This document shows, piece after piece, positions 1-64,000 of a DNA stretch of 64,000 nucleotides. Under the pieces are notes generated by a model, which saw nothing but the letters and a program-made list of their open reading frames with translations, was not told where the DNA came from and made no database searches. Source of the DNA: Pseudobutyrivibrio ruminis AD2017 (lineage in GTDB: Bacteria; Bacillota; Clostridia; Lachnospirales; Lachnospiraceae); NCBI RefSeq assembly GCF_000424305.1, contig NZ_AUJQ01000003.1, positions 1 to 64,000 of the forward strand, read 5' to 3'. Within the stretch, counting starts at the first letter, position 1. The number at the start of each line of letters is the position of its first letter. The position numbers and the translations under genes are program-made.

Positions 1-18
1 CAGACTGTAGACAAAGAG
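1..18 (+). repeat. Left terminal inverted repeat of the IS
   Basis: CAGACTGTAGACAAAGAG matches the reverse complement of 1687-1704 with two mismatches. It is the outer end of the insertion sequence on the side of the transposase stop codon. Confidence 0.8.
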
Positions 19-48
19 GATGCTGCAAAACTCGGTTTTGCAGCATCC
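18..48. terminator. Hairpin terminator inside the IS left end
   Basis: A perfect 14-bp stem (18-31 with 35-48) has a 3-nt loop and is followed on the plus strand by a T-rich stretch. It lies downstream of the transposase stop codon. It could end transposase transcription, and it could also block plus-strand transcription entering from the left flank. Confidence 0.7.
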
Positions 49-99
49 TTTCCTTTTTCCAAGATTCTTTTTTGGATTTTTGTTAAAAATGGCCTTTCT

Positions 100-1518
100 T
101 TAGGCCATTTTCAATTCCCATTCTTGTTGCATTTTTGCTAGTTTCTTTAAATTCATACACGCAAAGGTAAGCGCGACTTTCATTGTCATGCGCGCTTTAC
201 CATACATCTGTGTATACCTAAAACCATGATTCTCTTTAGCTGTTCCAAAGATTCTTTCTATGGTTTCTTTTCTGTGAGAGTATAACTCTTTCATACCTAA
301 GGTCTGTCTTATATCTTCACATGCTTCCATGTATTCTTCCCAGACATGACGGTTTACAACTTTTACGTGATTCTTACTTGCTGTACATTGTCCTAAGAAC
401 TCACATTTCTCACATATGTGACTGCAACTTTTGTATTCCTTGTAACCATCTCTGTTTGTAGTACTGTATTTTAATATTTGGTTATTAGGGCAAATATAAC
501 AGTCGTTGTATTCATCATAGACATACTCATATTTCTTGAAGAAACCATCTTTTGTCATTGGTGCTTTGTATGGAAAAACAGGTTTTACACCATCATCGAG
601 TAATAACTTCGCAATGGCTGGAGTTTTATATCCTGCATCAACAACACATTTTTCCATTCCAATATTTTGAAGCTTATCATACAGACCTTTGAAAGTTCTG
701 CTGTCATGCTCATTGCCAGGATTAACATCAAAACCTAAAATCCACCCATTTTTATCACAGGCAGTTTCTATTCCATAAGCAAAGACATGTTTGTGCTCAC
801 CCTTTCTAAACCAACCACTTTCAGGATCAGTAGTGCTACATTTGATTGTTTTACCATCCAATGGAACATCATCAGTGTATTCTTCAAACTTATCATTACC
901 TCCTGACGAACCAGATGAGTGGTTATCATCATCTTTATCTTTCAATGGCTTTTTACCATGAGCAGCTCTATCTGATGATATTTCTTTTCTTAGCATCTCT
1001 TCATAAAACAATGCTTCCTGCTGAGCGATTCTTCGTTGCATCTTTTTATTATTAGCTCTTGCTTTTACATGAGTTGCATCAACAAAAATTTCTGTTGGGT
1101 CAACAAGTTTGAAGCGATAGCATTCTTCCAAGATGTGCTGAAAGATTTGCTCAAATAAATCAGTACCTTCGAATCTTCTTGAATAGTTCTTACCGAAGGT
1201 TGAAAAATGAGGAACCTTATCATAAAGTTCAAGCCCAAGAAACCATCTAAAAGCAACATTCACCTCAATCTCTTTTATAGTCTGGCGCATGCTTTTAATT
1301 CCGTATAAATATTGAAGCAATGGGATTTTGATTAGAGTGACAGGATCAATACTTGGACGCCCCTGATCAGGAGAATATTTATCTCTGACTAAATCATAAA
1401 TAAAAGACCAATCAATTGCTTTATCTATGATTCTTAGAAGATGATCTTGAGGAACTAAATCATCAGTACATACAAATTCAATCTGCTTTCTAGCCTTCTC
1501 ATTTTGTTCTGTAATCAT
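100..1518 (-). CDS. IS1182-family DDE transposase
   Basis: This 472-aa protein would catalyse cut-and-paste movement of the insertion sequence. The N-terminal third looks like the DUF772-type DNA-binding region of IS1182/IS5-group transposases. Putative DDE-type acidic residues are the aspartates in IFVDATH (about residue 145) and CVVDAGY (about 293) and the glutamate in KETIERIFG (about 425). A cysteine-rich segment with a CEKCEF motif (about residues 370-380) precedes the last acidic residue, as is common in this family. The length is normal and the frame is intact, so it may be active. The start at 1518 follows an AAGGGG ribosome-binding site. Hairpins upstream (1621-1687) look like shields against incoming transcription. 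Confidence 0.9.
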   Translation of the reverse strand: MITEQNEKARKQIEFVCTDDLVPQDHLLRIIDKAIDWSFIYDLVRDKYSPDQGRPSIDPVTLIKIPLLQYLYGIKSMRQTIKEIEVNVAFRWFLGLELYDKVPHFSTFGKNYSRRFEGTDLFEQIFQHILEECYRFKLVDPTEIFVDATHVKARANNKKMQRRIAQQEALFYEEMLRKEISSDRAAHGKKPLKDKDDDNHSSGSSGGNDKFEEYTDDVPLDGKTIKCSTTDPESGWFRKGEHKHVFAYGIETACDKNGWILGFDVNPGNEHDSRTFKGLYDKLQNIGMEKCVVDAGYKTPAIAKLLLDDGVKPVFPYKAPMTKDGFFKKYEYVYDEYNDCYICPNNQILKYSTTNRDGYKEYKSCSHICEKCEFLGQCTASKNHVKVVNRHVWEEYMEACEDIRQTLGMKELYSHRKETIERIFGTAKENHGFRYTQMYGKARMTMKVALTFACMNLKKLAKMQQEWELKMA

Positions 1519-1620
1519 TATTCTAACCCCTTGTTTTGATAGTTTTATTATATCAAAAAAGTGGCTATAAAGCTTGTAAAATCAAGGCTTTCTAAGGTAT
1601 AAGTTGGTTTAAAAATGAAA

Positions 1621-1687
1621 GAACTGGGGTCCTCTGACTCCAGTTCCTCCTTATAAAAAAAGAAAAGGTCGCGGCGGAAGCCGCGAC
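1621..1687 (-). terminator. Tandem hairpins upstream of the transposase
   Basis: Two stem-loops lie between the right IS end and the transposase. One is a 10-bp stem with one G-T pair (1621-1630 with 1637-1646). The other is a perfect 8-bp GC-rich stem with a GGAA loop (1668-1675 with 1680-1687). On the minus strand the GC-rich stem is followed by a T-rich run and the other by a weaker one, so both read as terminators facing transcription that enters the element from the right. They probably insulate the transposase gene from outside promoters. Confidence 0.6.
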
Positions 1688-1704
1688 ACTTTGTCTACAC
1701 TCTG
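1687..1704 (-). repeat. Right terminal inverted repeat of the IS
   Basis: On the minus strand this reads CAGAGTGTAGACAAAGTG, the partner of the repeat at 1-18. It ends directly beside the terminator stem at 1706. Confidence 0.8.
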
Positions 1705-1705
1705 A

Positions 1706-1731
1706 GGGCTCCGTTAAGGAGCCCCTTTTTT
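1706..1731. terminator. Rho-independent terminator flanking the IS
   Basis: The stem GGGCTCC/GGAGCCC (1706-1712 with 1718-1724) has a 5-nt loop and is followed by C and six T on the plus strand. It lies just after the stop codon of the minus-strand acyltransferase, but on that strand no T-run follows because the IS begins there. It may have been a bidirectional terminator whose left half was altered by the insertion. Confidence 0.7.
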
Positions 1732-1735
1732 ATAT

Positions 1736-2887
1736 TTATTTACTTTTTATGAATAACCATTTGCACTTAACAATAAGTGTTACAAGAATTAAGTAGATAT
1801 AATAAGCAACAAATCCAAATGCAAATATCGCACCAGCCCAGCAAAATAGCTTACAAGCGAATCCTGAGAAATCGTTATAAAGAAGTGTTATCCAATCCTG
1901 TGTCTCCCAAATGCTATATGAAAAACCATTATCATGAAGTAAGTAAATCATAAATGTTGGGGCCGCAATCCAGTTAATAAGCTTTACAGAAGGCATAGGA
2001 AGTCTTCTGAATAACTCGAAGATGCAAATGCCAAGGATGATAACCACAATGCTGTAGTTTTCGTATTTAGGCATATACTGGACGAATTCAACAGGTTCTA
2101 TTGTTGTATCAGTAAGGCTATAGTAATAAGCCTGAATCTTTCCGTTTGTAGTGTTGTAATAAGATAATCCAATCAAAACATTTGTAAGAATGATAATTAG
2201 AAACAACACATAAGCTCGAACTTTCTCAAATGGATTAAATCTTTTAATGTATCCACCAATTGAAAATAAGAATATACCAACAACAACAGTACGAAGGCCA
2301 CCAGCCAAATCATCTAAAAGTGAGCCTGACCAGCCAAGCTGTGAAATGGTGAGTATGGCAAGCATGAAGCCTAAGTATTTCTTGCTATCAAGGGAAGCTA
2401 GGAATTTGTTAAGTCCAAGATAAGCAATAAAAATAATTATGAAATAGTATCCAACAAACCATGACATCTTATTAAAGTACTGAATACGGATATAGCTAAA
2501 AAGTGTGTTTTCATGTAATAAATATCTTCCGCTACTGATAAAGTGCGTTGACGCAATTACAAGAACGATTGCAGCAAATAGTAGCTGCATCAAAAGCTTC
2601 TTAGAAGTCTTGAAAATATCTATTTCCTTCTCAGCCAAAAAGTATCCAGAAATCATAATGAATAATGAATTTCCAACAAGGCCAAATGGCATCATCAGGG
2701 CTACACCTAAAAGCTGTCTGAAAAACAAAGGCTGATTGAACCAGCCATTTTGCAATCTTTCGATGGAATCAGCATTTACCAACTGCACATTAACACAGTG
2801 AATGATGATGTGATATGAAATAATCATGAGCATTGCAAGTATTCGTAGTAATTCAAAATTAGATGCTCGTGAAGCGTTTTTGTTCAT
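1736..2887 (-). CDS. Membrane acyltransferase, OafA/YrhL (acyltransferase 3) type
   Basis: The 383-aa protein has about ten predicted membrane helices. Near the N-terminus it has the acyltransferase-3 hallmark of a helix with an H in a YHIIIH segment (about residues 26-30). Members transfer acyl groups, often acetyl, to extracytoplasmic sugars of capsule, wall polymers or exopolysaccharide. The substrate cannot be read from sequence. The ATG at 2887 follows AGAGGTAC. The gene is monocistronic and divergent from nadA. Its downstream border is the IS, so its 3' untranslated region has probably been altered. Confidence 0.8.
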   Translation of the reverse strand: MNKNASRASNFELLRILAMLMIISYHIIIHCVNVQLVNADSIERLQNGWFNQPLFFRQLLGVALMMPFGLVGNSLFIMISGYFLAEKEIDIFKTSKKLLMQLLFAAIVLVIASTHFISSGRYLLHENTLFSYIRIQYFNKMSWFVGYYFIIIFIAYLGLNKFLASLDSKKYLGFMLAILTISQLGWSGSLLDDLAGGLRTVVVGIFLFSIGGYIKRFNPFEKVRAYVLFLIIILTNVLIGLSYYNTTNGKIQAYYYSLTDTTIEPVEFVQYMPKYENYSIVVIILGICIFELFRRLPMPSVKLINWIAAPTFMIYLLHDNGFSYSIWETQDWITLLYNDFSGFACKLFCWAGAIFAFGFVAYYIYLILVTLIVKCKWLFIKSK

Positions 2888-2993
2888 TAAAAGTACCTCT
2901 TACTATCTTTATATTTTCTACAAACCTTTATTATACAGTTTTGTTCCCCAAAGTCCAATAAAACATAAATAGGTTACTGCCTTAACTACTGTC

Positions 2994-3031
2994 TTGTCAG
3001 TAGACTATTCATGTGATATACTAGCTGACAA
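2994..3031 (+). promoter_or_regulatory. nadA promoter inside an inverted repeat, putative NiaR operator
   Basis: A near-ideal sigma-A promoter is visible: TTGTCA at 2994-2999, a 17-bp spacer, and TATACT at 3017-3022 preceded by TG (extended -10). The half-sites TTGTCAG (2994-3000) and CTGACAA (3025-3031) form an inverted repeat that covers the -35 box and the start-site side of the -10 box. The last gene of this operon encodes a NiaR-type repressor. The natural reading is autoregulated repression by niacin status. The sites are seen; the link to NiaR is inferred. Confidence 0.65.
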
Positions 3032-3060
3032 TTAATGTGTTACGTAAAAGGAGAAATGTT

Positions 3061-3966
3061 ATGACACTGGTAGAAGAAATAGAGCAGTTGAAGAAGGAAA
3101 GGAATGCGGTGGTGCTTGCACATTATTATGTTAATGATGAGGTGCAGGCTATTGCAGACTATGTGGGGGATAGCTACTATCTGGCTAAGGTAGCTGTTGA
3201 TTTGAAGGAAAGCACTATAGTTTTTGCAGGTGTTAATTTTATGGGAGAGTCGGCTAAGATTTTGAATCCTGACAAGACCGTGCTGCTTCCTGATGCTAAG
3301 GCAGATTGTCCTATGGCACACATGGCAGAAGTGGAGCGCATTGAACAGGTTCGCAAGGAATATGATGATGTTGCAGTTGTTTGCTATATCAATTCTACAG
3401 CGGAGCTTAAGATGCATTCAGATGTGTGCGTAACATCGGCTAATGCCATGAAGATTGTTAAGGCACTTCCTAATAAGAATATTTTTTTCATCCCAGATGA
3501 AAATCTTGGAAGATATATTGCAAGCAAGCTTCCTGAAAAGAACTTTATATTTAATGATGGTTATTGCCATGTGCATAAGGCCGTTACAGCAGACATGATT
3601 AAAAAGGCAAAGGAATCTCATCCTGAGGCAGAGGTTCTTATTCATCCAGAGTGTACATTAGATGTACTTGAGCTTGCAGATTATATCGGAAGCACATCAG
3701 GAATCATCGATTATGCTACCAAATCTGATAAGAAGGAATTCATTATTTCTACAGAGCTTGGCGTGCTTTATCAGCTTAAGAAGAATAATCCTGATAAGCA
3801 GTTTTTTGCAGCAGGCTCAGTTCAGATTTGCCCTAATATGAAAAAGGTAACATTGGAAAAGGTGAGAGATTGTCTTAGAGATAACACAGGCGTAGTTGAA
3901 GTTAGTGATGAAAAGCGAGAGAAGTCGCTGGTACCACTTAAAAGAATGTTGGAGTTGGCAAAATAA
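3061..3966 (+). CDS. nadA: Quinolinate synthase NadA
   Basis: NadA condenses iminoaspartate with dihydroxyacetone phosphate to quinolinate in NAD synthesis, using a 4Fe-4S cluster. The 301-aa protein has the normal compact bacterial length. The three expected cluster cysteines are visible: C83 in ADCPMAH, C198 in HPECTL and C257 in QICPNM. The GSTSGI motif of the family is also present. The start is the ATG at 3061 after AAAAGGAG; an in-frame GTG 24 nt upstream would lie before the ribosome-binding site. The gene is first in nadA-nadB-nadC-niaR, and its stop overlaps the nadB start by one base. Confidence 0.96.
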   Translation: MTLVEEIEQLKKERNAVVLAHYYVNDEVQAIADYVGDSYYLAKVAVDLKESTIVFAGVNFMGESAKILNPDKTVLLPDAKADCPMAHMAEVERIEQVRKEYDDVAVVCYINSTAELKMHSDVCVTSANAMKIVKALPNKNIFFIPDENLGRYIASKLPEKNFIFNDGYCHVHKAVTADMIKKAKESHPEAEVLIHPECTLDVLELADYIGSTSGIIDYATKSDKKEFIISTELGVLYQLKKNNPDKQFFAAGSVQICPNMKKVTLEKVRDCLRDNTGVVEVSDEKREKSLVPLKRMLELAK

Positions 3967-5270
3967 TGGAAAAATATGATGTAGTAATAGTAGGAACTGG
4001 TGCGGCAGGTTTGTTCTGCGCCTTAAGCCTACCACAGGACAAAAAAATACTTTGTATATCAAAGGATGCTCTTGATGGCAGTGATAGCTTCTTAGCCCAG
4101 GGCGGTATCTGCATGCTTAGAGACGATGATGATTACGATTCTTATTTTGAAGATACAATGCGAGCAGGGCATTACGAGAACCGTAAGGAATCAGTTGAAA
4201 TCATGATAAGAAGCTCACAGGCCATCATCGCAGATTTGGAAGGCTATGGAGTAGAATTTGAAAAGAAGAATGGGGAATTCGTATTTACGAAGGAAGGTGC
4301 ACATTCTAACAATAGAATTTTGTTCCATGCTGACGTGACAGGAAGAGAGATAACAAGTAAACTTTTAGCCAGAGCAATGGAGCGCGAAAACATAACGCTG
4401 AAGGCTCATACTACTATGGTAGATTGGGTATGCCATGATAATACATGCTACGGAATAGTAGTGGCAGATATGGATGGAAAAACAGAAGCAATCGAGGCTG
4501 ATGTTACTGTACTTGCTTGCGGAGGACTTGGAGGAGTTTACCCACATTCCACAAACTTCCGACATATATCAGGAGATGCATTAGCACTTGCCATGTATCA
4601 TAACGTAAAGCTTGAAAACTGTGATTATGTACAGATTCATCCAACCACACTTTTCACAAGACAAAACGGTAGAAGCTTCCTTATTTCTGAATCAGTGCGA
4701 GGAGAAGGCGCAGTGCTTAGGGACAAAAACGGTGAGCGTTTTACAGATGAGCTGCAGCCTAGAGATGTGGTAAGTAATGCCATTCTTGCAAAGATGAAGG
4801 AACAGGGGACAGAGCATGTATGGTTAGATTTTTCTCCTATTCCAAAGGAAGAAATCTTAAATCACTTCCCTAATATATATCAGCACTGTGTAGAGGCAGG
4901 CTATGATCCTCTTAAGACATGGGTGCCAGTTGTTCCAGCACAGCATTATTTTATGGGTGGTATATATGTTGATAAGGATAGCAGAACAACTATGGATCAG
5001 CTGTATGCAGTAGGCGAAACCAGCTGTAATGGTGTACATGGCAGAAATCGCCTTGCCAGCAATTCGTTACTTGAAAGCCTTGTGTTTGCAAAGCGAGCAG
5101 CGTTTGATATTGCAGCACAGTCTAGCTTCAAAAAAGCAGCTGATTTTGAAAACATGGTAAACGTGGATGGATATCAGGACCTTCCAACCATAATGGAAAA
5201 CTATCATGCAATGGTAGTGGGGGAAATTAAAAAGGAAGCAAATCTTAGAGCCGAGAAGGAGGCAATATAA
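3966..5270 (+). CDS. nadB: L-aspartate oxidase NadB
   Basis: This flavoprotein oxidises L-aspartate to iminoaspartate for NadA. The FAD-binding GTGAAGL motif is at residues 10-16. The flavin-contact segment SFLAQGGI (about 40-47), HPTTLF (about 220) and the active-site region SVRGEGAV (about 240) are all present. At 434 aa it is about 100 residues shorter than the E. coli enzyme. It lacks most of the C-terminal helical domain, as is usual for clostridial NadB; the end is a clean stop, not a frameshift. In such anaerobes fumarate rather than oxygen is the likely electron acceptor. It overlaps both neighbours by one base, so translation is probably coupled. Confidence 0.94.
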   Translation: MEKYDVVIVGTGAAGLFCALSLPQDKKILCISKDALDGSDSFLAQGGICMLRDDDDYDSYFEDTMRAGHYENRKESVEIMIRSSQAIIADLEGYGVEFEKKNGEFVFTKEGAHSNNRILFHADVTGREITSKLLARAMERENITLKAHTTMVDWVCHDNTCYGIVVADMDGKTEAIEADVTVLACGGLGGVYPHSTNFRHISGDALALAMYHNVKLENCDYVQIHPTTLFTRQNGRSFLISESVRGEGAVLRDKNGERFTDELQPRDVVSNAILAKMKEQGTEHVWLDFSPIPKEEILNHFPNIYQHCVEAGYDPLKTWVPVVPAQHYFMGGIYVDKDSRTTMDQLYAVGETSCNGVHGRNRLASNSLLESLVFAKRAAFDIAAQSSFKKAADFENMVNVDGYQDLPTIMENYHAMVVGEIKKEANLRAEKEAI

Positions 5271-6121
5271 TGAACGACATTACAATGAGACTTAACGCAG
5301 ATGAGCTAATTAAAATGGCTCTTCGCGAAGATATATCTAGCGAGGATGTAAGCACTAACGCAGTGATGCCAGAAGCAAAAGCAGGTAAGGTAGACCTTAT
5401 TGCAAAGCAGGATGGTATTATCTGTGGAATGGACGTATACGAGCGTGTATTCAAGCTGTTAGATGAAAGCACAGTTGTGGAAAAGTACGTAAAAGATGGT
5501 GATGCCGTAACAAAGGGACAGCTTATGGCAAAGGTAAAGGGAGATATCAGAGTTCTTTTATCAGGCGAGCGTGTTGCTTTAAATTATCTTCAGAGAATGA
5601 GTGGTATCGCAACCTATACAAATGAGGTGGCAAAGCTTTTAGCTGGCAGCAATACAGTTTTATTAGACACAAGAAAGACAACACCAAATATGCGTATTTT
5701 TGAAAAGTATGCAGTAAAGTGCGGCGGTGGTCAGAACCACAGATACAATCTTTCAGATGGTGTGCTTTTAAAGGATAATCACATCGGTGCAGCAGGCTCT
5801 ATCACAAAGGCTATTCAGATGGCAAAGGCTTACGCTCCATTTGTTAGAAAGATTGAAATCGAAACAGAAACCTTAGATCAGGTAAAGGAAGCAGCAGATG
5901 CGGGAGCAGATATTATCATGCTTGATAATATGGATGTTGCAACTATGAAGGAAGCTGTTAAAATAATAAATGGCCGAGCAAAGACAGAGTGCTCAGGCAA
6001 CGTAACAAAGGAAAATATCAAAAACATTATCGACAGTGGAGTTGATTATGTATCAAGCGGTGCGCTTACACATTCTGCACCAATCCTTGATATTTCAATG
6101 AAGAATCTGCATGCAATTTAA
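5270..6121 (+). CDS. nadC: Nicotinate-nucleotide pyrophosphorylase (carboxylating) NadC
   Basis: NadC converts quinolinate and PRPP to nicotinate mononucleotide with loss of CO2, the third step of de novo NAD synthesis. The 283-aa sequence has the type II phosphoribosyltransferase features DTRKTTPN (about residues 130-137), KCGGGQNHR (about 152) and ADIIMLDN near residue 220. The length is typical. Its ATG shares the last base of the nadB stop codon, and niaR follows 10 nt after its own stop, so the four genes form one operon. Confidence 0.96.
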   Translation: MNDITMRLNADELIKMALREDISSEDVSTNAVMPEAKAGKVDLIAKQDGIICGMDVYERVFKLLDESTVVEKYVKDGDAVTKGQLMAKVKGDIRVLLSGERVALNYLQRMSGIATYTNEVAKLLAGSNTVLLDTRKTTPNMRIFEKYAVKCGGGQNHRYNLSDGVLLKDNHIGAAGSITKAIQMAKAYAPFVRKIEIETETLDQVKEAADAGADIIMLDNMDVATMKEAVKIINGRAKTECSGNVTKENIKNIIDSGVDYVSSGALTHSAPILDISMKNLHAI

Positions 6122-6131
6122 TGGAGGCCAT

Positions 6132-6659
6132 ATGGACGGAGAAACAAGACGAAAAAAGATAATAGAAATAATTCGTAAATGCGATACTCCTGTGTCCGGA
6201 ACAGCCCTTGCTAAAGAATTGGATGTAAGCCGTCAGGTTATCGTCACAGATATGGCATTAATCAGAGCCAACGGAGTGGATATTACATCTACCAACAGAG
6301 GATACGTTATTAATGGTGAAAGCAAATGCAAGCGAATCATCAAAAGCCATCACACAGATGATGAGATTTTAGATGAGTTATATGCAATTGTAGACAATGG
6401 AGGATGCGCTGAAAACATCATCATCAATCATAGATACTACAACAGATTAGAAGCTCCACTTAATGTTAACAGCAGAAGAGCAGCCAAGGAATTTATGGAG
6501 GCTATCAAGTCAGGAAAATCTAAATCGTTAAGCTCTGCAACCAGCGGATATCATTATCACGTTATCAGCGCTGATAGTGAGGAAACACTTGATGTGATTG
6601 AAGAAGAGCTTAAGGAAAAAGGGTTCTGGCTGCCGCTTGATGACTGGATATTGCAGTAA
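6132..6659 (+). CDS. niaR: Niacin-responsive repressor NiaR (YrxA family)
   Basis: The 175-aa protein has an N-terminal HTH_11 helix-turn-helix (about residues 5-60, including the GTALAKELDVSRQVI helix pair). The C-terminal 3H domain is named for conserved histidines, seen here in SHHTDDE, NHRYYN and GYHYHVI. NiaR proteins bind nicotinic acid and repress NAD synthesis and niacin uptake genes. The ATG at 6132 is chosen because GGAGG stands 5-9 bases before it; an upstream in-frame start would overlap nadC. It closes the nad operon and probably acts on the repeat at 2994-3031. Confidence 0.92.
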   Translation: MDGETRRKKIIEIIRKCDTPVSGTALAKELDVSRQVIVTDMALIRANGVDITSTNRGYVINGESKCKRIIKSHHTDDEILDELYAIVDNGGCAENIIINHRYYNRLEAPLNVNSRRAAKEFMEAIKSGKSKSLSSATSGYHYHVISADSEETLDVIEEELKEKGFWLPLDDWILQ

Positions 6660-6671
6660 AAAGGAGAATAA

Positions 6672-7346
6672 ATGTCAGCAATTTCTAATGATTGGTTGGA
6701 GCCACTTACTCCAGAGTTTAAGAAACCATACTATAAATCACTATATGAAAATGTAAAAAAGGAATATCATGAAAATGTCGTCTATCCACCAGCAGACGAT
6801 ATTTTCAATGCCTTTGATTTTACACCACTGAAGGATGTTAAGGTTGTTATTATAGGGCAAGATCCATATCATGAGCCAGGCCAGGCACATGGTCTGTGCT
6901 TTTCTGTAAAGCCAGGGGTGAAAACACCACCATCTCTTGTAAACATTTACAAGGAGCTTAACGATGATTTGGGCTGCTATATTCCAAACAACGGTTATTT
7001 GGAAAAATGGGCAAGACAGGGTGTGCTAATGCTCAACAACGTTCTTACAGTTCGTGCACATCAGGCTGCCAGCCATGCAGGTATGGGCTGGGAACAGTTT
7101 ACAGATGCTGTAATCGACATCCTTAATAAGCAGGACAGACCAATTGTATTCTTATTATGGGGTTCGCCAGCAGCTAAAAAGTGCGCTAAGCTAAACAACC
7201 CAAATCACTTGATTTTGCGTGCGCCACATCCATCACCATTATCAGCCTACAGAGGCTTCTTTGGATGTAAGCATTTCAGCCAAACTAACGAATTTTTGAT
7301 TTCCAAAGGGTTAACACCTATCGATTGGCAGATAGAAAATATTTAG
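6672..7346 (+). CDS. ung: Uracil-DNA glycosylase, family 1
   Basis: Ung excises uracil from DNA as the first step of base-excision repair. The catalytic motif GQDPYHEPGQAHG is at about residues 61-73, with the catalytic aspartate in QDPYH. The minor-groove loop HPSPLSAYRGFFG is near residue 185, and the LLWGSPA strand is also present. The 224-aa length is standard. It starts 12 nt after niaR with AAAGGAG before the ATG, so it may be co-transcribed with the nad operon although the functions are unrelated. Confidence 0.96.
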   Translation: MSAISNDWLEPLTPEFKKPYYKSLYENVKKEYHENVVYPPADDIFNAFDFTPLKDVKVVIIGQDPYHEPGQAHGLCFSVKPGVKTPPSLVNIYKELNDDLGCYIPNNGYLEKWARQGVLMLNNVLTVRAHQAASHAGMGWEQFTDAVIDILNKQDRPIVFLLWGSPAAKKCAKLNNPNHLILRAPHPSPLSAYRGFFGCKHFSQTNEFLISKGLTPIDWQIENI

Positions 7347-7489
7347 GACACAAAAACTTCACTATTTCTCGCTCTTCAAATACTTGTCGAATTAGTATTA
7401 TTCTATTATATTTATTTTAGGAAACCACGCACGTTCATTATAGTGTCGGGCTTTTCGAAGATATATGAGATAGATTTGGAGTGACGGTT

Positions 7490-9931
7490 TTGAAGAAGCT
7501 CAAGGCATTCAACAAAATATTTTTTAGCCCAGACCTACCCACTGATTTGGTGTTATTCAATATCATCACAATCACAGGGTTCCTAGGTGGCATAATAACA
7601 ATTCCATTTAATATATTAAACGGCATGTCAGGTATTCTGACAGCCGTTATTATAGTGTCTATTATTATCGATGGTGTATGTATATACATGGCGAATTTCC
7701 GTAATTATTTAAAGAACAGTACTATTGCCGTTTGCTTTGCAGTGGCTATTGGTCTTTTCCCTGTTATGTTTTTTGTCACCGGCGGAATTAACAGTGGTAT
7801 GGTCTGCTGGTTTTCCATGGGTATCATTTTTATTTTCATGCTTTTGGATGGAATGGATTTTGTGTTTATGCTTCTTACGGATGTTGCCATAGTAGCTGGT
7901 TGTTACGCTATTTCCTATTATCATCCGGAATATGTAGTGAACCTGGAATCAAGGCAAAGCGTTTTCTTTGATGTGGTTCAGTCATTGATGATTTGTTCCT
8001 TTGCAACTGGAGCAATCATCAAATTCCAACGCAACATTTACGACAAGCTGTACAAACAGGCAGCCATCAATAATGATGATTTGCTAGAGAAAACATTGCA
8101 GGCTAAAAAGGCTGAAAAGCAGGCTCAGACAGCTACTGAAGCAAAGAGTAATTTCCTTGCTAACATGTCCCACGAAATCAGAACTCCTATCAATACCATC
8201 ATGGGTATGGATGAAATGATTCTTAGGGAAACATCAGAAAAGGTTGTTGAAGAGTACGCATTAGATATAAAGACAGCATCTCAAAACCTGTTGTCGCTCA
8301 TTAATGATATTCTTGATATCACCAAAATTGAATCCGGTAAGATGGGTATCGTCAAAGGTGAATATGCATTTATGAGCCTTATGCACGACGTGCTAAACAA
8401 CGTAAACCTTAGAGCCAAAGAAAAGAACCTAGAGCTTAGGTTGAACATAGCAAACAACATCCCATGCAACATGCTGGGTGATGATATAAGAATTAAACAG
8501 GTCCTTACAAACATTATTACAAACGCAGTTAAATACACACAGGAAGGCTACATAGAAATCACAGTAACCTGTGAAAAAAGCTTTGGACAGTATGTGGATT
8601 TGACATTTAAGGTTAAGGATACAGGTATTGGAATTAAGCCGGAAGATATAAAAAGAATGTTTGAATCCTTCGAACGTTTGGAGGTTAACAGAAACCGAAA
8701 TATCGAAGGCGCAGGTCTTGGAATGACCATTACCCAGAATCTTCTTAAGATGATGGGTAGCAACCTTGAGGTTGACAGCACCTATGGTGAAGGCTCAACA
8801 TTCTACTTCACTCTTACACAAGAGGTTGTTAATGGCGAACCAATAGGAGATTTTGAACAGAAGCTGAAACAGCTTACTGCAAATTATGAATACAGCACAA
8901 GCTTTGAAGCACCGAATGCCACATTTCTTATTGTTGATGATAACACAATGAACCGTAAGGTATTTGTGGCACTGTTAAAGGATTCAAAAGTTAAGATAAA
9001 GGAAGCAGCTAGTGGTGCTGAATGCTTACAGCTTATAAAGCAACAGCATTTTGATATGATTTTCTTAGACCATATGATGCCAGGCATGGACGGTGTAGAA
9101 ACCTTCAAGGCGATGGCTACTCTTGATGGCAACAAATGCCTAGGAACACCGGTAATCGCATTAACTGCAAATGCTATAGCGGGAGCCAAGGACAGATATC
9201 TTACAATGGGCTTCCACGGTTTCCTTTCCAAGCCGGTAGTTCCAGCTCAGCTGGAAAAGATGATAAGAGATTTCCTTCCACAGAGTCTGCTTGAATATCA
9301 TGAGCCAGACGCAAAGGATGAAGCTAGGAAGAATCGCACCAAAAAAATAGAGCTTCCTGATATAGAAGGAATCGACTGGGATTACGCTTTACTACATTTC
9401 CCAGATTCCAACATGGTATACCAATCAGCCATTGATTTTTATGATTCAATCGGATTTGAAAGAGATGAGCTTCTTAGATATTACAACAATCTAGACGAGT
9501 CAATCCTAGAGGATTACAGAATCAAGGTTCATGGAATTAAAAGCATGTCAAACACCATAGGCGCTACATCCCTAGGCGGTGTTGCAAAGCTTCTTGAATA
9601 TGCAGCAAGAGATGGGGATATTGAAAGAGTTAGAATTATGACACCAATCCTCATCGAGGAGTTAGATTCAATGCAATCAAGGCTTTCAGTTCTTACATCG
9701 GACGTGACTAAACCAGCGCTGGAGGATATGGATGAATTATTTGCATTGCTAGAAATGCTAAAAATGTCAATAATGACACACGATTCGGAAGCAGCAGATA
9801 ACAACATGAAGCAAATAATGGCGTATACTTATGATGAAGATATGCAAGCAAAGATAGATCATCTTAATCTACATATGATGAACCTAGAGGTTGATGAGGC
9901 GCTTGAAGATATAGACAAGCTACAGAGTTAG
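7490..9931 (+). CDS. Membrane hybrid sensor histidine kinase with receiver and Hpt domains
   Basis: Domains in order: six predicted membrane helices (about residues 20-185), a short coiled linker, HisKA with the phospho-accepting H in MSHEIRTPINT (about 226), a HATPase with N box NAVKYT, DTGIGI and GAGLGM glycine boxes, a receiver with DDN and phospho-acceptor D in MIFLDHMMPGMDG, and a C-terminal Hpt domain with H in VHGIKSMSN (about 685). The full relay chain H-D-H is thus in one protein. The sensor region resembles no named domain. TTG at 7490 is preferred to GTG at 7481 because GGAG at 7478-7481 gives it correct spacing. The next gene, 9 nt on, is its likely partner. Confidence 0.9.
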   Translation: MKKLKAFNKIFFSPDLPTDLVLFNIITITGFLGGIITIPFNILNGMSGILTAVIIVSIIIDGVCIYMANFRNYLKNSTIAVCFAVAIGLFPVMFFVTGGINSGMVCWFSMGIIFIFMLLDGMDFVFMLLTDVAIVAGCYAISYYHPEYVVNLESRQSVFFDVVQSLMICSFATGAIIKFQRNIYDKLYKQAAINNDDLLEKTLQAKKAEKQAQTATEAKSNFLANMSHEIRTPINTIMGMDEMILRETSEKVVEEYALDIKTASQNLLSLINDILDITKIESGKMGIVKGEYAFMSLMHDVLNNVNLRAKEKNLELRLNIANNIPCNMLGDDIRIKQVLTNIITNAVKYTQEGYIEITVTCEKSFGQYVDLTFKVKDTGIGIKPEDIKRMFESFERLEVNRNRNIEGAGLGMTITQNLLKMMGSNLEVDSTYGEGSTFYFTLTQEVVNGEPIGDFEQKLKQLTANYEYSTSFEAPNATFLIVDDNTMNRKVFVALLKDSKVKIKEAASGAECLQLIKQQHFDMIFLDHMMPGMDGVETFKAMATLDGNKCLGTPVIALTANAIAGAKDRYLTMGFHGFLSKPVVPAQLEKMIRDFLPQSLLEYHEPDAKDEARKNRTKKIELPDIEGIDWDYALLHFPDSNMVYQSAIDFYDSIGFERDELLRYYNNLDESILEDYRIKVHGIKSMSNTIGATSLGGVAKLLEYAARDGDIERVRIMTPILIEELDSMQSRLSVLTSDVTKPALEDMDELFALLEMLKMSIMTHDSEAADNNMKQIMAYTYDEDMQAKIDHLNLHMMNLEVDEALEDIDKLQS

Positions 9932-9940
9932 GAGTAATTT

Positions 9941-10711
9941 ATGAGAAAAATACTAATAGTAGGCGATTTTAGTTCAGATTCGCCATCAGATGTAAATACT
10001 TTCTTATCACAGCATTTTCATACTCAGCTGTGCACTAGCAATGCCAAGATAGTTAAGAGCATGCTTAAGTTATTTGCACCTGAACTGATTTTGATGGATA
10101 TCGATGATTTTGAAGTTATTCATTCAGATATCTATGAGGCAATCCAGGAGTACAACGCTGAGATTCCTGTAATTACATATGGCCGTGAGATGAAAAAGCA
10201 GATGTTCATTTCATATTACTATTCAGGTCAGTGTAAACACATTATACAGCCTACAAAGGAAACTATAATCAGGGCTATCTGCAAGGAATTCAATATGAAT
10301 GCCGATGCCATCCTAAACGCTGTAGTGGAAATAGAAAAGCGCCATATAATTGTGGTAGATGACAATCCAGTACTTCTTCGAAACATGCGCAACATGCTTC
10401 AGGACAAATACAGAGTAACACTTGCAACATCTGCAGCTCAGTGTATGAAGGCTATGGGGCAGGACAAGCCAGATTTGATTATCCTTGACTACGAAATGCC
10501 TGTTGTAGATGGGAAGCAGACACTAGAAATGATTCGTTCAGAAGAGGATTACAAGGATGTTCCAGTAATCTTCCTTACAGGCATCGCTGATAAGGAGCAT
10601 GTAGATGCGGTACTTGATTTAAAGCCTGCCGGCTACTTCGTAAAGCCACCAATGCAGACCAAAATCATCAACGCCATCGAAAACATCTTCCTTAAACAGG
10701 CTGACGTCTAA
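9941..10711 (+). CDS. Two-receiver response regulator without output domain
   Basis: The 256-aa protein has two receiver-like halves. The first (about 1-125) is degenerate: it keeps a LMDIDDF strand but lacks the normal DD pair and lysine. The second (about 130-250) is canonical: VVDDNP, phospho-acceptor D in LDYEMPVVDG, the T in FLTG and K in FVKPP. No DNA-binding or enzymatic output is present. It may therefore pass phosphate or signal by protein contact, perhaps to the orphan Hpt protein at 19371. It follows the hybrid kinase with a GGAG ribosome-binding site, forming a two-gene unit ended by a hairpin at 10712. Confidence 0.85.
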   Translation: MRKILIVGDFSSDSPSDVNTFLSQHFHTQLCTSNAKIVKSMLKLFAPELILMDIDDFEVIHSDIYEAIQEYNAEIPVITYGREMKKQMFISYYYSGQCKHIIQPTKETIIRAICKEFNMNADAILNAVVEIEKRHIIVVDDNPVLLRNMRNMLQDKYRVTLATSAAQCMKAMGQDKPDLIILDYEMPVVDGKQTLEMIRSEEDYKDVPVIFLTGIADKEHVDAVLDLKPAGYFVKPPMQTKIINAIENIFLKQADV

Positions 10712-10741
10712 GCGCGTAAAACCTTAATTTTACACGCTTTG
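10712..10741 (+). terminator. Terminator after the response regulator gene
   Basis: An interrupted stem, AGCG-C-GTAAAA pairing with TTTTAC-A-CGCT, surrounds a short loop directly after the stop codon and runs into a T-containing tail. It probably ends the kinase-regulator transcript. Confidence 0.55.
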
Positions 10742-10837
10742 TTCATACTATAAATGTGGAATTTTCAACATTATTACACATTTATACACTAAAATTACAT
10801 CTAATAAGTCACTAGACTTACTTACTGTACAAAGGTG

Positions 10838-10876
10838 GGGGCACTTATGTAGCACATAGGTGGCCTCATTTTTTTA
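10838..10876 (+). terminator. Hairpin with T-run upstream of palindrome A
   Basis: The segments 10838-10850 and 10854-10865 pair around an AGC loop with a few mismatches, followed by seven T at 10869-10875. It is a second terminator-like structure between the regulator gene and palindrome A. It suggests A is not simply read through from upstream. Confidence 0.5.
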
Positions 10877-10880
10877 TGTC

Positions 10881-11438
10881 CTCCCAGGCCCCACTACTGC
10901 ACAGCCCTCCATGGTAATATCATTTGAGCAGATTCGTGATTATCTTAATGTGTGTTATCTTGCTTATGTAGGTGTACTTACATGGCTTTTACAATTCGAA
11001 GGTAATGTGTGTAGGGAGCGGACATAATTGTAGACTGAGAGACATGAGGATGAAGGGTGTAGGCCCTCCCCTATTTGTCACTCCACTCGCTAAGTAAAAT
11101 TAAAAAAGTGAGTTTCTCATATATAGGCACCGTGCTCTATGCAACATCGTGTTGCTTTCGCACTTGAACCGCCATCCTAGCGGTTCATGCCAATATATGT
11201 GAAACTCACTTTTTATTTTACTAAGCTCGTTCCAAGGCAAACAGGGGAGGGCCTACACCCTTCATCCTCATGCCACTATACTTTCGTTTTATGTCCGCTC
11301 CCTACACACCTTACCGACAGAATTGTAAAACCTTGTAAGAACATCTACTAATAGATAAGCAAGATAACACACATTTAGATAAACTAGAATCTGCGATTGT
11401 ATTACCATGGAGGGCTGTGCAGTAGTGGGGCCTGGGAG
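10881..11438 (+). repeat. Giant palindromic element A (558 bp) with Y-shaped tip
   Basis: The 830-bp gap between the regulator and the exonuclease gene is mostly one long inverted repeat. Perfect helices include the outer 38 bp (10881-10918 with 11401-11438), a middle 30 bp (11043-11072 with 11243-11272) and an inner 14 bp (11103-11116 with 11201-11214). Partly matched stretches lie between them. The tip (11126-11191) splits into two hairpins, 11132-11163 and 11166-11186. Copy C at 61.5 kb is nearly identical and copy B at 20 kb is structurally equivalent. It is either a large rod-like noncoding RNA or a DNA hairpin element. No protein is conserved through it. The strand given is the one shared with copy C. 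Confidence 0.8.
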
Positions 11439-11482
11439 CAGAAATAGTAATGAAAGAAGCCCCCTCTACATGGAGGTTGTTA

Positions 11483-11511
11483 GTTACAAGAAGTAACAAA
11501 TATGGTAGAAT
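11483..11511 (+). promoter_or_regulatory. Probable promoter of the yhaO/yhaN-like operon
   Basis: TAGAAT at 11506-11511 is preceded by TGG (extended -10). A weak -35, GTTACA, stands 17 bp upstream at 11483-11488. It lies 30 nt before the exonuclease start and just outside palindrome A. Confidence 0.5.
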
Positions 11512-11540
11512 GTACGTAGTTTTTACGGGGGATAATGCGA

Positions 11541-12623
11541 ATGAAGATTATTCACTGTGCAGACCTGCACTTAGATTCCAAAATGGAAAGTAATTTAGAT
11601 AAAGAGCAAGCCTCACTCAGACGTATTGAGTTGGTGGAGACCTACGAGCGTATGGTGGAATTCGCCAAGAAAAATGATGTGAGGGCTATATTGATAGCTG
11701 GTGATTTGTTCGACAAGACACATATCCGTAAGGATATTAAAAAGCGTGTTGTGGAGCAGATTATTGGTGCACCGGAGATTGATTTTTATTATCTCAAGGG
11801 TAATCATGATAGATGCGACTTTATGGAAGAAGGTATAGATGAAATACCTTCTAATTTTCATATGTTCAATTCAGAAGGCTGGACCAGTTATGAATGTGAG
11901 GATGTGGTAATCACTGGTATGGAGATTAACTCATCTAATATCTCTACTATGGCACAGCGTTTGGTTTTAGATTCGGCTGCCACTAATATCGTTATGCTTC
12001 ATGGTCAGCAGTCTGATTATGATGGCAAGGGCGGGGCAGAGATTATCAATACACAGGCTCTTAAGGGCAAATTTATTGATTACCTGGCTTTAGGTCATGT
12101 TCATAAGTTTATCTTTGAGGCACTGGATGATAGAGGCGTTTACTGCTATCCAGGTTGCCTGGAGGGACGTGGTTTTGATGAAACAGGTGATAAGGGTTTT
12201 GTTCTCATGGAGATAGAGGATGGAAAAATAACATCTGAATTCATTCCATTTGCTCTTAGACGTCTGCATGAAATAAATGTAGAGGTTACTGCAGATATGG
12301 ATTTGCAGGCTGTTGCATCAAAGGCTAGAGAGCAGCTTCTGGATGTAGATGATCAGGATCTTGTTAAGTTTGTGCTTACAGGTGAGCGTGAATTGGATGA
12401 TGAACTGGATATCATTCGTTTTGTGCGCTTATTTGAAAATAAATATTTCTTCGTAAAATGCTACGACAGAACCAAGACTTTAGTAGATTACGATAGTTTC
12501 AAATACGATAAAAGTCTTAAGGGCGAATTTGTTAGACTTGTTCAGTCTCAGGATATGGATGAGGATGAAAAGGCCAAAATTATCGAAATTGGTATTAGAG
12601 CCATAATGGGGGAGGAATTATAA
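11541..12623 (+). CDS. Mre11/SbcD-like DNA repair exonuclease (YhaO type)
   Basis: This is a calcineurin-like metallophosphoesterase of the SbcD/Mre11 group. Metal-binding motifs appear in order: HCADLHLDS near the N-terminus, AGDLFD (about residue 56), KGNHDR (about 92), MLHGQQSD and ALGHVHK (about 182). Such nucleases act with an SMC-like ATPase at DNA ends and hairpins. The next gene encodes that ATPase with no gap. Two in-frame ATGs exist, 11535 and 11541; the second is better spaced from the GGGGGA ribosome-binding site and gives the usual MKIIHCADLH start. Palindrome A lies just upstream, which is notable because SbcCD enzymes cut hairpins at long palindromes. Confidence 0.88.
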   Translation: MKIIHCADLHLDSKMESNLDKEQASLRRIELVETYERMVEFAKKNDVRAILIAGDLFDKTHIRKDIKKRVVEQIIGAPEIDFYYLKGNHDRCDFMEEGIDEIPSNFHMFNSEGWTSYECEDVVITGMEINSSNISTMAQRLVLDSAATNIVMLHGQQSDYDGKGGAEIINTQALKGKFIDYLALGHVHKFIFEALDDRGVYCYPGCLEGRGFDETGDKGFVLMEIEDGKITSEFIPFALRRLHEINVEVTADMDLQAVASKAREQLLDVDDQDLVKFVLTGERELDDELDIIRFVRLFENKYFFVKCYDRTKTLVDYDSFKYDKSLKGEFVRLVQSQDMDEDEKAKIIEIGIRAIMGEEL

Positions 12624-15296
12624 ATGAAACTTATTTCGTGTTATATTGCCCATTTTGGCAAGATTACAGAATTTAAATATGATTTTAACGATGGTTTTAA
12701 CTCAATCCTTCAGGAGAATGGTTGGGGTAAAACTACATTTTCGGTGTTTATCAAGGCTATGTTTTATGGCCTGGAATATTCCCCAAATACAAAGAAAAAG
12801 CTTCTAGAGCGTAATCATTATTTGCCATGGGACGGAAGCCTTTGTGGCGGTAATATCGTGTTCAGCACTAAGAACAGACAGTATCGTATCGAGCGTACCT
12901 TTGGTAGAACAGATAAGGATGATACTTTTGTGCTTTACGATAACGAAACAGGTCTTGTTAGCAACGATTACTCAGAGGACATTGGTGAAGAGCTGTTTTT
13001 GGTAGATAGAGATTCCTTTGAAAAGAGTGTGTATATTCCACAGCTTTCCCTTGGAACAGCTATGACAGATTCACTGAATGCTAAGATGGGAAATCTTACA
13101 TCAGCCAGGGACGATATCAATAACTTTGATACAGCTCTTAAAAGTGTTAAGGATGCTAGGGTGGAATACACCCGCAACAGTAAGATAAACCCAGGTAAGT
13201 TATTTGGCACTAGGCAGGAAATTAATAAATGCAAGGAAGAGTTTGAAAAGCTTCCAGCCATTGAAGAGAGCGTTGAGGCCATGAGCTGCCTTATCGAAGA
13301 AAAGCAGCAGAACCTGGATAATCTTAACAATGAAAAGGCAAAGCTTGCAGAAAGCATCCAGCTTCAGAGTAAAAAGGAGCAGGAGCTTGGCGCCTATAAG
13401 ATTCACAAGGAAAATCTTATGGCCGAGGAGCAAAAGATATCAGACCTTGATAACTTCTTTGCAGCAGGCATTCCTACAGATGATGAGATAATCATGCTAG
13501 AACAGACCGAACGTGATTTGGCTGTTCACGAAAGAGCATTTAAGGCCTTAAATGAAGACCTTGATAGAGAAGGAAATGTTTTTGATAAGCCATTTATGAA
13601 CAGAATCCCAGATGACACAGAGTTTGCCATGTGGAACAAAATGGCTGCAAATCTTTCTGAGCTTAGAGCCAAGGCAGAACATTCAAAGCTATCAGAGGAA
13701 TCATCTAAACAGCTTACAGAGCTTAAATTCTTCTTTGATAAGCTGGTGCCTACAGATGAGCAACTGGCTCACATAGAACGTCAGACAACCCAGATCACAG
13801 GCCTTCAGGCACGTATTAGCCAAAGCAACGAAAGACTTATCACCTTAAGGGCAGAGCAGGAGGCCAACGAAAAGGTAAGCCGAAACAATACCGTTACGGT
13901 TTGGCACATACTTGGCACTATCCTCCTTGTTATATTTATCCTTTCAGGCGTTGTGTTTAGCAATTACATGGCAGATATTGTTGGAAGGATTGTTGAAATT
14001 GTCAGCGTGGTGGCTATCATTGCTGATGTGATATTCCTGATAATTAGTGGACGACGTTCTCACAAGAATAAGCTTAAGCAGGCTGAAGAATATGCAGACA
14101 GAGTTGAAGAGGAAGAGGATGCTCTTGAACTTAGCAATCTTGAGCTTAGAGAATTAGAGGAAGAATGCGAGGACTTCTTATCACATTTCCTCCTTACAAG
14201 AGCTTCAACCATGCAGGAAAATGTTTACGAAATCAGACGTAAGCTTGACCAATATAGACATCTTTTGGACGAGGAAAACTCACGCCATCAGGAGGCAGAG
14301 GGAACACTTGATGAGCTGGCTGATTTACAGCTTGAGCTTTACACAAAGATTCAGCCATTTGCCAGCTGCTATGGAATCAATCTGTACGATATGGGCGGTG
14401 AGTATGAATTCCTGTCACAACTTAAAAAGGATGCCGATAAATACGCAAAGCACCTAGAAGCCTTAGAGGAAATGGCCAGCCATGAGAATTCAATCAGAAC
14501 CATGACTGCCGATATCGAAAAAATCATCAAAAGATATCCTGTGGATGAGAGCTTGCGCCGTGCCGAGGCTATCCAAAGCATCGGTCTTAAAAAGCGTGAA
14601 TACGAGGCAATAAAGGCTCGTATTGATGAACTTAAGGACGCTATAACAAAGTTTGAAGCAGAATTCGATGTAAACGAAGAGGTTCAATCTGTTGATGATT
14701 TGCAGCAGAAGCAGTCAGAACTGGATGAACAGATTATGGAGCTTAATAAGCAGTTGATTCAGGAGAAGGAGAACCTATCCCAGGCTCTAGAAGAGGTAGA
14801 ACGATTAAGCGATATTTCAGACCAGATAGAGCGTCTTGAAGTAAAGGAAAAGGAATACAAAAAGGAGGCAGATATCTTAGGCAAGACAGAGGATTTCCTT
14901 AATCGTGCCAGAGAAAGCTTCCAGTCCAAATACATGCAGCCACTTCAGAATGGCTTGCACAAATACTTAAGCCTTATTGATGGTCCAGAAGGAACAAAAT
15001 CTGGCTACGCCATCGACGACTTCGAGCTTGATATGGACCTTAACATCAAGCTTACCTATTCAGGCAGCACCAAGGGCGCTGAATATCTATCCCAAGGATA
15101 TCAGGATTTAGTAGCACTTTGCTCACGTCTTGCCTTAGTGGACGTGCTATACCCAGAGGAAAAGCCAATCCTTATTTTGGATGACCCATTTACAAACCTG
15201 GATGACAAAAAAATAAAGGAGTCGTTAAAACTCCTTCATACTATAGCCGACGAACGCCAGACAGTGTATTTCACATGTCATGATAGTAGGTTATAA
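12624..15296 (+). CDS. SbcC/Rad50-like ATPase with central membrane segment (YhaN type)
   Basis: The 890-aa protein has an N-terminal ATP-binding half with Walker A variant ENGWGKTTF (about residues 32-40), long coiled coils (about 190-420 and 480-790), and a C-terminal half with signature LSQGYQDL and Walker B ILILDDPF. Two hydrophobic helices interrupt the coiled coil near residues 428-475, as in Bacillus YhaN. The complex may therefore be membrane-tethered. It should drive the YhaO-like nuclease encoded immediately upstream; the ATG follows that gene's stop codon directly. Its last codons overlap the convergent small gene at 15291. Confidence 0.87.
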   Translation: MKLISCYIAHFGKITEFKYDFNDGFNSILQENGWGKTTFSVFIKAMFYGLEYSPNTKKKLLERNHYLPWDGSLCGGNIVFSTKNRQYRIERTFGRTDKDDTFVLYDNETGLVSNDYSEDIGEELFLVDRDSFEKSVYIPQLSLGTAMTDSLNAKMGNLTSARDDINNFDTALKSVKDARVEYTRNSKINPGKLFGTRQEINKCKEEFEKLPAIEESVEAMSCLIEEKQQNLDNLNNEKAKLAESIQLQSKKEQELGAYKIHKENLMAEEQKISDLDNFFAAGIPTDDEIIMLEQTERDLAVHERAFKALNEDLDREGNVFDKPFMNRIPDDTEFAMWNKMAANLSELRAKAEHSKLSEESSKQLTELKFFFDKLVPTDEQLAHIERQTTQITGLQARISQSNERLITLRAEQEANEKVSRNNTVTVWHILGTILLVIFILSGVVFSNYMADIVGRIVEIVSVVAIIADVIFLIISGRRSHKNKLKQAEEYADRVEEEEDALELSNLELRELEEECEDFLSHFLLTRASTMQENVYEIRRKLDQYRHLLDEENSRHQEAEGTLDELADLQLELYTKIQPFASCYGINLYDMGGEYEFLSQLKKDADKYAKHLEALEEMASHENSIRTMTADIEKIIKRYPVDESLRRAEAIQSIGLKKREYEAIKARIDELKDAITKFEAEFDVNEEVQSVDDLQQKQSELDEQIMELNKQLIQEKENLSQALEEVERLSDISDQIERLEVKEKEYKKEADILGKTEDFLNRARESFQSKYMQPLQNGLHKYLSLIDGPEGTKSGYAIDDFELDMDLNIKLTYSGSTKGAEYLSQGYQDLVALCSRLALVDVLYPEEKPILILDDPFTNLDDKKIKESLKLLHTIADERQTVYFTCHDSRL

Positions 15297-15551
15297 TTGA
15301 GTATGTTTGTACTCAAGATGGCCTTCACGGACCCACTCATGGATGAGGGTTTTATCGATTCCAAATTCTTGGGCTACCATCATTTCATTAACATCATAGT
15401 TATTTAGAATGAACTCTTTCACTTTTGGAAAGAGTTCATTTTTCATGCATTCCTTACATTTATCGTAAGGTGAGCTGACAGGGATTCTGCAGCCACACTT
15501 TTCGCAATGTCTTGTGATTGGACCTTCTGGATTTAGGTTTAGTCTTGGCAT
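15291..15551 (-). CDS. Small zinc-ribbon / helix-turn-helix protein (YvyF-like)
   Basis: The 86-aa protein has two CxxC pairs, CEKCGC and CKECMK, likely binding one zinc (residues 16-35). A C-terminal segment, MVAQEFGIDKTLIHEWVREG, resembles a MerR/Xre-type helix-turn-helix. It resembles the short flagellar-operon protein YvyF (TIGR03826) in layout, although no flagellar genes are nearby. It converges on the YhaN-like gene and overlaps its stop codon by 6 bp. DNA binding is a guess from the fold only. Confidence 0.65.
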   Translation of the reverse strand: MPRLNLNPEGPITRHCEKCGCRIPVSSPYDKCKECMKNELFPKVKEFILNNYDVNEMMVAQEFGIDKTLIHEWVREGHLEYKHTQL

Positions 15552-15618
15552 AGTTTAATCCTCCGGGGATTACCCTCATCAGTCAGCTGCGCTGACAGCT
15601 TCTCCCAAAGGGAGAAGC

Positions 15619-16908
15619 CTATAGACCTACATGTTCCTTGAAGAAATCACCGCGTTGTTCGAAGTTTTTGAAGTGGCCGTAGCTGGCAGCAGCTGGTGAT
15701 AAAATAACAGCAGTTCCTTTGCTAGCGTTTTCTACTGCAAATGTGCAGGCATCGGCAAGTTCTTCAATGTAAGTTACTCTGCTCATGAAATCCTGGCTTG
15801 CAGTAGCCTTAAGCTTATCTAAAATAACCTTACCACTGTCGTACATAAGAATAATGTGCTCTAATCTAGTGGTAGGTAAAAATTCTACTAATGGGTCGTA
15901 ATCGATTCCTCTATCCATACCTCCAAGTAAGATAGTGCCAGCATTAGGAATGGCACGAACTGCACTGATGGCAGATTCTACTGTGGTAGAAATTGAATCA
16001 TCGTAGTAATCAACATCATCCTTCTTGCCAATGAACTGAAGACGGTGAGCAAGTGTCTTGAAGCTTGCAAGAGCCTTCATGAATTCATCATCAGTGATGT
16101 CGTATCTTCTACAAACATCATATACAAAAGCAGTGTTGAAAAGGTTGTGTGTTCCGCGAAGAGTAACACCAGGGATTTCTTCAAATGATTTGAAAGGAAG
16201 GTCTGCTGACTTAACCTTGATAACAGCAGCCTTGCATTCTCCAGGTGTTGGTAGGAAATCAGGATTGCAGAATAGGAAATCGCAGTAACCCTGGTTTCTG
16301 TATATGTTCTTCTTAGCGTTCCAGTATTTTTCAACAGTGCCATAATGGTCAAGGTGATCCTCGTAAAGGTTTAGAAGGATAGCCTTAGATGGCGAATAAT
16401 GAGCATATTCAAGCTGGTGGCAAGAAAGCTCAAATACGATAATGGTACGTGGATGAATCTGGTCTGTAATATCAAAAATAGGAAGACCGATGTTGCCACC
16501 GAATAGCACGTCCTTACCGCATGTTTTAAGTATATGATATAAAAGTGAAGAAGTTGTGGACTTGCCCTTTGTACCAGTGATACCGATTGTCTGAGCACCG
16601 TAAACCATAAGGAATAAATCAGCCTGACATGTGATGTGGCATTTGTATTCCTTGATATCCTTAGGAAGAACGATGCCAGGGCTCTTTAACACTACATCAT
16701 AATCATCCAGACAATCTAAGTAGTTTGCCCCAGTGATAACATTGTGCATGGCTGTAAGGTCTGAGCTTACTGCATTAGCATCAGCGATGTCTAAGCATTC
16801 ATATCCTCCTACTGAAGAAATAAGGCGAAAGCTTGACTGACCTTCGCGACCAAAACCAAGAATTAAAACCTTTTTATCTTTAACTAAATTTCTAATTGTC
16901 TCTTTCAT
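15619..16908 (-). CDS. murD: UDP-N-acetylmuramoyl-L-alanine:glutamate ligase (MurD, possibly MurD2 type)
   Basis: MurD adds glutamate to UDP-MurNAc-L-Ala in peptidoglycan precursor synthesis. The Mur-ligase ATP loop GITGTKGKST is near residues 112-121. The NLYEDHLDHYG metal/substrate motif (about 179-189) and the C-terminal domain (about 290-429) are present. The length, 429 aa, is slightly short but complete. Only 1 nt separates it from the upstream MurL-like gene. That linkage raises the possibility that it uses L-glutamate, as the Xanthomonas MurD2-MurL pair does. Sequence alone does not settle the substrate stereochemistry. Confidence 0.92.
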   Translation of the reverse strand: MKETIRNLVKDKKVLILGFGREGQSSFRLISSVGGYECLDIADANAVSSDLTAMHNVITGANYLDCLDDYDVVLKSPGIVLPKDIKEYKCHITCQADLFLMVYGAQTIGITGTKGKSTTSSLLYHILKTCGKDVLFGGNIGLPIFDITDQIHPRTIIVFELSCHQLEYAHYSPSKAILLNLYEDHLDHYGTVEKYWNAKKNIYRNQGYCDFLFCNPDFLPTPGECKAAVIKVKSADLPFKSFEEIPGVTLRGTHNLFNTAFVYDVCRRYDITDDEFMKALASFKTLAHRLQFIGKKDDVDYYDDSISTTVESAISAVRAIPNAGTILLGGMDRGIDYDPLVEFLPTTRLEHIILMYDSGKVILDKLKATASQDFMSRVTYIEELADACTFAVENASKGTAVILSPAAASYGHFKNFEQRGDFFKEHVGL

Positions 16909-16909
16909 T

Positions 16910-18289
16910 TTATTTTAAAGCGTCCTTTATTATATTTTCGAAATATTCATTTAGACCATGCTCATTAGAGTACGCATTTACTATAGCTTTGAAATCGTCT
17001 GAAGCTACAGGCTTAGCAGCTTTGTAGTGGCTAAGAAGTAGTGGAAGTTCGATTCCCTTGTTATCGTATATACGAATTGCTTCAATGATAGATGCGTTAA
17101 CTTCATCACGGCTTCCTACGCATTCAAATGGCTTTTCTGGAAGGATTCCACAAAGCTTATCGAAGTCTTCCATAAGGCCTTCGTCTTCAAATAATCTTTT
17201 GCCGAAGATGGCATCCAATTCCTCTAATGTAAGGAATGGAGAAAGGATAATGTAAACGAATAGGCACTTAGGACAGTGGCCGCACCAGATGTCCTGCTTG
17301 CTACCTACGTTGCAGCTTTTGAACACGCTGTGGTATTTCTTGAATTTAGAAAACAGCATGGCAATCTGAAGCTCTGCAAGTGGGCGAAGGAAGCTGAAGT
17401 AGTACACACCGCTTCCGATAAATGTGCGCTCGTAGTATCTGAAGTCCTCTTCGAATTCATAAGACTTAGAGTACTGGTGGTTTACATAGCTGCCAGCAAC
17501 TGTGGATTCGTTTGCGCTGGATTCATTTGAAAGTGCAACGAAACCAAGTCCGTTAAGATATCCTGCAATAATGCTGGAAAATGCAACCAAGGCTGAAAAT
17601 GGAGTATGTCCATTTAGGTATCCCTTTGCATTTAAATCAAGCATGTTTTTATCAAGTGTACGCTTAGCGTAGATAGTTTTGTCGGTAAGCTCACCTACTT
17701 CAACAGTGGCATCAGTGGCACCACGTGAATTGATAACGTAGCAGTTAACATCAGCCTTATTCTTCAGAAGCTCGATAGAAACTACCGAATCCTTACCGCC
17801 ACCAACAGGTATCATTACCTTTGGCGTAGCACCTGCTTCAATGTTGTTATTGGTAGCAAACTTAGGCATGTTGCAGGCTTTTTCAGAATCGCATTTGATA
17901 GTCATGAAGCAATCCTGGTTTTCTTCAATGCCATTGGTGTAATAGAATTCTCCAAGACCGCCCCAGTAAAGCTTCTTCCACCATTTAATCTGCTCAGCAC
18001 TAAGCATTCTGTCTTTGATGTAAACAGTTGGTGGACAGGCAATCTTCCAATAGCTGATAAGCTCAACCATACCAAGTGAGAATACCATTTCATCAATGAG
18101 GTTCTCATCTAAATTTGTGATAGCATGGATTCTTGGAATGAACCATGTTGGATGAAATTCTGAAAGACCATCGATTGAAAAGTCGAAAGTCATGCTAATT
18201 CCATCGTCATTTAAATCATAGGAATATCCCTGATAAGTGAATGTTGGATAATCCTTTCTACATTTTTTATAAAATTCTTCTCTGCTCAT
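16910..18289 (-). CDS. murL: MurL-like UDP-MurNAc-L-Ala-glutamate epimerase (PP-loop protein)
   Basis: The 459-aa protein has a PP-loop ATP pyrophosphatase motif, VGGGKDS, near residues 162-168, and a CGHCPKC cysteine cluster near 340 that may bind zinc. These features and its place directly before murD fit MurL. MurL uses ATP to epimerise the terminal L-glutamate of UDP-MurNAc-L-Ala-L-Glu to D-glutamate, replacing glutamate racemase. Family membership is from recall of MurL properties, not an alignment. Other PP-loop amidating or thiolating enzymes are possible. It is divergent from the WYL regulator, with an 87-bp AT-rich gap between the start codons. Confidence 0.68.
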   Translation of the reverse strand: MSREEFYKKCRKDYPTFTYQGYSYDLNDDGISMTFDFSIDGLSEFHPTWFIPRIHAITNLDENLIDEMVFSLGMVELISYWKIACPPTVYIKDRMLSAEQIKWWKKLYWGGLGEFYYTNGIEENQDCFMTIKCDSEKACNMPKFATNNNIEAGATPKVMIPVGGGKDSVVSIELLKNKADVNCYVINSRGATDATVEVGELTDKTIYAKRTLDKNMLDLNAKGYLNGHTPFSALVAFSSIIAGYLNGLGFVALSNESSANESTVAGSYVNHQYSKSYEFEEDFRYYERTFIGSGVYYFSFLRPLAELQIAMLFSKFKKYHSVFKSCNVGSKQDIWCGHCPKCLFVYIILSPFLTLEELDAIFGKRLFEDEGLMEDFDKLCGILPEKPFECVGSRDEVNASIIEAIRIYDNKGIELPLLLSHYKAAKPVASDDFKAIVNAYSNEHGLNEYFENIIKDALK

Positions 18290-18376
18290 ATATTTCCTTT
18301 AAATCGTATAAAAACTAACTTATAATCAAATTAGAATTATATCACAAATGCTATATAAATTGTAGAGAGGTATGCC

Positions 18377-19342
18377 ATGCCACACGTTGGAGGACAGAAA
18401 CTTAAAATTTTAAATGAGTACCAGATTCTTATGACAGAAAGCGACGAGAATCATCAGATAAACGCCATCGAAATGACAAGACGTTTGCAGGAAAGGGGAA
18501 TTCCCGCAGAACGTAAAACTGTCTACAAGGATATGTCTACTTTGATAGATGCAGGCATCGATGTGGTTAAGGGCGAAAAGGGATATTATATCGGCAGTCG
18601 AGTGTTTGAGCTAGCAGAACTAAAGCTTCTTGTGGATGCAGTTGGTGCATCAAAGTTTATATCTCAGAAAAAAACAAAAGAGCTTGTGGATAAAATCACT
18701 GGCCTTGCTAGTATTGATGAGGCGGCCCAGCTTAGCCGCCAGGTGGTTGTGCCAGAAAAGGCCTCATCTGGAAACGAAAAGATTTTTTACACAATCGACG
18801 TAATATATCAGTGCCTTGATAATGATAGGAAAATGTCCTTCAAATATCAGGAGTGGACTGTGACAAAGGAAATGCAGCCAAGACATGGCGGCAAGACCTA
18901 TGTTGTTAGCCCTGCTTTTTTGTTGCGTAATGACGAAAACTATTATCTGGTAGCTTTCGATGACGACAGCAGACAGATTCGCCACTACCGCGTAGATAAA
19001 ATGATTTCGGCGGCCATGACATCAGAGGAGCGTTCGGGAGCTGAGGAGCGTGCATCCCTTAATCCACAGGAATACGTTAAGCAGCATATCAGTATGTTTG
19101 CAGGAGAAGAAAGAGTAGTTACCATCAGATTTGAAAAGCGACTGATTGGTGTTGTACTGGATAAATTTGGCAAGGAAATAGATGTTAGACCTGATGGTGT
19201 CGATTATATAAAGGCTAGAATATCTGTTGCCATCTCACCACAGTTTTATGGATGGTTAACAGGCGTTGGAGCAACCATTTGCTTCCCTGAAGCGGAGGAA
19301 GAAAAGTTCAAAGAATACCTTAGAAAAATACTTGATTTGTGA
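18377..19342 (+). CDS. HTH / WYL-domain transcriptional regulator
   Basis: The N-terminal 60-75 residues form a DeoR/HTH_11-like winged helix (IEMTRRLQERGIPAERKTVY region). A WYL domain follows (about 140-240) with the RHYRVDKM element typical of the ligand-binding fold, then a C-terminal WCX-like extension. WYL regulators sense nucleic acids or nucleotides in several systems, but the ligand here is unknown. The ATG at 18377 has GAGAGG 6-12 nt upstream. Divergent orientation from murL-murD suggests control of that pair or of itself. The Hpt gene follows 28 nt downstream. Confidence 0.85.
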   Translation: MPHVGGQKLKILNEYQILMTESDENHQINAIEMTRRLQERGIPAERKTVYKDMSTLIDAGIDVVKGEKGYYIGSRVFELAELKLLVDAVGASKFISQKKTKELVDKITGLASIDEAAQLSRQVVVPEKASSGNEKIFYTIDVIYQCLDNDRKMSFKYQEWTVTKEMQPRHGGKTYVVSPAFLLRNDENYYLVAFDDDSRQIRHYRVDKMISAAMTSEERSGAEERASLNPQEYVKQHISMFAGEERVVTIRFEKRLIGVVLDKFGKEIDVRPDGVDYIKARISVAISPQFYGWLTGVGATICFPEAEEEKFKEYLRKILDL

Positions 19343-19370
19343 TATATTGTTTTTTTAGGTAGGGGTAGAT

Positions 19371-19964
19371 ATGAATGTTAATGAAATAGAGCTTTCCAAG
19401 GTTGATGGAATATCACTTATGGATGGCTTGCAATATTGTGGAAGTCTTAGGGATTTCGAAAAATTCCTTGAATCCTTTTATGATGATATCGAGGACAATG
19501 CAACTACAATAGAAGATGCATACCAAAATAAAAATATAGAGCTTTTTACTATAAAGGTTCACGCACTGAAAACCTCAGCAAGGATGATAGGTGCTAAGGA
19601 GCTTTCTGAAGAAGCTTATTTACTTGAGTCGGCTGGCAAATCAGCTAATATGCCATACATAGATGCTAATGTTGATAGCTTCCTTTCATTATACAGAAGC
19701 TACATTAGCAGGCTTGATAGCTACATGTCAGAGAAACGTCGAATTAAAGCAATAAAAAAGCCCATCACAAAGGATGAGCTAGAAGACGCATATAATGCTC
19801 TTAGAGAAGTGTGTCCTTCCAGGGATTATAGTGCTGTTGAAATGATTCTAGAAGAACTTAGCACATATCAGCTGCCAGATGAGGATCAAAAACAAATGGC
19901 ACTTTTCAAGACACATTTTCATAAATTAGAGTGGGAGGAAATGGAACAGACTCTTATGGGATAG
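19371..19964 (+). CDS. Orphan Hpt (histidine phosphotransfer) protein
   Basis: The 197-aa protein has a four-helix Hpt bundle in residues 1-110. The putative phospho-histidine is in KVHALKTSARMIGA (about residue 65). An acidic, helical C-terminal tail (about 125-197) has no recognised domain. Hpt proteins relay phosphate between receiver domains. The C-terminal Hpt of the kinase at 7490 shares the same motif layout, so this may serve the output-less regulator at 9941 or another hybrid kinase. The stop codon lies 4 bp before the outer arm of palindrome B. Confidence 0.8.
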   Translation: MNVNEIELSKVDGISLMDGLQYCGSLRDFEKFLESFYDDIEDNATTIEDAYQNKNIELFTIKVHALKTSARMIGAKELSEEAYLLESAGKSANMPYIDANVDSFLSLYRSYISRLDSYMSEKRRIKAIKKPITKDELEDAYNALREVCPSRDYSAVEMILEELSTYQLPDEDQKQMALFKTHFHKLEWEEMEQTLMG

Positions 19965-19967
19965 GTT

Positions 19968-20605
19968 GGCTACTATTCAATCCGTCTATATTCATGATAG
20001 GAACATGACCCGCCCATAGGCCCCACACCCTCACACAGGGGAATACAATCACAGATTTTAGATTATCTAAATGTAAAATCTTGCATCTTTATTCGTAGGT
20101 GTTCTTACAAAGTTTTACAATTCTGTCGGTAAAGTATGCTGAGGGCGGACATATACTAAAATTAAAGAGCATGTGTATTAGCAGGATTAGCCCCTATTAC
20201 TTTTTGCTTTGGAGTGAGCTTAGAAAAATAAAAAGCAGGTTTTGAATATATAGGTATGCGCCGCTAGGACGGCGGCGCAAGTGGTCACTTGAGACACGAT
20301 GTCGAATGTGCCACGGTGGCTATATATTCAAAACCTGCTTTTTTAATTTTTATTAGCGAATGTAATAGCAAAAAAGTAATAGGGGCTAATCCTGCTAATG
20401 CACATGCTTGTAAAACTACAAATATGTCCGCTCTCAGCACACATTACCTTCGAATTGTAAAAGCTTAGTAAGTACACCTACAGATGCAAGATTACTCACA
20501 TTAAGATAATCTACAAATCTGCTCAAATGATATTCCCCTGTGTGAGGGTGTGGGGCCTATGGCCGGGCCATGCAAACACAGTTTAGGGCGGATTGAATAG
20601 TAGCC
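19968..20605 (-). repeat. Giant palindromic element B (638 bp), reverse orientation to A and C
   Basis: This fills the whole gap between two convergent genes. Helices: a perfect outermost 17 bp (19968-19984 with 20589-20605), a perfect 32 bp (20014-20045 with 20531-20562), 37 bp with one G-T pair (20169-20205 with 20371-20407) and a perfect inner 23 bp (20230-20252 with 20321-20343). The tip carries two hairpins, 20258-20278 and 20281-20314. Read on the minus strand, parts of the arms and the tip match A and C, while whole helices differ in sequence yet remain paired. No ORF is maintained. Confidence 0.8.
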
Positions 20606-20609
20606 TCGC

Positions 20610-21341
20610 TTAGATGTAGCCTCCGTCCACGCCAATTATCTGCCCTGTCATATATGATGGGGCTTTTATTATGGAAAGAGCAGTCCCAGCAATTTCTTCT
20701 GGGGTGCAGAAGCGGCCAGCTGGGATTTCGTCGGAGAGCTCTTGCTTTTCTTCTGCTGATAGCATTCCGTTCATGTCAGTGTCAACCACACCGCAGGCAA
20801 TGGCGTTTACTGCTATGCCGCTTAGTGCAAGCTCCTTACCTAATGCTTTAGTGAAGGAATTGACTCCACCCTTTGCAGCAGAATAAGCCACCTCGCAGCT
20901 GGCTCCAACAGTGCCCCACATGGAGCTAATGTTGATTATATTGCCAGATTTAGCATGAACCATGGCAGGAACGACAGCTTTAGCAGTGTAGAATAAAGGA
21001 GACAGGTTAGTGCCAATCATTTCATCCCACTCATCTAAGGACATATCTGTAAGCAGACCAATATGTGCGATGCCTGCATTATTAATAAGAACATCCACCT
21101 GCCCCAGCTTTTCGATTGCATCCTCGCATGCAGGAATAGTGAAGCCGCTGTCAGCAATGTCGCCGGCATAGGTGTAAACTTCTATTTTGTAATCCTTGCG
21201 TAGTGTTGCTGCAAAGTCGTTAAGCATATCTATATTGTTGTGACAAAACAAAGCAAGATGGTAGCCTTCTTTGGCAAGGGCAGCCGCGCAGGCCTTACCT
21301 ATTCCTCTGCTTGCTCCGGTAATAATTGCAGTTTTTTTCAT
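20610..21341 (-). CDS. Short-chain dehydrogenase/reductase (FabG-like)
   Basis: This is an NAD(P)-dependent Rossmann enzyme of about 243 aa. The cofactor motif TGASRGIG is at residues 8-15, NNAG near 88, the catalytic S about 140 and YSAAK about 153-157, and the C-terminal end IGVDGGYI is typical of FabG/3-oxoacyl-ACP reductases. It stands alone without other fatty-acid genes, so the substrate is uncertain. The ATG at 21341 follows AGGAAGG; upstream in-frame starts precede the ribosome-binding site. The stop codon is 4 bp from the outer arm of palindrome B, which could also act as its 3' structure. Confidence 0.9.
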   Translation of the reverse strand: MKKTAIITGASRGIGKACAAALAKEGYHLALFCHNNIDMLNDFAATLRKDYKIEVYTYAGDIADSGFTIPACEDAIEKLGQVDVLINNAGIAHIGLLTDMSLDEWDEMIGTNLSPLFYTAKAVVPAMVHAKSGNIINISSMWGTVGASCEVAYSAAKGGVNSFTKALGKELALSGIAVNAIACGVVDTDMNGMLSAEEKQELSDEIPAGRFCTPEEIAGTALSIIKAPSYMTGQIIGVDGGYI

Positions 21342-21454
21342 TTTCTGTACCTTCCTTTTGATAGTTATTATATCACATCTTTTTTCATTCCTCAGGAATA
21401 GACCCATTGTATACACAATTAATAATCTAGTAATAAAGAATTCAGATAAAAGCC

Positions 21455-21483
21455 TTGTTAAAAAGTGATAGTCTTGGTATAAT
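21455..21483 (+). promoter_or_regulatory. Sigma-A promoter of the hibernation factor gene
   Basis: TTGTTA (21455-21460), a 17-bp spacer and TATAAT (21478-21483) with an extended TGG. It lies about 95 bp before the start codon. Confidence 0.75.
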
Positions 21484-21517
21484 TTTTACATGAAAAACTT
21501 CCTAGCAAATATAAATT

Positions 21518-21532
21518 TAGCCAAATTGGCTA
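21518..21532. promoter_or_regulatory. Palindrome in the hpf leader
   Basis: A perfect 7-bp inverted repeat with a one-base centre, TAGCCAAATTGGCTA, lies in the 5' untranslated region between the promoter and the gene. It could be an operator or a small hairpin. Confidence 0.45.
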
Positions 21533-21578
21533 ATCTGTTTTATAGTTTTTCAAATACGTCGTAAAGGTGGTAGACATC

Positions 21579-22112
21579 ATGAAAACAACAATCACAGGAA
21601 AGAACATTGAATTAACAGCAGGATTAAAGGACGCTGTGGAGGAGCGTTTCAAAAAATTAGACAAATACTTCACTAAGGACACAGAGGCTATTATCACACT
21701 TGACGTAGAGAAAGGACGTCAGAAAATCGAAGTTACTATTCCTATGAAGGGCTCTTATCTTAGAGCTGAGGAAACCACATCAGACATGTATGCTTCAATC
21801 GAGGCAGTGACTAATACACTTGAAGCACAGCTTAAAAAGTACAGAAATAAAATCATCGATAGAAAGCAGTCAGATTCAAGAACAATCTTTGCTCAGGATT
21901 TCATAGAGGAAAAGGAAGCAGATGAGGAGAAAATCCAGATTATCCGCAAGAAAACATTTGATATGAAGCCTATGTATGCTGAGGATGCTTGCCTTGAAAT
22001 GGAAATGTTAGGACATGATTTCTTCATGTTCCGCAATGCTGACACCGATGAAATCAACGTAGTTTACAAAAGAAAGAACGGAGCTTACGGCTTGATAGAG
22101 CCAGAGTTCTAA
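21579..22112 (+). CDS. hpf: Ribosome hibernation-promoting factor, long form
   Basis: The 177-aa protein has an N-terminal ribosome-binding HPF/RaiA domain (about 1-100) and a C-terminal dimerisation domain (about 120-177) with KTFDMKPMYAEDACLEMEMLGHDFFMFRN-type spacing typical of long HPF. The family dimerises 70S ribosomes into inactive 100S particles in slow growth. The ATG at 21579 sits 8 bases after AAAGGTGG; an earlier GTG would overlap that site. It has its own strong promoter and a leader with a small palindrome. Confidence 0.93.
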   Translation: MKTTITGKNIELTAGLKDAVEERFKKLDKYFTKDTEAIITLDVEKGRQKIEVTIPMKGSYLRAEETTSDMYASIEAVTNTLEAQLKKYRNKIIDRKQSDSRTIFAQDFIEEKEADEEKIQIIRKKTFDMKPMYAEDACLEMEMLGHDFFMFRNADTDEINVVYKRKNGAYGLIEPEF

Positions 22113-22150
22113 AGTTTAAAATTTGACAACAGAATAGACAAAAAGAATTA

Positions 22151-22205
22151 ACCTCCTATTGCTATAATCCAATTAATACGCCAATGGTTTTATAGCAAAG
22201 GAGGT
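22151..22205 (+). promoter_or_regulatory. Inverted repeat covering the ribosome-binding site of the XRE gene
   Basis: ACCTCCTATTGCTATAA (22151-22167) is complementary, with one extra base, to TTATAGCAAAGGAGGT (22190-22205), which contains the Shine-Dalgarno sequence. The left arm also contains TATAAT at 22163-22168. If transcription starts upstream, the RNA can hide its own ribosome-binding site. If TATAAT is the -10 box, the repeat is a two-site operator that could serve self-repression. Confidence 0.6.
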
Positions 22206-22211
22206 ATTTTT

Positions 22212-23186
22212 ATGGACATTAAAGCATTCGGACAGTTCCTGCGTTGGATGAGAAAGAAAATGAATATGAGCCAGTTAGATTTAGCTTTAACGGTGGGATG
22301 CACAATGCCTACTATTTCAAAGATAGAAAATGGACAAGAATATATAGGAAAGAGGTTATTCGATAAGCTAAATGAACTTTTTGAGGGCTTTGGATTTTCT
22401 TATGACGAGTTGAGCATGGAACGACTCTTTAAGTTCAAACAGGCAAGGGCGGAGTTGCTTAAAGCCATTAAAAGGGGGCGTATTGAAGATATTGAAAATA
22501 AGATAGATAAGCTACAGGAATATATGGATATAAAAGAGGGTATTTCAGAAAATACAATAAGAAATTTCGAGAAGAAAAGAAACAGTAACGATATTTATGA
22601 ATGGGAACATATTAATTATGATTCAGATTATGAGGTAGATAAACAGTATTTCGTTTTTGCTCATTTGATTCGTTCAAGGCAAAACGGCATGACGCTAGAA
22701 GTTTTTCTAGACGAGGCTATAGGCATATTTGAGCTTAGGCGGAAAATTCCAGATTATAAGGATATACCAGATGTAAGACTTTCTAATATAGAATATGAAC
22801 TGTTTTTTATTATTGCCAAAACTCATTTGGCTATGGGGGATGATAATACAGCGGAATTAATATTTAAAGGTCTGCTTTATAACAAATGCTATCTGGATAG
22901 TCCAAAGGTACGGGAACGGTATTTAGAAATATCAGTAGTTATGGCTAGCTTATTATTGGATAGAAGAGATTTTAAAGGTGCCTATGAGTGCCTTTCATTT
23001 ATATTTGGAGAATATATATCCAACTTCGACACCCAAGTAATATATAGTGCTTTGAAGGTACAGCATGATTACTGTAAGAAAAATAATGACGATGATGGAG
23101 TAAGGATAATTGATAGGTTTTTTATTTCAACAGATAATCTTATGACTCACATGTTAAAGATATATAGATTAAACCAAATGGGTTAA
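22212..23186 (+). CDS. XRE-family regulator with TPR-like C-terminus (RRNPP-like)
   Basis: The 324-aa protein has an XRE helix-turn-helix in residues 5-60 (MSQLDLALTVGCTMPTISKI) and an all-helical C-terminus (about 75-320) with repeat-like pairs resembling the TPR region of Rgg/PlcR-type peptide-sensing regulators. No small pheromone gene was recognised beside it. The AT content is a little higher than in its neighbours. The start at 22212 follows AAAGGAGGT, which lies within an inverted repeat. Its targets are unknown; the same layout occurs in many Lachnospiraceae paralogues. Confidence 0.75.
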   Translation: MDIKAFGQFLRWMRKKMNMSQLDLALTVGCTMPTISKIENGQEYIGKRLFDKLNELFEGFGFSYDELSMERLFKFKQARAELLKAIKRGRIEDIENKIDKLQEYMDIKEGISENTIRNFEKKRNSNDIYEWEHINYDSDYEVDKQYFVFAHLIRSRQNGMTLEVFLDEAIGIFELRRKIPDYKDIPDVRLSNIEYELFFIIAKTHLAMGDDNTAELIFKGLLYNKCYLDSPKVRERYLEISVVMASLLLDRRDFKGAYECLSFIFGEYISNFDTQVIYSALKVQHDYCKKNNDDDGVRIIDRFFISTDNLMTHMLKIYRLNQMG

Positions 23187-23260
23187 GATGTACTATTGTA
23201 ATTTTCATGGAAAAATACTATATTAACCAATGAAGATTTTTGAAAAAGAAGAGGTTAATT

Positions 23261-24304
23261 ATGGATATAGTAGTTTTAGCAGGAGGACTTAGCTCTGAAC
23301 GTGACGTATCTTTTAAGTCAGGAACTATGGTAGCTAAGGCACTTCGTGCAAGAGGACATAGAGCATTAGTACTCGATGTTTTTATGGGATATTCTGATAA
23401 AGAATGTGATATTACAAATATTTTCGAGGATAGCGAGGGTAATTCAGTTAAGGTTGATTCTATCCCAACTGAGGCTCCAGATATCAAGGCTATCATTGCC
23501 AGCCGTAAGGATCAAAGCCCAAGCTTCTTTGGACCTAACGTTATCAAGATTTGCCAGAAGGCTGATATAGTATTTATGGCTCTTCACGGTGGTGACGGAG
23601 AAAGCGGTAAGGTTCAGGCTGCTTTTGATTTATACGGAATTAAATACACAGGAAACGATTACATCTCAAGCGCCATTGCAATGGACAAGCAGATGACAAA
23701 GGATGTACTTGATAGAGCAGGGGTTCCAACACCAGTAGGAACATCTCTTAAGAAGGAAAACAGAGCAGGCTTTTCATTCGAGAAGTACCCATGTATCGTT
23801 AAGCCAAACTGTGGTGGATCTTCAATTGGTGTTACTATTGTTGAATCTGAATCAGAGCTTGATGCAGCACTTGATGCAGCATTTGAATGGGAAAACGAAG
23901 TAGTTATAGAGCAATTCATCTCAGGTCGTGAGTTCTCAGATGGTGTTATCGAAGGTAAGGCTTTACCTATTATCGAAATCGCACCAAAGCAGGGCTTTTA
24001 TGATTACAAAAACAAATATGCAGCAGGTTCTGCAGTTGAGACTTGTCCAGCTGAAATCAGCGCTAAGGCAACAGCTGAAATGCAAAAGTATGCTGAGATG
24101 GCATTCAAGGCTCTAGGCCTTACAACATATGCAAGAATGGATTTCATGATGGATTCAGATGAAAACATTTATTGTTTAGAGGCCAACACACTTCCTGGTA
24201 TGACACCTACAAGCTTACTCCCACAGGAGGCAGCTGTAGTAGGCATGAATTTCGAGGATTTGTGTGAACATTTAATTGAGGTATCGTTTAAGAAATACAA
24301 TTAG
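23261..24304 (+). CDS. ddl: D-alanine--D-alanine ligase
   Basis: This ATP-grasp enzyme makes D-Ala-D-Ala for peptidoglycan. Visible motifs are LAGGLSSERDVS (about residues 6-17), ALHGGDGESGKVQ (about 110), KPNCGGSSIGV (about 180), and CLEANTLPGMTPTSLLPQ (about 302) with the conserved metal-binding E and N. The size, 347 aa, is normal. The ATG at 23261 follows GAAGAGG. murF follows 24 nt downstream, so the two make the D-Ala-D-Ala part of the precursor pathway as one unit. The tyrosine/phenylalanine specificity position was not assessed. Confidence 0.95.
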   Translation: MDIVVLAGGLSSERDVSFKSGTMVAKALRARGHRALVLDVFMGYSDKECDITNIFEDSEGNSVKVDSIPTEAPDIKAIIASRKDQSPSFFGPNVIKICQKADIVFMALHGGDGESGKVQAAFDLYGIKYTGNDYISSAIAMDKQMTKDVLDRAGVPTPVGTSLKKENRAGFSFEKYPCIVKPNCGGSSIGVTIVESESELDAALDAAFEWENEVVIEQFISGREFSDGVIEGKALPIIEIAPKQGFYDYKNKYAAGSAVETCPAEISAKATAEMQKYAEMAFKALGLTTYARMDFMMDSDENIYCLEANTLPGMTPTSLLPQEAAVVGMNFEDLCEHLIEVSFKKYN

Positions 24305-24328
24305 AAAATAGAAGTAAGAGAGATTTAT

Positions 24329-25708
24329 ATGAAAAACATGACACTAGAAAAAATCGCACAGGTAACAAACGGAAAGTTATTTTTGCCTGAGGGTTTTGAG
24401 GGGAGTGGAGAAAAGGAAATCGCAGGGGCTGTAAATGACAACCGTAAGATAGAAAAGGACTTTCTATTTATACCTATGGTTGGCGCCAGAGTGGATGGAC
24501 ATGATTTTATTCCAGGTGCATTCGCAGACGGAGCTTTAGCAACTCTTTCTGAGCGCGAGCTTGATAATCCAGCAGGTCCATATATTCTTGTTGAAGATAC
24601 AAAGCTTGCTTTAAAGCAGATTGCAACAGAATACAGACTTCAGCTTAACATCCCTGTTATTGGTGTTATAGGCTCAGTTGGTAAAACCAGTACAAAGGAA
24701 ATGATTACATCAGTCCTTTCTACAAAGTTTAATGTCCTTAAAACTGAGGGAAATTTCAATAATGAAATAGGTCTCCCTCTTACTATCTGCAGAATAAAGG
24801 ATGAACACGAAATCGCCGTTGTTGAAATGGGAATTTCTGATTTTGGTGAGATGCACAGACTAGGTGACATTGCTAAGCCTAACATTGTTGTAATGACTAA
24901 TATTGGCCAGTGCCACCTGGAGTTCTTAAAGAACAGAGATGGAATTCTTAAGGCTAAGACCGAGGTATTTGAGCACATGCCAGCAGACGGACTTGTTGTT
25001 CTTAATGGTGATGATGACAAGCTTGTAAACGCTGACACACTTGGCCTTAGAAAGATTTTCTATGGGCTTAATGGTGAAGAGGTTAACGCTACTGAAGTGG
25101 TTCCAGTTGGATTAGAGGAAACATCGGCAGTGATTACAGCCTTTGGCGAAAGCTTCGAGGCTACTATTCCACTTCCAGGAAAGCACAATGTAATGAATGC
25201 TCTTGCTGCTACAGCAGTGGCAACTCAGCTTGGCCTTACAAAGGAAGAAATTGCAGCAGGCTTAGGTCGTGCTGAAACAATATCAGGCAGAAACAATCTT
25301 ATTAAGATTCGCGACATTACTATCATCGACGATTGTTATAATGCAAATCCTGTATCAATGAAGGCTTCAATCGAAGTTTTAGGAAAGGCAGCTGGACGTT
25401 CTATAGCTGTACTTGGAGATATGGGTGAGCTTGGTGATGATGAGCGTGCTCTTCATTATGAAATTGGTGATGCTCTTGAGGAAAATCACATTGGATATGT
25501 ATTTACTGTAGGAGAGCTTTCTGAAGAAATTAACAAATCATTATCGAATACAAACAGTTCATGCATGGCACATCATTATAAGACTGTAGATGCTATGCTT
25601 GAAGATTTGCTTCCAATAGTCAGAGGTGGAGATACTATATTAGTAAAAGCCTCACACTTCATGAACTTTAGTCAAGTAGTGGAGGCTCTTAAAACTAGAT
25701 TAGCTTAG
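24329..25708 (+). CDS. murF: UDP-N-acetylmuramoyl-tripeptide--D-alanyl-D-alanine ligase
   Basis: MurF joins D-Ala-D-Ala to the UDP-MurNAc tripeptide. The ATP loop GVIGSVGKTSTKE is near residues 110-122, then NFNNEIGLPLT (about 141), ISGRNN (about 313) and DDCYNANP (about 325) with the C-terminal domain to 459. The length is standard. A second in-frame ATG lies 9 nt downstream. It pairs with ddl. Its last 14 bp overlap the convergent plsC gene. Confidence 0.95.
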   Translation: MKNMTLEKIAQVTNGKLFLPEGFEGSGEKEIAGAVNDNRKIEKDFLFIPMVGARVDGHDFIPGAFADGALATLSERELDNPAGPYILVEDTKLALKQIATEYRLQLNIPVIGVIGSVGKTSTKEMITSVLSTKFNVLKTEGNFNNEIGLPLTICRIKDEHEIAVVEMGISDFGEMHRLGDIAKPNIVVMTNIGQCHLEFLKNRDGILKAKTEVFEHMPADGLVVLNGDDDKLVNADTLGLRKIFYGLNGEEVNATEVVPVGLEETSAVITAFGESFEATIPLPGKHNVMNALAATAVATQLGLTKEEIAAGLGRAETISGRNNLIKIRDITIIDDCYNANPVSMKASIEVLGKAAGRSIAVLGDMGELGDDERALHYEIGDALEENHIGYVFTVGELSEEINKSLSNTNSSCMAHHYKTVDAMLEDLLPIVRGGDTILVKASHFMNFSQVVEALKTRLA

Positions 25709-26426
25709 CATCAGCTTCAAGCTGTTTTGCAATTATATTTCTAACATAAACACCAACGTGTTTCTTATCTTCACCCTCAAGTGAAGTAGGATCAACTGGT
25801 GGACAGAAGGTTACGATTACATGTGTCTTTTTTAACTTAGGCAGATGTGTTTCGAAAACCTCTCTGGTGTTAGTAAATGCAACAGGAACGATTGGGCAGC
25901 CTGTCTTTGTAGCGATCCTAAAGGATGCTTCATGGAAGTCTGCCATCTCACCTGTTTTAGAGCGAGTGCCCTCAGGGAAGATAAACATTGAAATTCCAGA
26001 TTTTATAAATTCTTGAGCTTTTATAATAAGCTTCAAATCCTGTCTAGGATCAGTTCTTGTAAGGAATAAACAATAATTCATTTTCATCCATACATTTAAT
26101 AATGGAACCTTTTCGAAGGTCTTTTTTGACATAAAGCCTGTTGCAGCTGGGCAAAGATGATAACCCAAAACTACGTCAAAGAAGCTTTGATGATTTCCAA
26201 TGAAAAGTACGGCTTTGTCCTGTGGAACATTTTCGTATCCGTGAACTTCGTATTTAACGCCTGCAAGAAATGCAACAACGCCAAATGCCCAGGCTACAGT
26301 TTTGTATCCAATAACATCCTTAGCACGCTTGTTAAACAAGCCGATGATAAGTAGGATAAGCCAAATTGGAATACTAATAATCAGAAAAATAGTAACAAAA
26401 GTTACAGTAATGATACTTCTTAACAT
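25695..26426 (-). CDS. plsC: 1-acyl-sn-glycerol-3-phosphate acyltransferase
   Basis: The membrane-bound acyltransferase converts lysophosphatidic acid to phosphatidic acid in phospholipid synthesis. An N-terminal membrane helix (about 5-30) precedes the catalytic GNHQSFFDV motif (the NHx4D variant, about residue 78) and the FPEGTRSK substrate motif (about 150). The length, 243 aa, is typical. The ATG at 26426 follows GGAGG at 26432-26436; an in-frame ATG at 26438 would precede that site. It runs against murF with a 14-bp tail overlap and shares no operon. Confidence 0.92.
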   Translation of the reverse strand: MLRSIITVTFVTIFLIISIPIWLILLIIGLFNKRAKDVIGYKTVAWAFGVVAFLAGVKYEVHGYENVPQDKAVLFIGNHQSFFDVVLGYHLCPAATGFMSKKTFEKVPLLNVWMKMNYCLFLTRTDPRQDLKLIIKAQEFIKSGISMFIFPEGTRSKTGEMADFHEASFRIATKTGCPIVPVAFTNTREVFETHLPKLKKTHVIVTFCPPVDPTSLEGEDKKHVGVYVRNIIAKQLEADAKLI

Positions 26427-26548
26427 ATTATCCTCCAAATATAACGTTAAATCAGATAAATCTGAATAATTTTATTATAAGGTAGGAAAGGGCTATTAGC
26501 AATCATTACTGAATTTATGATAAATATTCAAAAAATAGAACTTAAATT

Positions 26549-26577
26549 TTGACAAATTATACAAATCATGGTAAAAT
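26549..26577 (+). promoter_or_regulatory. Promoter of veg
   Basis: TTGACA (26549-26554), 17 bp, TAAAAT (26572-26577) with extended TGG. This is the strongest consensus promoter in the window, as expected for the highly expressed veg gene. Confidence 0.8.
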
Positions 26578-26636
26578 CTCTCCAACGACATAAGAGTACT
26601 TTTAAGTATTCAAATGCTAGAAAAGGGGGAGACATC

Positions 26637-26876
26637 ATGGAGCGCGAGGATTTTGACAAAGTACGCGATTCAGTCAGATCGCAGTGCGGAAGTAGAGTTG
26701 TGATTCAGTTAGACAGGGGACGTAATAAGGTTGACATCCAGGAGGGTGTTATCCAAGAGGCTTACCCTAGTGTATTTACCATTTTGATGGATGACACTGA
26801 AACAAGCCCAGCGCAGTTACTATCCTTTAGTTACACGGATATCATTACCAAGGAAATCCGCATGAAGCTTTGCTAA
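26637..26876 (+). CDS. veg: Veg family protein
   Basis: The 79-aa protein matches the Veg/DUF1021 family, including SRVVIQLDRGRNK and a C-terminal SYTDIITK segment. In Bacillus subtilis veg has a very strong promoter and influences biofilm formation. The start is the ATG at 26637 after AAAGGGGGA; an upstream in-frame ATG would place the start within the promoter. A strong terminator follows. Confidence 0.9.
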   Translation: MEREDFDKVRDSVRSQCGSRVVIQLDRGRNKVDIQEGVIQEAYPSVFTILMDDTETSPAQLLSFSYTDIITKEIRMKLC

Positions 26877-26918
26877 CTTGCTGACTAGTTATGATTAAAA
26901 ATTGAATATTGAATACTT

Positions 26919-26947
26919 GAGCCACCGATTCGTCGGTGGCTCTTTTT
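26919..26947 (+). terminator. Terminator after veg
   Basis: A perfect 10-bp stem, GAGCCACCGA with TCGGTGGCTC, has a TTCG tetraloop and is followed by TTTTT. Confidence 0.92.
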
Positions 26948-27057
26948 CGTTATGGTATTGAAAAGATTTGGGATAACTTGTATCATAATATTGATGAATT
27001 TTGAAATTTTGCACTAGATATGGGGTGTTTCCCATAGGTGTTTGGAGATAGTGTTGT

Positions 27058-28161
27058 ATGAAATATAAAAAGTTTATAAAGCCAGCAGTTTGCATGGCTG
27101 TTGTTTGTTGTTTGGTTGCATCTGATTCTACGGTTTCAAATGCGGTTCGTTCCATTTCAGAGATTGAGGCAGAGCAGGATTCACTTCAGGATGAAATCGA
27201 TTCATTGGATGCAGATTTATACGAATTAGTTAGTCAGATTACAGAAATTGAGACAGCTATTTCAGAGACCGAAGCAGAAATTGAAGAAACTGAGGCAGCT
27301 CTTGAGGATGCTAAGGCAGCCCGCGACAGCCAGTATGAGGCTATGAAGCTTCGTATTAAGTATATGTATGAAAAGGAAGAACCAAGCATATTCGAAATGC
27401 TGGTTTCATCTGGATCAATCAGTCAATTCCTTAACAGATTAGAATATGCCAATAGCGTATATGAATACGATAGAGAGAAGTTAAATCAATTCGAAGCAAC
27501 TCAGGCCGAGATAGAAGAGCTTGCAGCTTCACTGGAAGAAGAAAAGGAAAGCTTGCAGTCAGCTAAGAAAGAATTGGCAGGCCAGGAGGCATCTCTTGAA
27601 GCTATGTTGGATGAAAAACGTGGTGAGATGGATGATTTGGATGCCGAATTAAAAGAGGCTAAGGAAATCGCTGCAAGAGAAGCTGCACTTAGAGCAGCTC
27701 GTGCCGCTGCAGCAGCTGCCGCAAATGGTAATACATCAGGTGGCGCTAACACATCAGCAAGCTCAAGCTATAATGTTAATGGCGATTTGAACCCAGGATA
27801 TTCAACTGGCGTTAGTGGTTCAAGCGTTGTTTCATTTGCTAATCAGTACGTAGGCAACAGATATGTATGGGGAGGAAATTCCCTTACTGAAGGCTGCGAC
27901 TGTTCAGGATTTGTACAGCAGGTTTTGGCTAATTTTGGAATAAGTTATGGTGCTAGAATGACTTCCGGCGGATTTAGGAGTGTCGGCCAGGAGGTTAGTT
28001 ATAATTACATGCAACCCGGCGATATAGTTTGCTACCCAGGTCACGTAGCAATCTATGCAGGTGGAGGTACTATCGTGGAAGCACAGAGTACTGCTACCGG
28101 TATTACTAATTATCGCTCAGTCAATTGCCATTCAATTATTACAATACGAAGGGTACTATGA
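27058..28161 (+). CDS. Secreted NlpC/P60 peptidoglycan hydrolase with coiled-coil domain
   Basis: The 367-aa protein has a signal peptide (about 1-29), a long glutamate-rich coiled coil (about 30-220), a low-complexity Ala/Ser/Asn linker and a C-terminal NlpC/P60 domain (about 255-367). The catalytic cysteine is in CDCSGFVQQV and the histidine in GHVAIYAGG. The family cleaves peptide stems of the cell wall, in PcsB/CwlO-like fashion, and the coiled coil may bind FtsEX. The regulator is not known here. The next gene overlaps it by four bases (ATGA), implying coupled translation. Confidence 0.92.
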   Translation: MKYKKFIKPAVCMAVVCCLVASDSTVSNAVRSISEIEAEQDSLQDEIDSLDADLYELVSQITEIETAISETEAEIEETEAALEDAKAARDSQYEAMKLRIKYMYEKEEPSIFEMLVSSGSISQFLNRLEYANSVYEYDREKLNQFEATQAEIEELAASLEEEKESLQSAKKELAGQEASLEAMLDEKRGEMDDLDAELKEAKEIAAREAALRAARAAAAAAANGNTSGGANTSASSSYNVNGDLNPGYSTGVSGSSVVSFANQYVGNRYVWGGNSLTEGCDCSGFVQQVLANFGISYGARMTSGGFRSVGQEVSYNYMQPGDIVCYPGHVAIYAGGGTIVEAQSTATGITNYRSVNCHSIITIRRVL

Positions 28162-28874
28162 TGATACAAAAGCTTCTAAAACCGATGGTGTTATTGATTT
28201 GCGTAGGGGTAATGCTCTACGCATTTCTTACCATGGGAACAGGTAGAGGCCCACTTGATTATAATAAGCATTTAGAAGACATAGCCTTCACCGTAGATGA
28301 AGAAGATGTTACATTTGAGGATTTGGCGTTCTATATTCTTTTTGAGGAAAGAAAGATAGAAGAGCAAGCCAAAATCTACAACAAGGACTACACCAAGGAT
28401 TATTGGAATATCCACACTAATGATAAATTCATTCAGTCGGAAGCCAAATCCGTAGTGCTTGGAATGGCTATTCATGACCATCTGTTTTATCAGCTTGCTG
28501 TGGCAGAGGGAATGGATGACCTTACAGAGGCTGAGGAAAAAGAGCTGGCAGGCTCTATCTCAGATTTTTGGGAAGACATGCTAGATATGCAATGGGAAAA
28601 ATTGCCATGCGATGAACAAACAATCAACAATCAGCTTCGCATAGCAGCCATCGCAGAAAAATATGGCAATCATCTTGCCCAAAAGGAAAACACAAGTACA
28701 GCAGCTTACAAATATGATGGTTATTATTACAGCCTAATCAAAGACGAGCATGATGTTAAGATTAACAAAAAGCTATGGAATAAGCTGGTGCTTGGAGACA
28801 TCACCCTCGCACACTCTAAGATTAATTATATCAATGGATTGACTGATGAGGACAAGAAAAAGAGCAAAAAATAG
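28158..28874 (+). CDS. Membrane-anchored PrsA/SurA N-domain-like protein without PPIase domain
   Basis: The 238-aa protein has an N-terminal membrane helix (about 9-27), then a soluble helical domain. Its pattern (VTFEDLAFYILFEE, then EAKSVVLGMAIHDHLFYQLAVAEGM and LTEAEEKELA) recalls the SurA/PrsA chaperone N-domain, in which a reluctant-lyase-like peptide-binding fold precedes a parvulin domain. No parvulin domain is present. The start is ATG 28158, overlapping the NlpC/P60 stop codon; ATG 28161 is an alternative. Coupling suggests it helps fold or export the hydrolase, but this is inferred. The lysine-rich tail is unusual. Confidence 0.6.
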   Translation: MMIQKLLKPMVLLICVGVMLYAFLTMGTGRGPLDYNKHLEDIAFTVDEEDVTFEDLAFYILFEERKIEEQAKIYNKDYTKDYWNIHTNDKFIQSEAKSVVLGMAIHDHLFYQLAVAEGMDDLTEAEEKELAGSISDFWEDMLDMQWEKLPCDEQTINNQLRIAAIAEKYGNHLAQKENTSTAAYKYDGYYYSLIKDEHDVKINKKLWNKLVLGDITLAHSKINYINGLTDEDKKKSKK

Positions 28875-28887
28875 AAAGGCAATACAA

Positions 28888-29760
28888 ATGGTTAAGTTAA
28901 ACAGAAACGACCCTTGCTGGTGCGGCAGTGGTCGTAAATACAAGCAGTGTCATGAGGCATTCGATAGAAAAATCGAAAGCTTTGCAGTAAAGGGACATAA
29001 GGTTCCTACACACAACATGATTAAGACACCTGAGCAGGTGGAAAAGATTAAGAAGTCAGCAGTTATCAATATGGCATGTCTTGATGCAGTTGCAGAAGCT
29101 ATCTGCGAGGGAATGCCAACATCAGAAATCGACAGAATAGTTCATGATACTACAATCAAAATGGGAGGAATTCCAGCGCCACTTAATTATGAGGGCTTCC
29201 CATATAGCGTTTGTACATCAGTAAATGATCAGGTGTGCCACGGTTACCCATCTGATGATGTAATTCTTAAGAGCGGCGATATCGTAAACGTAGATTGCTC
29301 TACTATATTAGATGGCTACTATTCAGATTCATCACGTATGTTTATGATTGGTGATGTTGATCCTGAAACAAAGAAGCTAGTTCAGGTTACAAAGGAATGC
29401 TGTGACCTTGGTCTTGAGCAGGTTAAGCCTTGGGGCTTCCTTGGAGATGTAGGTGCTGCTATCTGCAAGCATGCTCATGAAAACGGATATCAGGTTGTAC
29501 GTGAAATCGGTGGACATGGCGTAGGCCTAGAGTTCCACGAGGAGCCATGGGTTGGCTACAACACACTTCCTGGAACAGAGCTTTTACTTGTACCTGGATT
29601 TATGTTTACAATCGAGCCTATGGTTAACATGGGTACTCAGAAGATTAAGACAGATCCTAACAACGGCTGGGAGGTTTCAACACTTGATGGTAAGCCTTCT
29701 GCTCAGTGGGAATATCAGGTACTTGTTACAGAGACAGGCTACGAAGTAATTTCTTATTAA
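28888..29760 (+). CDS. map: Methionine aminopeptidase type I with N-terminal SEC-C zinc motif
   Basis: The enzyme removes the initiator methionine from nascent proteins. Residues 5-20 form a SEC-C zinc motif (NDPCWCGSGRKYKQCH). The peptidase fold follows, with metal ligands in IVNVDCST, DSSRMF, GHGVGLEFHE and TIEPM and the final WEYQVLV glutamate region. The 290-aa length is typical of the SEC-C form found in clostridia. The SEC-C motif probably helps ribosome association. The start at 28888 follows GAAAGG. An earlier in-frame start would lie inside the previous gene. Confidence 0.93.
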   Translation: MVKLNRNDPCWCGSGRKYKQCHEAFDRKIESFAVKGHKVPTHNMIKTPEQVEKIKKSAVINMACLDAVAEAICEGMPTSEIDRIVHDTTIKMGGIPAPLNYEGFPYSVCTSVNDQVCHGYPSDDVILKSGDIVNVDCSTILDGYYSDSSRMFMIGDVDPETKKLVQVTKECCDLGLEQVKPWGFLGDVGAAICKHAHENGYQVVREIGGHGVGLEFHEEPWVGYNTLPGTELLLVPGFMFTIEPMVNMGTQKIKTDPNNGWEVSTLDGKPSAQWEYQVLVTETGYEVISY

Positions 29761-29773
29761 GGTGAATTGAATA

Positions 29774-30466
29774 ATGATTAGATTAGACAAGCTTTTGGTA
29801 GAATTAAATATCGGAACAAGGTCTGAAGTTAAGGCTCTTCTTAAGAAGGGCCTTATTTTTGTAGACGGAGAAAAGGCAACAAAGCCTGAGGCAAAGGTAG
29901 ATGAAAATTCAGTGGTGATTTCATATCAGGGTAAGGAATACACATATAAGAAATTTTCTTATTATGTTATGAACAAGCCAAAGGGAATTATCACCGCAAC
30001 TGAGGATGCCCACGATAAAACAGTAATGGATGTGTTTTACAGCAAATGCCCAGATGCCCCAAGAGGATTATCCCCGGTAGGGCGATTAGATAAGGATACT
30101 ACAGGACTATTGCTTATTACAAACGATGGGCAGCTGGCCCACGACATGCTTTCTCCAAAGAAGCATGTGGATAAAACATATTTCGTAACACTTGATGGTG
30201 AATTATCGGAAGAGGATGTGGCAGCACTAGAGGCAGGAGTGCATATTGGAGAGGGAGATTTGACTGCACCAGCTAAAGTTGAGTATGAAGGTGGAAATAC
30301 CTGCTACATCACTATCCACGAAGGAAAATTTCATCAGGTTAAAAGAATGTTTTTTGCTGTAGGCCGAGAGGTTGTTGAGTTAAAAAGAACAGCATTTGGC
30401 CCTCTTAAGCTAGATGAAGAACAATTAAAAATGGGAGAAATTTGTGAAATCGAGCACTTTAACTAA
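29774..30466 (+). CDS. rsuA: 16S rRNA pseudouridine synthase, RsuA family
   Basis: The 230-aa protein has an N-terminal S4 RNA-binding domain (about 1-60) and a catalytic domain with the motif GRLDKDTTGLLLITNDG (about residues 101-117), whose aspartate is the catalytic residue. RsuA-type enzymes modify U516 of 16S rRNA; RluB/E/F paralogues modify 23S rRNA, and the two cannot be separated with certainty here. It starts 13 nt after map with AAGGTGA, so it is probably the last gene of the 27-30.5 kb group. Confidence 0.88.
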   Translation: MIRLDKLLVELNIGTRSEVKALLKKGLIFVDGEKATKPEAKVDENSVVISYQGKEYTYKKFSYYVMNKPKGIITATEDAHDKTVMDVFYSKCPDAPRGLSPVGRLDKDTTGLLLITNDGQLAHDMLSPKKHVDKTYFVTLDGELSEEDVAALEAGVHIGEGDLTAPAKVEYEGGNTCYITIHEGKFHQVKRMFFAVGREVVELKRTAFGPLKLDEEQLKMGEICEIEHFN

Positions 30467-30474
30467 TTAAAGTA

Positions 30475-30503
30475 TTGACTCTTGAATTAATAAGTTTTAT
30501 TAT
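30475..30503 (+). promoter_or_regulatory. Promoter of the liv operon
   Basis: TTGACT (30475-30480), 17 bp, TATTAT (30498-30503), with TATAAT overlapping at 30501-30506. A leader of about 95 nt with a small AAGCA/TTGCTT hairpin precedes the first gene. Confidence 0.6.
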
Positions 30504-30607
30504 AATTTTCAAATAAGGGGTTTAAGTCTTTAAAGTGTTAAAGAGTGAAAGCAGAACTTGCTTCGTGGGGATAGAGCAGTTCAATAAAAAGTTAGGAGGG
30601 ATAGAAG

Positions 30608-31795
30608 ATGAAGAAAAAGTTTCTAAGCGTTAGTCTTTGCGCTGCTCTTGCTGCATCATTATTTGTAGGATGTGGATCCGGTGGCGGTGCAGCAACATCA
30701 ACAGAGACAGTTGAGACATCAGGAGAGCTTACATGGAGAATCGGAGGTATTGGGCCTATAACAGGGGGTGCGGCTCAGTATGGTCAAGGAGTTATGAATG
30801 CAATCCAAATTGCAGTAGACGAGATTAACGAGGCTGGCGGTATCAATGGATACAAGATTTCTTACAATTTCCAGGATGACGAAGCAGATTCACAGAAGTC
30901 TGTTAACGCATACAACACATTAAAGGATTGGGGTATGCAGATTCTTGAAGGTACAGTTACATCTGGCGCATGTGCAGCAGTTTCAGCTGAGACCTACAAC
31001 GACAGAATTTTCCAGCTTACACCATCTGCATCATCAACAAGTGTTACTGAAGGACATGACAATACATTCCAGATTTGTTTCTCAGATCCTAACCAGGGTA
31101 CAGTTTCAGCGGACTACATTGCAGATAATGGTCTGGGAACAAAGATTGGTATCATCTACGACAGCTCAGATCCTTATTCATCAGGTGTTTATCAGAACTT
31201 TGCTAAGGAAGCAGCAAACGTAGGACTTGAAATCGTAGCAACTGAAGCATTTACTAGCGACAACAAGACAGATTTCTCTACACAGCTTCAGAAATGTAAG
31301 GCTGCAGGAGCGGATTTATTATTCCTCCCATTCTACTATCAGGAAGGCTCAGTCGTTCTTAAGCAGGCACACGATATGGCTTATGAGCCAATCATGTTTG
31401 GTGTAGACGGTTTCGACGGACTTCTTGGTGTTAAGGACTTCGACGTAAGCCTTGCAGAGGGTGTATATCTTCTTACACCATTCGCAGCAGATGCTACTGA
31501 TGATGCTACAAAGAATTTCGTTAGTAAATATGAGGAGCAGTTCGGCGGCACACCTAACCAGTTTGCAGCAGATGCATACGATGGAGTTTACATCTTAAAG
31601 GAAGCACTTGAGGCAACAGGACTTACACCAGAAGCTTCAAACGAAGAAATCTGCGAAGCACTTATCGAAGCTATCCAGAATGTAAACTACGATGGACTTA
31701 CAGGTGAAGCTATGACATGGAACGAAAAGGGTGAAGTTTCTAAGAGCCCTAAGGCTGTAATCATCGAAAATGGCGGATATGTATCTGTAGAATAA
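30608..31795 (+). CDS. livJ: Branched-chain amino-acid ABC transporter, substrate-binding lipoprotein
   Basis: The 395-aa precursor has a lipoprotein signal peptide ending in FVGCGS (lipid cysteine about residue 22), a short Ser/Thr linker and a type I periplasmic-binding fold (about 40-390) of the LivJ family. The binding region contains GPITGGAAQYGQG and the hinge YDSSDPYSSG. It probably captures leucine, isoleucine or valine, though relatives bind other amino acids. A strong GGAGGG ribosome-binding site precedes ATG 30608. It is the first of five genes. A hairpin after it may raise its level over the membrane components. Confidence 0.93.
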   Translation: MKKKFLSVSLCAALAASLFVGCGSGGGAATSTETVETSGELTWRIGGIGPITGGAAQYGQGVMNAIQIAVDEINEAGGINGYKISYNFQDDEADSQKSVNAYNTLKDWGMQILEGTVTSGACAAVSAETYNDRIFQLTPSASSTSVTEGHDNTFQICFSDPNQGTVSADYIADNGLGTKIGIIYDSSDPYSSGVYQNFAKEAANVGLEIVATEAFTSDNKTDFSTQLQKCKAAGADLLFLPFYYQEGSVVLKQAHDMAYEPIMFGVDGFDGLLGVKDFDVSLAEGVYLLTPFAADATDDATKNFVSKYEEQFGGTPNQFAADAYDGVYILKEALEATGLTPEASNEEICEALIEAIQNVNYDGLTGEAMTWNEKGEVSKSPKAVIIENGGYVSVE

Positions 31796-31810
31796 TCACA
31801 ATGAAGTGAG

Positions 31811-31839
31811 GTGCAAGGCGGTCATGGACCGCCTTGCAC
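31811..31839 (+). terminator. Intercistronic hairpin between livJ and livH
   Basis: A perfect 13-bp stem (31811-31823 with 31827-31839) has an ATG loop, followed only by TTTAAATT. This looks like a leaky terminator or an mRNA-stabilising hairpin, which would keep the binding protein in excess of the permease. Confidence 0.7.
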
Positions 31840-31867
31840 TTTAAATTATTTGAAAGCGAGAAGATAT

Positions 31868-32749
31868 ATGGGATTTTTAACCTATTTGATAAATGGACTT
31901 AGCCTGGGAAGCGTTTATGCGCTGATTGCTCTTGGCTACACAATGGTATACGGCATTGCAAAGATGCTAAATTTCGCCCATGGTGATGTAATCATGCTGG
32001 GAGCTTATTTAGTGTTTATGTGTATGTCATCTGCAGGCATGCCTGCTGTCGTTTCTATTGTTATTGCAATCGCCTGCTGTACTGCAATTGGAATAATTAT
32101 AGAAAAAATAGCATACAAACCACTGAGACGAGCCACTAATCTGGCGGTTTTGATTACGGCTATCGGTGTCAGTTACTTCCTGCAAAACATGGCCCTTATG
32201 ATTTTTGGTTCTAACCCAGTGTCTTTTACATCAGTAGTTTCATGGCCAGGCTTATCACTTGCAGGGGGCCAGCTGAAAATCACAGGTAATGCCATTGTGA
32301 CTATCATCACTTGTCTAATTGTTATGTTTGGACTTATGTGGTTCGTTAAAAACACAAAGCCAGGTCAGGCTATGCGTGCAGTATCCGAGGATAAGGATGC
32401 GGCCACATTAATGGGAATCAATGTAAATGCAACAATATCACTTACCTTTGCAATAGGTTCAGGCTTGGCTGCAATAGCAGGTGCACTTCTTTGTAGCTCT
32501 TATCCTAGTCTTAACCCATACACAGGCTCAATGCCTGGTATCAAGGCATTTACCGCAGCGGTATTTGGTGGAATTGGTTCAATCCCAGGAGCTCTTATTG
32601 GTGGATTGTTGCTTGGTATAATCGAGATTTTGGCCAAGGCTTATATATCAAGTCAGCTGGCAGATGCTATCGTATTTGCGGTACTGATTATCGTGCTTTT
32701 AGTTAAGCCAACAGGTATTCTTGGCAAGCAGATTAAAGAGAAAGTGTAG
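31868..32749 (+). CDS. livH: Branched-chain amino-acid ABC permease LivH
   Basis: The 293-aa polytopic protein has about eight membrane helices and begins MGFLTYLINGLSLGSVYALI, the family N-terminus. The coupling region with GAAGGT-like features lies near residues 190-240 (AVFGGIGSIPGALIGG). It is one of two permease halves. The ATG at 31868 is chosen from family starts; an in-frame codon at 31811 would run through the intercistronic hairpin. livM begins 9 nt downstream. Confidence 0.94.
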   Translation: MGFLTYLINGLSLGSVYALIALGYTMVYGIAKMLNFAHGDVIMLGAYLVFMCMSSAGMPAVVSIVIAIACCTAIGIIIEKIAYKPLRRATNLAVLITAIGVSYFLQNMALMIFGSNPVSFTSVVSWPGLSLAGGQLKITGNAIVTIITCLIVMFGLMWFVKNTKPGQAMRAVSEDKDAATLMGINVNATISLTFAIGSGLAAIAGALLCSSYPSLNPYTGSMPGIKAFTAAVFGGIGSIPGALIGGLLLGIIEILAKAYISSQLADAIVFAVLIIVLLVKPTGILGKQIKEKV

Positions 32750-32758
32750 GTGATATTC

Positions 32759-33832
32759 ATGAAAAAACTAAATGGTTCAACCAAAAAATTAATATCATCT
32801 ATAGCTGTTATTGTGGTTTTGTACATAGTTATGAGTACCATGCAGGCTACAGGAAATCTTAGCTCACTTATGAGTGGATTGTTGGTTCCTGTTTGCGCGT
32901 ATGCACTTGTTGCTATCGGACTTAATTTGTGCGTAGGCTATCTTGGTGAATTGTCATTAGGGCATGCAGGCTTCATGTGCGTTGGAGCTTTTACATCAGC
33001 CTTCTTTTCAAAGACATTCCAAAATGAGATTCCTGATGTACCAAGATTTATCCTAGCTCTTATTATTGGAACATTTTTTGCAGCATTGTTTGGCTTTCTT
33101 ATTGCCATCCCAGTTCTTAGACTTAGCGGAGATTACCTGGCAATCGTTACACTTGCCTTTGGTGAAATCATCAAAAACGTAATCAATGTTTTATATGTTG
33201 GCAGGGATGCAAATGGATTCCATTTTTCACTTAAGGACATGATGTCCCTTAACATGGATTTTGATGGAGTTGTTCTTGTTAACGGCGCTCAGGGAATCAC
33301 GGGAACACCACGACAGTCTACATTTACAATATCTGTTCTGTTGCTGATCCTTGCCCTTATTGTTACACATAACTTTGTAAATTCCAGAACAGGTAGAGCA
33401 GTAAAGGCAATCCGCGACAATCAGATTGCAGCAGAAACTGTAGGTCTTCCAATCACAAAATATAAGCTTACCGCATTTACGATATCAGCCGCTATAGCAG
33501 GAGTTGGTGGAGTGCTTTATGCTCACAACATCAATTCCCTTACAGCAACAACAAACAATTTTGGTTACAACATGTCTATCATGATTCTTGTATATGTTGT
33601 GCTTGGTGGAATCGGTAATTTCTCAGGCTCAGTAGTGGCAACAGTTGTGCTTACTATGCTCCCAGAAATGTTAAGAGGACTTTCAACCTACAGAATGCTT
33701 ATTTATTCAATCGTGTTGATTGGCCTGATGTTGTTCAACTGGGCACCTGGAATTCTCAAATTCAGAGAAGAGCACGGGCTTACAACAAAGCAGCTTTTGG
33801 ATAAATTCAAAAAGAAAAAGGAGGTGCAGTAA
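32759..33832 (+). CDS. livM: Branched-chain amino-acid ABC permease LivM
   Basis: The 357-aa protein has about ten membrane helices with the LivM motifs LCVGYLGELSLGHAGFM and YVVLGGIGNFSGSV. It forms the translocation channel with LivH. The ATG at 32759 follows AGGTGAT; an upstream in-frame GTG at 32750 lies within that ribosome-binding site. Its stop codon shares a base with the livG start. Confidence 0.94.
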   Translation: MKKLNGSTKKLISSIAVIVVLYIVMSTMQATGNLSSLMSGLLVPVCAYALVAIGLNLCVGYLGELSLGHAGFMCVGAFTSAFFSKTFQNEIPDVPRFILALIIGTFFAALFGFLIAIPVLRLSGDYLAIVTLAFGEIIKNVINVLYVGRDANGFHFSLKDMMSLNMDFDGVVLVNGAQGITGTPRQSTFTISVLLLILALIVTHNFVNSRTGRAVKAIRDNQIAAETVGLPITKYKLTAFTISAAIAGVGGVLYAHNINSLTATTNNFGYNMSIMILVYVVLGGIGNFSGSVVATVVLTMLPEMLRGLSTYRMLIYSIVLIGLMLFNWAPGILKFREEHGLTTKQLLDKFKKKKEVQ

Positions 33833-34590
33833 TGGCTTTACTAGAAGTTAAAAACTTAGGCATTTCCTTTGGTGGACTTAGAGCAGTAGATGAATTCAAT
33901 CTATCTATTGAAAAGGGAGAGCTGTATGGACTTATCGGACCAAACGGTGCAGGTAAAACTACAGTTTTCAACATGCTTACAGGCATCTACAAGCCAACAG
34001 ATGGAATGATTTATCTGGATGGAAAAAACATCACTGGCAAAAAGACTGCTGATATCAACAAGGCTGGAGTGGCTAGAACCTTTCAGAATATCCGTTTGTT
34101 TGGAGACCAGTCAGTACTTGATAATGTAAAAATAGGATTACACAATTCTTATGAATATGGAACCTTCACAGGAGTGTTCCGATTACCAAAGTATTTTGCA
34201 ACAGAAAAGAAGATGGATGAAAAAGCACTTGAGATTCTGTCAGTTTTTGGACTTGATAAGGAAGCAAAGGTGTTAGCATCCAACCTTCCTTACGGCAAGC
34301 AAAGACAGCTGGAGATTGCAAGAGCATTGGCTACAAATCCAAAGCTATTGCTTTTAGATGAGCCTGCCGCAGGAATGAATCCTAACGAGACTCAGGATTT
34401 GATGGATACTATCGCCCTAATCCGCAAGGAATTCGGCGTTACCATCCTTCTTATTGAACACGATATGAAGCTTGTATCAGGAATCTGCGAAAAGCTTACA
34501 GTTCTAAACTTTGGCCGAGTTCTCGCTTCCGGCGAGACCTCCGCCGTCCTAAACGACCCAGAAGTAATCAAAGCGTATTTAGGAGAATAA
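33832..34590 (+). CDS. livG: Branched-chain amino-acid ABC transporter ATPase LivG
   Basis: The 252-aa ATPase has Walker A GPNGAGKTT (about residues 37-45), an LPYGKQRQLEIARAL signature region (about 152) and Walker B LLLLDEPAAGMNP. The YGKQR form of the signature and the C-terminal LIEHDMKLV are typical of LivG. It energises import with LivF. The start overlaps the livM stop codon. Confidence 0.95.
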   Translation: MALLEVKNLGISFGGLRAVDEFNLSIEKGELYGLIGPNGAGKTTVFNMLTGIYKPTDGMIYLDGKNITGKKTADINKAGVARTFQNIRLFGDQSVLDNVKIGLHNSYEYGTFTGVFRLPKYFATEKKMDEKALEILSVFGLDKEAKVLASNLPYGKQRQLEIARALATNPKLLLLDEPAAGMNPNETQDLMDTIALIRKEFGVTILLIEHDMKLVSGICEKLTVLNFGRVLASGETSAVLNDPEVIKAYLGE

Positions 34591-34592
34591 AA

Positions 34593-35297
34593 ATGTTAAA
34601 AGTAGAAAACTTAGTAGTAAATTACGGAGTAATCCAAGCACTCAAAGGAATCTCCTTCGAAGTAAACAAGGGTGAAGTTATTGCACTCATCGGCGCCAAC
34701 GGCGCAGGCAAAACCACAACCCTTCAGACAATATCTGGAATGCTTCAGCCAACCAGCGGAAAAGTCCTTCTGGAGGGCACCGATATTACAAAGGTTCCAG
34801 GCCATAAAATCGTTTCAATGGGTCTTGCTCATGTACCAGAGGGCAGGCGAGTTTTTGGCGGCTTGACAGTGCTTGAAAACTTAAAAATGGGAGCTTATAC
34901 TAGAAGTAGTAAAGCGGAAATCGCAGATAGTTTAGATAGAATCTACGAAAGCTTCCCAAGACTGAAGGAACGTCAGAATCAGCTTGCGGGAACATTATCA
35001 GGTGGAGAGCAGCAGATGCTTGCCATGGGCCGCGCTCTTATGAGTAAGCCTAGCATCGTCCTGATGGATGAACCATCTATGGGCTTGTCACCAATCTACG
35101 TAGATGAAATTTTCAAAATAATCGAAGAGATTTCCGACGCAGGAACGACAGTCCTTTTGGTAGAGCAGAACGCCAAGAAAGCCTTGGCCATCGCTAACCG
35201 CGCCTACGTCCTAGAAACAGGCAACATCGTATTATCTGGCGACGCCGACACGTTAATGAACGATGATTCTATCAAAAAGGCGTACTTAGGTGAATAG
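34593..35297 (+). CDS. livF: Branched-chain amino-acid ABC transporter ATPase LivF
   Basis: The 234-aa ATPase has Walker A GANGAGKTT (about 33-41), the signature LSGGEQQML (about 138) and Walker B IVLMDEPSMGL. LivF forms a heterodimer with LivG. It begins 2 nt after livG. No clear terminator follows; the next structure is the inverted repeat at 35302. Confidence 0.95.
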   Translation: MLKVENLVVNYGVIQALKGISFEVNKGEVIALIGANGAGKTTTLQTISGMLQPTSGKVLLEGTDITKVPGHKIVSMGLAHVPEGRRVFGGLTVLENLKMGAYTRSSKAEIADSLDRIYESFPRLKERQNQLAGTLSGGEQQMLAMGRALMSKPSIVLMDEPSMGLSPIYVDEIFKIIEEISDAGTTVLLVEQNAKKALAIANRAYVLETGNIVLSGDADTLMNDDSIKKAYLGE

Positions 35298-35301
35298 ATG
35301 A

Positions 35302-35386
35302 GCATTTCTAGGTGACAATTATTAAAACTCTGTAGGAGACATTAGTCGACGTAAGAGTTATTAATGATTGTCAGCGTAAGAAATGC
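35302..35386 (+). promoter_or_regulatory. Long imperfect inverted repeat in the kinase leader
   Basis: GCATTTCT and TGACAAT on the left (from 35302) pair with ATTGTCA and AGAAATGC on the right (ending 35386), with an inner ACTC/GAGT match. Together they form an 85-nt stem with internal loops. It ends 18 nt before the next start codon. Possible roles are a livF terminator lacking a T-run, or a leader that controls the kinase-like gene. Confidence 0.5.
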
Positions 35387-35404
35387 GGACTTCAGGGGGT
35401 AATT

Positions 35405-36031
35405 ATGGAAGAAAAGAAGTTAGTTATTAGTATTGCTAGAAGTTATGGTTCAGGTGGTCTTACACTTGCTAAGAAGCTTGGAAAAGAGCTGGATTTGCCA
35501 GTGTATGATAGAGAGATTCTTAGAATGGCATCGGACCAAAGCGGAATTAACGAGGAGATGTTTGGTCAGGTTGACGAGCATGTCCGAAAGATATTTATGT
35601 CAGCGAAGGCTCATTATAAGGGACTTCCACTAAGCCCAGAGTATGCTGCATTCACATCAGATGATAACCTTTTCGAGCTTCAGGCCGATGTGATTAAACG
35701 AATCGCAGACACTCAAAGCTGCATCATCGTAGGTCGCTGCGCAGATTACATATTAAAGGATAAGCCTAATGTGCTTTCCCTTTTCTTCTATGCTTCTGAA
35801 GAGGATTGCCTGGAGCGTCTTCGCAAGCAGGTAAGCGGCACAGATGAAGAGCTTATCAAACGCATGCACGCCATCGACAAGCATCGCGCCGAATACTACA
35901 AATACTACACCGGCCGCGATTGGAACGATGCCCGCAACTACGATTTCTGCCTAGACACAGGTGTTATGGAATATGATAAACTAATCGAAGTTGTGAAATC
36001 CTACATCGAAATTAAAAATAGGGAAATATAA
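35405..36031 (+). CDS. Cytidylate-kinase-like family protein
   Basis: The 208-aa P-loop protein matches the cytidylate_kin2 family. It has a variant nucleotide loop, ARSYGSGGLTLAKKLG (about residues 11-26), a switch region DREILRMA, and the C-terminal RAEYYKYYTGRDW segment, RDW being typical of this family. It phosphorylates a small substrate by analogy, but the family is mostly uncharacterised and may not act on CMP. The gene is alone, with GGGGG before ATG 35405 and a long structured leader. Confidence 0.8.
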   Translation: MEEKKLVISIARSYGSGGLTLAKKLGKELDLPVYDREILRMASDQSGINEEMFGQVDEHVRKIFMSAKAHYKGLPLSPEYAAFTSDDNLFELQADVIKRIADTQSCIIVGRCADYILKDKPNVLSLFFYASEEDCLERLRKQVSGTDEELIKRMHAIDKHRAEYYKYYTGRDWNDARNYDFCLDTGVMEYDKLIEVVKSYIEIKNREI

Positions 36032-36037
36032 AGTATG

Positions 36038-36142
36038 AAAAAGCCACCTGGTTACGGTTACAAGCATTATGAATTCTCCGCTCAGCTAAACATGCTTCGC
36101 TTGAGAATTATAATAGCTTGTTACCTACCAGGTGGCTTTTTT
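36038..36142. terminator. Compound bidirectional terminator, 105 bp
   Basis: The outer stem AAAAAGCCACCTGG (36038-36051) pairs with CCAGGTGGCTTTTTTT, giving T-runs on both strands. A second, imperfect helix of about 22 bp (GGTTACAAGC side with GCTTGTTACC side) is nested within. It separates the plus-strand kinase gene from the minus-strand pan operon. Confidence 0.85.
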
Positions 36143-36150
36143 TAGTTCTT

Positions 36151-36540
36151 TTACATATCCTCTAATCTACCATGTTTTTCATAGCATGTTACGCGGCTGA
36201 TTCCATTTTTGTCATCCACGAACACTACATTAGGCTTGTGGTCTGCAGCTTCCTTGGAATCGATGCTGCAATAGCACATGATGATAACGTGGTCGTTGAC
36301 CTGGACGCAGCGGGCTGCGGCACCGTTAAGGCAAATCATTCCGCTACCACGCTCACCCGCGATAGTGTAAGTCTCGAAGCGGTTTCCATTTTCAACATCA
36401 ACAATCTGTACCTGCTCGTACTCTAAAATACCAGCAGCATCTAATAAATCCTCATCAATTGTGATGCTTCCAACATAGTCTAAAGCAGCCTGAGTAACGG
36501 TTGCTCTGTGAATCTTTCCTTTAAGCATTGTTAAATTCAT
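36151..36540 (-). CDS. panD: Aspartate 1-decarboxylase (pyruvoyl-dependent)
   Basis: PanD makes beta-alanine for pantothenate. The 129-aa proenzyme self-cleaves between G and S in YVGSITID (about residues 22-29) to form the pyruvoyl cofactor. The tyrosine in the FETYTIAG region and the [13 protein letters not shown] segment are family hallmarks. It is the last gene of the pan operon, 26 nt after panC, with GAGGATATT before the ATG. Confidence 0.95.
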
Positions 36541-36566
36541 AATATCCTCATTTCTAATACACTGGC

Positions 36567-37412
36567 TTATTCAACAATAAAATTATCAATCAATCTAACC
36601 TTCTCATCCATGTAAACAGCTACGGCTGTAAGGATAGGTCCATCGATTGTATCCACCTTCTGAAGCTCGTTCCAGTCAACGATTTCCACATAATCAACAC
36701 GGCAGATTGGCTCTGATTCGATGATAGATCTAACAGTATCCTTTACCTTGTTAGCATCCTTCTCACCAGAGCGAACCATTTCCTCACCCTTGGTAAGAGC
36801 CTGATGAATAATAAGAGCTTTCTTGCGCTCATCATCGTTTAAGTATGTGTTACGTGAGCTCTTTGCAAGGCCGTCTTCCTCGCGGATGATAGGGCAACCA
36901 ACGATTTCAATGTTGAAATTAAGGTCGCGAACCATACGCTTTACGATGGCAAGCTGTTGAGCATCCTTCTCACCAAAGTAAGCCTTATCAGCCTCTGTGA
37001 TGTTGAAAAGCTTGCTAACAACAGTGCAAACACCGTTGAAGTGGATAGGACGGCTCTTGCCGCAAAGCTCTGTGGATAAAGTATCCACACCAACGTAAGA
37101 ATGGAAACCATCAAGATACATTTCATCTGGTTCAGGATGAAAAATCAAATCTGCGCCAAGACCTTCGCAAAGCTTGCAATCTGCCTCAAAATCTCTAGGG
37201 TAAGTGGCAAGGTCTTCCTTAGGTCCAAACTGAATTGGATTTACAAAATCTGAAACGATAACTTTGTCGCACTCCCTGCGAGCACGCTCAATAAGGCTTG
37301 CGTGCCCTTCATGTAAATATCCCATGGTTGGAACAAGACCGATTGTAAGACCAGCCTTTTTCCATTCCCTAACGTTGGCTTTTACTTCATCAATTTTTGT
37401 TGCTCTTATCAT
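36567..37412 (-). CDS. panC: Pantothenate synthetase
   Basis: PanC condenses pantoate and beta-alanine with ATP. The nucleotidylate-transferase motifs [17 protein letters not shown] (about residues 25-41), [17 protein letters not shown] (about 145-161) and LAKSSRN (near 185) are present. The 281-aa length is normal. It follows panB by 9 nt with AAGGAGAT as ribosome-binding site. Confidence 0.96.
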
Positions 37413-37421
37413 AATATCTCC

Positions 37422-38306
37422 TTATGCTAAAACCTTGTTTGAATCAATGTTTACTGTAAATTCTTTTGTATTAATCTGCTTTTCAACTTCGGCAATTACC
37501 TCTGAATCGATTGCAAAATTGTGCTCTGCAGCAGGGAAAGCCTGTGACTTAACCTCAGCATCATAAGCCTTAAATGCGTTTTTCATTTCCTCGCCGATAT
37601 TTGCGAAATGCTTTACGAACTTTGGCTTGAAGCCAGAGAACATGCCAAGCATATCCTGATATACAAGAACCTGGCCATCGCAGCCACTTCCAGCACCGAT
37701 GCCGATTGTAGGAATTGAAAGCTCCTTAGTAATAAGAGTTGCAAGCTCCTCTGGAACACACTCAAGTGTAACCATGAATGCGCCGGCAGCCTCAACAGCC
37801 TTTGCATCTTCTACAATTTGAAGAGCGCGCTGGGTGTTTTTGCCCTGAACCTTGAACCCACCAAATGCATTGATAGACTGAGGTGTAAGACCGATGTGTG
37901 CAACAACAGGAATATCAGCCTTTGTGATAGCCTTAATCTGCTCAACAACTGTTGCACCACCCTCAAGCTTAACAGCCTGTGCGTGACCTTCTTTAATAAG
38001 TCTGCCTGCATTTCTTACAGCATCCTCTGCGCTAGTCTGGTAAGACATGAAAGGCATATCTGCCACAAGGAATGTATCCTTAAGTCCGCGAGATACAGAT
38101 GCGCAGTGGTGAATGATGTCATCAACTGTTACAGGAAGTGTGTCGCTGTAGCCCATCATTGTCATGCCAAGTGAATCGCCGATGAGGATAGCGTTGATGC
38201 CAGCCTCCTCCATAAGACATGCTGTTGTGTAATCGTAGCATGTAAGCATGCTGATTTTTTCGCCCTTAGCCTTCATAGCCTGAAGGGTAGTTACTGTGTT
38301 TTTCAT
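37422..38306 (-). CDS. panB: Ketopantoate hydroxymethyltransferase
   Basis: PanB transfers a hydroxymethyl group from methylenetetrahydrofolate to 2-ketoisovalerate. The 294-aa TIM-barrel shows [10 protein letters not shown] (about residues 20-29), the metal-binding [11 protein letters not shown] (about 43), DMPFMSYQ and [14 protein letters not shown] (near 200). It lies 18 nt after the PanG-like gene and has GGAGG before its ATG. Confidence 0.96.
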
Positions 38307-38324
38307 AAATTATTCGTCCTCCAA

Positions 38325-39167
38325 TTACGAGTTTAATAATTGCTCCAAAGCTTCATAGTTTGTGGAAGGATGTTTATCCTTTGCAATTTCACAGGTCTTT
38401 TTTGAAAGAACCCTGTAGATTTCCCTATCAATTCCTTCAAAGGTGTCTAGATGCTTTTTAACAGTTCCAACATCATTTCGTTCAATTGGACCTGTCAAAG
38501 CCGCCTTAGTTCCTACAGAAAGAACCTTGTTCACGTTGCCTAATAAAAGTGGTGCGATGGCATCAGCCAACTGCTCCTCTGAAAATCCGCATATACGAAG
38601 TTCATCCTCCGCAGCCTGAATAAGGGCTACAACTAGGTTTGAACAAAGTACAGCTGAACCGTGATATCTGGTTTTTACATCTGCGCTTATACGTGCAGAT
38701 TGCAAATCGCTTGCATGTAACAATTCTTCGATATCACTTATGTGATTTGCATCTCCTTCGATTGTAAATAAAGCCTTTGGAAGCTCCTGGTATGAAGTGT
38801 ATCTATCTGATACCGCCAGTAATGGATGGACCGAGAAACCGTAAGCGCCAGTTTCTTTTATATCCCTAAAGATTTCTGAAGATAAAGAACCGCTGCAATG
38901 ACATATCATTTTTCCAGCAATTGACATGTGTTTAAGCTGCTCCCAGACAGCAGTAATAGCGTCGTCAGGAACGGTGATAAACACTGTATCACTATCTTGA
39001 ATTAAGTCTTCTAAATTTTGAAAATATGTTGAGTTGGTAAATTCAGCTGCAGATTCCGCAGATGATGAAGTTAGGCTATAAAAGCCAGTGAGATTATGCT
39101 GGGTCTCGGCAAAAAGCTTCCCTAAGGAACAGCCCACCTTTCCAGCGCCTATAAATCCAACCTTCAT
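38325..39167 (-). CDS. Rossmann/DUF2520 dehydrogenase, probable PanG-type ketopantoate reductase
   Basis: The 280-aa protein has the NAD(P)-binding GFIGAGKVGCSLG motif at residues 4-16, a middle strand region with FITVPDDAI, HCSGSLSS (about 110) and SVHPLLAVSD, and a C-terminal DUF2520 helical domain (about 130-260) with GPIERND. It is first in panB-panC-panD, which otherwise lacks a ketopantoate reductase. In several Firmicutes and in Francisella that role is filled by PanG, a reductase of this kind. The function is assigned from context. The start at 39167 has GGAGGTG at 39174-39180; the in-frame ATG at 39176 lies within that ribosome-binding site. Confidence 0.72.
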   Translation of the reverse strand: MKVGFIGAGKVGCSLGKLFAETQHNLTGFYSLTSSSAESAAEFTNSTYFQNLEDLIQDSDTVFITVPDDAITAVWEQLKHMSIAGKMICHCSGSLSSEIFRDIKETGAYGFSVHPLLAVSDRYTSYQELPKALFTIEGDANHISDIEELLHASDLQSARISADVKTRYHGSAVLCSNLVVALIQAAEDELRICGFSEEQLADAIAPLLLGNVNKVLSVGTKAALTGPIERNDVGTVKKHLDTFEGIDREIYRVLSKKTCEIAKDKHPSTNYEALEQLLNS

Positions 39168-39408
39168 TGGCAACACCTCCTTTATGGGGGTGATACAGTC
39201 TCGTTCAAAATGATACGAGCATGCCGTGCGGGTTCTACTATTTTAAAACTTAGAAATTAAAGGGTATAGTTTCTTTCGAATACCATCCGCTGCTCAATAT
39301 ACCATTTGTGTGGAGTAATGTAAATATATATGGTGTTCAAAAATTTTTGTATACAGAATTATACAATTATGAAACTGCTATAGAGAGTTTCCTTAGTAGA
39401 AATGGGGA

Positions 39409-39772
39409 CTTTACCACTAGCAGAGGCTGTTACTGGCTTTTTCAGTGGTAAAGAGTAATTTATTTCTATTAGCACTACTACCTACATAGGAAAAATAGGC
39501 ATAGATAGTAGTGTTTTTTGACATGGCTACTACCTGTGTAAGATAATTAATTACAGATAGTAGTCAATTTTAATGAGATTACTATCTGTGAAGAAAAAGA
39601 GAATATAGATAGTAAAGAATCTGCAATCTATTACTATCTGCGAAGAAAAATAGCTCACGGATAGTAAAGCTATGGATGTTGACTACTATCTGAAGGCAAA
39701 AACACATCGTAGGTAGTAAACAAAATGAGAATGACTACTGCCTAGATAGAAAAAAGTATCGCAGATAGTAGT
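39409..39772. repeat. Array of seven inverted-repeat units, period 52 bp in six of them
   Basis: The 780-bp gap between two divergent genes holds this array. Six units of 37-39 bp start at 39474, 39527, 39578, 39630, 39682 and 39734, spaced 51-53 bp. Each has the form ACTACTATCTG, about 18 variable A-rich bases, CAGATAGTAGT, with minor differences. A seventh, related only in shape, lies at 39409-39453 with stem CTTTACCACT/AGTGGTAAAG. The 52-bp period is not a multiple of three, and no ORF is present. The array could be protein-binding sites or a row of RNA hairpins. Confidence 0.8.
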
Positions 39773-39948
39773 AACGAGTAACTAGCGGCTGACATGAATG
39801 AAATATGGTGGGTATCTCAAGTTAAGCACTCTGGATTACTAATATTTCTCTTGTGTTAGCCCCCATATACCTTATAATTATAAAAGATTGTTAAAAAGAA
39901 AGATTCGAAAGGCTTACGTGGCCTATAGATAAAGGGAATAAAAATAAA

Positions 39949-41613
39949 ATGAAAAAATTAATAGTAGTGCTTCTGGTTGGCCTGCTGGCGATTGGTGGAG
40001 CTTATTATGGAAAAGAAGCATATGAGAAATACAGTAAGGAAGCTCAATATCAAGAGGCCTTAAAAAGAACTGTCGATGCAGATGAAATAGAAGCTTCCAA
40101 GGATGCGGTTGACCTGTCATGGGATGAGTGCAAGGAATTCACAGAGCTTTTGGATTCAGATGAATATAATGGTTTTTACCGCGTAACATTTGATAATCCA
40201 AAGGATATTGATTGGAATGAAGTGTTAGCCGATGGGGCTGGAATTCCAAGGGAGAAGATAACAAAAGAGGATAAAAAATTCTATTTAGATGATGATAGAT
40301 CTTATAATTCATTGGATCATGAGCTGATAGCCATTTCAGGAGCTAGTATAAAAGATTATGTATATAAGCACACAGGCACCAACATCGATTTAAAAGATGA
40401 CCTCCTGTGGGTTTATAATAAAGATAAGGATGTTTATTATAACGAATTAGGATATTTACAGTATACCCCTTGTACCTGCGTGTCAGGCGTAAAACTAAAT
40501 GACACTTATGTGCTAGAGGTAGCCGCTGATGATTCTGATTTTTTTGATAATCCTAATAAGAAGATGGTACTGATAAAGACAGAAAATGGCTACCTGGTTA
40601 AGTCTAATGTAAACGTGTGGGAAGTTGGAAATGATAAAAAACTTACATTTGATGTAGATATTCCACAGCTTGCAGCAGATGCAAGGCTTGTTACATACCA
40701 AAGTGGTGCAGCTCATTTGGACATGGATGACCCTTCAAGGATTGCTATTATTGGTGATAATCAATTGATAGATTCGTTTACCATTTCTACATGCTATGGT
40801 GATGATGATATTGCGATAAGAAGGGTAACAGATATCGGAACTTGTGACTTAAACTGTGATGGTGTGAATGACCTGATTATTCTTGGATACGATTACAACT
40901 CTTTTTTAAAGACAATTATATGTACAACTGAGAAGAAATATGATGATACCTATGGTCTATTTATATCTTCAGAATTGTCAGTTTCACTTAGTAAGGAATT
41001 AGTAGATAATCTTACAATAGATAGCGTAAAGGAAGCTATTATCGGCGCCCAGAAAAAAAGCGACTATAATTGGCAGGAGGCCTATAAGCAGTTCATAAAA
41101 GTTGAGGGCTCTGATTATTATGCAGATGAAAAGTATTCCCTGGCCTATATTAATGGAGATGATGTTCCAGAGTTGATTAAAGATAAAATAGAAAGTATAA
41201 GTATATATACTTTTAAAGATGGATTAGTTACACCTATTGCTATAGGCTTAGACTATTATGTAACAGGTGAAGAGCCATATCAGTATTCGCCACACAATAA
41301 TTGGATTAAGCTGCATGATGAAGAGATCGGCTCAGATTACTACACAAACCAAATGCAGTATTATTTTATAAAAGATAATGAGCTTGAAATGAGGTATTGC
41401 TTATCCTATGATTATGATAATACAGCTGATGAGGACAATGAGGCAGAAGAGAACGCTCTTATTGCCACAGTTAAGCCAACCGATTACACTAAAAATATCC
41501 CTGAAGACGAAGTAATGTCTTTAATAGAAGATATAGAAGAAAATGAATTTGTTGATTTAGTTGGGAAGTATACGGCTGATGAACTGATTAAGATAATTTC
41601 AGACAAGTATTAA
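39949..41613 (+). CDS. Membrane-anchored or secreted protein with Ca-loop-like motifs, unknown function
   Basis: The 554-aa acidic protein begins with a hydrophobic signal/anchor helix (about 4-22) and no lipobox. The rest is predicted to be extracytoplasmic. Two segments resemble the DxNxDGxxDLI calcium-loop or FG-GAP pattern of surface proteins: DLNCDGVNDLI (about residues 303-313) and the weaker YINGDDVPELI (about 401-411). It has many aspartates and tyrosines and no enzymatic motif that I recognise. It is preceded by the repeat array at 39409-39772. mutS2 follows 13 nt later, which suggests co-transcription only. Confidence 0.7.
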   Translation: MKKLIVVLLVGLLAIGGAYYGKEAYEKYSKEAQYQEALKRTVDADEIEASKDAVDLSWDECKEFTELLDSDEYNGFYRVTFDNPKDIDWNEVLADGAGIPREKITKEDKKFYLDDDRSYNSLDHELIAISGASIKDYVYKHTGTNIDLKDDLLWVYNKDKDVYYNELGYLQYTPCTCVSGVKLNDTYVLEVAADDSDFFDNPNKKMVLIKTENGYLVKSNVNVWEVGNDKKLTFDVDIPQLAADARLVTYQSGAAHLDMDDPSRIAIIGDNQLIDSFTISTCYGDDDIAIRRVTDIGTCDLNCDGVNDLIILGYDYNSFLKTIICTTEKKYDDTYGLFISSELSVSLSKELVDNLTIDSVKEAIIGAQKKSDYNWQEAYKQFIKVEGSDYYADEKYSLAYINGDDVPELIKDKIESISIYTFKDGLVTPIAIGLDYYVTGEEPYQYSPHNNWIKLHDEEIGSDYYTNQMQYYFIKDNELEMRYCLSYDYDNTADEDNEAEENALIATVKPTDYTKNIPEDEVMSLIEDIEENEFVDLVGKYTADELIKIISDKY

Positions 41614-41626
41614 TTGAGGAAATAAG

Positions 41627-44101
41627 ATGAATTTAAAAGTATTAAAAACACTAGAGTATGACAAGATTATAAATAGGCTTGCAGAGTTTGCTACCTGCGA
41701 GTCTGGTAAGAAGCGATGCTTAGAGCTTCTTCCAATTAACAATATAGATGAAATTAAGGCGATGCAGCAGGAGACTGCCTGCGCCTTTAATCGCCTTATT
41801 AAGTTTTCAGATGTAAGCGCCAGCGGCACTACAGATTTACGTCCTAGTCTTGCCCGTCTTGAGCTTGGTTCAACACTTACTATCGAGGAGATTCTTGCGG
41901 TAGCAAATGTGCTAGAGGTTACAAAGCGAGTAAGCGCTTATGGCAAGCAGATGGAAGAGGAGGACGCTCTTACATTTTACTTTAACGGCTTATCTCCAGA
42001 GGTAGCTATCCTTAACGAAATCAGACGTTGCATCATTGACGAGGAGACTATCGCAGATGATGCCAGCACAGCCCTTTACGATATCCGTATGGGTATGAAG
42101 CGCACTAATGACAAGATTAAAAGCGTCATGAATTCCATGCTTAATAACAGCACTACAAGAGGCTATCTTCAGGAGCCAGTAGTTACTGTTCGTGGCGGAA
42201 GATTCTGCCTGCCAGTTCGTGCTGATTACAAATCAAGAGTGCCTGGTATGGTTCATGACCAGTCATCAACAGGTAGCACATTCTTTATTGAGCCTATGCA
42301 GGCTGTGGATTTAAACAACGAACTGAGAGAGCTTCAGGTTAGAGAGCAGGATGAGATAGCCAGAATCCTTGCAAACATTTCTAACAGAATAGCAGAAAGC
42401 TCAGAGGGCATAATTCGTAATTTCGAATTGCTTACAGAAATAGATTTTATCCTTGCAAAGGGAAGATTTGCCATCGAATTAAACGCAAGTAATCCTGAGT
42501 TTAACGAGGATGGTATCATCAACCTTCGCGGCGCCCGCCATCCACTTCTTGATCCAAAGAAGGTAGTGGCAACAGATATTAAGCTTGGCGAGGATTACAA
42601 TCTTCTGCTTGTAACAGGTCCAAACACAGGTGGTAAGACAGTATCACTTAAGACCTGCGGCCTGCTTACACTTATGGCTCAGGCAGGTCTTCACATCCCT
42701 GCAAAGGATCGCAGCCAGATAGCAGTGTTTGATGATGTGTATGCAGATATAGGTGACGAGCAGTCTATCGAGCAGTCACTATCCACATTCTCATCTCACA
42801 TGGTTAACATTGTCCACATTTTAGAGGCGATAAACAGTGGAAACTACAGCCATGAAACAGAGGAGCTTGTGGAAAAGAACGCAAAAGATTTTGTTCATTC
42901 CAAGGTATTGCATGGAACCAACGAGCCTAACAAGGTTCCACAGTTCTTAATCCTTATAGATGAGCTTTGCGCTGGAACAGACCCAAAGGAAGGTGCAGCA
43001 CTTGCCCAGTCTATCCTTGACAGACTTCACACATTAGATGTGCGTACAATGGCAACCACTCACTACAGCGAGCTGAAGGTGTATGCTCTTTCAACAGATG
43101 GAGTTGAGAACGCATCCTGCGAATTCTCACTTGAGACATTAAGCCCTACATATCATTTGATTATCGGTGTGCCAGGAAAGTCTAACGCTTTTGCTATTTC
43201 ATCAAAGCTTGGCATTCCAACAGATTTAATAGAGGATGCAAAGGGACGTCTCTCAGAAAACGATAAGTCCTTCGAGGATTTGATGGTAGACCTTGAGCAA
43301 AAACGCCATCAGGTTGAAAAGGATGCAGCCGAGGCCGCAGCAGCACTTAAGGAAGCTGAGGCTAAGCTTGCAAATGCCACAGCAAAGGAAGAAAAGATTA
43401 AATCACAGCGTGAGGAGCTTATCCGTCAGGCTCATGAGGATGCAGCAGCCATCCTTCAGGAGGCAAAGGATATCGCTGACGAAACAATCCGTGACTTTAA
43501 TAAATTTGGCAAGGGCGGCGGAAACATCTCTGCTATGGAGGCAAAGCGTGCAGCCCTTGGTAAGGGCGTAAACAAGGCCAAGAGCAAGGCCAAGGAAAAG
43601 GTAGAAGTTCAGGAAAACACAAACGTACCTACAGATTTACATGTAGGCGACAAGGTTAAGGTGCTCTCGATGAATCTTACTGGTAACGTATGCTCTAAGC
43701 CAAACGCCAAGGGCGATGTAACAGTGCAGATGGGTATCATGAAATCTACTGTTAACATAAAGGATTTGGTGCTCATCGAAGAGGAAGACAAGTTCGTTCC
43801 AAAGAAGGGCACACGTGTCAAGAACATGACTTACGGCGGCTTCAACAAATCAGCATCTATCTCACCAGAAATCAATCTTTTGGGATGCACTGTTGACGAG
43901 GGAATCGCCAAGCTTGAAAAATATTTGGATGATGCCTACATCAGTCACCTTACATCAGTTAGGGTAGTTCACGGTAAAGGAACAGGCGCGCTTAGAAAGG
44001 GCGTGCAGCAGTATCTTCGCAAGTGCAAGAACGTTGCCGATTTCCATTTAGGCGAATTTGGCGAAGGCGATGCCGGCGTTACAATAGTCACATTCAAATA
44101 A
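41627..44101 (+). CDS. mutS2: MutS2-family DNA-acting ATPase with Smr domain
   Basis: The 824-aa protein has an N-terminal helical core/clamp (about 1-300), a MutS ATPase with Walker A TGPNTGGKTVSLK (about 327-339), Walker B LILIDELCAGTDP and TTHYSELK, a long lysine/alanine-rich coil (about 540-660) and a C-terminal Smr domain (about 755-824) with LGCTVDEGI and HGKGTGAL. MutS2 proteins act in recombination control or in ribosome rescue at collided ribosomes. The sequence lacks the mismatch-binding domain of MutS, as expected. An extra acidic stretch near residue 410 is not obvious in the ATPase family core. Confidence 0.94.
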   Translation: MNLKVLKTLEYDKIINRLAEFATCESGKKRCLELLPINNIDEIKAMQQETACAFNRLIKFSDVSASGTTDLRPSLARLELGSTLTIEEILAVANVLEVTKRVSAYGKQMEEEDALTFYFNGLSPEVAILNEIRRCIIDEETIADDASTALYDIRMGMKRTNDKIKSVMNSMLNNSTTRGYLQEPVVTVRGGRFCLPVRADYKSRVPGMVHDQSSTGSTFFIEPMQAVDLNNELRELQVREQDEIARILANISNRIAESSEGIIRNFELLTEIDFILAKGRFAIELNASNPEFNEDGIINLRGARHPLLDPKKVVATDIKLGEDYNLLLVTGPNTGGKTVSLKTCGLLTLMAQAGLHIPAKDRSQIAVFDDVYADIGDEQSIEQSLSTFSSHMVNIVHILEAINSGNYSHETEELVEKNAKDFVHSKVLHGTNEPNKVPQFLILIDELCAGTDPKEGAALAQSILDRLHTLDVRTMATTHYSELKVYALSTDGVENASCEFSLETLSPTYHLIIGVPGKSNAFAISSKLGIPTDLIEDAKGRLSENDKSFEDLMVDLEQKRHQVEKDAAEAAAALKEAEAKLANATAKEEKIKSQREELIRQAHEDAAAILQEAKDIADETIRDFNKFGKGGGNISAMEAKRAALGKGVNKAKSKAKEKVEVQENTNVPTDLHVGDKVKVLSMNLTGNVCSKPNAKGDVTVQMGIMKSTVNIKDLVLIEEEDKFVPKKGTRVKNMTYGGFNKSASISPEINLLGCTVDEGIAKLEKYLDDAYISHLTSVRVVHGKGTGALRKGVQQYLRKCKNVADFHLGEFGEGDAGVTIVTFK

Positions 44102-44116
44102 TAGTAGAGGATAACT

Positions 44117-45640
44117 ATGTTATTTAATTCGTATATATTTATATTTTGCTTTTTGCCAATCTGTATAGTTGGATATTTCCTGTTGAACAAAACAGGAAAC
44201 TATCGATTGGGACACGGCTTTTTGCTGGGAATGTCGCTGTGGTTTTACGGATACTTTAACCCTAGCTATTTGCTGATAATCGTATCATCGATAATCATCA
44301 ACTACCTGATTTATAAGTGGATGAAAACCTTGCAGCACAAGACATTGCTTGAAGCAGCAACAGAAAATCCTGAGCTTGATATTCTTCCAGTTTCATCAGT
44401 GGGACGACTGAAGAGCAGCAAGCCTGTAATGATCTTTGGTGTAATTGTAAACCTTGGAATAATCTTCTATTTCAAGTATATGGATTTCTTCATCGAAAAC
44501 GTAAATGCGATAGCGAAAACTGATTGGCCACTTATGCACATTATGCTTCCACTTGGAATCAGCTTTTTCACATTCCAGCAGATTTCATTTATCGTGGATA
44601 CATATCGTGGCGAGGTGCCAGATTACGGCTTCCTTACATATGCATGCTACGTTACATTTTTCCCACAGCTGATCGCGGGTCCTATTGTTACACATGATGA
44701 GCTCATCCCTCAGCTTAGAGATTCAAACAAAAAGAAGATTAATTGGGACAACATGGCAAAGGGCTTTTACATGTTTGCCATGGGTCTTGGCAAAAAGGTG
44801 CTGTTAGCAGATGTGTTTGGTGTGGCAGTAAGCTGGGGCTTCGAGGATGTCCCATCACTTAAGGCTACCAACGCAATCCTGGTACTACTTGCATATTGCT
44901 TCCAGCTTTATTTTGATTTCAGCGGATATTGCGATATGGCCATCGGCCTTGGTCAGATGTTAAACATTGACTTGCCAGTGAATTTTGACAGCCCATACAA
45001 ATCACTTACTATTACAGAATTCTGGAACAGATGGCACATGACTTTAAGCCGATTCTTCACCAGATACGTATACATTCCACTTGGAGGAAATCGCAAGGGT
45101 AATGTTCGCACTTACTTTAACTTATTTATTGTTTTCCTTCTCAGCGGATTTTGGCATGGAGCAGCATGGACCTTCGTTTTGTGGTCAGTGCTTAATGGCA
45201 TTTTTGTTATCATCACGAGAATGTTTAGAAAGCAATTCGAAGGCATGCATCCTGCACTTGGCTGGATGATTACTCAGGGATTTTTCAATCTCACCTTGGT
45301 ATTCTTCAGAGCCAACACCATCAGCGATGCAATAGAATTTATCAAGCAGATATTATACGTGGATTTCACCAACATCGACGTACATATCCTGTATGCATTC
45401 CAGACTCCTGCCCTTAAATATTTCTTGGATGGCACACCCGTTACACATTCTCTGCCATTCATTTATGTAGGCTTGTATTATTTCCTTGCACTGTTTATCG
45501 TCCTGGGCTCACGCAATTCCCATGAGCTTATGGCAGCATTCAAGCCAAACCTTAAAAACATGCTTTGGACAGCAGTACTTATTGTGGCAAGCGTAATGTC
45601 ATTGTCAGGAATCAGTACATTTTTATATTTCAATTTTTAA
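44117..45640 (+). CDS. MBOAT-family membrane O-acyltransferase (AlgI/DltB type)
   Basis: The 507-aa protein has about 11 membrane helices. Family motifs are present: PLGISFFTFQQISFIVD (about 140), FPQLIAGPI (about 180), FWNRWHMTLSRFF (about 300) and the invariant histidine in FWHGAAWTFVLW (about 340). Such proteins pass acyl groups across the membrane to extracellular polymers, for example acetyl to exopolysaccharide. The next gene, 14 nt on, encodes a secreted SGNH-like partner, so the pair resembles AlgI/AlgX or PatA/PatB modules. No dlt genes are present, so D-alanylation is unlikely. Confidence 0.9.
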   Translation: MLFNSYIFIFCFLPICIVGYFLLNKTGNYRLGHGFLLGMSLWFYGYFNPSYLLIIVSSIIINYLIYKWMKTLQHKTLLEAATENPELDILPVSSVGRLKSSKPVMIFGVIVNLGIIFYFKYMDFFIENVNAIAKTDWPLMHIMLPLGISFFTFQQISFIVDTYRGEVPDYGFLTYACYVTFFPQLIAGPIVTHDELIPQLRDSNKKKINWDNMAKGFYMFAMGLGKKVLLADVFGVAVSWGFEDVPSLKATNAILVLLAYCFQLYFDFSGYCDMAIGLGQMLNIDLPVNFDSPYKSLTITEFWNRWHMTLSRFFTRYVYIPLGGNRKGNVRTYFNLFIVFLLSGFWHGAAWTFVLWSVLNGIFVIITRMFRKQFEGMHPALGWMITQGFFNLTLVFFRANTISDAIEFIKQILYVDFTNIDVHILYAFQTPALKYFLDGTPVTHSLPFIYVGLYYFLALFIVLGSRNSHELMAAFKPNLKNMLWTAVLIVASVMSLSGISTFLYFNF

Positions 45641-45654
45641 TCTAATAAACAACT

Positions 45655-46752
45655 ATGAAATCAAACAAAAAGAATACAAAAAAATGGCTTGGAGGGATGC
45701 TGGGAATAACCCTGGCATTGCTTGTGGCACAAGGGGCTGTTATAGCAGCTGTGGATCCTTATTTTCACTATCACAAGCCTCTTAAAAATTTATACTATGA
45801 ACTAAATAACGAGCGCAGCCAGAACGATGGAATCATTCGTCATTTTGATTACGATGCAATGATTATCGGAACATCTATGGCGGAGAATTTTAAGACCAGT
45901 GAGATGGACGAGCTCTTTGGCGTGAATTCTATCAAGGTCCCATTTGCAGGTGGAACCTACAAGGAGCAAAACGACAATATCGCAAAGGCGATAAAGTACA
46001 ATCCTAATTTGAAGCTGGTGGTACGCCCGCTGGACTACGCATATCTTATGGATGACAAGGACAGAATCCGAAATGACCTTGGTACTTATCCTGATTATTT
46101 GTACGATAATAATCCATTTAATGATGTGAAATATGTCTTCAACAAGGATATTTTATTTGGAATTTGCTTCCCAATGATTAGGGATTCAGTTAAAGGCGTC
46201 CAGCCAGGCATTACATCCTTCGATGATTATGCCAACTGGATGAACGACCCAAAAACAGAATTTGGAGCAAAATCAGTGTTAGGGGACAGAACTGAATACA
46301 AGGAGCCAAAAGAGATTCAGCCATTTGTAGATGAAGTAAAGGAAATGGTAAAACAAAACATCACCCAAAATGTGGTAGAGGTTGCCAAAGCCAACCCAGA
46401 TGTGGAATTCTACTATTATCTTACTCCATACTCCGTTGCATGGTGGGGCTCACAAAAGGAACTGGGCACTCTGGACCGATTCATATCAGCAGAAGAATAT
46501 GCCATCTCCCGTATGCTAGAGTGCGACAACATTCACCTGTATTCATTTAACACTGAATTCGATATGACCTGTGACCTGGACAATTACAGCGACGAATGTC
46601 ACCATGGAGACTGGATTAATTCCAAAATCCTTGCCTGTCTTTACGCAGGCACTGACGAATTAACCGTGGATAATTATAAGGAGTATATCAAGGTAGAGAG
46701 AGAATTCTATAGCTCTTATGATTACGAATCACTTCTGTCTGAGAAGAAATAG
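45655..46752 (+). CDS. Secreted SGNH-like partner of the MBOAT protein
   Basis: The 365-aa protein has an N-terminal signal/anchor helix (about 12-32) and a soluble region with MIIGTSMAENF (about residues 68-78), which resembles the SGNH block I with serine as the candidate nucleophile. A C-terminal SDECHHGDWIN (about 320) could supply the Asp/His pair. This matches the DltD/AlgX-like helper proteins that accompany MBOAT acyltransferases. The ribosome-binding site is weak, so translation may depend on the upstream gene. The polymer acted on is unknown. Confidence 0.7.
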   Translation: MKSNKKNTKKWLGGMLGITLALLVAQGAVIAAVDPYFHYHKPLKNLYYELNNERSQNDGIIRHFDYDAMIIGTSMAENFKTSEMDELFGVNSIKVPFAGGTYKEQNDNIAKAIKYNPNLKLVVRPLDYAYLMDDKDRIRNDLGTYPDYLYDNNPFNDVKYVFNKDILFGICFPMIRDSVKGVQPGITSFDDYANWMNDPKTEFGAKSVLGDRTEYKEPKEIQPFVDEVKEMVKQNITQNVVEVAKANPDVEFYYYLTPYSVAWWGSQKELGTLDRFISAEEYAISRMLECDNIHLYSFNTEFDMTCDLDNYSDECHHGDWINSKILACLYAGTDELTVDNYKEYIKVEREFYSSYDYESLLSEKK

Positions 46753-46807
46753 TTCGACACATAACCTAAGCATGCTTAAGTAGGAAACTAAGAGGGAGTC
46801 CGTAGTT

Positions 46808-47473
46808 ATGATAGAAATCAAAAACATACACAAGCACTATGGCAAACACAAGGTCTTAAACGGCGTAGACTTTACCGTGGAGCCCGGAGAAATAGTAGGA
46901 ATCCTTGGTGCAAACGGCAGTGGCAAAAGTACTTTGCTTACTATACTTGCCGGCTTACAAAATTGTGATGCAGGCTTTTTCAACATCGACGGCAAGGACC
47001 TGCTAAAGGATTCGAAATTGCGAAATCAGCTGGTGGCCTACGTGCCCCAGGAAATGCCACTTATCACAGAGCTTACGGCCTGGGATAATCTAAGAATGTG
47101 GTACAGCGCTGATAGCTTAAAGAAGGAACTGAATAGTGGGGTTTTAAAGCTGCTTGGCATCGACCAGTTTAGCAAGGTTCCAGTTAGCCAGATGTCCGGC
47201 GGAATGAAGAAGCGTTTATGCATTGGCTGCGCCATGAATTCAAATCCTAAGCTGATGCTTTTGGACGAACCAACAGCAGCCTTGGACTTGGTATGTAAAG
47301 AAAAAATCTACAGCTATTTTGAACAGTACAAATCAAAGGGCGGTTCCATGATAATAGCCACCCATGAGGTTCAGGAGATAGAGCTTTGCGACAGGTGCTA
47401 CATCATCAAGGATGGGGTGCTTGGAAACTATAAATATGACGGGGATATTCCACATTTGATTGGAAGATTGTGA
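46808..47473 (+). CDS. ABC-2 type exporter ATPase
   Basis: The 221-aa ATPase has Walker A GANGSGKST (about 35-43), signature MSGGMKKRL (about 130), and Walker B LMLLDEPTAALD (about 147). It belongs to the CcmA-like ATPases of ABC-2 exporters. Two permease genes follow, one immediately (47478) and one after the array (49144). Substrate unknown; drug, peptide or lipid export are possible. Confidence 0.9.
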   Translation: MIEIKNIHKHYGKHKVLNGVDFTVEPGEIVGILGANGSGKSTLLTILAGLQNCDAGFFNIDGKDLLKDSKLRNQLVAYVPQEMPLITELTAWDNLRMWYSADSLKKELNSGVLKLLGIDQFSKVPVSQMSGGMKKRLCIGCAMNSNPKLMLLDEPTAALDLVCKEKIYSYFEQYKSKGGSMIIATHEVQEIELCDRCYIIKDGVLGNYKYDGDIPHLIGRL

Positions 47474-47477
47474 TGTT

Positions 47478-48698
47478 ATGATTGGGGTTAAGGATTATTT
47501 GCTAATTCAATATAAGAGGATTTTTAAATTGCTGCCAGGCATGATTTGCATGATTGCCCTGGTGGCTATTTTGCTATCTGCGGCATTGTTTGGAGTGCTT
47601 AATAGCGAAAAATACAAATCTGAGCAGATACGCTATAAGCTAGGCTTAGTAGGTGGAACTGAAAACGAGATGGTGGACCTGGGCGTGCACATGCTAGAGA
47701 CGGAAGATGATATGCAGTATGTGCTGGATTTGGTTCAGTTTGAGGATGAGGACGAGGCACGGGCCGCCCTTCGCAATGCAGACATATCTGCCTATATCGT
47801 AATTACGAAGGAATTTACCGATGCGGTAGATTCCATGACAAATGACGCTAAGCTAAAATACTATGCCACCTCAGGCCAAAAGGGCATATCAAATGTGATG
47901 ATGGATGAAATAGCTCTTGTTGCGACTAACATTATCGTCCCTTCAGAAAAAGGTATCTGCACCCTGAGGGATGTGATGGCAGAAGAAGGCTATAAGAAAA
48001 CAGAAACCTACATGGCTGTCTATGAAATCTTTATGGCATACGTAAACACCATGCTGCTTCGCGGTGAAATCTCCACGGTGACAGAGCTTGGCATATCGGA
48101 TGGCCTGAATACTATCGAGTATTATTTTATAAGTATGCTTCTATTTTTTGCATTGCTTCTTACAATGTGTTCAGTGTCCTTTTTCACAGGTAAGAACAAC
48201 GGCCAGTATAAGTTTTTGGCCGCAAAGGGAATAATCCCAGTGCAGCAGGTGATGGGTGAATTCATTCCACTTTTGACGGTGAATTTGATTAGCATCGTCG
48301 TGGTACTAGTTATTGCAAATGCTGCAGTTAAGCTTGTTGCTATAGATATAGAAATATCAGCCATGCTTGTTGCTGGTATCATGCTATCAACAGTTATGTT
48401 TACGTCCATGGGCTATTTCCTGTATGAAACCTTGGTAGGCGTTATCAACAAAGTGCTGGTCACATTTCTTTTTTACATCGCAGGCGCCTATGCATCAGGC
48501 TACTTCTATCCAAAGAGCATTCTGCCAAACCTTTTGCAACGGGCAGGTGAGCTTATCCCTACAGGCGCTGCATTTTCATACGTAGGAGGTGTGGTGGCAG
48601 ACAGGAATTTTGGCTGGCCCGTTATTGCTATGGCGGTTTACACCGTTGGGTTTATAGCAATCTCCGTACTTATTAGAAAAAGACGCATATCCTGGTGA
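47478..48698 (+). CDS. ABC-2 type exporter permease, first subunit
   Basis: The 406-aa protein has one N-terminal helix (about 20-40), a large external loop (about 45-210) and five or six C-terminal helices (about 215-400), the typical YhgE/ABC2_membrane_3 topology. The start at ATG 47478 lies 4 nt after the ATPase stop codon. It should form the channel with the second permease at 49144. An overlapping upstream reading would begin inside the ATPase gene. Confidence 0.85.
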   Translation: MIGVKDYLLIQYKRIFKLLPGMICMIALVAILLSAALFGVLNSEKYKSEQIRYKLGLVGGTENEMVDLGVHMLETEDDMQYVLDLVQFEDEDEARAALRNADISAYIVITKEFTDAVDSMTNDAKLKYYATSGQKGISNVMMDEIALVATNIIVPSEKGICTLRDVMAEEGYKKTETYMAVYEIFMAYVNTMLLRGEISTVTELGISDGLNTIEYYFISMLLFFALLLTMCSVSFFTGKNNGQYKFLAAKGIIPVQQVMGEFIPLLTVNLISIVVVLVIANAAVKLVAIDIEISAMLVAGIMLSTVMFTSMGYFLYETLVGVINKVLVTFLFYIAGAYASGYFYPKSILPNLLQRAGELIPTGAAFSYVGGVVADRNFGWPVIAMAVYTVGFIAISVLIRKRRISW

Positions 48699-48732
48699 GC
48701 CGCAAGGAGAATATGAATTCACGGGGCTTATT

Positions 48733-49098
48733 GTTAAGTTTATTCTGGCTTTTCCCATTTCCACTTAAAAAATGGAAATGGGGTTAAGTGTGAGAAAGAA
48801 AAAAATTTTTTCACTTAACTATACATAAATATTTTTAGGTAAAGTTAAGTTTATTAGAGAATTCCAATTTCACACTTAAAAACCTGTTAAGTGAGAAATA
48901 GATTTCAATTATCCACACTTAACTATTCCCAAATTAGGCTATAAAAAGCACTAAAAAGTTAAGTGAAAAATTTTTTCTGCTGAGAAAACTTAACAGGGTT
49001 TTGTGATTTTAAGTGAAAAAATAAAAATCTCATTTTCACTTAACTTTGAGCGAGTTTTTTGTTAAGTGAAAAATCCAATTCATAGCTGGTCACTTAAG
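48733..49098. repeat. Array of seven GTTAAGTG/CACTTAAC inverted-repeat units
   Basis: The 445-bp gap between two exporter permease genes is filled by seven units of about 37-38 bp, starting at about 48733, 48783, 48844, 48886, 48958, 49007 and 49061. Each has GTTAAGTG (or GTTAAGTT) on the left and CACTTAAC (or a close variant) on the right, with about 20 AT-rich bases between. Spacing varies from 42 to 72 bp. A 9-bp hairpin, CCCATTTCC/GGAAATGGG (48754-48782), overlaps the first two. No coding sequence is present. Confidence 0.8.
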
Positions 49099-49143
49099 TA
49101 GCCAGATATTGCATTAAAATGATGCTATTAGGAGAATAAAAAG

Positions 49144-50268
49144 ATGATTCTTACAAGATATTTGCTACTACTAAAGCGATTATTTAAAAAGAAAAGCTAT
49201 ATAGTGATGCTTCTGATGGTGCCACTGATGGTGCTGGCGCTTAAAGGGGTGAGCAGTGGTGACGCTGGGCTTATGACAATCGGCGTGTATATCCCAGGGG
49301 AGGATTATGCCAGCAGTGCCCTGAAGGAGAACATAGAAACAGAGCCCGACAGCTTTAGATATATATTCTATGATGACAGTGAAAAGCTGATAGCAGATGT
49401 AAAATCACAAAAGCTTTCAGAAGGGTGGATATGCCCTGATAATCTGGATGAAGCCGTGGAAAAAATTGTGGCGTCAGGTCAAACAGATGAAAAAGTAGAA
49501 ATCATAATAAGAGAGCAGGGGTTATCCCATTTGTTAGGCATGGAAGTGCTTAATAGCAGAGTGTATGAAAGCTTGGCTAGGCAGATGGCATCTACCTACA
49601 TCGCAGACAAGCTGTACAAAGGTAACCCAACCGAAGAACAGCAGGAAAAGATCCTAAAGACCTTCGATGGCTATGAAATAAATGGCAACCTGTTTGAACT
49701 AGGTTACCTGGATGATTTCCAAAACCAAAACAGCGATGATACAAACTATATAATGATGCCTCTAAGAGGCATGCTGGCATTGTGGCTACTTATCTTATCC
49801 ATTGCAGCATCCATGTATTACATTGAGGATCAGCAAAATGGCATATTTATCTGGTGGAAGTCACACCTTTCTATTGCCAGAGACTTTTTATACTATGGAG
49901 TGATAATGCTCATACCTACTATCATGGTTCTGGTGGGGCTAAAAATCGGCGGTGTTAGCACATCCTTATCCAGAGAAATTCTGGCAATTATTATCTATGA
50001 TTTCACCCTGATTTGCCTGACAAACATCTTTAGGGAAATAATCGGTACCGTAAAAGGCCTAGGGCTTATTACACCGATACTGATTATAGCCTCAGCCTTG
50101 CTATCACCAGTTTTTATAGATATAAAGGCAGGCAGGACATTCCAAAAGTTATGCCCTACATTTCACTATTTATACAGCATTCACGATGATTATTATTTGA
50201 AAACTTTAATGCTGTTTGGAATGGTTTTGCTGATAATATGGAATCTGATTCACAAGATTAGAAGCTGA
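49144..50268 (+). CDS. ABC-2 type exporter permease, second subunit
   Basis: The 374-aa protein has the same plan as the first permease: one N-terminal helix (about 17-37), an external region (about 40-210) and a C-terminal membrane domain with five or six helices (about 215-370). It is more divergent and shorter. The start follows AGGAG. Its separation from its partner genes by the repeat array is unusual for an exporter operon. Confidence 0.82.
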   Translation: MILTRYLLLLKRLFKKKSYIVMLLMVPLMVLALKGVSSGDAGLMTIGVYIPGEDYASSALKENIETEPDSFRYIFYDDSEKLIADVKSQKLSEGWICPDNLDEAVEKIVASGQTDEKVEIIIREQGLSHLLGMEVLNSRVYESLARQMASTYIADKLYKGNPTEEQQEKILKTFDGYEINGNLFELGYLDDFQNQNSDDTNYIMMPLRGMLALWLLILSIAASMYYIEDQQNGIFIWWKSHLSIARDFLYYGVIMLIPTIMVLVGLKIGGVSTSLSREILAIIIYDFTLICLTNIFREIIGTVKGLGLITPILIIASALLSPVFIDIKAGRTFQKLCPTFHYLYSIHDDYYLKTLMLFGMVLLIIWNLIHKIRS

Positions 50269-50281
50269 GGCGACTCTTCAT

Positions 50282-51148
50282 TTAGCTGCGGTATTCCCTT
50301 GGGGTTTTACTATATTTCTTTTTGAACTGTCTGTTGAAATGAGACAGATTTTCAAAACCTACCTGTTGAGAGATATTAAGCACAGAATCCTCGGTAGATA
50401 GTAGTAGGCGGGCAGCCATGGAAAGCCTGTAGTCATTTAGATAGGTCACAAAGCTGACACCAAAGGCTTCCTTGAAAAATCGCATAAAATGAGATTCAGA
50501 AAATCCGGCAAGCTTTGCCATTTCCTCAACAGTGGTAGGCTCACCATAGTGTAGCTCCACGTGCTTGATGACTGGCTTTAGCTTGTCTATTTTTTTCTTG
50601 GTAGATGTGTCAATATGCTGCTCGTAAATGGTAACCAGATTGAAAAGCAGTAGATACATGTTTCCCTTAATAGCCAGCCCCCAGGCACCCTCGCGGTGGC
50701 TGGAAATATTGTCATTGCTGTCCAGATATCTTTTGATACTTTCGTACCCAGTCACTCCAGGCCTAAAGATAACAGGAATCTCTACAGCACTTTCAAAAAA
50801 TGGTAATAGAAAACTATCATAAAAATCATCCAGAGTAGAAGAAAACATCTTCGAGTCAAAAATGATATTCTCGTACTCCATAGACTCATTCTCAAACTGA
50901 TAAATCCCATGCACCGTACTAGGCAAAATAAACGCAATATCCCCAGCACTCGCCTGATGCTCCATACCATCAATTACAATGATTCCCGCACCCTTTTTAA
51001 TATAAATAAACTCTGCATCCTCATGCCAATGCAATGGCACACTCTCAAAATCCAAAGGAATGGTGCAAGGGTATGTGTTGTATGGAATATTGTAGTCAAA
51101 GTGACTTTTGTTTTCGTGTATTGCTTGATATTCGTTAATGTTTATCAT
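50282..51148 (-). CDS. AraC-family transcriptional regulator
   Basis: The 288-aa protein has an N-terminal cupin sensor domain (about 15-130) with LHWHEDAEFIYIKKG metal/ligand residues, a linker helix, and a C-terminal pair of helix-turn-helices (about 185-288) ending in the conserved FSRQFKKKYSKTPREYR-like segment, here NRQFKKKYSKTPREYR. AraC cupin regulators usually sense sugars. The start at 51148 has AGGAGA upstream. It is divergent from glgP, so control of glycogen or maltodextrin use is a reasonable guess. Confidence 0.88.
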   Translation of the reverse strand: MININEYQAIHENKSHFDYNIPYNTYPCTIPLDFESVPLHWHEDAEFIYIKKGAGIIVIDGMEHQASAGDIAFILPSTVHGIYQFENESMEYENIIFDSKMFSSTLDDFYDSFLLPFFESAVEIPVIFRPGVTGYESIKRYLDSNDNISSHREGAWGLAIKGNMYLLLFNLVTIYEQHIDTSTKKKIDKLKPVIKHVELHYGEPTTVEEMAKLAGFSESHFMRFFKEAFGVSFVTYLNDYRLSMAARLLLSTEDSVLNISQQVGFENLSHFNRQFKKKYSKTPREYRS

Positions 51149-51223
51149 AATAAATATCTCCTGATAGCAGAATAGTATCACTTTTTGGCGGTATAAGGCA
51201 AGTAAAACGTGCGTCAGGAGCAT

Positions 51224-51229
51224 TATAAT
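51224..51229 (+). promoter_or_regulatory. Probable -10 box for glgP
   Basis: TATAAT lies 186 bp before the glgP start with no good -35 at 17 bp (AGTAAA), which suits an activator-dependent promoter such as one served by the divergent AraC protein. The transcript would carry the structured leader that follows. Confidence 0.45.
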
Positions 51230-51253
51230 GCAATTAAAGTTGATAAAGAATGA

Positions 51254-51391
51254 GCTGAGATTACACAGTGTTGGCAAGCGCGAGCAAGGAGGCGCCATGC
51301 CTGCCTATGGGTGGGTGCCCACGCCGGCGGGCTCCCATAGGTAGGTATGGAAGATGCCTTGCGGGAGCATGAAAGAGTAAATAATCTCAGC
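51254..51391 (+). ncRNA. Structured leader of glgP
   Basis: A perfect 10-bp closing helix, GCTGAGATTA with TAATCTCAGC (51254-51263 with 51382-51391), encloses a long hairpin: the CCTATGGG side pairs with CCCATAGG, extended outward through CAAGG/CCTTG with internal loops, and the tip is GC-rich. It ends 12 nt before AGGAGG and 24 nt before the ATG. The GC-rich arms stand out from the AT-rich surroundings. It could be a cis-regulatory RNA; no known riboswitch class was recognised. Confidence 0.55.
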
Positions 51392-51414
51392 GTAGGTATT
51401 ATAAGGAGGATAAC

Positions 51415-53664
51415 ATGACAGCAAACGAATACATCAAGGTGCGCTTCGGCCGCCACATGGATCAGTGCACAAACGAGGAAATCTACATTGGTCTTCTAGA
51501 GTACGTAAAGGATCAGGCAAAGAACAAGGAAATCGCAGGAGGCAAAAAGAAGCTCTATTACATCAGTGCAGAGTTCCTTATTGGAAAGCTTCTTTCAAAT
51601 AACCTTATTAACTTGGGACTTTATGACGAGGTAAAGGCAGAGCTTGAGGCTTGCGGAAAATCTCTTGCAGAAATTGAGGAAATCGAGGTTGAGCCTTCAC
51701 TTGGAAATGGTGGCTTAGGACGTCTTGCAGCATGCTTCCTCGACTCAATTGCAACACTTGGTCTTAACGGCGATGGCGTAGGACTTGCATATCACATGGG
51801 TCTTTTCAAGCAGGTGTTCAAGGATAATCTTCAGACAGAAGAGCCAAACCCATGGATGAACGACCATAGCTGGATGACAAAGACAGAGCGCACATATCGC
51901 GTAGATTTCGGTGGCTTTAATGTAACCAGCCACATGTACGATATCGATGTAACAGGCTATGATTCAGTTACTACAAAGCTTCATCTTTTCGATGTTGATA
52001 CAGTAGATGAGAGCATCATCACAGAGGGAATCAACTTTGATAAGAGCGAGTTTGCAAAGAATCTTACACTTTTCCTTTATCCAGATGATTCAGATGATAA
52101 CGGAAGATTACTTAGAGTATATCAGCAGTACTTCATGGTAAGTAACGCTGCACAGCTTATTTTGGACGAGGCTGTTGAAAAGGGTTCAAACCTTCACGAC
52201 CTTGCAGATTACGCTGTAATTCAGATTAACGATACACACCCATCTATGGTAATCCCTGAGCTTATCAGATTGCTTCAGATTAGAGGACTTACAATGGATG
52301 AGGCTATTGACGTAGTTTCAAAGTGCTGCGCATACACAAATCATACAATCCTTGCAGAGGCTCTTGAGAAGTGGCCAATCCACTTTATGATGAAGGCTGT
52401 TCCACAGCTTATGCCTATCATCCGTGAGCTTCACAACAGAATCCATATCAAGTACAACAATCCAGAAGTAGATATCATCAAGGATGGTCTTGTACACATG
52501 GCACACATGGATATCCACTACGGTATCTCTATCAATGGTGTTGCTGCCCTTCATACAGAGATTCTTAAGGATACAGAGCTTAACGCATTCTACAAGCTCT
52601 ACCCAGAGAAGTTCAACAACAAGACAAACGGTATCACATTCCGTAGATGGTTACTTTACAGCAATCCTGAGCTTTCAAAGCTTATCGAAGAGTTGATTGG
52701 ACCTGGATTCAAGAAGGATGCTACAGAGCTTAAGAAGTTAGAGCAGTACATGAACGATGATGCTGTTGTTCAGAGATTTTTAGACGTTAAGAAGACAAGA
52801 AAGACAGTTCTCAAGAACTACCTTGCAAAGACACAGGGAATCAACATCGACGACAACAGTGTTTACGATATTCAGATTAAGAGATTACACGAGTACAAGC
52901 GTCAGCAGATGAACGCCCTCTACGTAATCAATAAGTACTTCGAGATTAAGGAAGGCAAGAAGCCATCACGTCCAATCACAGTTATCTTTGGTGCAAAGGC
53001 AGCTCCTGCTTACGTAATCGCAAAGGATATCATTCACCTTATCCTCTGCCTGTCAGAGATTATCGACAATGATCCAGAGGTAAGCCCTTATCTCAAGGTT
53101 GTTATGGTAGAAAACTACAACGTAACACTTGCTGAAAAGCTTATCCCAGCATGCGATATCCACGAGCAGATTTCACTTGCATCTAAGGAAGCATCTGGTA
53201 CTTCAAACATGAAGTTCATGCTTAACGGTGCTGTTGCAATCGGTACAATGGATGGTGCTAACGTTGAGATGCACGAATTCGTAGGTGACGACAACATCTT
53301 CATCTTTGGTGAGGATTCAGATACAGTTATCAAGCGCTATGCTGATGCTAGCTATTGCTCACGCGACTACTACGAGAAGGATGCAAACCTCAAGAAGTGT
53401 GTAGATTTCATCGTATCAGACAAGCTTATGGAAGTGGGCAAGAAGGAGAACCTCGAGAGACTTTACAACGAGCTTCTTAATAAGGATTGGTTCATGACAT
53501 TCCCTGACTTCAAGGATTACTGCGAGACTAAAGAGAAAGCTTACGCTGCATTTGAAAACCGCACCGAGTGGGGCCGCAAGATGATTAAGAACATTGCAAA
53601 CGCAGGCTTCTTCTCATCAGACAGAACAATCGAGCAGTACAACCAGGACATCTGGCACTTATAA
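51415..53664 (+). CDS. glgP: Glycogen/starch/alpha-glucan phosphorylase
   Basis: This PLP enzyme splits alpha-1,4-glucans with phosphate to glucose-1-phosphate. The PLP-site segment [15 protein letters not shown] (about residues 585-599) contains the cofactor lysine. Other motifs are [16 protein letters not shown] (about 100-115), NDTHPSM (about 270) and KRLHEYKRQ (about 490). At 749 aa it is shorter than the E. coli enzymes but similar to clostridial ones. No other glycogen genes are nearby. Codon usage, rich in C-ending and favoured codons, suggests high expression. A complex leader precedes it. Confidence 0.95.
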
Positions 53665-53751
53665 AAGGAATCCGTTGATTTATTGCCTATTCCATGGTAA
53701 AATATCACCTAGTTGTGGCTCCAGGGGAGCAATAGATATGGAGGATATTTT

Positions 53752-54234
53752 ATGAGTACAGTCGGAATCGTACTACTAGTAATTGCACTTGTTCTTGTAG
53801 TTGCTATGGTAGTTTTATATTTCCTTGGAAAGCGTATGCAGACACGCCAGGATGAACAGAAGGCACAGATGGATGCTGTTGCACAGCAGGTTTCAATGCT
53901 TATCATTGATAAGAAGCGTATGAAGCTTAAGAATGCAGGTCTTCCTGAGGCAGTTGTGGCTAACACACCTTGGTATGCTAGAGGTTCTAAAATCCCAGTT
54001 GTTAAGGCTAAGGTTGGTCCACAGGTTATGACACTTATCTGCGATGCTCAGATTTTTGACGACATCCCTGTTAAAAAGGAAGTTAAGGCTACAGTATCAG
54101 GTCTTTACATCACAAAGGTTAAGGGCTTACACGGTAAGACAGAGCAGAAAGATACTAAGAAGAAAAAGGGCGGCTTAAGAGCTTGGGCACTTAAGAAGCA
54201 GGCTGAACTTAACGAGCAGTCAAAAAATAAATAA
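53752..54234 (+). CDS. Small membrane-anchored protein of unknown function
   Basis: The 160-aa protein has an N-terminal membrane helix (about 5-25), then a basic soluble part. The central PWYARGSKIPVVKAKVGPQ region (about 70-90) seems conserved-looking but is not a domain I can name. The C-terminus is a lysine-rich tail. The ATG at 53752 is preceded by GGAGG, and a TGG-TAAAAT extended -10 lies just upstream near 53696. It is monocistronic, with a terminator at 54245. It may be a conserved Lachnospiraceae hypothetical. Confidence 0.7.
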   Translation: MSTVGIVLLVIALVLVVAMVVLYFLGKRMQTRQDEQKAQMDAVAQQVSMLIIDKKRMKLKNAGLPEAVVANTPWYARGSKIPVVKAKVGPQVMTLICDAQIFDDIPVKKEVKATVSGLYITKVKGLHGKTEQKDTKKKKGGLRAWALKKQAELNEQSKNK

Positions 54235-54244
54235 TTGATTTTAG

Positions 54245-54281
54245 ATGCGCCAGCGATAGAAATATCGTTGGCGTATTTTTT
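54245..54281 (+). terminator. Terminator after the small membrane protein gene
   Basis: A 14-bp stem with G-T pairs (54245-54258 with 54263-54276) has a GAAA loop and is followed by TTTTT. Confidence 0.85.
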
Positions 54282-54363
54282 ACACACAAAACTCAAAATC
54301 GTCACACAATTCTGAATAACAAGTGTTAAAATGAAAAATATCATAAGACACATAGGAGGGATT

Positions 54364-55224
54364 ATGGGTAGGAAAAAGAGTTTTCGTAAATTGTTTTTTT
54401 CAATTATAGTATTTGTTCTTGCTTTCGTATTTGTGCCTGAATTAGACGCTGAGGCTGCTACAAATGAAGAGCTTCAGCTTGTTTCAAAGATATTTGATGT
54501 GAATTATTATGCCATGATGTATCCAGATGTTGCAGATAGAGCAAATGGAAATCCGGTATATCTTTTAAACCATTATGTGGTTTGCGGAGTTTATGAGGGT
54601 AGAAACCCATGCGCAAATTTCAATGCCACAGATTACAAAACCAAAAATCCTGATTTAGCAGCGGTCTACGGTGACGATATGTTGGCATATGTCTGCCACT
54701 ACGTTCGTGCTGGTGCAGCAGAAGGACGTGATGGTACACCAGTTGCTGGCGTTGTAGAAGTTGTTCCTCCTACAAATCTTACATTGCTTGGCGTGTATGT
54801 TACAGATTACGATGCTAAAGCTGCAAGAGGTAGCAACATTGCAAACGCATCCAAGAAGATTGGATGTAGAGTATTAGAACCAGGTCAGACATTTTCTGCA
54901 TCTAACAGCATTGGCCCTCGTACAACAGCAAATGGATTTGTTACAGCACCAGTATTCATAGCAAAGCAGCACGCAATGGGATTAGGCGGTGGTGTTTGCC
55001 AGGTTTCTTCAACCATATATGCAGCAACAAAAATGGCAGGATTAAAAGTGTCTGAAAGACATCCACATTCACTTCCAGTTTATTATTTGCCAGAGGGTTG
55101 GGACGCTACTATTTCATGGGGCGCATTAGATTTAAAATTCTCCAATCCATATGATACTAAGATGCTAGTATGCATCCTTGCGGATAATGGAAAACTGACA
55201 GCAGCGTTATATAAGGAAAATTAA
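54364..55224 (+). CDS. Secreted VanW-family protein
   Basis: The 286-aa protein has a signal peptide (about 8-32), a helical repeat-like segment (about 35-125) with a NYYAMMYPDVA motif and a related second copy (ATDYKTKNPDLAAVYGDD), then a VanW domain (about 140-280). The VanW core GGGVCQVSSTIYAATKMAGL and RHPHSLPVYYLPEGWDATISWG are clear. VanW proteins occur in vancomycin clusters but are common wall-associated proteins without a proven reaction. ATG 54364 follows AGGAGGG; the earlier ATG at 54331 lacks a ribosome-binding site. Confidence 0.86.
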   Translation: MGRKKSFRKLFFSIIVFVLAFVFVPELDAEAATNEELQLVSKIFDVNYYAMMYPDVADRANGNPVYLLNHYVVCGVYEGRNPCANFNATDYKTKNPDLAAVYGDDMLAYVCHYVRAGAAEGRDGTPVAGVVEVVPPTNLTLLGVYVTDYDAKAARGSNIANASKKIGCRVLEPGQTFSASNSIGPRTTANGFVTAPVFIAKQHAMGLGGGVCQVSSTIYAATKMAGLKVSERHPHSLPVYYLPEGWDATISWGALDLKFSNPYDTKMLVCILADNGKLTAALYKEN

Positions 55225-55321
55225 TTAAAAATTTATCTAGTAATATAACGGCGGTCATGGTATAATGTGGCCGCGGTCCATAAGGAGCGCAAGGTCTTTA
55301 GCAATTAGGAAGAGGATATTA

Positions 55322-56920
55322 GTGGAAGAATTGCGCAATAAACAGTCTCCAGAAGTTGTGGAGCTGATATCTGAAATTAATCGAGTAAGAGACATAGACT
55401 GTGAAAAACACCTAGACTTAGCATGCGACTTGTTTGACTTAGCTCATGAATGCGGAAATGAGGATCTAAAGAATTATTCAAGCTGCATACTAGGCGATGC
55501 ATGTTGCAAAAATGGTGATTTTTCACAGGCTTTGTTTTATTTATCAGCAGGTGTAAAAGGCTTGTCCAAAACAGACGAGTATTTACTTACCTGCCGTTGT
55601 TATAATGAGCTTGGAATCATATTCGGAAGCGAAAGTCATTATATAACCAGCGAGGAATATTTTATTAATTCTATCGAGCTTGCAAGAGCTAACAGGTTTT
55701 ATTTAGAGGAAGTAGCGGCGTGTTCTAACTTTGCGGCTTTATGTTATGGAATGAATGCATACAAGCAGGCATTGGAATATAGCTTTATAGCATTAGAATG
55801 CTGCGATTACGTAGAAGACGGGGAAATGAAAAATATATTCCTCGCAACCAATTATGCTTTTATTGTTCGCTTATATCTTAAGTTAGATCAGTTAAAAGAG
55901 GCATACGATAACTATGTATTGATGGAAAAAATCGTGGAGCAGTATACTGATTTATGCTCATGCTTCAGCATAGTTTTAGCTCGATATTTTTATTTTGAAT
56001 ATAGAAAAGATGAATTAAACGCTCAGATTATGAAGCAAAAGTGCCTTGAGGCTTTTTATTCATGCGATGAGTGTATGGTATATTTCGATGAGACAAAAGA
56101 TTTCATTAATTATTTGATGAAAAAAAGCGAATATGCCGAGATTGAGAATATGTTCAATCATCTTGAGAAGATAACACCTGAGGATGATTATGTTGATTTG
56201 CATATATTTATTGAAAATCTTAGAGTACAAATCTATACAACAGTTGGTGATGATAAAAAGCTAATGCAGAGCTTGAAGAATTATCACGCATTTACTGAGC
56301 GTAAAAACGAAGGAAATAAGCGTTCATTCTTAGCAACCCTAAAGCTTAGAACTGAGCTTGCTCAGGAGAAGACTCAGAATCTGTTTTTACTTGCAGCGGC
56401 TGAGACAGATTCATTAACAGGAATAGCAAACAGATTAAAGATGAATGCTGTTGCAGATGAATTGTTTGAACTTGCCAACAAGGAACAGAAGAACTTTGCT
56501 GTTGAAATGATGGACGTGGATATGTTCAAGGAGGTAAATGATACTCATGGACATTCTAAGGGCGATGACCTATTAGTAGAAATCGCCGGAGTTTTAAAAA
56601 GTATTTCTGCTAAGAACATATTTGTTGCTCGTTATGGTGGCGATGAATTTATCGTATTCTATTACAACATGTCAGATCAGGATATTATAAATAAAGCAGA
56701 AGAGATTAAACAAAGAGTAAAAGAAATAGGAGACGAGCTTGGCTTACCTAACCTTTCTGTATCACAGGGTATAGTAAATCATGTGCCTAGACCGCTTAAT
56801 CGTGCATGGGATTATCTTAATGCAGCCGATTTAACATTGTACTTTGTAAAGAACCATGGAAAGGACAATTATAGGCTGGTACATAGAGCAACAGAATTGG
56901 AAACTATTGATTGGAACTAA
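55322..56920 (+). CDS. TPR-like and GGDEF-domain diguanylate cyclase
   Basis: The 532-aa protein has an all-helical N-terminal region (about 20-345) with TPR-like repeats and no membrane helix, a short coiled coil, and a GGDEF domain (about 360-520). The active loop is RYGGDEF, and DSLTGIANR marks the domain start, so cyclic-di-GMP synthesis is likely. The upstream inhibitory RxxD site is not evident. The start is chosen as GTG 55322 because AGAGG precedes it; the longer reading begins over a TGG-TATAAT -10 box near 55259 and would have no leader. Confidence 0.85.
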   Translation: MEELRNKQSPEVVELISEINRVRDIDCEKHLDLACDLFDLAHECGNEDLKNYSSCILGDACCKNGDFSQALFYLSAGVKGLSKTDEYLLTCRCYNELGIIFGSESHYITSEEYFINSIELARANRFYLEEVAACSNFAALCYGMNAYKQALEYSFIALECCDYVEDGEMKNIFLATNYAFIVRLYLKLDQLKEAYDNYVLMEKIVEQYTDLCSCFSIVLARYFYFEYRKDELNAQIMKQKCLEAFYSCDECMVYFDETKDFINYLMKKSEYAEIENMFNHLEKITPEDDYVDLHIFIENLRVQIYTTVGDDKKLMQSLKNYHAFTERKNEGNKRSFLATLKLRTELAQEKTQNLFLLAAAETDSLTGIANRLKMNAVADELFELANKEQKNFAVEMMDVDMFKEVNDTHGHSKGDDLLVEIAGVLKSISAKNIFVARYGGDEFIVFYYNMSDQDIINKAEEIKQRVKEIGDELGLPNLSVSQGIVNHVPRPLNRAWDYLNAADLTLYFVKNHGKDNYRLVHRATELETIDWN

Positions 56921-56924
56921 AGTT

Positions 56925-56953
56925 TTGACTTTTACTAGTATTAACATTAAAAT
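56925..56953 (+). promoter_or_regulatory. Promoter of tdk
   Basis: TTGACT (56925-56930), 17 bp, TAAAAT (56948-56953). A hairpin GACAGAAG/CTTCTGTC (56966-56973 with 56986-56993) lies in the leader and could instead end the GGDEF transcript. Confidence 0.65.
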
Positions 56954-57018
56954 ATGTATTAATTAGACAGAAGGCGTTTTTTAGTCTTCTGTCAATTTAT
57001 GTAAAAGGGGAATATGCT

Positions 57019-57600
57019 ATGGCAAAGTTATACTATTACTATGGTGCTATGGGGTCGTCAAAGACGGCAAATGCGTTGATGACACATTTTAATTATGAGG
57101 AGGTAGGACAAAGCGCTCTTTTGGTTAAGCCAAAGCTTGATACAAGAGATGGTGAGCGTATTGTTCGTTCCAGAATAGGTCTTCAGAACGAGTGTGTTTT
57201 TCTAGAAGATTTAATAGAAATGTCAGAAGAAGAAATCAAAAAGTTTGATTGCATTATTGTAGACGAAGTACAATTTGCAACAAAAGAGCAGATAGATTAT
57301 TTGTCTGATATCGTTGATTTTATGGACGTTCCAGTGGTTGCTTATGGACTTAGAGCTGATTTTAGAAACAAGCTCTTTCCAGGATCAGAACGCCTGATTG
57401 CTATAGCAGATGTTATACACGAAGTAAAGACAGTGTGCTGGTGTGGGCATAAGGCTACATGTAATTGTAGGTACAACGAAAAGGGCGTTGTACGTTCTGG
57501 ACCTCAGGTAATGCTTGGCGCAAACGATTCCTATGTTGCTCTTTGTCGTAAGCATTTCAAATTAGGTCAGCTGGCTCCAGTAGAGGAAGAGGAGAGTTAA
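57019..57600 (+). CDS. tdk: Thymidine kinase (type II)
   Basis: The enzyme phosphorylates thymidine in pyrimidine salvage. Motifs seen: P-loop GAMGSSKTA (about 9-17), catalytic region IIVDEVQFATKEQ (about 85-97), AYGLRADFRNKLFPGS (about 115) and zinc cysteines in CWCGHKATCNCRYN (about 147-160). The final zinc ligand region includes LCRKH. The 193-aa length is typical. Its stop codon overlaps the next start. Confidence 0.95.
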   Translation: MAKLYYYYGAMGSSKTANALMTHFNYEEVGQSALLVKPKLDTRDGERIVRSRIGLQNECVFLEDLIEMSEEEIKKFDCIIVDEVQFATKEQIDYLSDIVDFMDVPVVAYGLRADFRNKLFPGSERLIAIADVIHEVKTVCWCGHKATCNCRYNEKGVVRSGPQVMLGANDSYVALCRKHFKLGQLAPVEEEES

Positions 57601-59588
57601 TGACTTTTAGTTTATCAATCACATTGATATTTGTGGCTTATGCATTAATATGGATTCAGATTCCAGGAATGCTATTCGAGGAAATGCTATTGCCTAGAAG
57701 ACTTAGGATATCAACCAGATTACTGGCAGCATTTTTTATCGGCTTTATTTATATGGCTACTCTTTATTTTATCGAATCGTTGTTGAAGATAAATGGAATT
57801 ATAATGGTAGCCGGACCAATTACATCTATATTAGCTGTGTTTGTTTACATTAAGAAAGGACGACCATCCTTATTTAATGCAGGCGAACATTTTAGATGGA
57901 CTGGAATAATTATATTTGGATTTATTTATTTAGCATCAGTCTTAAACTTTCAAATCAAATATATCGGTGCTCTAGACGGACAAACAATTCAGGTTTACCA
58001 CGATTGTCTGTTCCATACTGGAAATATTGTTTCTTTAAGCAGATCATTTCCAAATACTGATATACGTGTTGAAGGACTAACATTTTATTATCACTACTAC
58101 TACGAATTAATCTTTGCTATGTGCAAGCATATCTTTGGTATGGATGCATTCAGATTGTATATGAATGGTAATGCACTTATGTGTGCCTTCCCTACCACAT
58201 TGGCATTGCTTACAACAGGCGAAAGAATTCGTTATGGCAAAATTACATACAGATTTAATTATTTTGTATATTGTGCAGGAACATTAATATCCTGTGTATG
58301 CTTAATGCCATTGAATATTGCCGGAATGAGATTTCCTTTTTCTTGGCTGAATAATCATTTATATAGCAATATCAATTCACTTGGCATGGCTATGTCACTT
58401 TCCATTGTTGTTATAGATATCCTAGTAGAGATATGGTATGACAAATACAGCGTTAAGAATATAATTGCGCTATATCTATTGTCAGCGGCAGCAACAGGAT
58501 TTAAAGGCACAACGGGAATCATGCTTGTAGCTATTACCTGGGCAGTATTTATTGTCGAGGCGATAATACTTAAGAAGTTCCACATGCCTAGATTTATGTA
58601 TGCAGTGATTGTTACTTTAGGATTTGTATTTACATACCTAACAGTTACAGTTGGAATCAACTCATCAGGCTCTAATAACAGAGCAATGCACATCACTCCA
58701 GAGGGAACTCTTGATGCATCAAGAGTAGGCCAGCTTATCAATAAGTTCGGCATGGATTACATGGCATTTCCATGGGTTATTGTTGGAGTAATAGGCTGTA
58801 TGATTTGTATCATTGGTCCACTTATTATTCCATTTACAGCATTTACTTGCGAAAAATTCTCTGCCCTCATTAAAGAAGGCGTAATCGGAGATATTTTTGA
58901 TTGGTTCGTAATAGGCTCAGTAATGATGGGCGTTATAGGATTTTGCTTCATCAGCGTCCCAGGCCTTTCACAGGGATATTTTATTATTACAAATGCGGCA
59001 TTTATTTATTATGGTGCCATCAGATATCTTGTGGAACATAGAAGAACATTTATCTTCTACTTTACAACAACGTTTCTTGTTATCGGAACATTATTCTTAG
59101 CAGGCGATATTGTATATTTCTGCTACGACGATGTTAAGCAAAATGCAATTTATGAAGCTAAGGCAGGTGATGACCCAAGCCTTGTATCAGCAGACACCTT
59201 AGATGCTTACTTATGGCTAAGGGATAATACAGCTACAGATTCACTTGTAGCAGTAGATAGATTCTCAGAGAAAACTGATTACAGAAGCATTTATTTCTAT
59301 TGTGGTGCATTTTCTGAAAGACAGTGTTACCTAGAAGGATACGATTACTCTGATGTAACTGAAAAACAGATAGATGCCATGAAATCTATCAATAATAAAT
59401 TTTTCAGCGAAAATGCTAATGAGGCTGAAACAGCAATGGATATGAGTGGTGTTGATTATCTTGTTGTTACAAAGATGGTACATCCTAACTATAAGGTTAA
59501 CAGCTTGAAGTTAGAACTTGTTTTCTCAAATGATGAGGTTAGCATTTATAAATTCAATTCAGATGGCGGGCTTTCAGCCATCAACTAA
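57600..59588 (+). CDS. Large polytopic membrane protein, GT-C-like layout
   Basis: The 662-aa protein has about 12 predicted membrane helices (about 1-525) and a soluble C-terminal domain (about 540-662). Its hydrophobic layout with an external C-terminal region resembles GT-C glycosyltransferases or wall-polysaccharide enzymes, and an aspartate-containing first loop (GALDGQTIQVYHD, about residue 125) is present. No signature proves this. It overlaps tdk by one base and is followed 17 nt later by the polysaccharide export permease, so a role in extracellular polymer synthesis is plausible. Confidence 0.65.
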   Translation: MTFSLSITLIFVAYALIWIQIPGMLFEEMLLPRRLRISTRLLAAFFIGFIYMATLYFIESLLKINGIIMVAGPITSILAVFVYIKKGRPSLFNAGEHFRWTGIIIFGFIYLASVLNFQIKYIGALDGQTIQVYHDCLFHTGNIVSLSRSFPNTDIRVEGLTFYYHYYYELIFAMCKHIFGMDAFRLYMNGNALMCAFPTTLALLTTGERIRYGKITYRFNYFVYCAGTLISCVCLMPLNIAGMRFPFSWLNNHLYSNINSLGMAMSLSIVVIDILVEIWYDKYSVKNIIALYLLSAAATGFKGTTGIMLVAITWAVFIVEAIILKKFHMPRFMYAVIVTLGFVFTYLTVTVGINSSGSNNRAMHITPEGTLDASRVGQLINKFGMDYMAFPWVIVGVIGCMICIIGPLIIPFTAFTCEKFSALIKEGVIGDIFDWFVIGSVMMGVIGFCFISVPGLSQGYFIITNAAFIYYGAIRYLVEHRRTFIFYFTTTFLVIGTLFLAGDIVYFCYDDVKQNAIYEAKAGDDPSLVSADTLDAYLWLRDNTATDSLVAVDRFSEKTDYRSIYFYCGAFSERQCYLEGYDYSDVTEKQIDAMKSINNKFFSENANEAETAMDMSGVDYLVVTKMVHPNYKVNSLKLELVFSNDEVSIYKFNSDGGLSAIN

Positions 59589-59605
59589 AGGTTTGGTAGG
59601 ATAGT

Positions 59606-60415
59606 ATGATAAAAGACTTAATTGCAAACAAAAAACTTATAACAAAGCTTGCAAAAAACGATTTTAAGCAGAAGTTTGCCGGCTCCACTCTCGGAGTTAT
59701 TTGGGCTTTCGTACAGCCAGTTATCACAGTGCTTGTATATTGGATCGTTTTTGACAAAGCTTTAAATCAGGGAACACAGGGAACAAAGGCAGGAATAGAT
59801 GCACCATTTGTTTTCTGGCTTTCAGCAGGTATTGTTCCATGGTTCTACTTTAGTGAGGTATTATCAGCTGGTACGGTAGTTCTTCACGAATACAACTACC
59901 TTGTTAAAAAGGTTGTATTCCCAATTAATGTATTACCTTTTGTTAAGGCTGTCTCATCCATCTTTGTACACGGCTTTTTCACCTTGTTTACATTGATTGT
60001 AGGATTGCTTTACGGCTTTGGAATTACTCCATACTTCCTTCAGCTTGTATATTATTTTATTGCCATGATGGCACTCACTATTGGATTGATATACTTAAGC
60101 AGCGCTCTTTGCGTATTCTTCAAGGATATGGCGCAGCTCATTAATATTTTGTTACAGGTAGGAATCTGGGCAACACCAATTATGTGGAACTTTGATACAA
60201 TGCTTGATAAGATTCCAAACTGGCTTGTTATTTTGCTCCAGCTTAATCCTATGTATTACATTACAAGCGGTTATCGTGACAGCTTTATTTCGCAGACAGG
60301 TTTCTGGACAAAGCCTTGGTTAACACTGTATTTCTGGTGCTTTACAATCCTTGTATTTGCCCTTGGAACACATGTGTTCAAGAAGCTTCAGCCACAGTTT
60401 GCGGATGCGTTATAA
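59606..60415 (+). CDS. Polysaccharide ABC exporter permease (Wzm/TagG type)
   Basis: The 269-aa protein has six membrane helices and the ABC-2 features NDFKQKFAGSTLGVIWAFVQP (residues 17-37) and LQLNPMYYITSGYRDS near residue 215. This permease group exports lipid-linked polysaccharides or teichoic acids. Its ATPase is the Wzt-like protein at 61981, separated by a GDPD gene and palindrome C. A strong terminator follows at 60463, so the two halves are on separate transcripts here. Confidence 0.9.
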   Translation: MIKDLIANKKLITKLAKNDFKQKFAGSTLGVIWAFVQPVITVLVYWIVFDKALNQGTQGTKAGIDAPFVFWLSAGIVPWFYFSEVLSAGTVVLHEYNYLVKKVVFPINVLPFVKAVSSIFVHGFFTLFTLIVGLLYGFGITPYFLQLVYYFIAMMALTIGLIYLSSALCVFFKDMAQLINILLQVGIWATPIMWNFDTMLDKIPNWLVILLQLNPMYYITSGYRDSFISQTGFWTKPWLTLYFWCFTILVFALGTHVFKKLQPQFADAL

Positions 60416-60462
60416 TTACTAGATTGAATATTTAAATGAATTCAATGGATAATATTTAATAA

Positions 60463-60494
60463 AAATTGCCCGAGGATTTCGGGCAATTTTTTTG
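60463..60494 (+). terminator. Terminator after the export permease gene
   Basis: A perfect 11-bp stem, AAATTGCCCGA with TCGGGCAATTT, has a 5-nt loop and runs into a series of T. Confidence 0.9.
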
Positions 60495-60527
60495 TTTGGG
60501 CTTTATGTCAGAAAATTCAAATCATGG

Positions 60528-60533
60528 TAAAAT
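60528..60533 (+). promoter_or_regulatory. Extended -10 box of the GDPD gene
   Basis: TAAAAT with extended TGG lies in the same CATGG-TAAAAT context as the veg promoter. The -35 region is weak (ATGTCA at 17 bp). Confidence 0.6.
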
Positions 60534-60562
60534 ATAAGTAGCTAGAGAGAGGGGGCTTGCGT

Positions 60563-61384
60563 ATGGGGAATAAACACTTTTTCAAAGTAGGGAGATCCAT
60601 CACAGTAAGTGTGGTTGCCTTACTTTGTTCTTTTATGGTCGCAAGTGAATTATTCTACCTTCCAGCCGATGCAGATGAGGATATAGTGGTTCAGATAGTT
60701 GCCCACAGAGGATATTCTGGAGCGTACCCTGAAAACACACTTAGCGCATTTGCAGGGGCTTATGCCTGCGGGGCCAAAACGGTAGAATTCGATGTTAGAA
60801 AAACCAAGGATGGGGAACTTGTGATTTATCATGATGATACCTTGGAAAAACTAACAGGCGACCGAACCACAATCGCAGATCACACCTATGAAGAGCTTTT
60901 GCAATTAGATGCGGGGGACTGGTTCGATAAGGAATATAAATGCGAGCGCATACCTACATTAGACCAGACATTAAATTTGCTCAGCTCTACAAATATGCGT
61001 GTATTCTGCGAGCTCAAGGATATCGGTGAGGACCCGGCGTTTGCAAAGCAGGTTTACGAAAAATGTGCACAGTACAACATGCTTAACCGAATCATCTTCC
61101 TGTCATTTAACTACGATTATTTGACAGCAATCAAGGATATTAATCCTTACCAGCCAATAATGGTACTTGCATCCTTCGGAAAATCTACATTGCCAACCAA
61201 ATACCCAGCTGAATACTATGGTGTCAACATGAAAACTCTTACGCCAAAAACTATAAAAGCCATCCATGACAATGGTGGCAAAGTATATTCATACGCACCA
61301 CAGAGTAAAGGGCAAATGTTATCCCTTCAGCGATTAGGTGTAGACGGTGTCATCACAGACTTCGCCGATATGAGCGCACTCTAA
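60563..61384 (+). CDS. Membrane-anchored glycerophosphodiester phosphodiesterase
   Basis: The 273-aa protein has an N-terminal signal/anchor (about 12-35) and a GDPD TIM-barrel. Catalytic and metal motifs are VAHRGYSGAYPENT (about residues 46-59), EFDVRKTKDGELVIYHDD (about 75-92) and CELKD (about 150). It hydrolyses glycerophosphodiesters outside the membrane and may act on teichoic-acid-like polymer. ATG 60563 follows GGGGG by seven bases; the earlier TTG at 60557 is too close. It has its own promoter and terminator and sits between the two exporter genes. Confidence 0.88.
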   Translation: MGNKHFFKVGRSITVSVVALLCSFMVASELFYLPADADEDIVVQIVAHRGYSGAYPENTLSAFAGAYACGAKTVEFDVRKTKDGELVIYHDDTLEKLTGDRTTIADHTYEELLQLDAGDWFDKEYKCERIPTLDQTLNLLSSTNMRVFCELKDIGEDPAFAKQVYEKCAQYNMLNRIIFLSFNYDYLTAIKDINPYQPIMVLASFGKSTLPTKYPAEYYGVNMKTLTPKTIKAIHDNGGKVYSYAPQSKGQMLSLQRLGVDGVITDFADMSAL

Positions 61385-61397
61385 AAACTTAATACCC

Positions 61398-61430
61398 AAA
61401 AAAGGCATCGGATTCCTCCGGTGCCTTTTT
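61398..61430 (+). terminator. Terminator after the GDPD gene
   Basis: The stem GGCATCGGA with TCCGGTGCC (one T-G pair) is flanked by A-runs and T-runs, and lies 65 bp before palindrome C begins. Confidence 0.85.
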
Positions 61431-61495
61431 CTATTCACATAATTTTTGTTTGTTGGTTGCCCCTCCCCCTGCCGGGCCCAGCGCCTCTGGTGTGG

Positions 61496-61910
61496 ATATC
61501 ATTTGAGCAGATTCGTGATTATCTTAATGTGTGTTATCTTGCTTATGTAGGTGTACTTACATGGCTTTTACAATTCGAAGGTAAGGTGTGTAGGGAGCGG
61601 ACATAATTGTAGGTTGAGAGGCATGAGGATGAAGGGGGTAGGCCCTCCCCTATTTGCCACTCCACTCGCTAAGTAAAATTAAAAAAGTGAGTTTCTCATA
61701 TATAGGCACCGTGCTCTATGCAACATCGTGTTGCTTTCGCACTTGAACCGCCATCCTAGCGGTTCATGCCAATATATGTGAAACTCACTTTTTATTTTAC
61801 TAAGCTCGTTCCAAGGCAACTGGGGAAGGGCCTACACCCTGAATCCACATGCCAATACACTTTTGTATTATGTCCGTCCTCTACACACCTTACCGACAGA
61901 ATATCACTGG
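61496..61910 (+). repeat. Giant palindromic element C, right arm truncated
   Basis: Positions 61496-61900 align to 10917-11321 of element A with no length change and about twenty substitutions by eye, most of them in the right arm. The tip (61705-61770) with its two hairpins, 61711-61742 and 61745-61765, is identical to A. The outer right arm is missing: sequence after 61901 no longer matches. A short CCTC/GAGG outer pairing remains. Several helix positions are now mismatched. C therefore looks like a decaying copy. It occupies most of the 597-bp gap before the Wzt-like gene. Confidence 0.8.
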
Positions 61911-61980
61911 AGGTTCTTTGCACTTTGCGATATGTGTAAAATGTGTTAAAATTTACTAGATATTATACTTAGGAGATACT

Positions 61981-63282
61981 ATGAGCGAATATGTTATAAA
62001 TGTAGAGCATGTAGACAAGGTTTATAAGCTCTACGCTAGTAATAAAGCCAGAGTGGCAGATACTTTAGGACTTAGTAGGAAGAAGAATTATAAGGAACAT
62101 TATGCCCTGAAGGATATGTCGTTTTCTGTTAAGAAGGGTGAATGTGTAGGACTTATTGGTACTAACGGTTCCGGTAAATCTACAATTCTGAAGATTATTA
62201 CAGGTGTGTTGTCGCCTACGGCAGGTGAGGTGACTGTTAACGGCCGTATTTCGGCTCTATTGGAGCTTGGAGCGGGCTTTAACATGGAATACACAGGTAT
62301 GGAAAATATCTACCTTAACGGAACCATGCTTGGCTATTCTAAGGAAGAAATAGATGAAAAGCTTGATGATATTCTTAGCTTTGCAGATATAGGCGATTTC
62401 GTTTTCCAGCCAGTAAAGACATACTCTAGCGGTATGTTTGTACGTCTTGCCTTTGCGGTAGCTATCAACATTGACCCTGAGATTCTTATTGTAGATGAGG
62501 CTCTTTCAGTTGGCGATGTGTTCTTCCAGGCAAAGTGCTATAAGAAGTTCGAGGAATTTAAAGAGGCAGGAAAGACTATTCTTTTCGTTTCCCACGATTT
62601 GGGCGCAATCAGCAAATATTGTGATAAGGCAGTGCTTATCAATAAGGGTGATAAGGTTGCTGAGGGCACACCAAAGGAAATGATAGATATATATAAAAAG
62701 ATTTTGGTTGGTCAGGAGCCAGTGCTTAACAGCAAGGTCGATATCGCAGATAGCTTTGCAGCTATTGATGGTCAGGCTTTAGCTCAGGTAGATAATGGCA
62801 AGACCTGGAAGTCAAATTATCAGCTTAACCCTAACGTTAATGAATACGGTGATGGCAGAGCTTCTATCGTGGACTTCGCTATAATCGATGACAACGGTAA
62901 TTACACCAATGCAATTATGAAGGGCAGCACCTTCACAGTTAAGTCAAAGGTGCATTTCAATACAGATATAGAAAACCCAATATTCACACTTACCTTTAAG
63001 ACTCTTAAGGGAATAGATGTTACAGGTACCAACACTATGTACGAAAAGTGCGATGTTGGTCTTTGTAAGGAAGGTAGCGAATACGTTGCGACCTTCACAC
63101 AGAGAATGGATATGCAAGGCGGCGAATATCTTATGTCTATCAGCTGTACAGGCTTTGATGGTGTAGATTTTGTTGCATATCACAGATTATACGATGTTAT
63201 GAATCTTACAGTTGTAAGCACCAAGAATACTGTTGGATTTTATGATATGAATTCTAACGTAACGGTAGAACAGGTGAAATAA
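61981..63282 (+). CDS. Polysaccharide ABC exporter ATPase with C-terminal binding domain (Wzt type)
   Basis: The 433-aa protein has an ABC ATPase (about 1-250) with Walker A GTNGSGKST (about 59-67), signature YSSGMFVRL and Walker B ILIVDEALSVGD. A beta-rich C-terminal Wzt-like domain (about 265-425) follows, which in Wzt binds the polymer end before export. The C-terminal domain implies a capped or modified polysaccharide. The start follows TAGGAGA. Its permease partner is at 59606. Genes after it read on the same strand and may make or cap the polymer. Confidence 0.9.
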   Translation: MSEYVINVEHVDKVYKLYASNKARVADTLGLSRKKNYKEHYALKDMSFSVKKGECVGLIGTNGSGKSTILKIITGVLSPTAGEVTVNGRISALLELGAGFNMEYTGMENIYLNGTMLGYSKEEIDEKLDDILSFADIGDFVFQPVKTYSSGMFVRLAFAVAINIDPEILIVDEALSVGDVFFQAKCYKKFEEFKEAGKTILFVSHDLGAISKYCDKAVLINKGDKVAEGTPKEMIDIYKKILVGQEPVLNSKVDIADSFAAIDGQALAQVDNGKTWKSNYQLNPNVNEYGDGRASIVDFAIIDDNGNYTNAIMKGSTFTVKSKVHFNTDIENPIFTLTFKTLKGIDVTGTNTMYEKCDVGLCKEGSEYVATFTQRMDMQGGEYLMSISCTGFDGVDFVAYHRLYDVMNLTVVSTKNTVGFYDMNSNVTVEQVK

Positions 63283-63294
63283 AAGGGAGTGCCT

Positions 63295-63783
63295 ATGATT
63301 CAGGAAAAGTATAACAGGCGAATTTTTGATGAGGGAACTATCGAGGCCATTGAAAATCTGTCACACCTTAGAAGCAATGTGCTGTCGCCAGTAGGAATTG
63401 GCAAGGGCGATAAGGTTCTGATTATTGATCCAGACAGCGATGCTTTGGTGGAATGGCTTAAAGAGGTTGCTACAGATGTTACTGTAGCAACTGAGGATGC
63501 AGTGAGAGATATTAAAGGTACATTTAATATCATCATTAATCTCGGACATTTAACAGAAACCCCATCAGTTCTTAAGCAGATGCTTTCAGCTGAAGGAAAG
63601 CTGGTATATGCTTTGCCAGAAAAGCTTAGAATGGCAGATTTTACCAAAAGGCTTTTAAAGGAAGCAGGCTTCAAGGACATTACGACCTACAGGGTCAGCC
63701 CTGATTACATGTTTACTACAGAAATATACTCAGAGGATTATATAGGGGGTGGAGCAGGCGACTATCTGCTCATTGCTAAATAA
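63295..63783 (+). CDS. Rossmann-fold, methyltransferase-like protein
   Basis: The 162-aa protein has alternating strands and helices resembling the C-terminal part of class I SAM methyltransferases (VLIIDPDSDALVEWL, FNIIINLGHL, then AGFKDITTYRVSPDYM). The glycine-rich SAM loop is weak (VGIGKGDKV). It may be a degenerate or partial methyltransferase domain. The ATG at 63295 follows AAAGGGAG; GTG 63289 lies in that site. Its stop overlaps the next start by one base. Its place after Wzt suggests work on the exported glycan. Confidence 0.65.
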   Translation: MIQEKYNRRIFDEGTIEAIENLSHLRSNVLSPVGIGKGDKVLIIDPDSDALVEWLKEVATDVTVATEDAVRDIKGTFNIIINLGHLTETPSVLKQMLSAEGKLVYALPEKLRMADFTKRLLKEAGFKDITTYRVSPDYMFTTEIYSEDYIGGGAGDYLLIAK

Positions 63784-64000
63784 TGGAGAGATTACTTTAC
63801 GAAAAGCTTTCTAACGAGCGTAATCCAAAATATAACATCATCACTGATATAGTTGAAAGAGACGGCAAAAGGGTTGTTATTAAACGCCCATACGATGATG
63901 AGGCCAAGGGCCATATACATAGAGTTTTTGATAGCTACAGAGGCTTGCAGCAGATATTGCAAGGCTCTGATTTTTGCGTAAATGAAAGTAATTTGGTGGG
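63783..64000 (+). CDS. Truncated ORF at window end, unknown product
   Basis: An open frame begins MERLLYEKLSNERNPKYN at ATG 63783, overlapping the previous stop codon (TAATG), and runs off the window. The 72 codons seen are rich in charged residues (IVERDGKRVVIKRPYDDEAK). They are not enough for an assignment. Its position suggests a glycan-synthesis gene. Confidence 0.6.
   Translation, partial: MERLLYEKLSNERNPKYNIITDIVERDGKRVVIKRPYDDEAKGHIHRVFDSYRGLQQILQGSDFCVNESNLV

Follow-up and report, generated by a model that had tools for sequence, protein, structure and literature searches.

The analysed window comprises 64,000 nucleotides of the Pseudobutyrivibrio ruminis AD2017 genome (contig NZ_AUJQ01000003.1). 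Within it, element B is situated between two convergent genes, an Hpt-domain gene (19371-19964, + strand) and a YmfI-like reductase gene (20610-21416, - strand). Element B forms one imperfect hairpin from end to end, about 640 bases long, with the outermost paired bases at 19968 and 20605. Folded as single-stranded DNA it reached -225.2 kcal/mol, against a mean of -67.5 kcal/mol (sd 4.85) for 20 shuffled sequences, none of which was as stable as B (z -32.5). The RNA fold of B with a few flanking bases gave -373.5 kcal/mol for the + strand and -371.2 kcal/mol for the - strand. Helices of at least 12 bp measure, from outer to inner, 19, 32, 12, 18, 39 and 24 bp, and the following features were assigned:

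19968-20605, + strand (tip on the + strand): element B, whole hairpin insertion; outermost pair 19968/20605, empty site in two relatives, fold z -32.5
19960-19967, no strand: probable decayed target-site copy, left; GATAGGTT, where genome G023 has TCTAGCTT at the empty site, 5 of 8 bases matching
20606-20613, no strand: probable decayed target-site copy, right
19968-19986, + strand: left arm of the outer helix; pairs with 20587-20605 over 19 bp, including one G-T pair; worn terminal inverted repeat (TIR; GGCTACTATTCA)
20587-20605, + strand: outer helix, right arm
20014-20045, + strand: 32-bp perfect helix, left side; pairs with 20531-20562
20531-20562, + strand: 32-bp perfect helix, right side
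20077-20088, + strand: 12-bp helix, left side; pairs with 20482-20493
20482-20493, + strand: 12-bp helix, right side
20137-20154, + strand: 18-bp helix, left side; pairs with 20422-20439, one G-T pair
20422-20439, + strand: 18-bp helix, right side
20167-20205, + strand: middle helix, left side; 39 bp, two G-T pairs
20371-20409, + strand: middle helix, right side
20206-20229, + strand: left side of the conserved internal loop next to the tip; begins GCTTTGGAGTGAGCTTAG and holds a near-invariant T.T mismatch
20344-20370, + strand: right side of the conserved internal loop next to the tip; contains TTAGCGAATG
20230-20253, + strand: inner helix, left side; 24 bp, perfect
20320-20343, + strand: inner helix, right side
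20208-20367, + strand: match to the TwoAYGGAY motif (RF01731), 60.6 bits, gathering score 43
20258-20278, + strand: hairpin 1 of the tip; its loop has GGA (TAGGA)
20282-20316, + strand: tip hairpin 2, approximate limits; ACACGATGT, without GGA in B

The helix lengths given in the initial annotation, 37 bp with one G-T pair for the middle helix and 23 bp for the perfect inner helix, were thus nearly right. Two further copies are located in the window:

10866-11453, - strand: element A; strictly paired core 10881-11438, tip 11078-11236 on the - strand
61496-61902, - strand: element C; shares 95% identity with part of A, without the outer right arm, tip 61657-61815

An Rfam search of the window placed the TwoAYGGAY matches in the tips of A and C on the - strand and that of B on the + strand, and the alignment of B to A on opposite strands could be confirmed, B on the + strand matching A on the - strand. 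One further copy in the genome, element D (C2:213835-213992), also has a tip above the RF01731 gathering cut-off. These four matches are the ones found in the genome, and all are situated on one 412-kb contig of the 2.9-Mb genome. In the same orientation A and B showed 77.6% identity over 549 aligned bases, and the helices of A (39, 21, 21, 37 and 14 bp) follow the order of those in B. The fold of B is therefore kept in A, as had been proposed; the accompanying statement of almost no shared sequence in the middle and inner helices is overstated, since many identical bases align there, although these helices are, as judged by eye, the most diverged parts of the alignment. Just downstream of hairpin A (window 11535-15296) genes for an SbcD/Mre11-like nuclease and a Rad50/SMC-like ATPase were observed, both assigned through NCBIfam matches below the curated cut-offs. 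Enzymes of this class cut palindromes.

The junction occupied by B is empty in two other Pseudobutyrivibrio genomes, G024 and G023, which identifies B as an insertion. The site is occupied in G013 and G010, where the relatives of B are 92.6 and 91.2% identical to it over 638 and 557 aligned bases, respectively. The left target-site copy includes the stop codon of the + strand gene. The site of A is empty in G024 as well, and the flanks in that genome are closer to those of A than the flanks in G023 are, yet A is missing. Element A itself is 98.4% identical between G000 and G023, with 56.5 and 72.2% at the third codon positions of the flanking genes. Some elements are thus more conserved than the neighbouring third codon positions, which is not predicted by free drift of the arms. 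RF01731 is present in 27 of the 29 Pseudobutyrivibrio genomes, with up to 49 matches per genome; of 397 Lachnospiraceae genomes sampled from the wider family, 65 have it. Open frames were found on either side of 98 elements; roughly called by the longest frame, these flanking frames were convergent in 26 cases, divergent in 7 and co-directional in 65.

The ends of the better preserved copies were compared. Twenty-nine giant hairpins carry GTTACYATTCAC at both ends with at most one mismatch at each end. Their 8-bp flanks are identical at all eight positions in five elements, at seven in four (two of which, L116 and L123, represent one insertion in two genomes) and at six or fewer, with no duplication, in 20; at equal base frequencies the chance of a complete match is 1.5e-5 for each element. 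The TIR and the duplication of B itself are worn. In other genera, smaller hairpins that share these ends showed complete 8-bp duplications in all seven distinct paired elements of one set, and in a second set the duplication was exact in one of six and partial or offset in the others. No duplication was seen for L193, L199 and L200, three small Pseudobutyrivibrio hairpins. The 15-base end pattern occurs in 47 of the 397 family genomes, with 239 copies in G267. A large family of Lachnospiraceae repeats (e.g. in G267 and G140) consists of hairpins of about 80-200 bp that bear GTTACTATTCACAG at their ends and often have 8-bp duplications.

The matches listed for the 397 family genomes and the 29 genomes of the genus included no autonomous transposase that has these ends. 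The IS4-family element G028:C1:962293-964002 was considered as autonomous partner and rejected: it has its own ends, starting with CAATGTCATT, and inserts in hairpins and terminator-like palindromes. The candidate loci L197-L206 led to no partner either. Insertion sequences were also observed within the tips of giant hairpins, an IS110-family element in L191 (G013:C197) and IS4-family elements in L234 and L236 (G028:C1), with hairpin sequence flanking the IS on both sides in all three. An Rfam search of the IS-bearing loci returned no TwoAYGGAY match. Related IS4 elements occupy other palindromes, with repeats of about 10-11 bp as read by eye.

The family of B has TIRs, 8-bp target duplications, dispersed intergenic copies and empty sites in common with MITEs and other small bacterial mobile repeats. 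It differs from them in being long and hairpin-forming throughout, with a conserved structured tip and conserved internal loops, and in having arms that differ between copies and still pair. Based on the empty sites, the dispersed copies, and the TIRs and 8-bp duplications of the best-preserved copies, the family looks like a MITE-type non-autonomous DNA transposon, which may be moved by a putative transposase acting in trans. A viral, parvovirus-like form of the hairpin-primed replication that had been offered as the setting for copying between the arms is not supported: the neighbours of B are the Hpt-domain and reductase genes, no match to B was found in phage or plasmid collections, and TIRs and duplications are present instead.

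For the analysis of the arms 134 elements were traced, of which 102 passed the length and score limits; 101 were used, L063 being left out as a member of another genus. They are 532-803 bases long (median 633) and contain 223-359 paired positions each. All were oriented by the conserved loop, and this orientation agrees with the Rfam strand in 99 of the 99 elements listed there (two were not listed). Changes were counted in 50 disjoint pairs of nearest elements (9774 paired positions), the base pairs being defined by aligning the arms and the neutral expectation for double changes being simple independence of the arms. In this set 385 both-sided changes from one Watson-Crick pair to another were found against 70.9 expected, so that the large-scale covariation, with both sides changed together, is real. 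These comprise 197 transitions and 188 transversions; 67 more both-sided changes were not Watson-Crick in both members. The one-sided changes from Watson-Crick pairs gave 114 G-U, 102 A-C and 191 transversion mismatches. RNA-type pairing of the Rfam strand, in which G-U is tolerated and A-C is not, is thus not seen in the arms.

Mismatches within single elements were also counted, and the isolated arm mismatches amounted to 241 G-U, 270 A-C and 826 others. Among tip-end pairs spanning less than 165 bases, 17 G-U, 31 A-C and 318 other isolated mismatches were present, and in other genera (26 of 30 loci, four short ones left out) 30 G-U and 30 A-C. A strand flip exchanges the G-U and A-C counts; without a common strand setting they were likewise near equal (100 and 101). 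The double changes are clustered, 63 being adjacent against 24.6 after shuffling, and 57 of 296 indels are matched by one of equal length at the facing position, where shifted controls gave 17.25.

The control was RNase P RNA, compared in 13 pairs; its 27 sequences come from these 29 genomes, and every one scores above the RF00010 cut-off. With the Rfam structure of RF00010, the one-sided changes were 38 G-U, 2 A-C and 3 transversions, and 53 double changes (41 transitions, 12 transversions) were counted against 7.4 expected. As an RNAalifold structure favours G-U pairs, both structures were used, with the same outcome: the RNAalifold structure gave 42 G-U, 1 A-C and 2 transversions, and 49 double changes (39 transitions, 10 transversions) against 6.9 expected. 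An excess of double changes is therefore shared by RNase P and by itself does not separate copying from selection, whereas the spectrum of changes does. Hairpins and RNase P differed in Fisher tests of G-U against A-C (p 9.4e-8) and of transitions against transversions among double changes (p 3.5e-4). The latter ratio separates the two less strongly than the one-sided spectrum and was discarded as a sole test. Near RNase P RNA genes, a TwoAYGGAY match (L165, 1071-1222) and a Clostridiales-1 sRNA match (L184, 1847-2007) were observed.

Orthologous loci were also considered. Among 385 close pairs 12 had orthologous flanks, and the ten disjoint ones were counted. These showed 52 double changes (25 transitions, 27 transversions) against 7.3 expected, with one-sided changes of 26 G-U, 26 A-C and 41 transversions. 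Between B and its relative in G013, 7 Watson-Crick double and 16 one-sided changes were found at 243 paired positions. In three of the 12 orthologous pairs (L138/L147, L009/L010 and L001/L136) the element is reversed relative to its flanks, and in the G010 relative of B consecutive changes such as A.A to T.T are consistent with a turned inner segment.

Judged from the sequences compared, copying from arm to arm by template switching fits the arm data best. We infer this mechanism from the change spectrum: unpaired intermediates of every kind are tolerated and pairing nevertheless returns, which points to copying and not to stepwise selection on an RNA. The initial annotation had taken the covariation to imply that the pairing itself matters and had named arm-to-arm copying as the alternative. 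For the arms it is the alternative that is favoured, in view of the near equality of G-U and A-C, the transversions, the facing indels and the clustering. The striking pairing of the arms accordingly says little in favour of a selected RNA. Mutations that arise in one arm would often be copied into the other during replication or repair, through template switching between the arms, in events spanning single positions or short tracts and sometimes including indels. Elements may also be reversed in place by recombination between the arms, as the outcome in the three orthologous pairs suggests.

The tip seems to be kept for some function. A T.T mismatch beside the tip is present in 99 of the 101 elements, as T.T in 58 and as A.A, its view from the opposite strand, in 41, with another combination in the remaining two; G.A and A.G mismatches near it are nearly as constant. 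Since copying would be expected to erase mismatches of this kind, something keeps them. The loop of hairpin 1 contains GGA in all 88 unique Pseudobutyrivibrio tips; in other genera it does so in at least 21 of 26. In B the loop of hairpin 1 carries GGA (TAGGAC), and that of hairpin 2 reads ACACGATG.

A rival reading is a large structured RNA: one strand would give a functional transcript, and the covariation would result from selection on RNA pairing over the entire stem. RF01731 is curated as an RNA, and Rfam 15 lists it with two additional covarying pairs by R-scape. Besides the GGA loops, the stem of hairpin 1 showed 13 double changes, 4 one-sided and 1 other, which are few, and among the 88 unique genus tips 20 cells with G-U and none with A-C were found in this hairpin, though all 20 are at one pair. 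Selection on pairing in tip hairpin 1 is thus possible. In other genera, hairpin 1 showed the reverse, with 5 A-C and 1 G-U. The tip and inner stems of the RNAalifold structure outside the tip hairpins had 18 G-U and 19 A-C in the genus and 20 of each in other genera. Taken with the arms, whose one-sided spectrum is far from that of RNase P and whose isolated mismatches are balanced both in the genus and beyond it, these counts make a structured RNA quite unlikely as the source of the covariation.

Selection could also act on the folded DNA of either strand, as a cruciform or as a single strand in replication or transposition, for example through recognition of the hairpin by a transposase. 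The attC sites of integrons are recognised as hairpins in this manner. Equal numbers of G-U and A-C could also be expected if the folded forms of both strands were selected equally, which agrees with the strand-neutral mismatch spectrum, and the near-invariant mismatches exist only in the fold. The IS110- and IS4-family elements in three tips point in the same direction, and some other IS elements are described to insert in REP palindromes (PMC1525189). However, the paired indels and the clustered double changes are left unexplained by such selection, and the 8-bp duplications and TIRs suggest ordinary double-strand transposition. As an explanation of the arms, selection on folded DNA is therefore regarded as quite improbable.

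Most of the relatives are draft genomes, in which hairpins are hard to assemble. That the covariation is an artefact, with one arm overwritten by the other in short-read assembly or Watson-Crick columns preferred by the aligner of the arms, is very improbable even though contigs often end within such hairpins and pairs were defined by arm-to-arm alignment, because the family is present in the nearly closed assembly G028 (3 contigs, 9 matches), arm mismatches survive in the traced elements and the excess of double changes is also found between orthologous loci of separate assemblies.

The reading preferred here, and considered rather likely, is that B is a copy of a MITE-like Pseudobutyrivibrio family whose arms pair through copying and in which selection keeps a few features of the tip. 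The data suggest that selection on a folded form acts at the tip and the fixed internal loops and not through covariation of the helices. What is kept is probably not the helix sequence but the tip hairpin with its GGA loop and the internal loop with the T.T mismatch. These conserved features probably represent a putative protein-binding site in folded form, for which CsrA is a published candidate: TwoAYGGAY was proposed as a CsrA-binding RNA in 2014 (PMC4333381), and csrA is present in motility loci of Roseburia and Eubacterium (PMC3720852). The B family resembles CsrA-binding sRNAs in having GGA in hairpin loops on variable stems, and differs from them in that its putative CsrA site is embedded in a mobile element and that loop 2 of B is without GGA. 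The opposite strand carries GGAY in 22 of the 26 tips of other genera, and by that count the strand preference is weak. A tentative and rather doubtful extension is that TwoAYGGAY represents the recognition tip of widespread giant-hairpin transposons with copied arms; the covariation of a curated RNA family would then be largely a product of DNA replication. In this extension a host protein, for instance CsrA, would be captured by the tip, and every insertion would add an invertible regulatory binding site.

The TwoAYGGAY RNA motif was described by Weinberg in 2010 (PMC2864571). The tips of A, B, C and D correspond to it in scoring above the gathering cut-off and in the GGA-loop hairpin. The RF01731 model spans 168 of the approximately 640 bases; the mobile hairpins in whose tips it lies here measure about 530-800 bases. 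As further differences, the covariation of the arms is better explained by copying than by RNA selection, and only one of the two B loops has GGA. The RF01731 family, to which no function is assigned, can be viewed anew as part of a mobile element.

Template switching in RNA genes, where one arm templates the other and compensatory changes arise instantaneously, sometimes with inverted loops, has been described by Monttinen and Loytynoja in 2022 (PMC8794818). The cases presented there concern short rRNA stems and microRNAs; in the hairpins studied here 223-359 paired positions per element and hundreds of two-sided changes are involved and, unlike in those cases, unpaired intermediates of all kinds are tolerated. 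In the open-licence PMC literature no paper on such mobile giant hairpins with self-copied arms was found. Covariation is a major kind of evidence for functional RNA structure, and here hundreds of natural two-sided changes stand beside those of a true RNA of the same genomes. A comparison of G-U with A-C mismatches that separates copying from selection could serve as a simple check on other repeat-borne RNA families. The hairpins also offer a natural setting in which the rate of template switching between long inverted repeats of bacteria can be measured.

Two other features of the window were observed. An Rfam match to the pan motif lies at 39193-39289 on the - strand (37 bits, cut-off 36.2 bits), with a 38-nt inverted repeat nearby (39554-39692). 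Positions 48733-49045 contain a cluster of AT-rich TTAAGTG...CACTTAA repeats in direct and inverted orientation.
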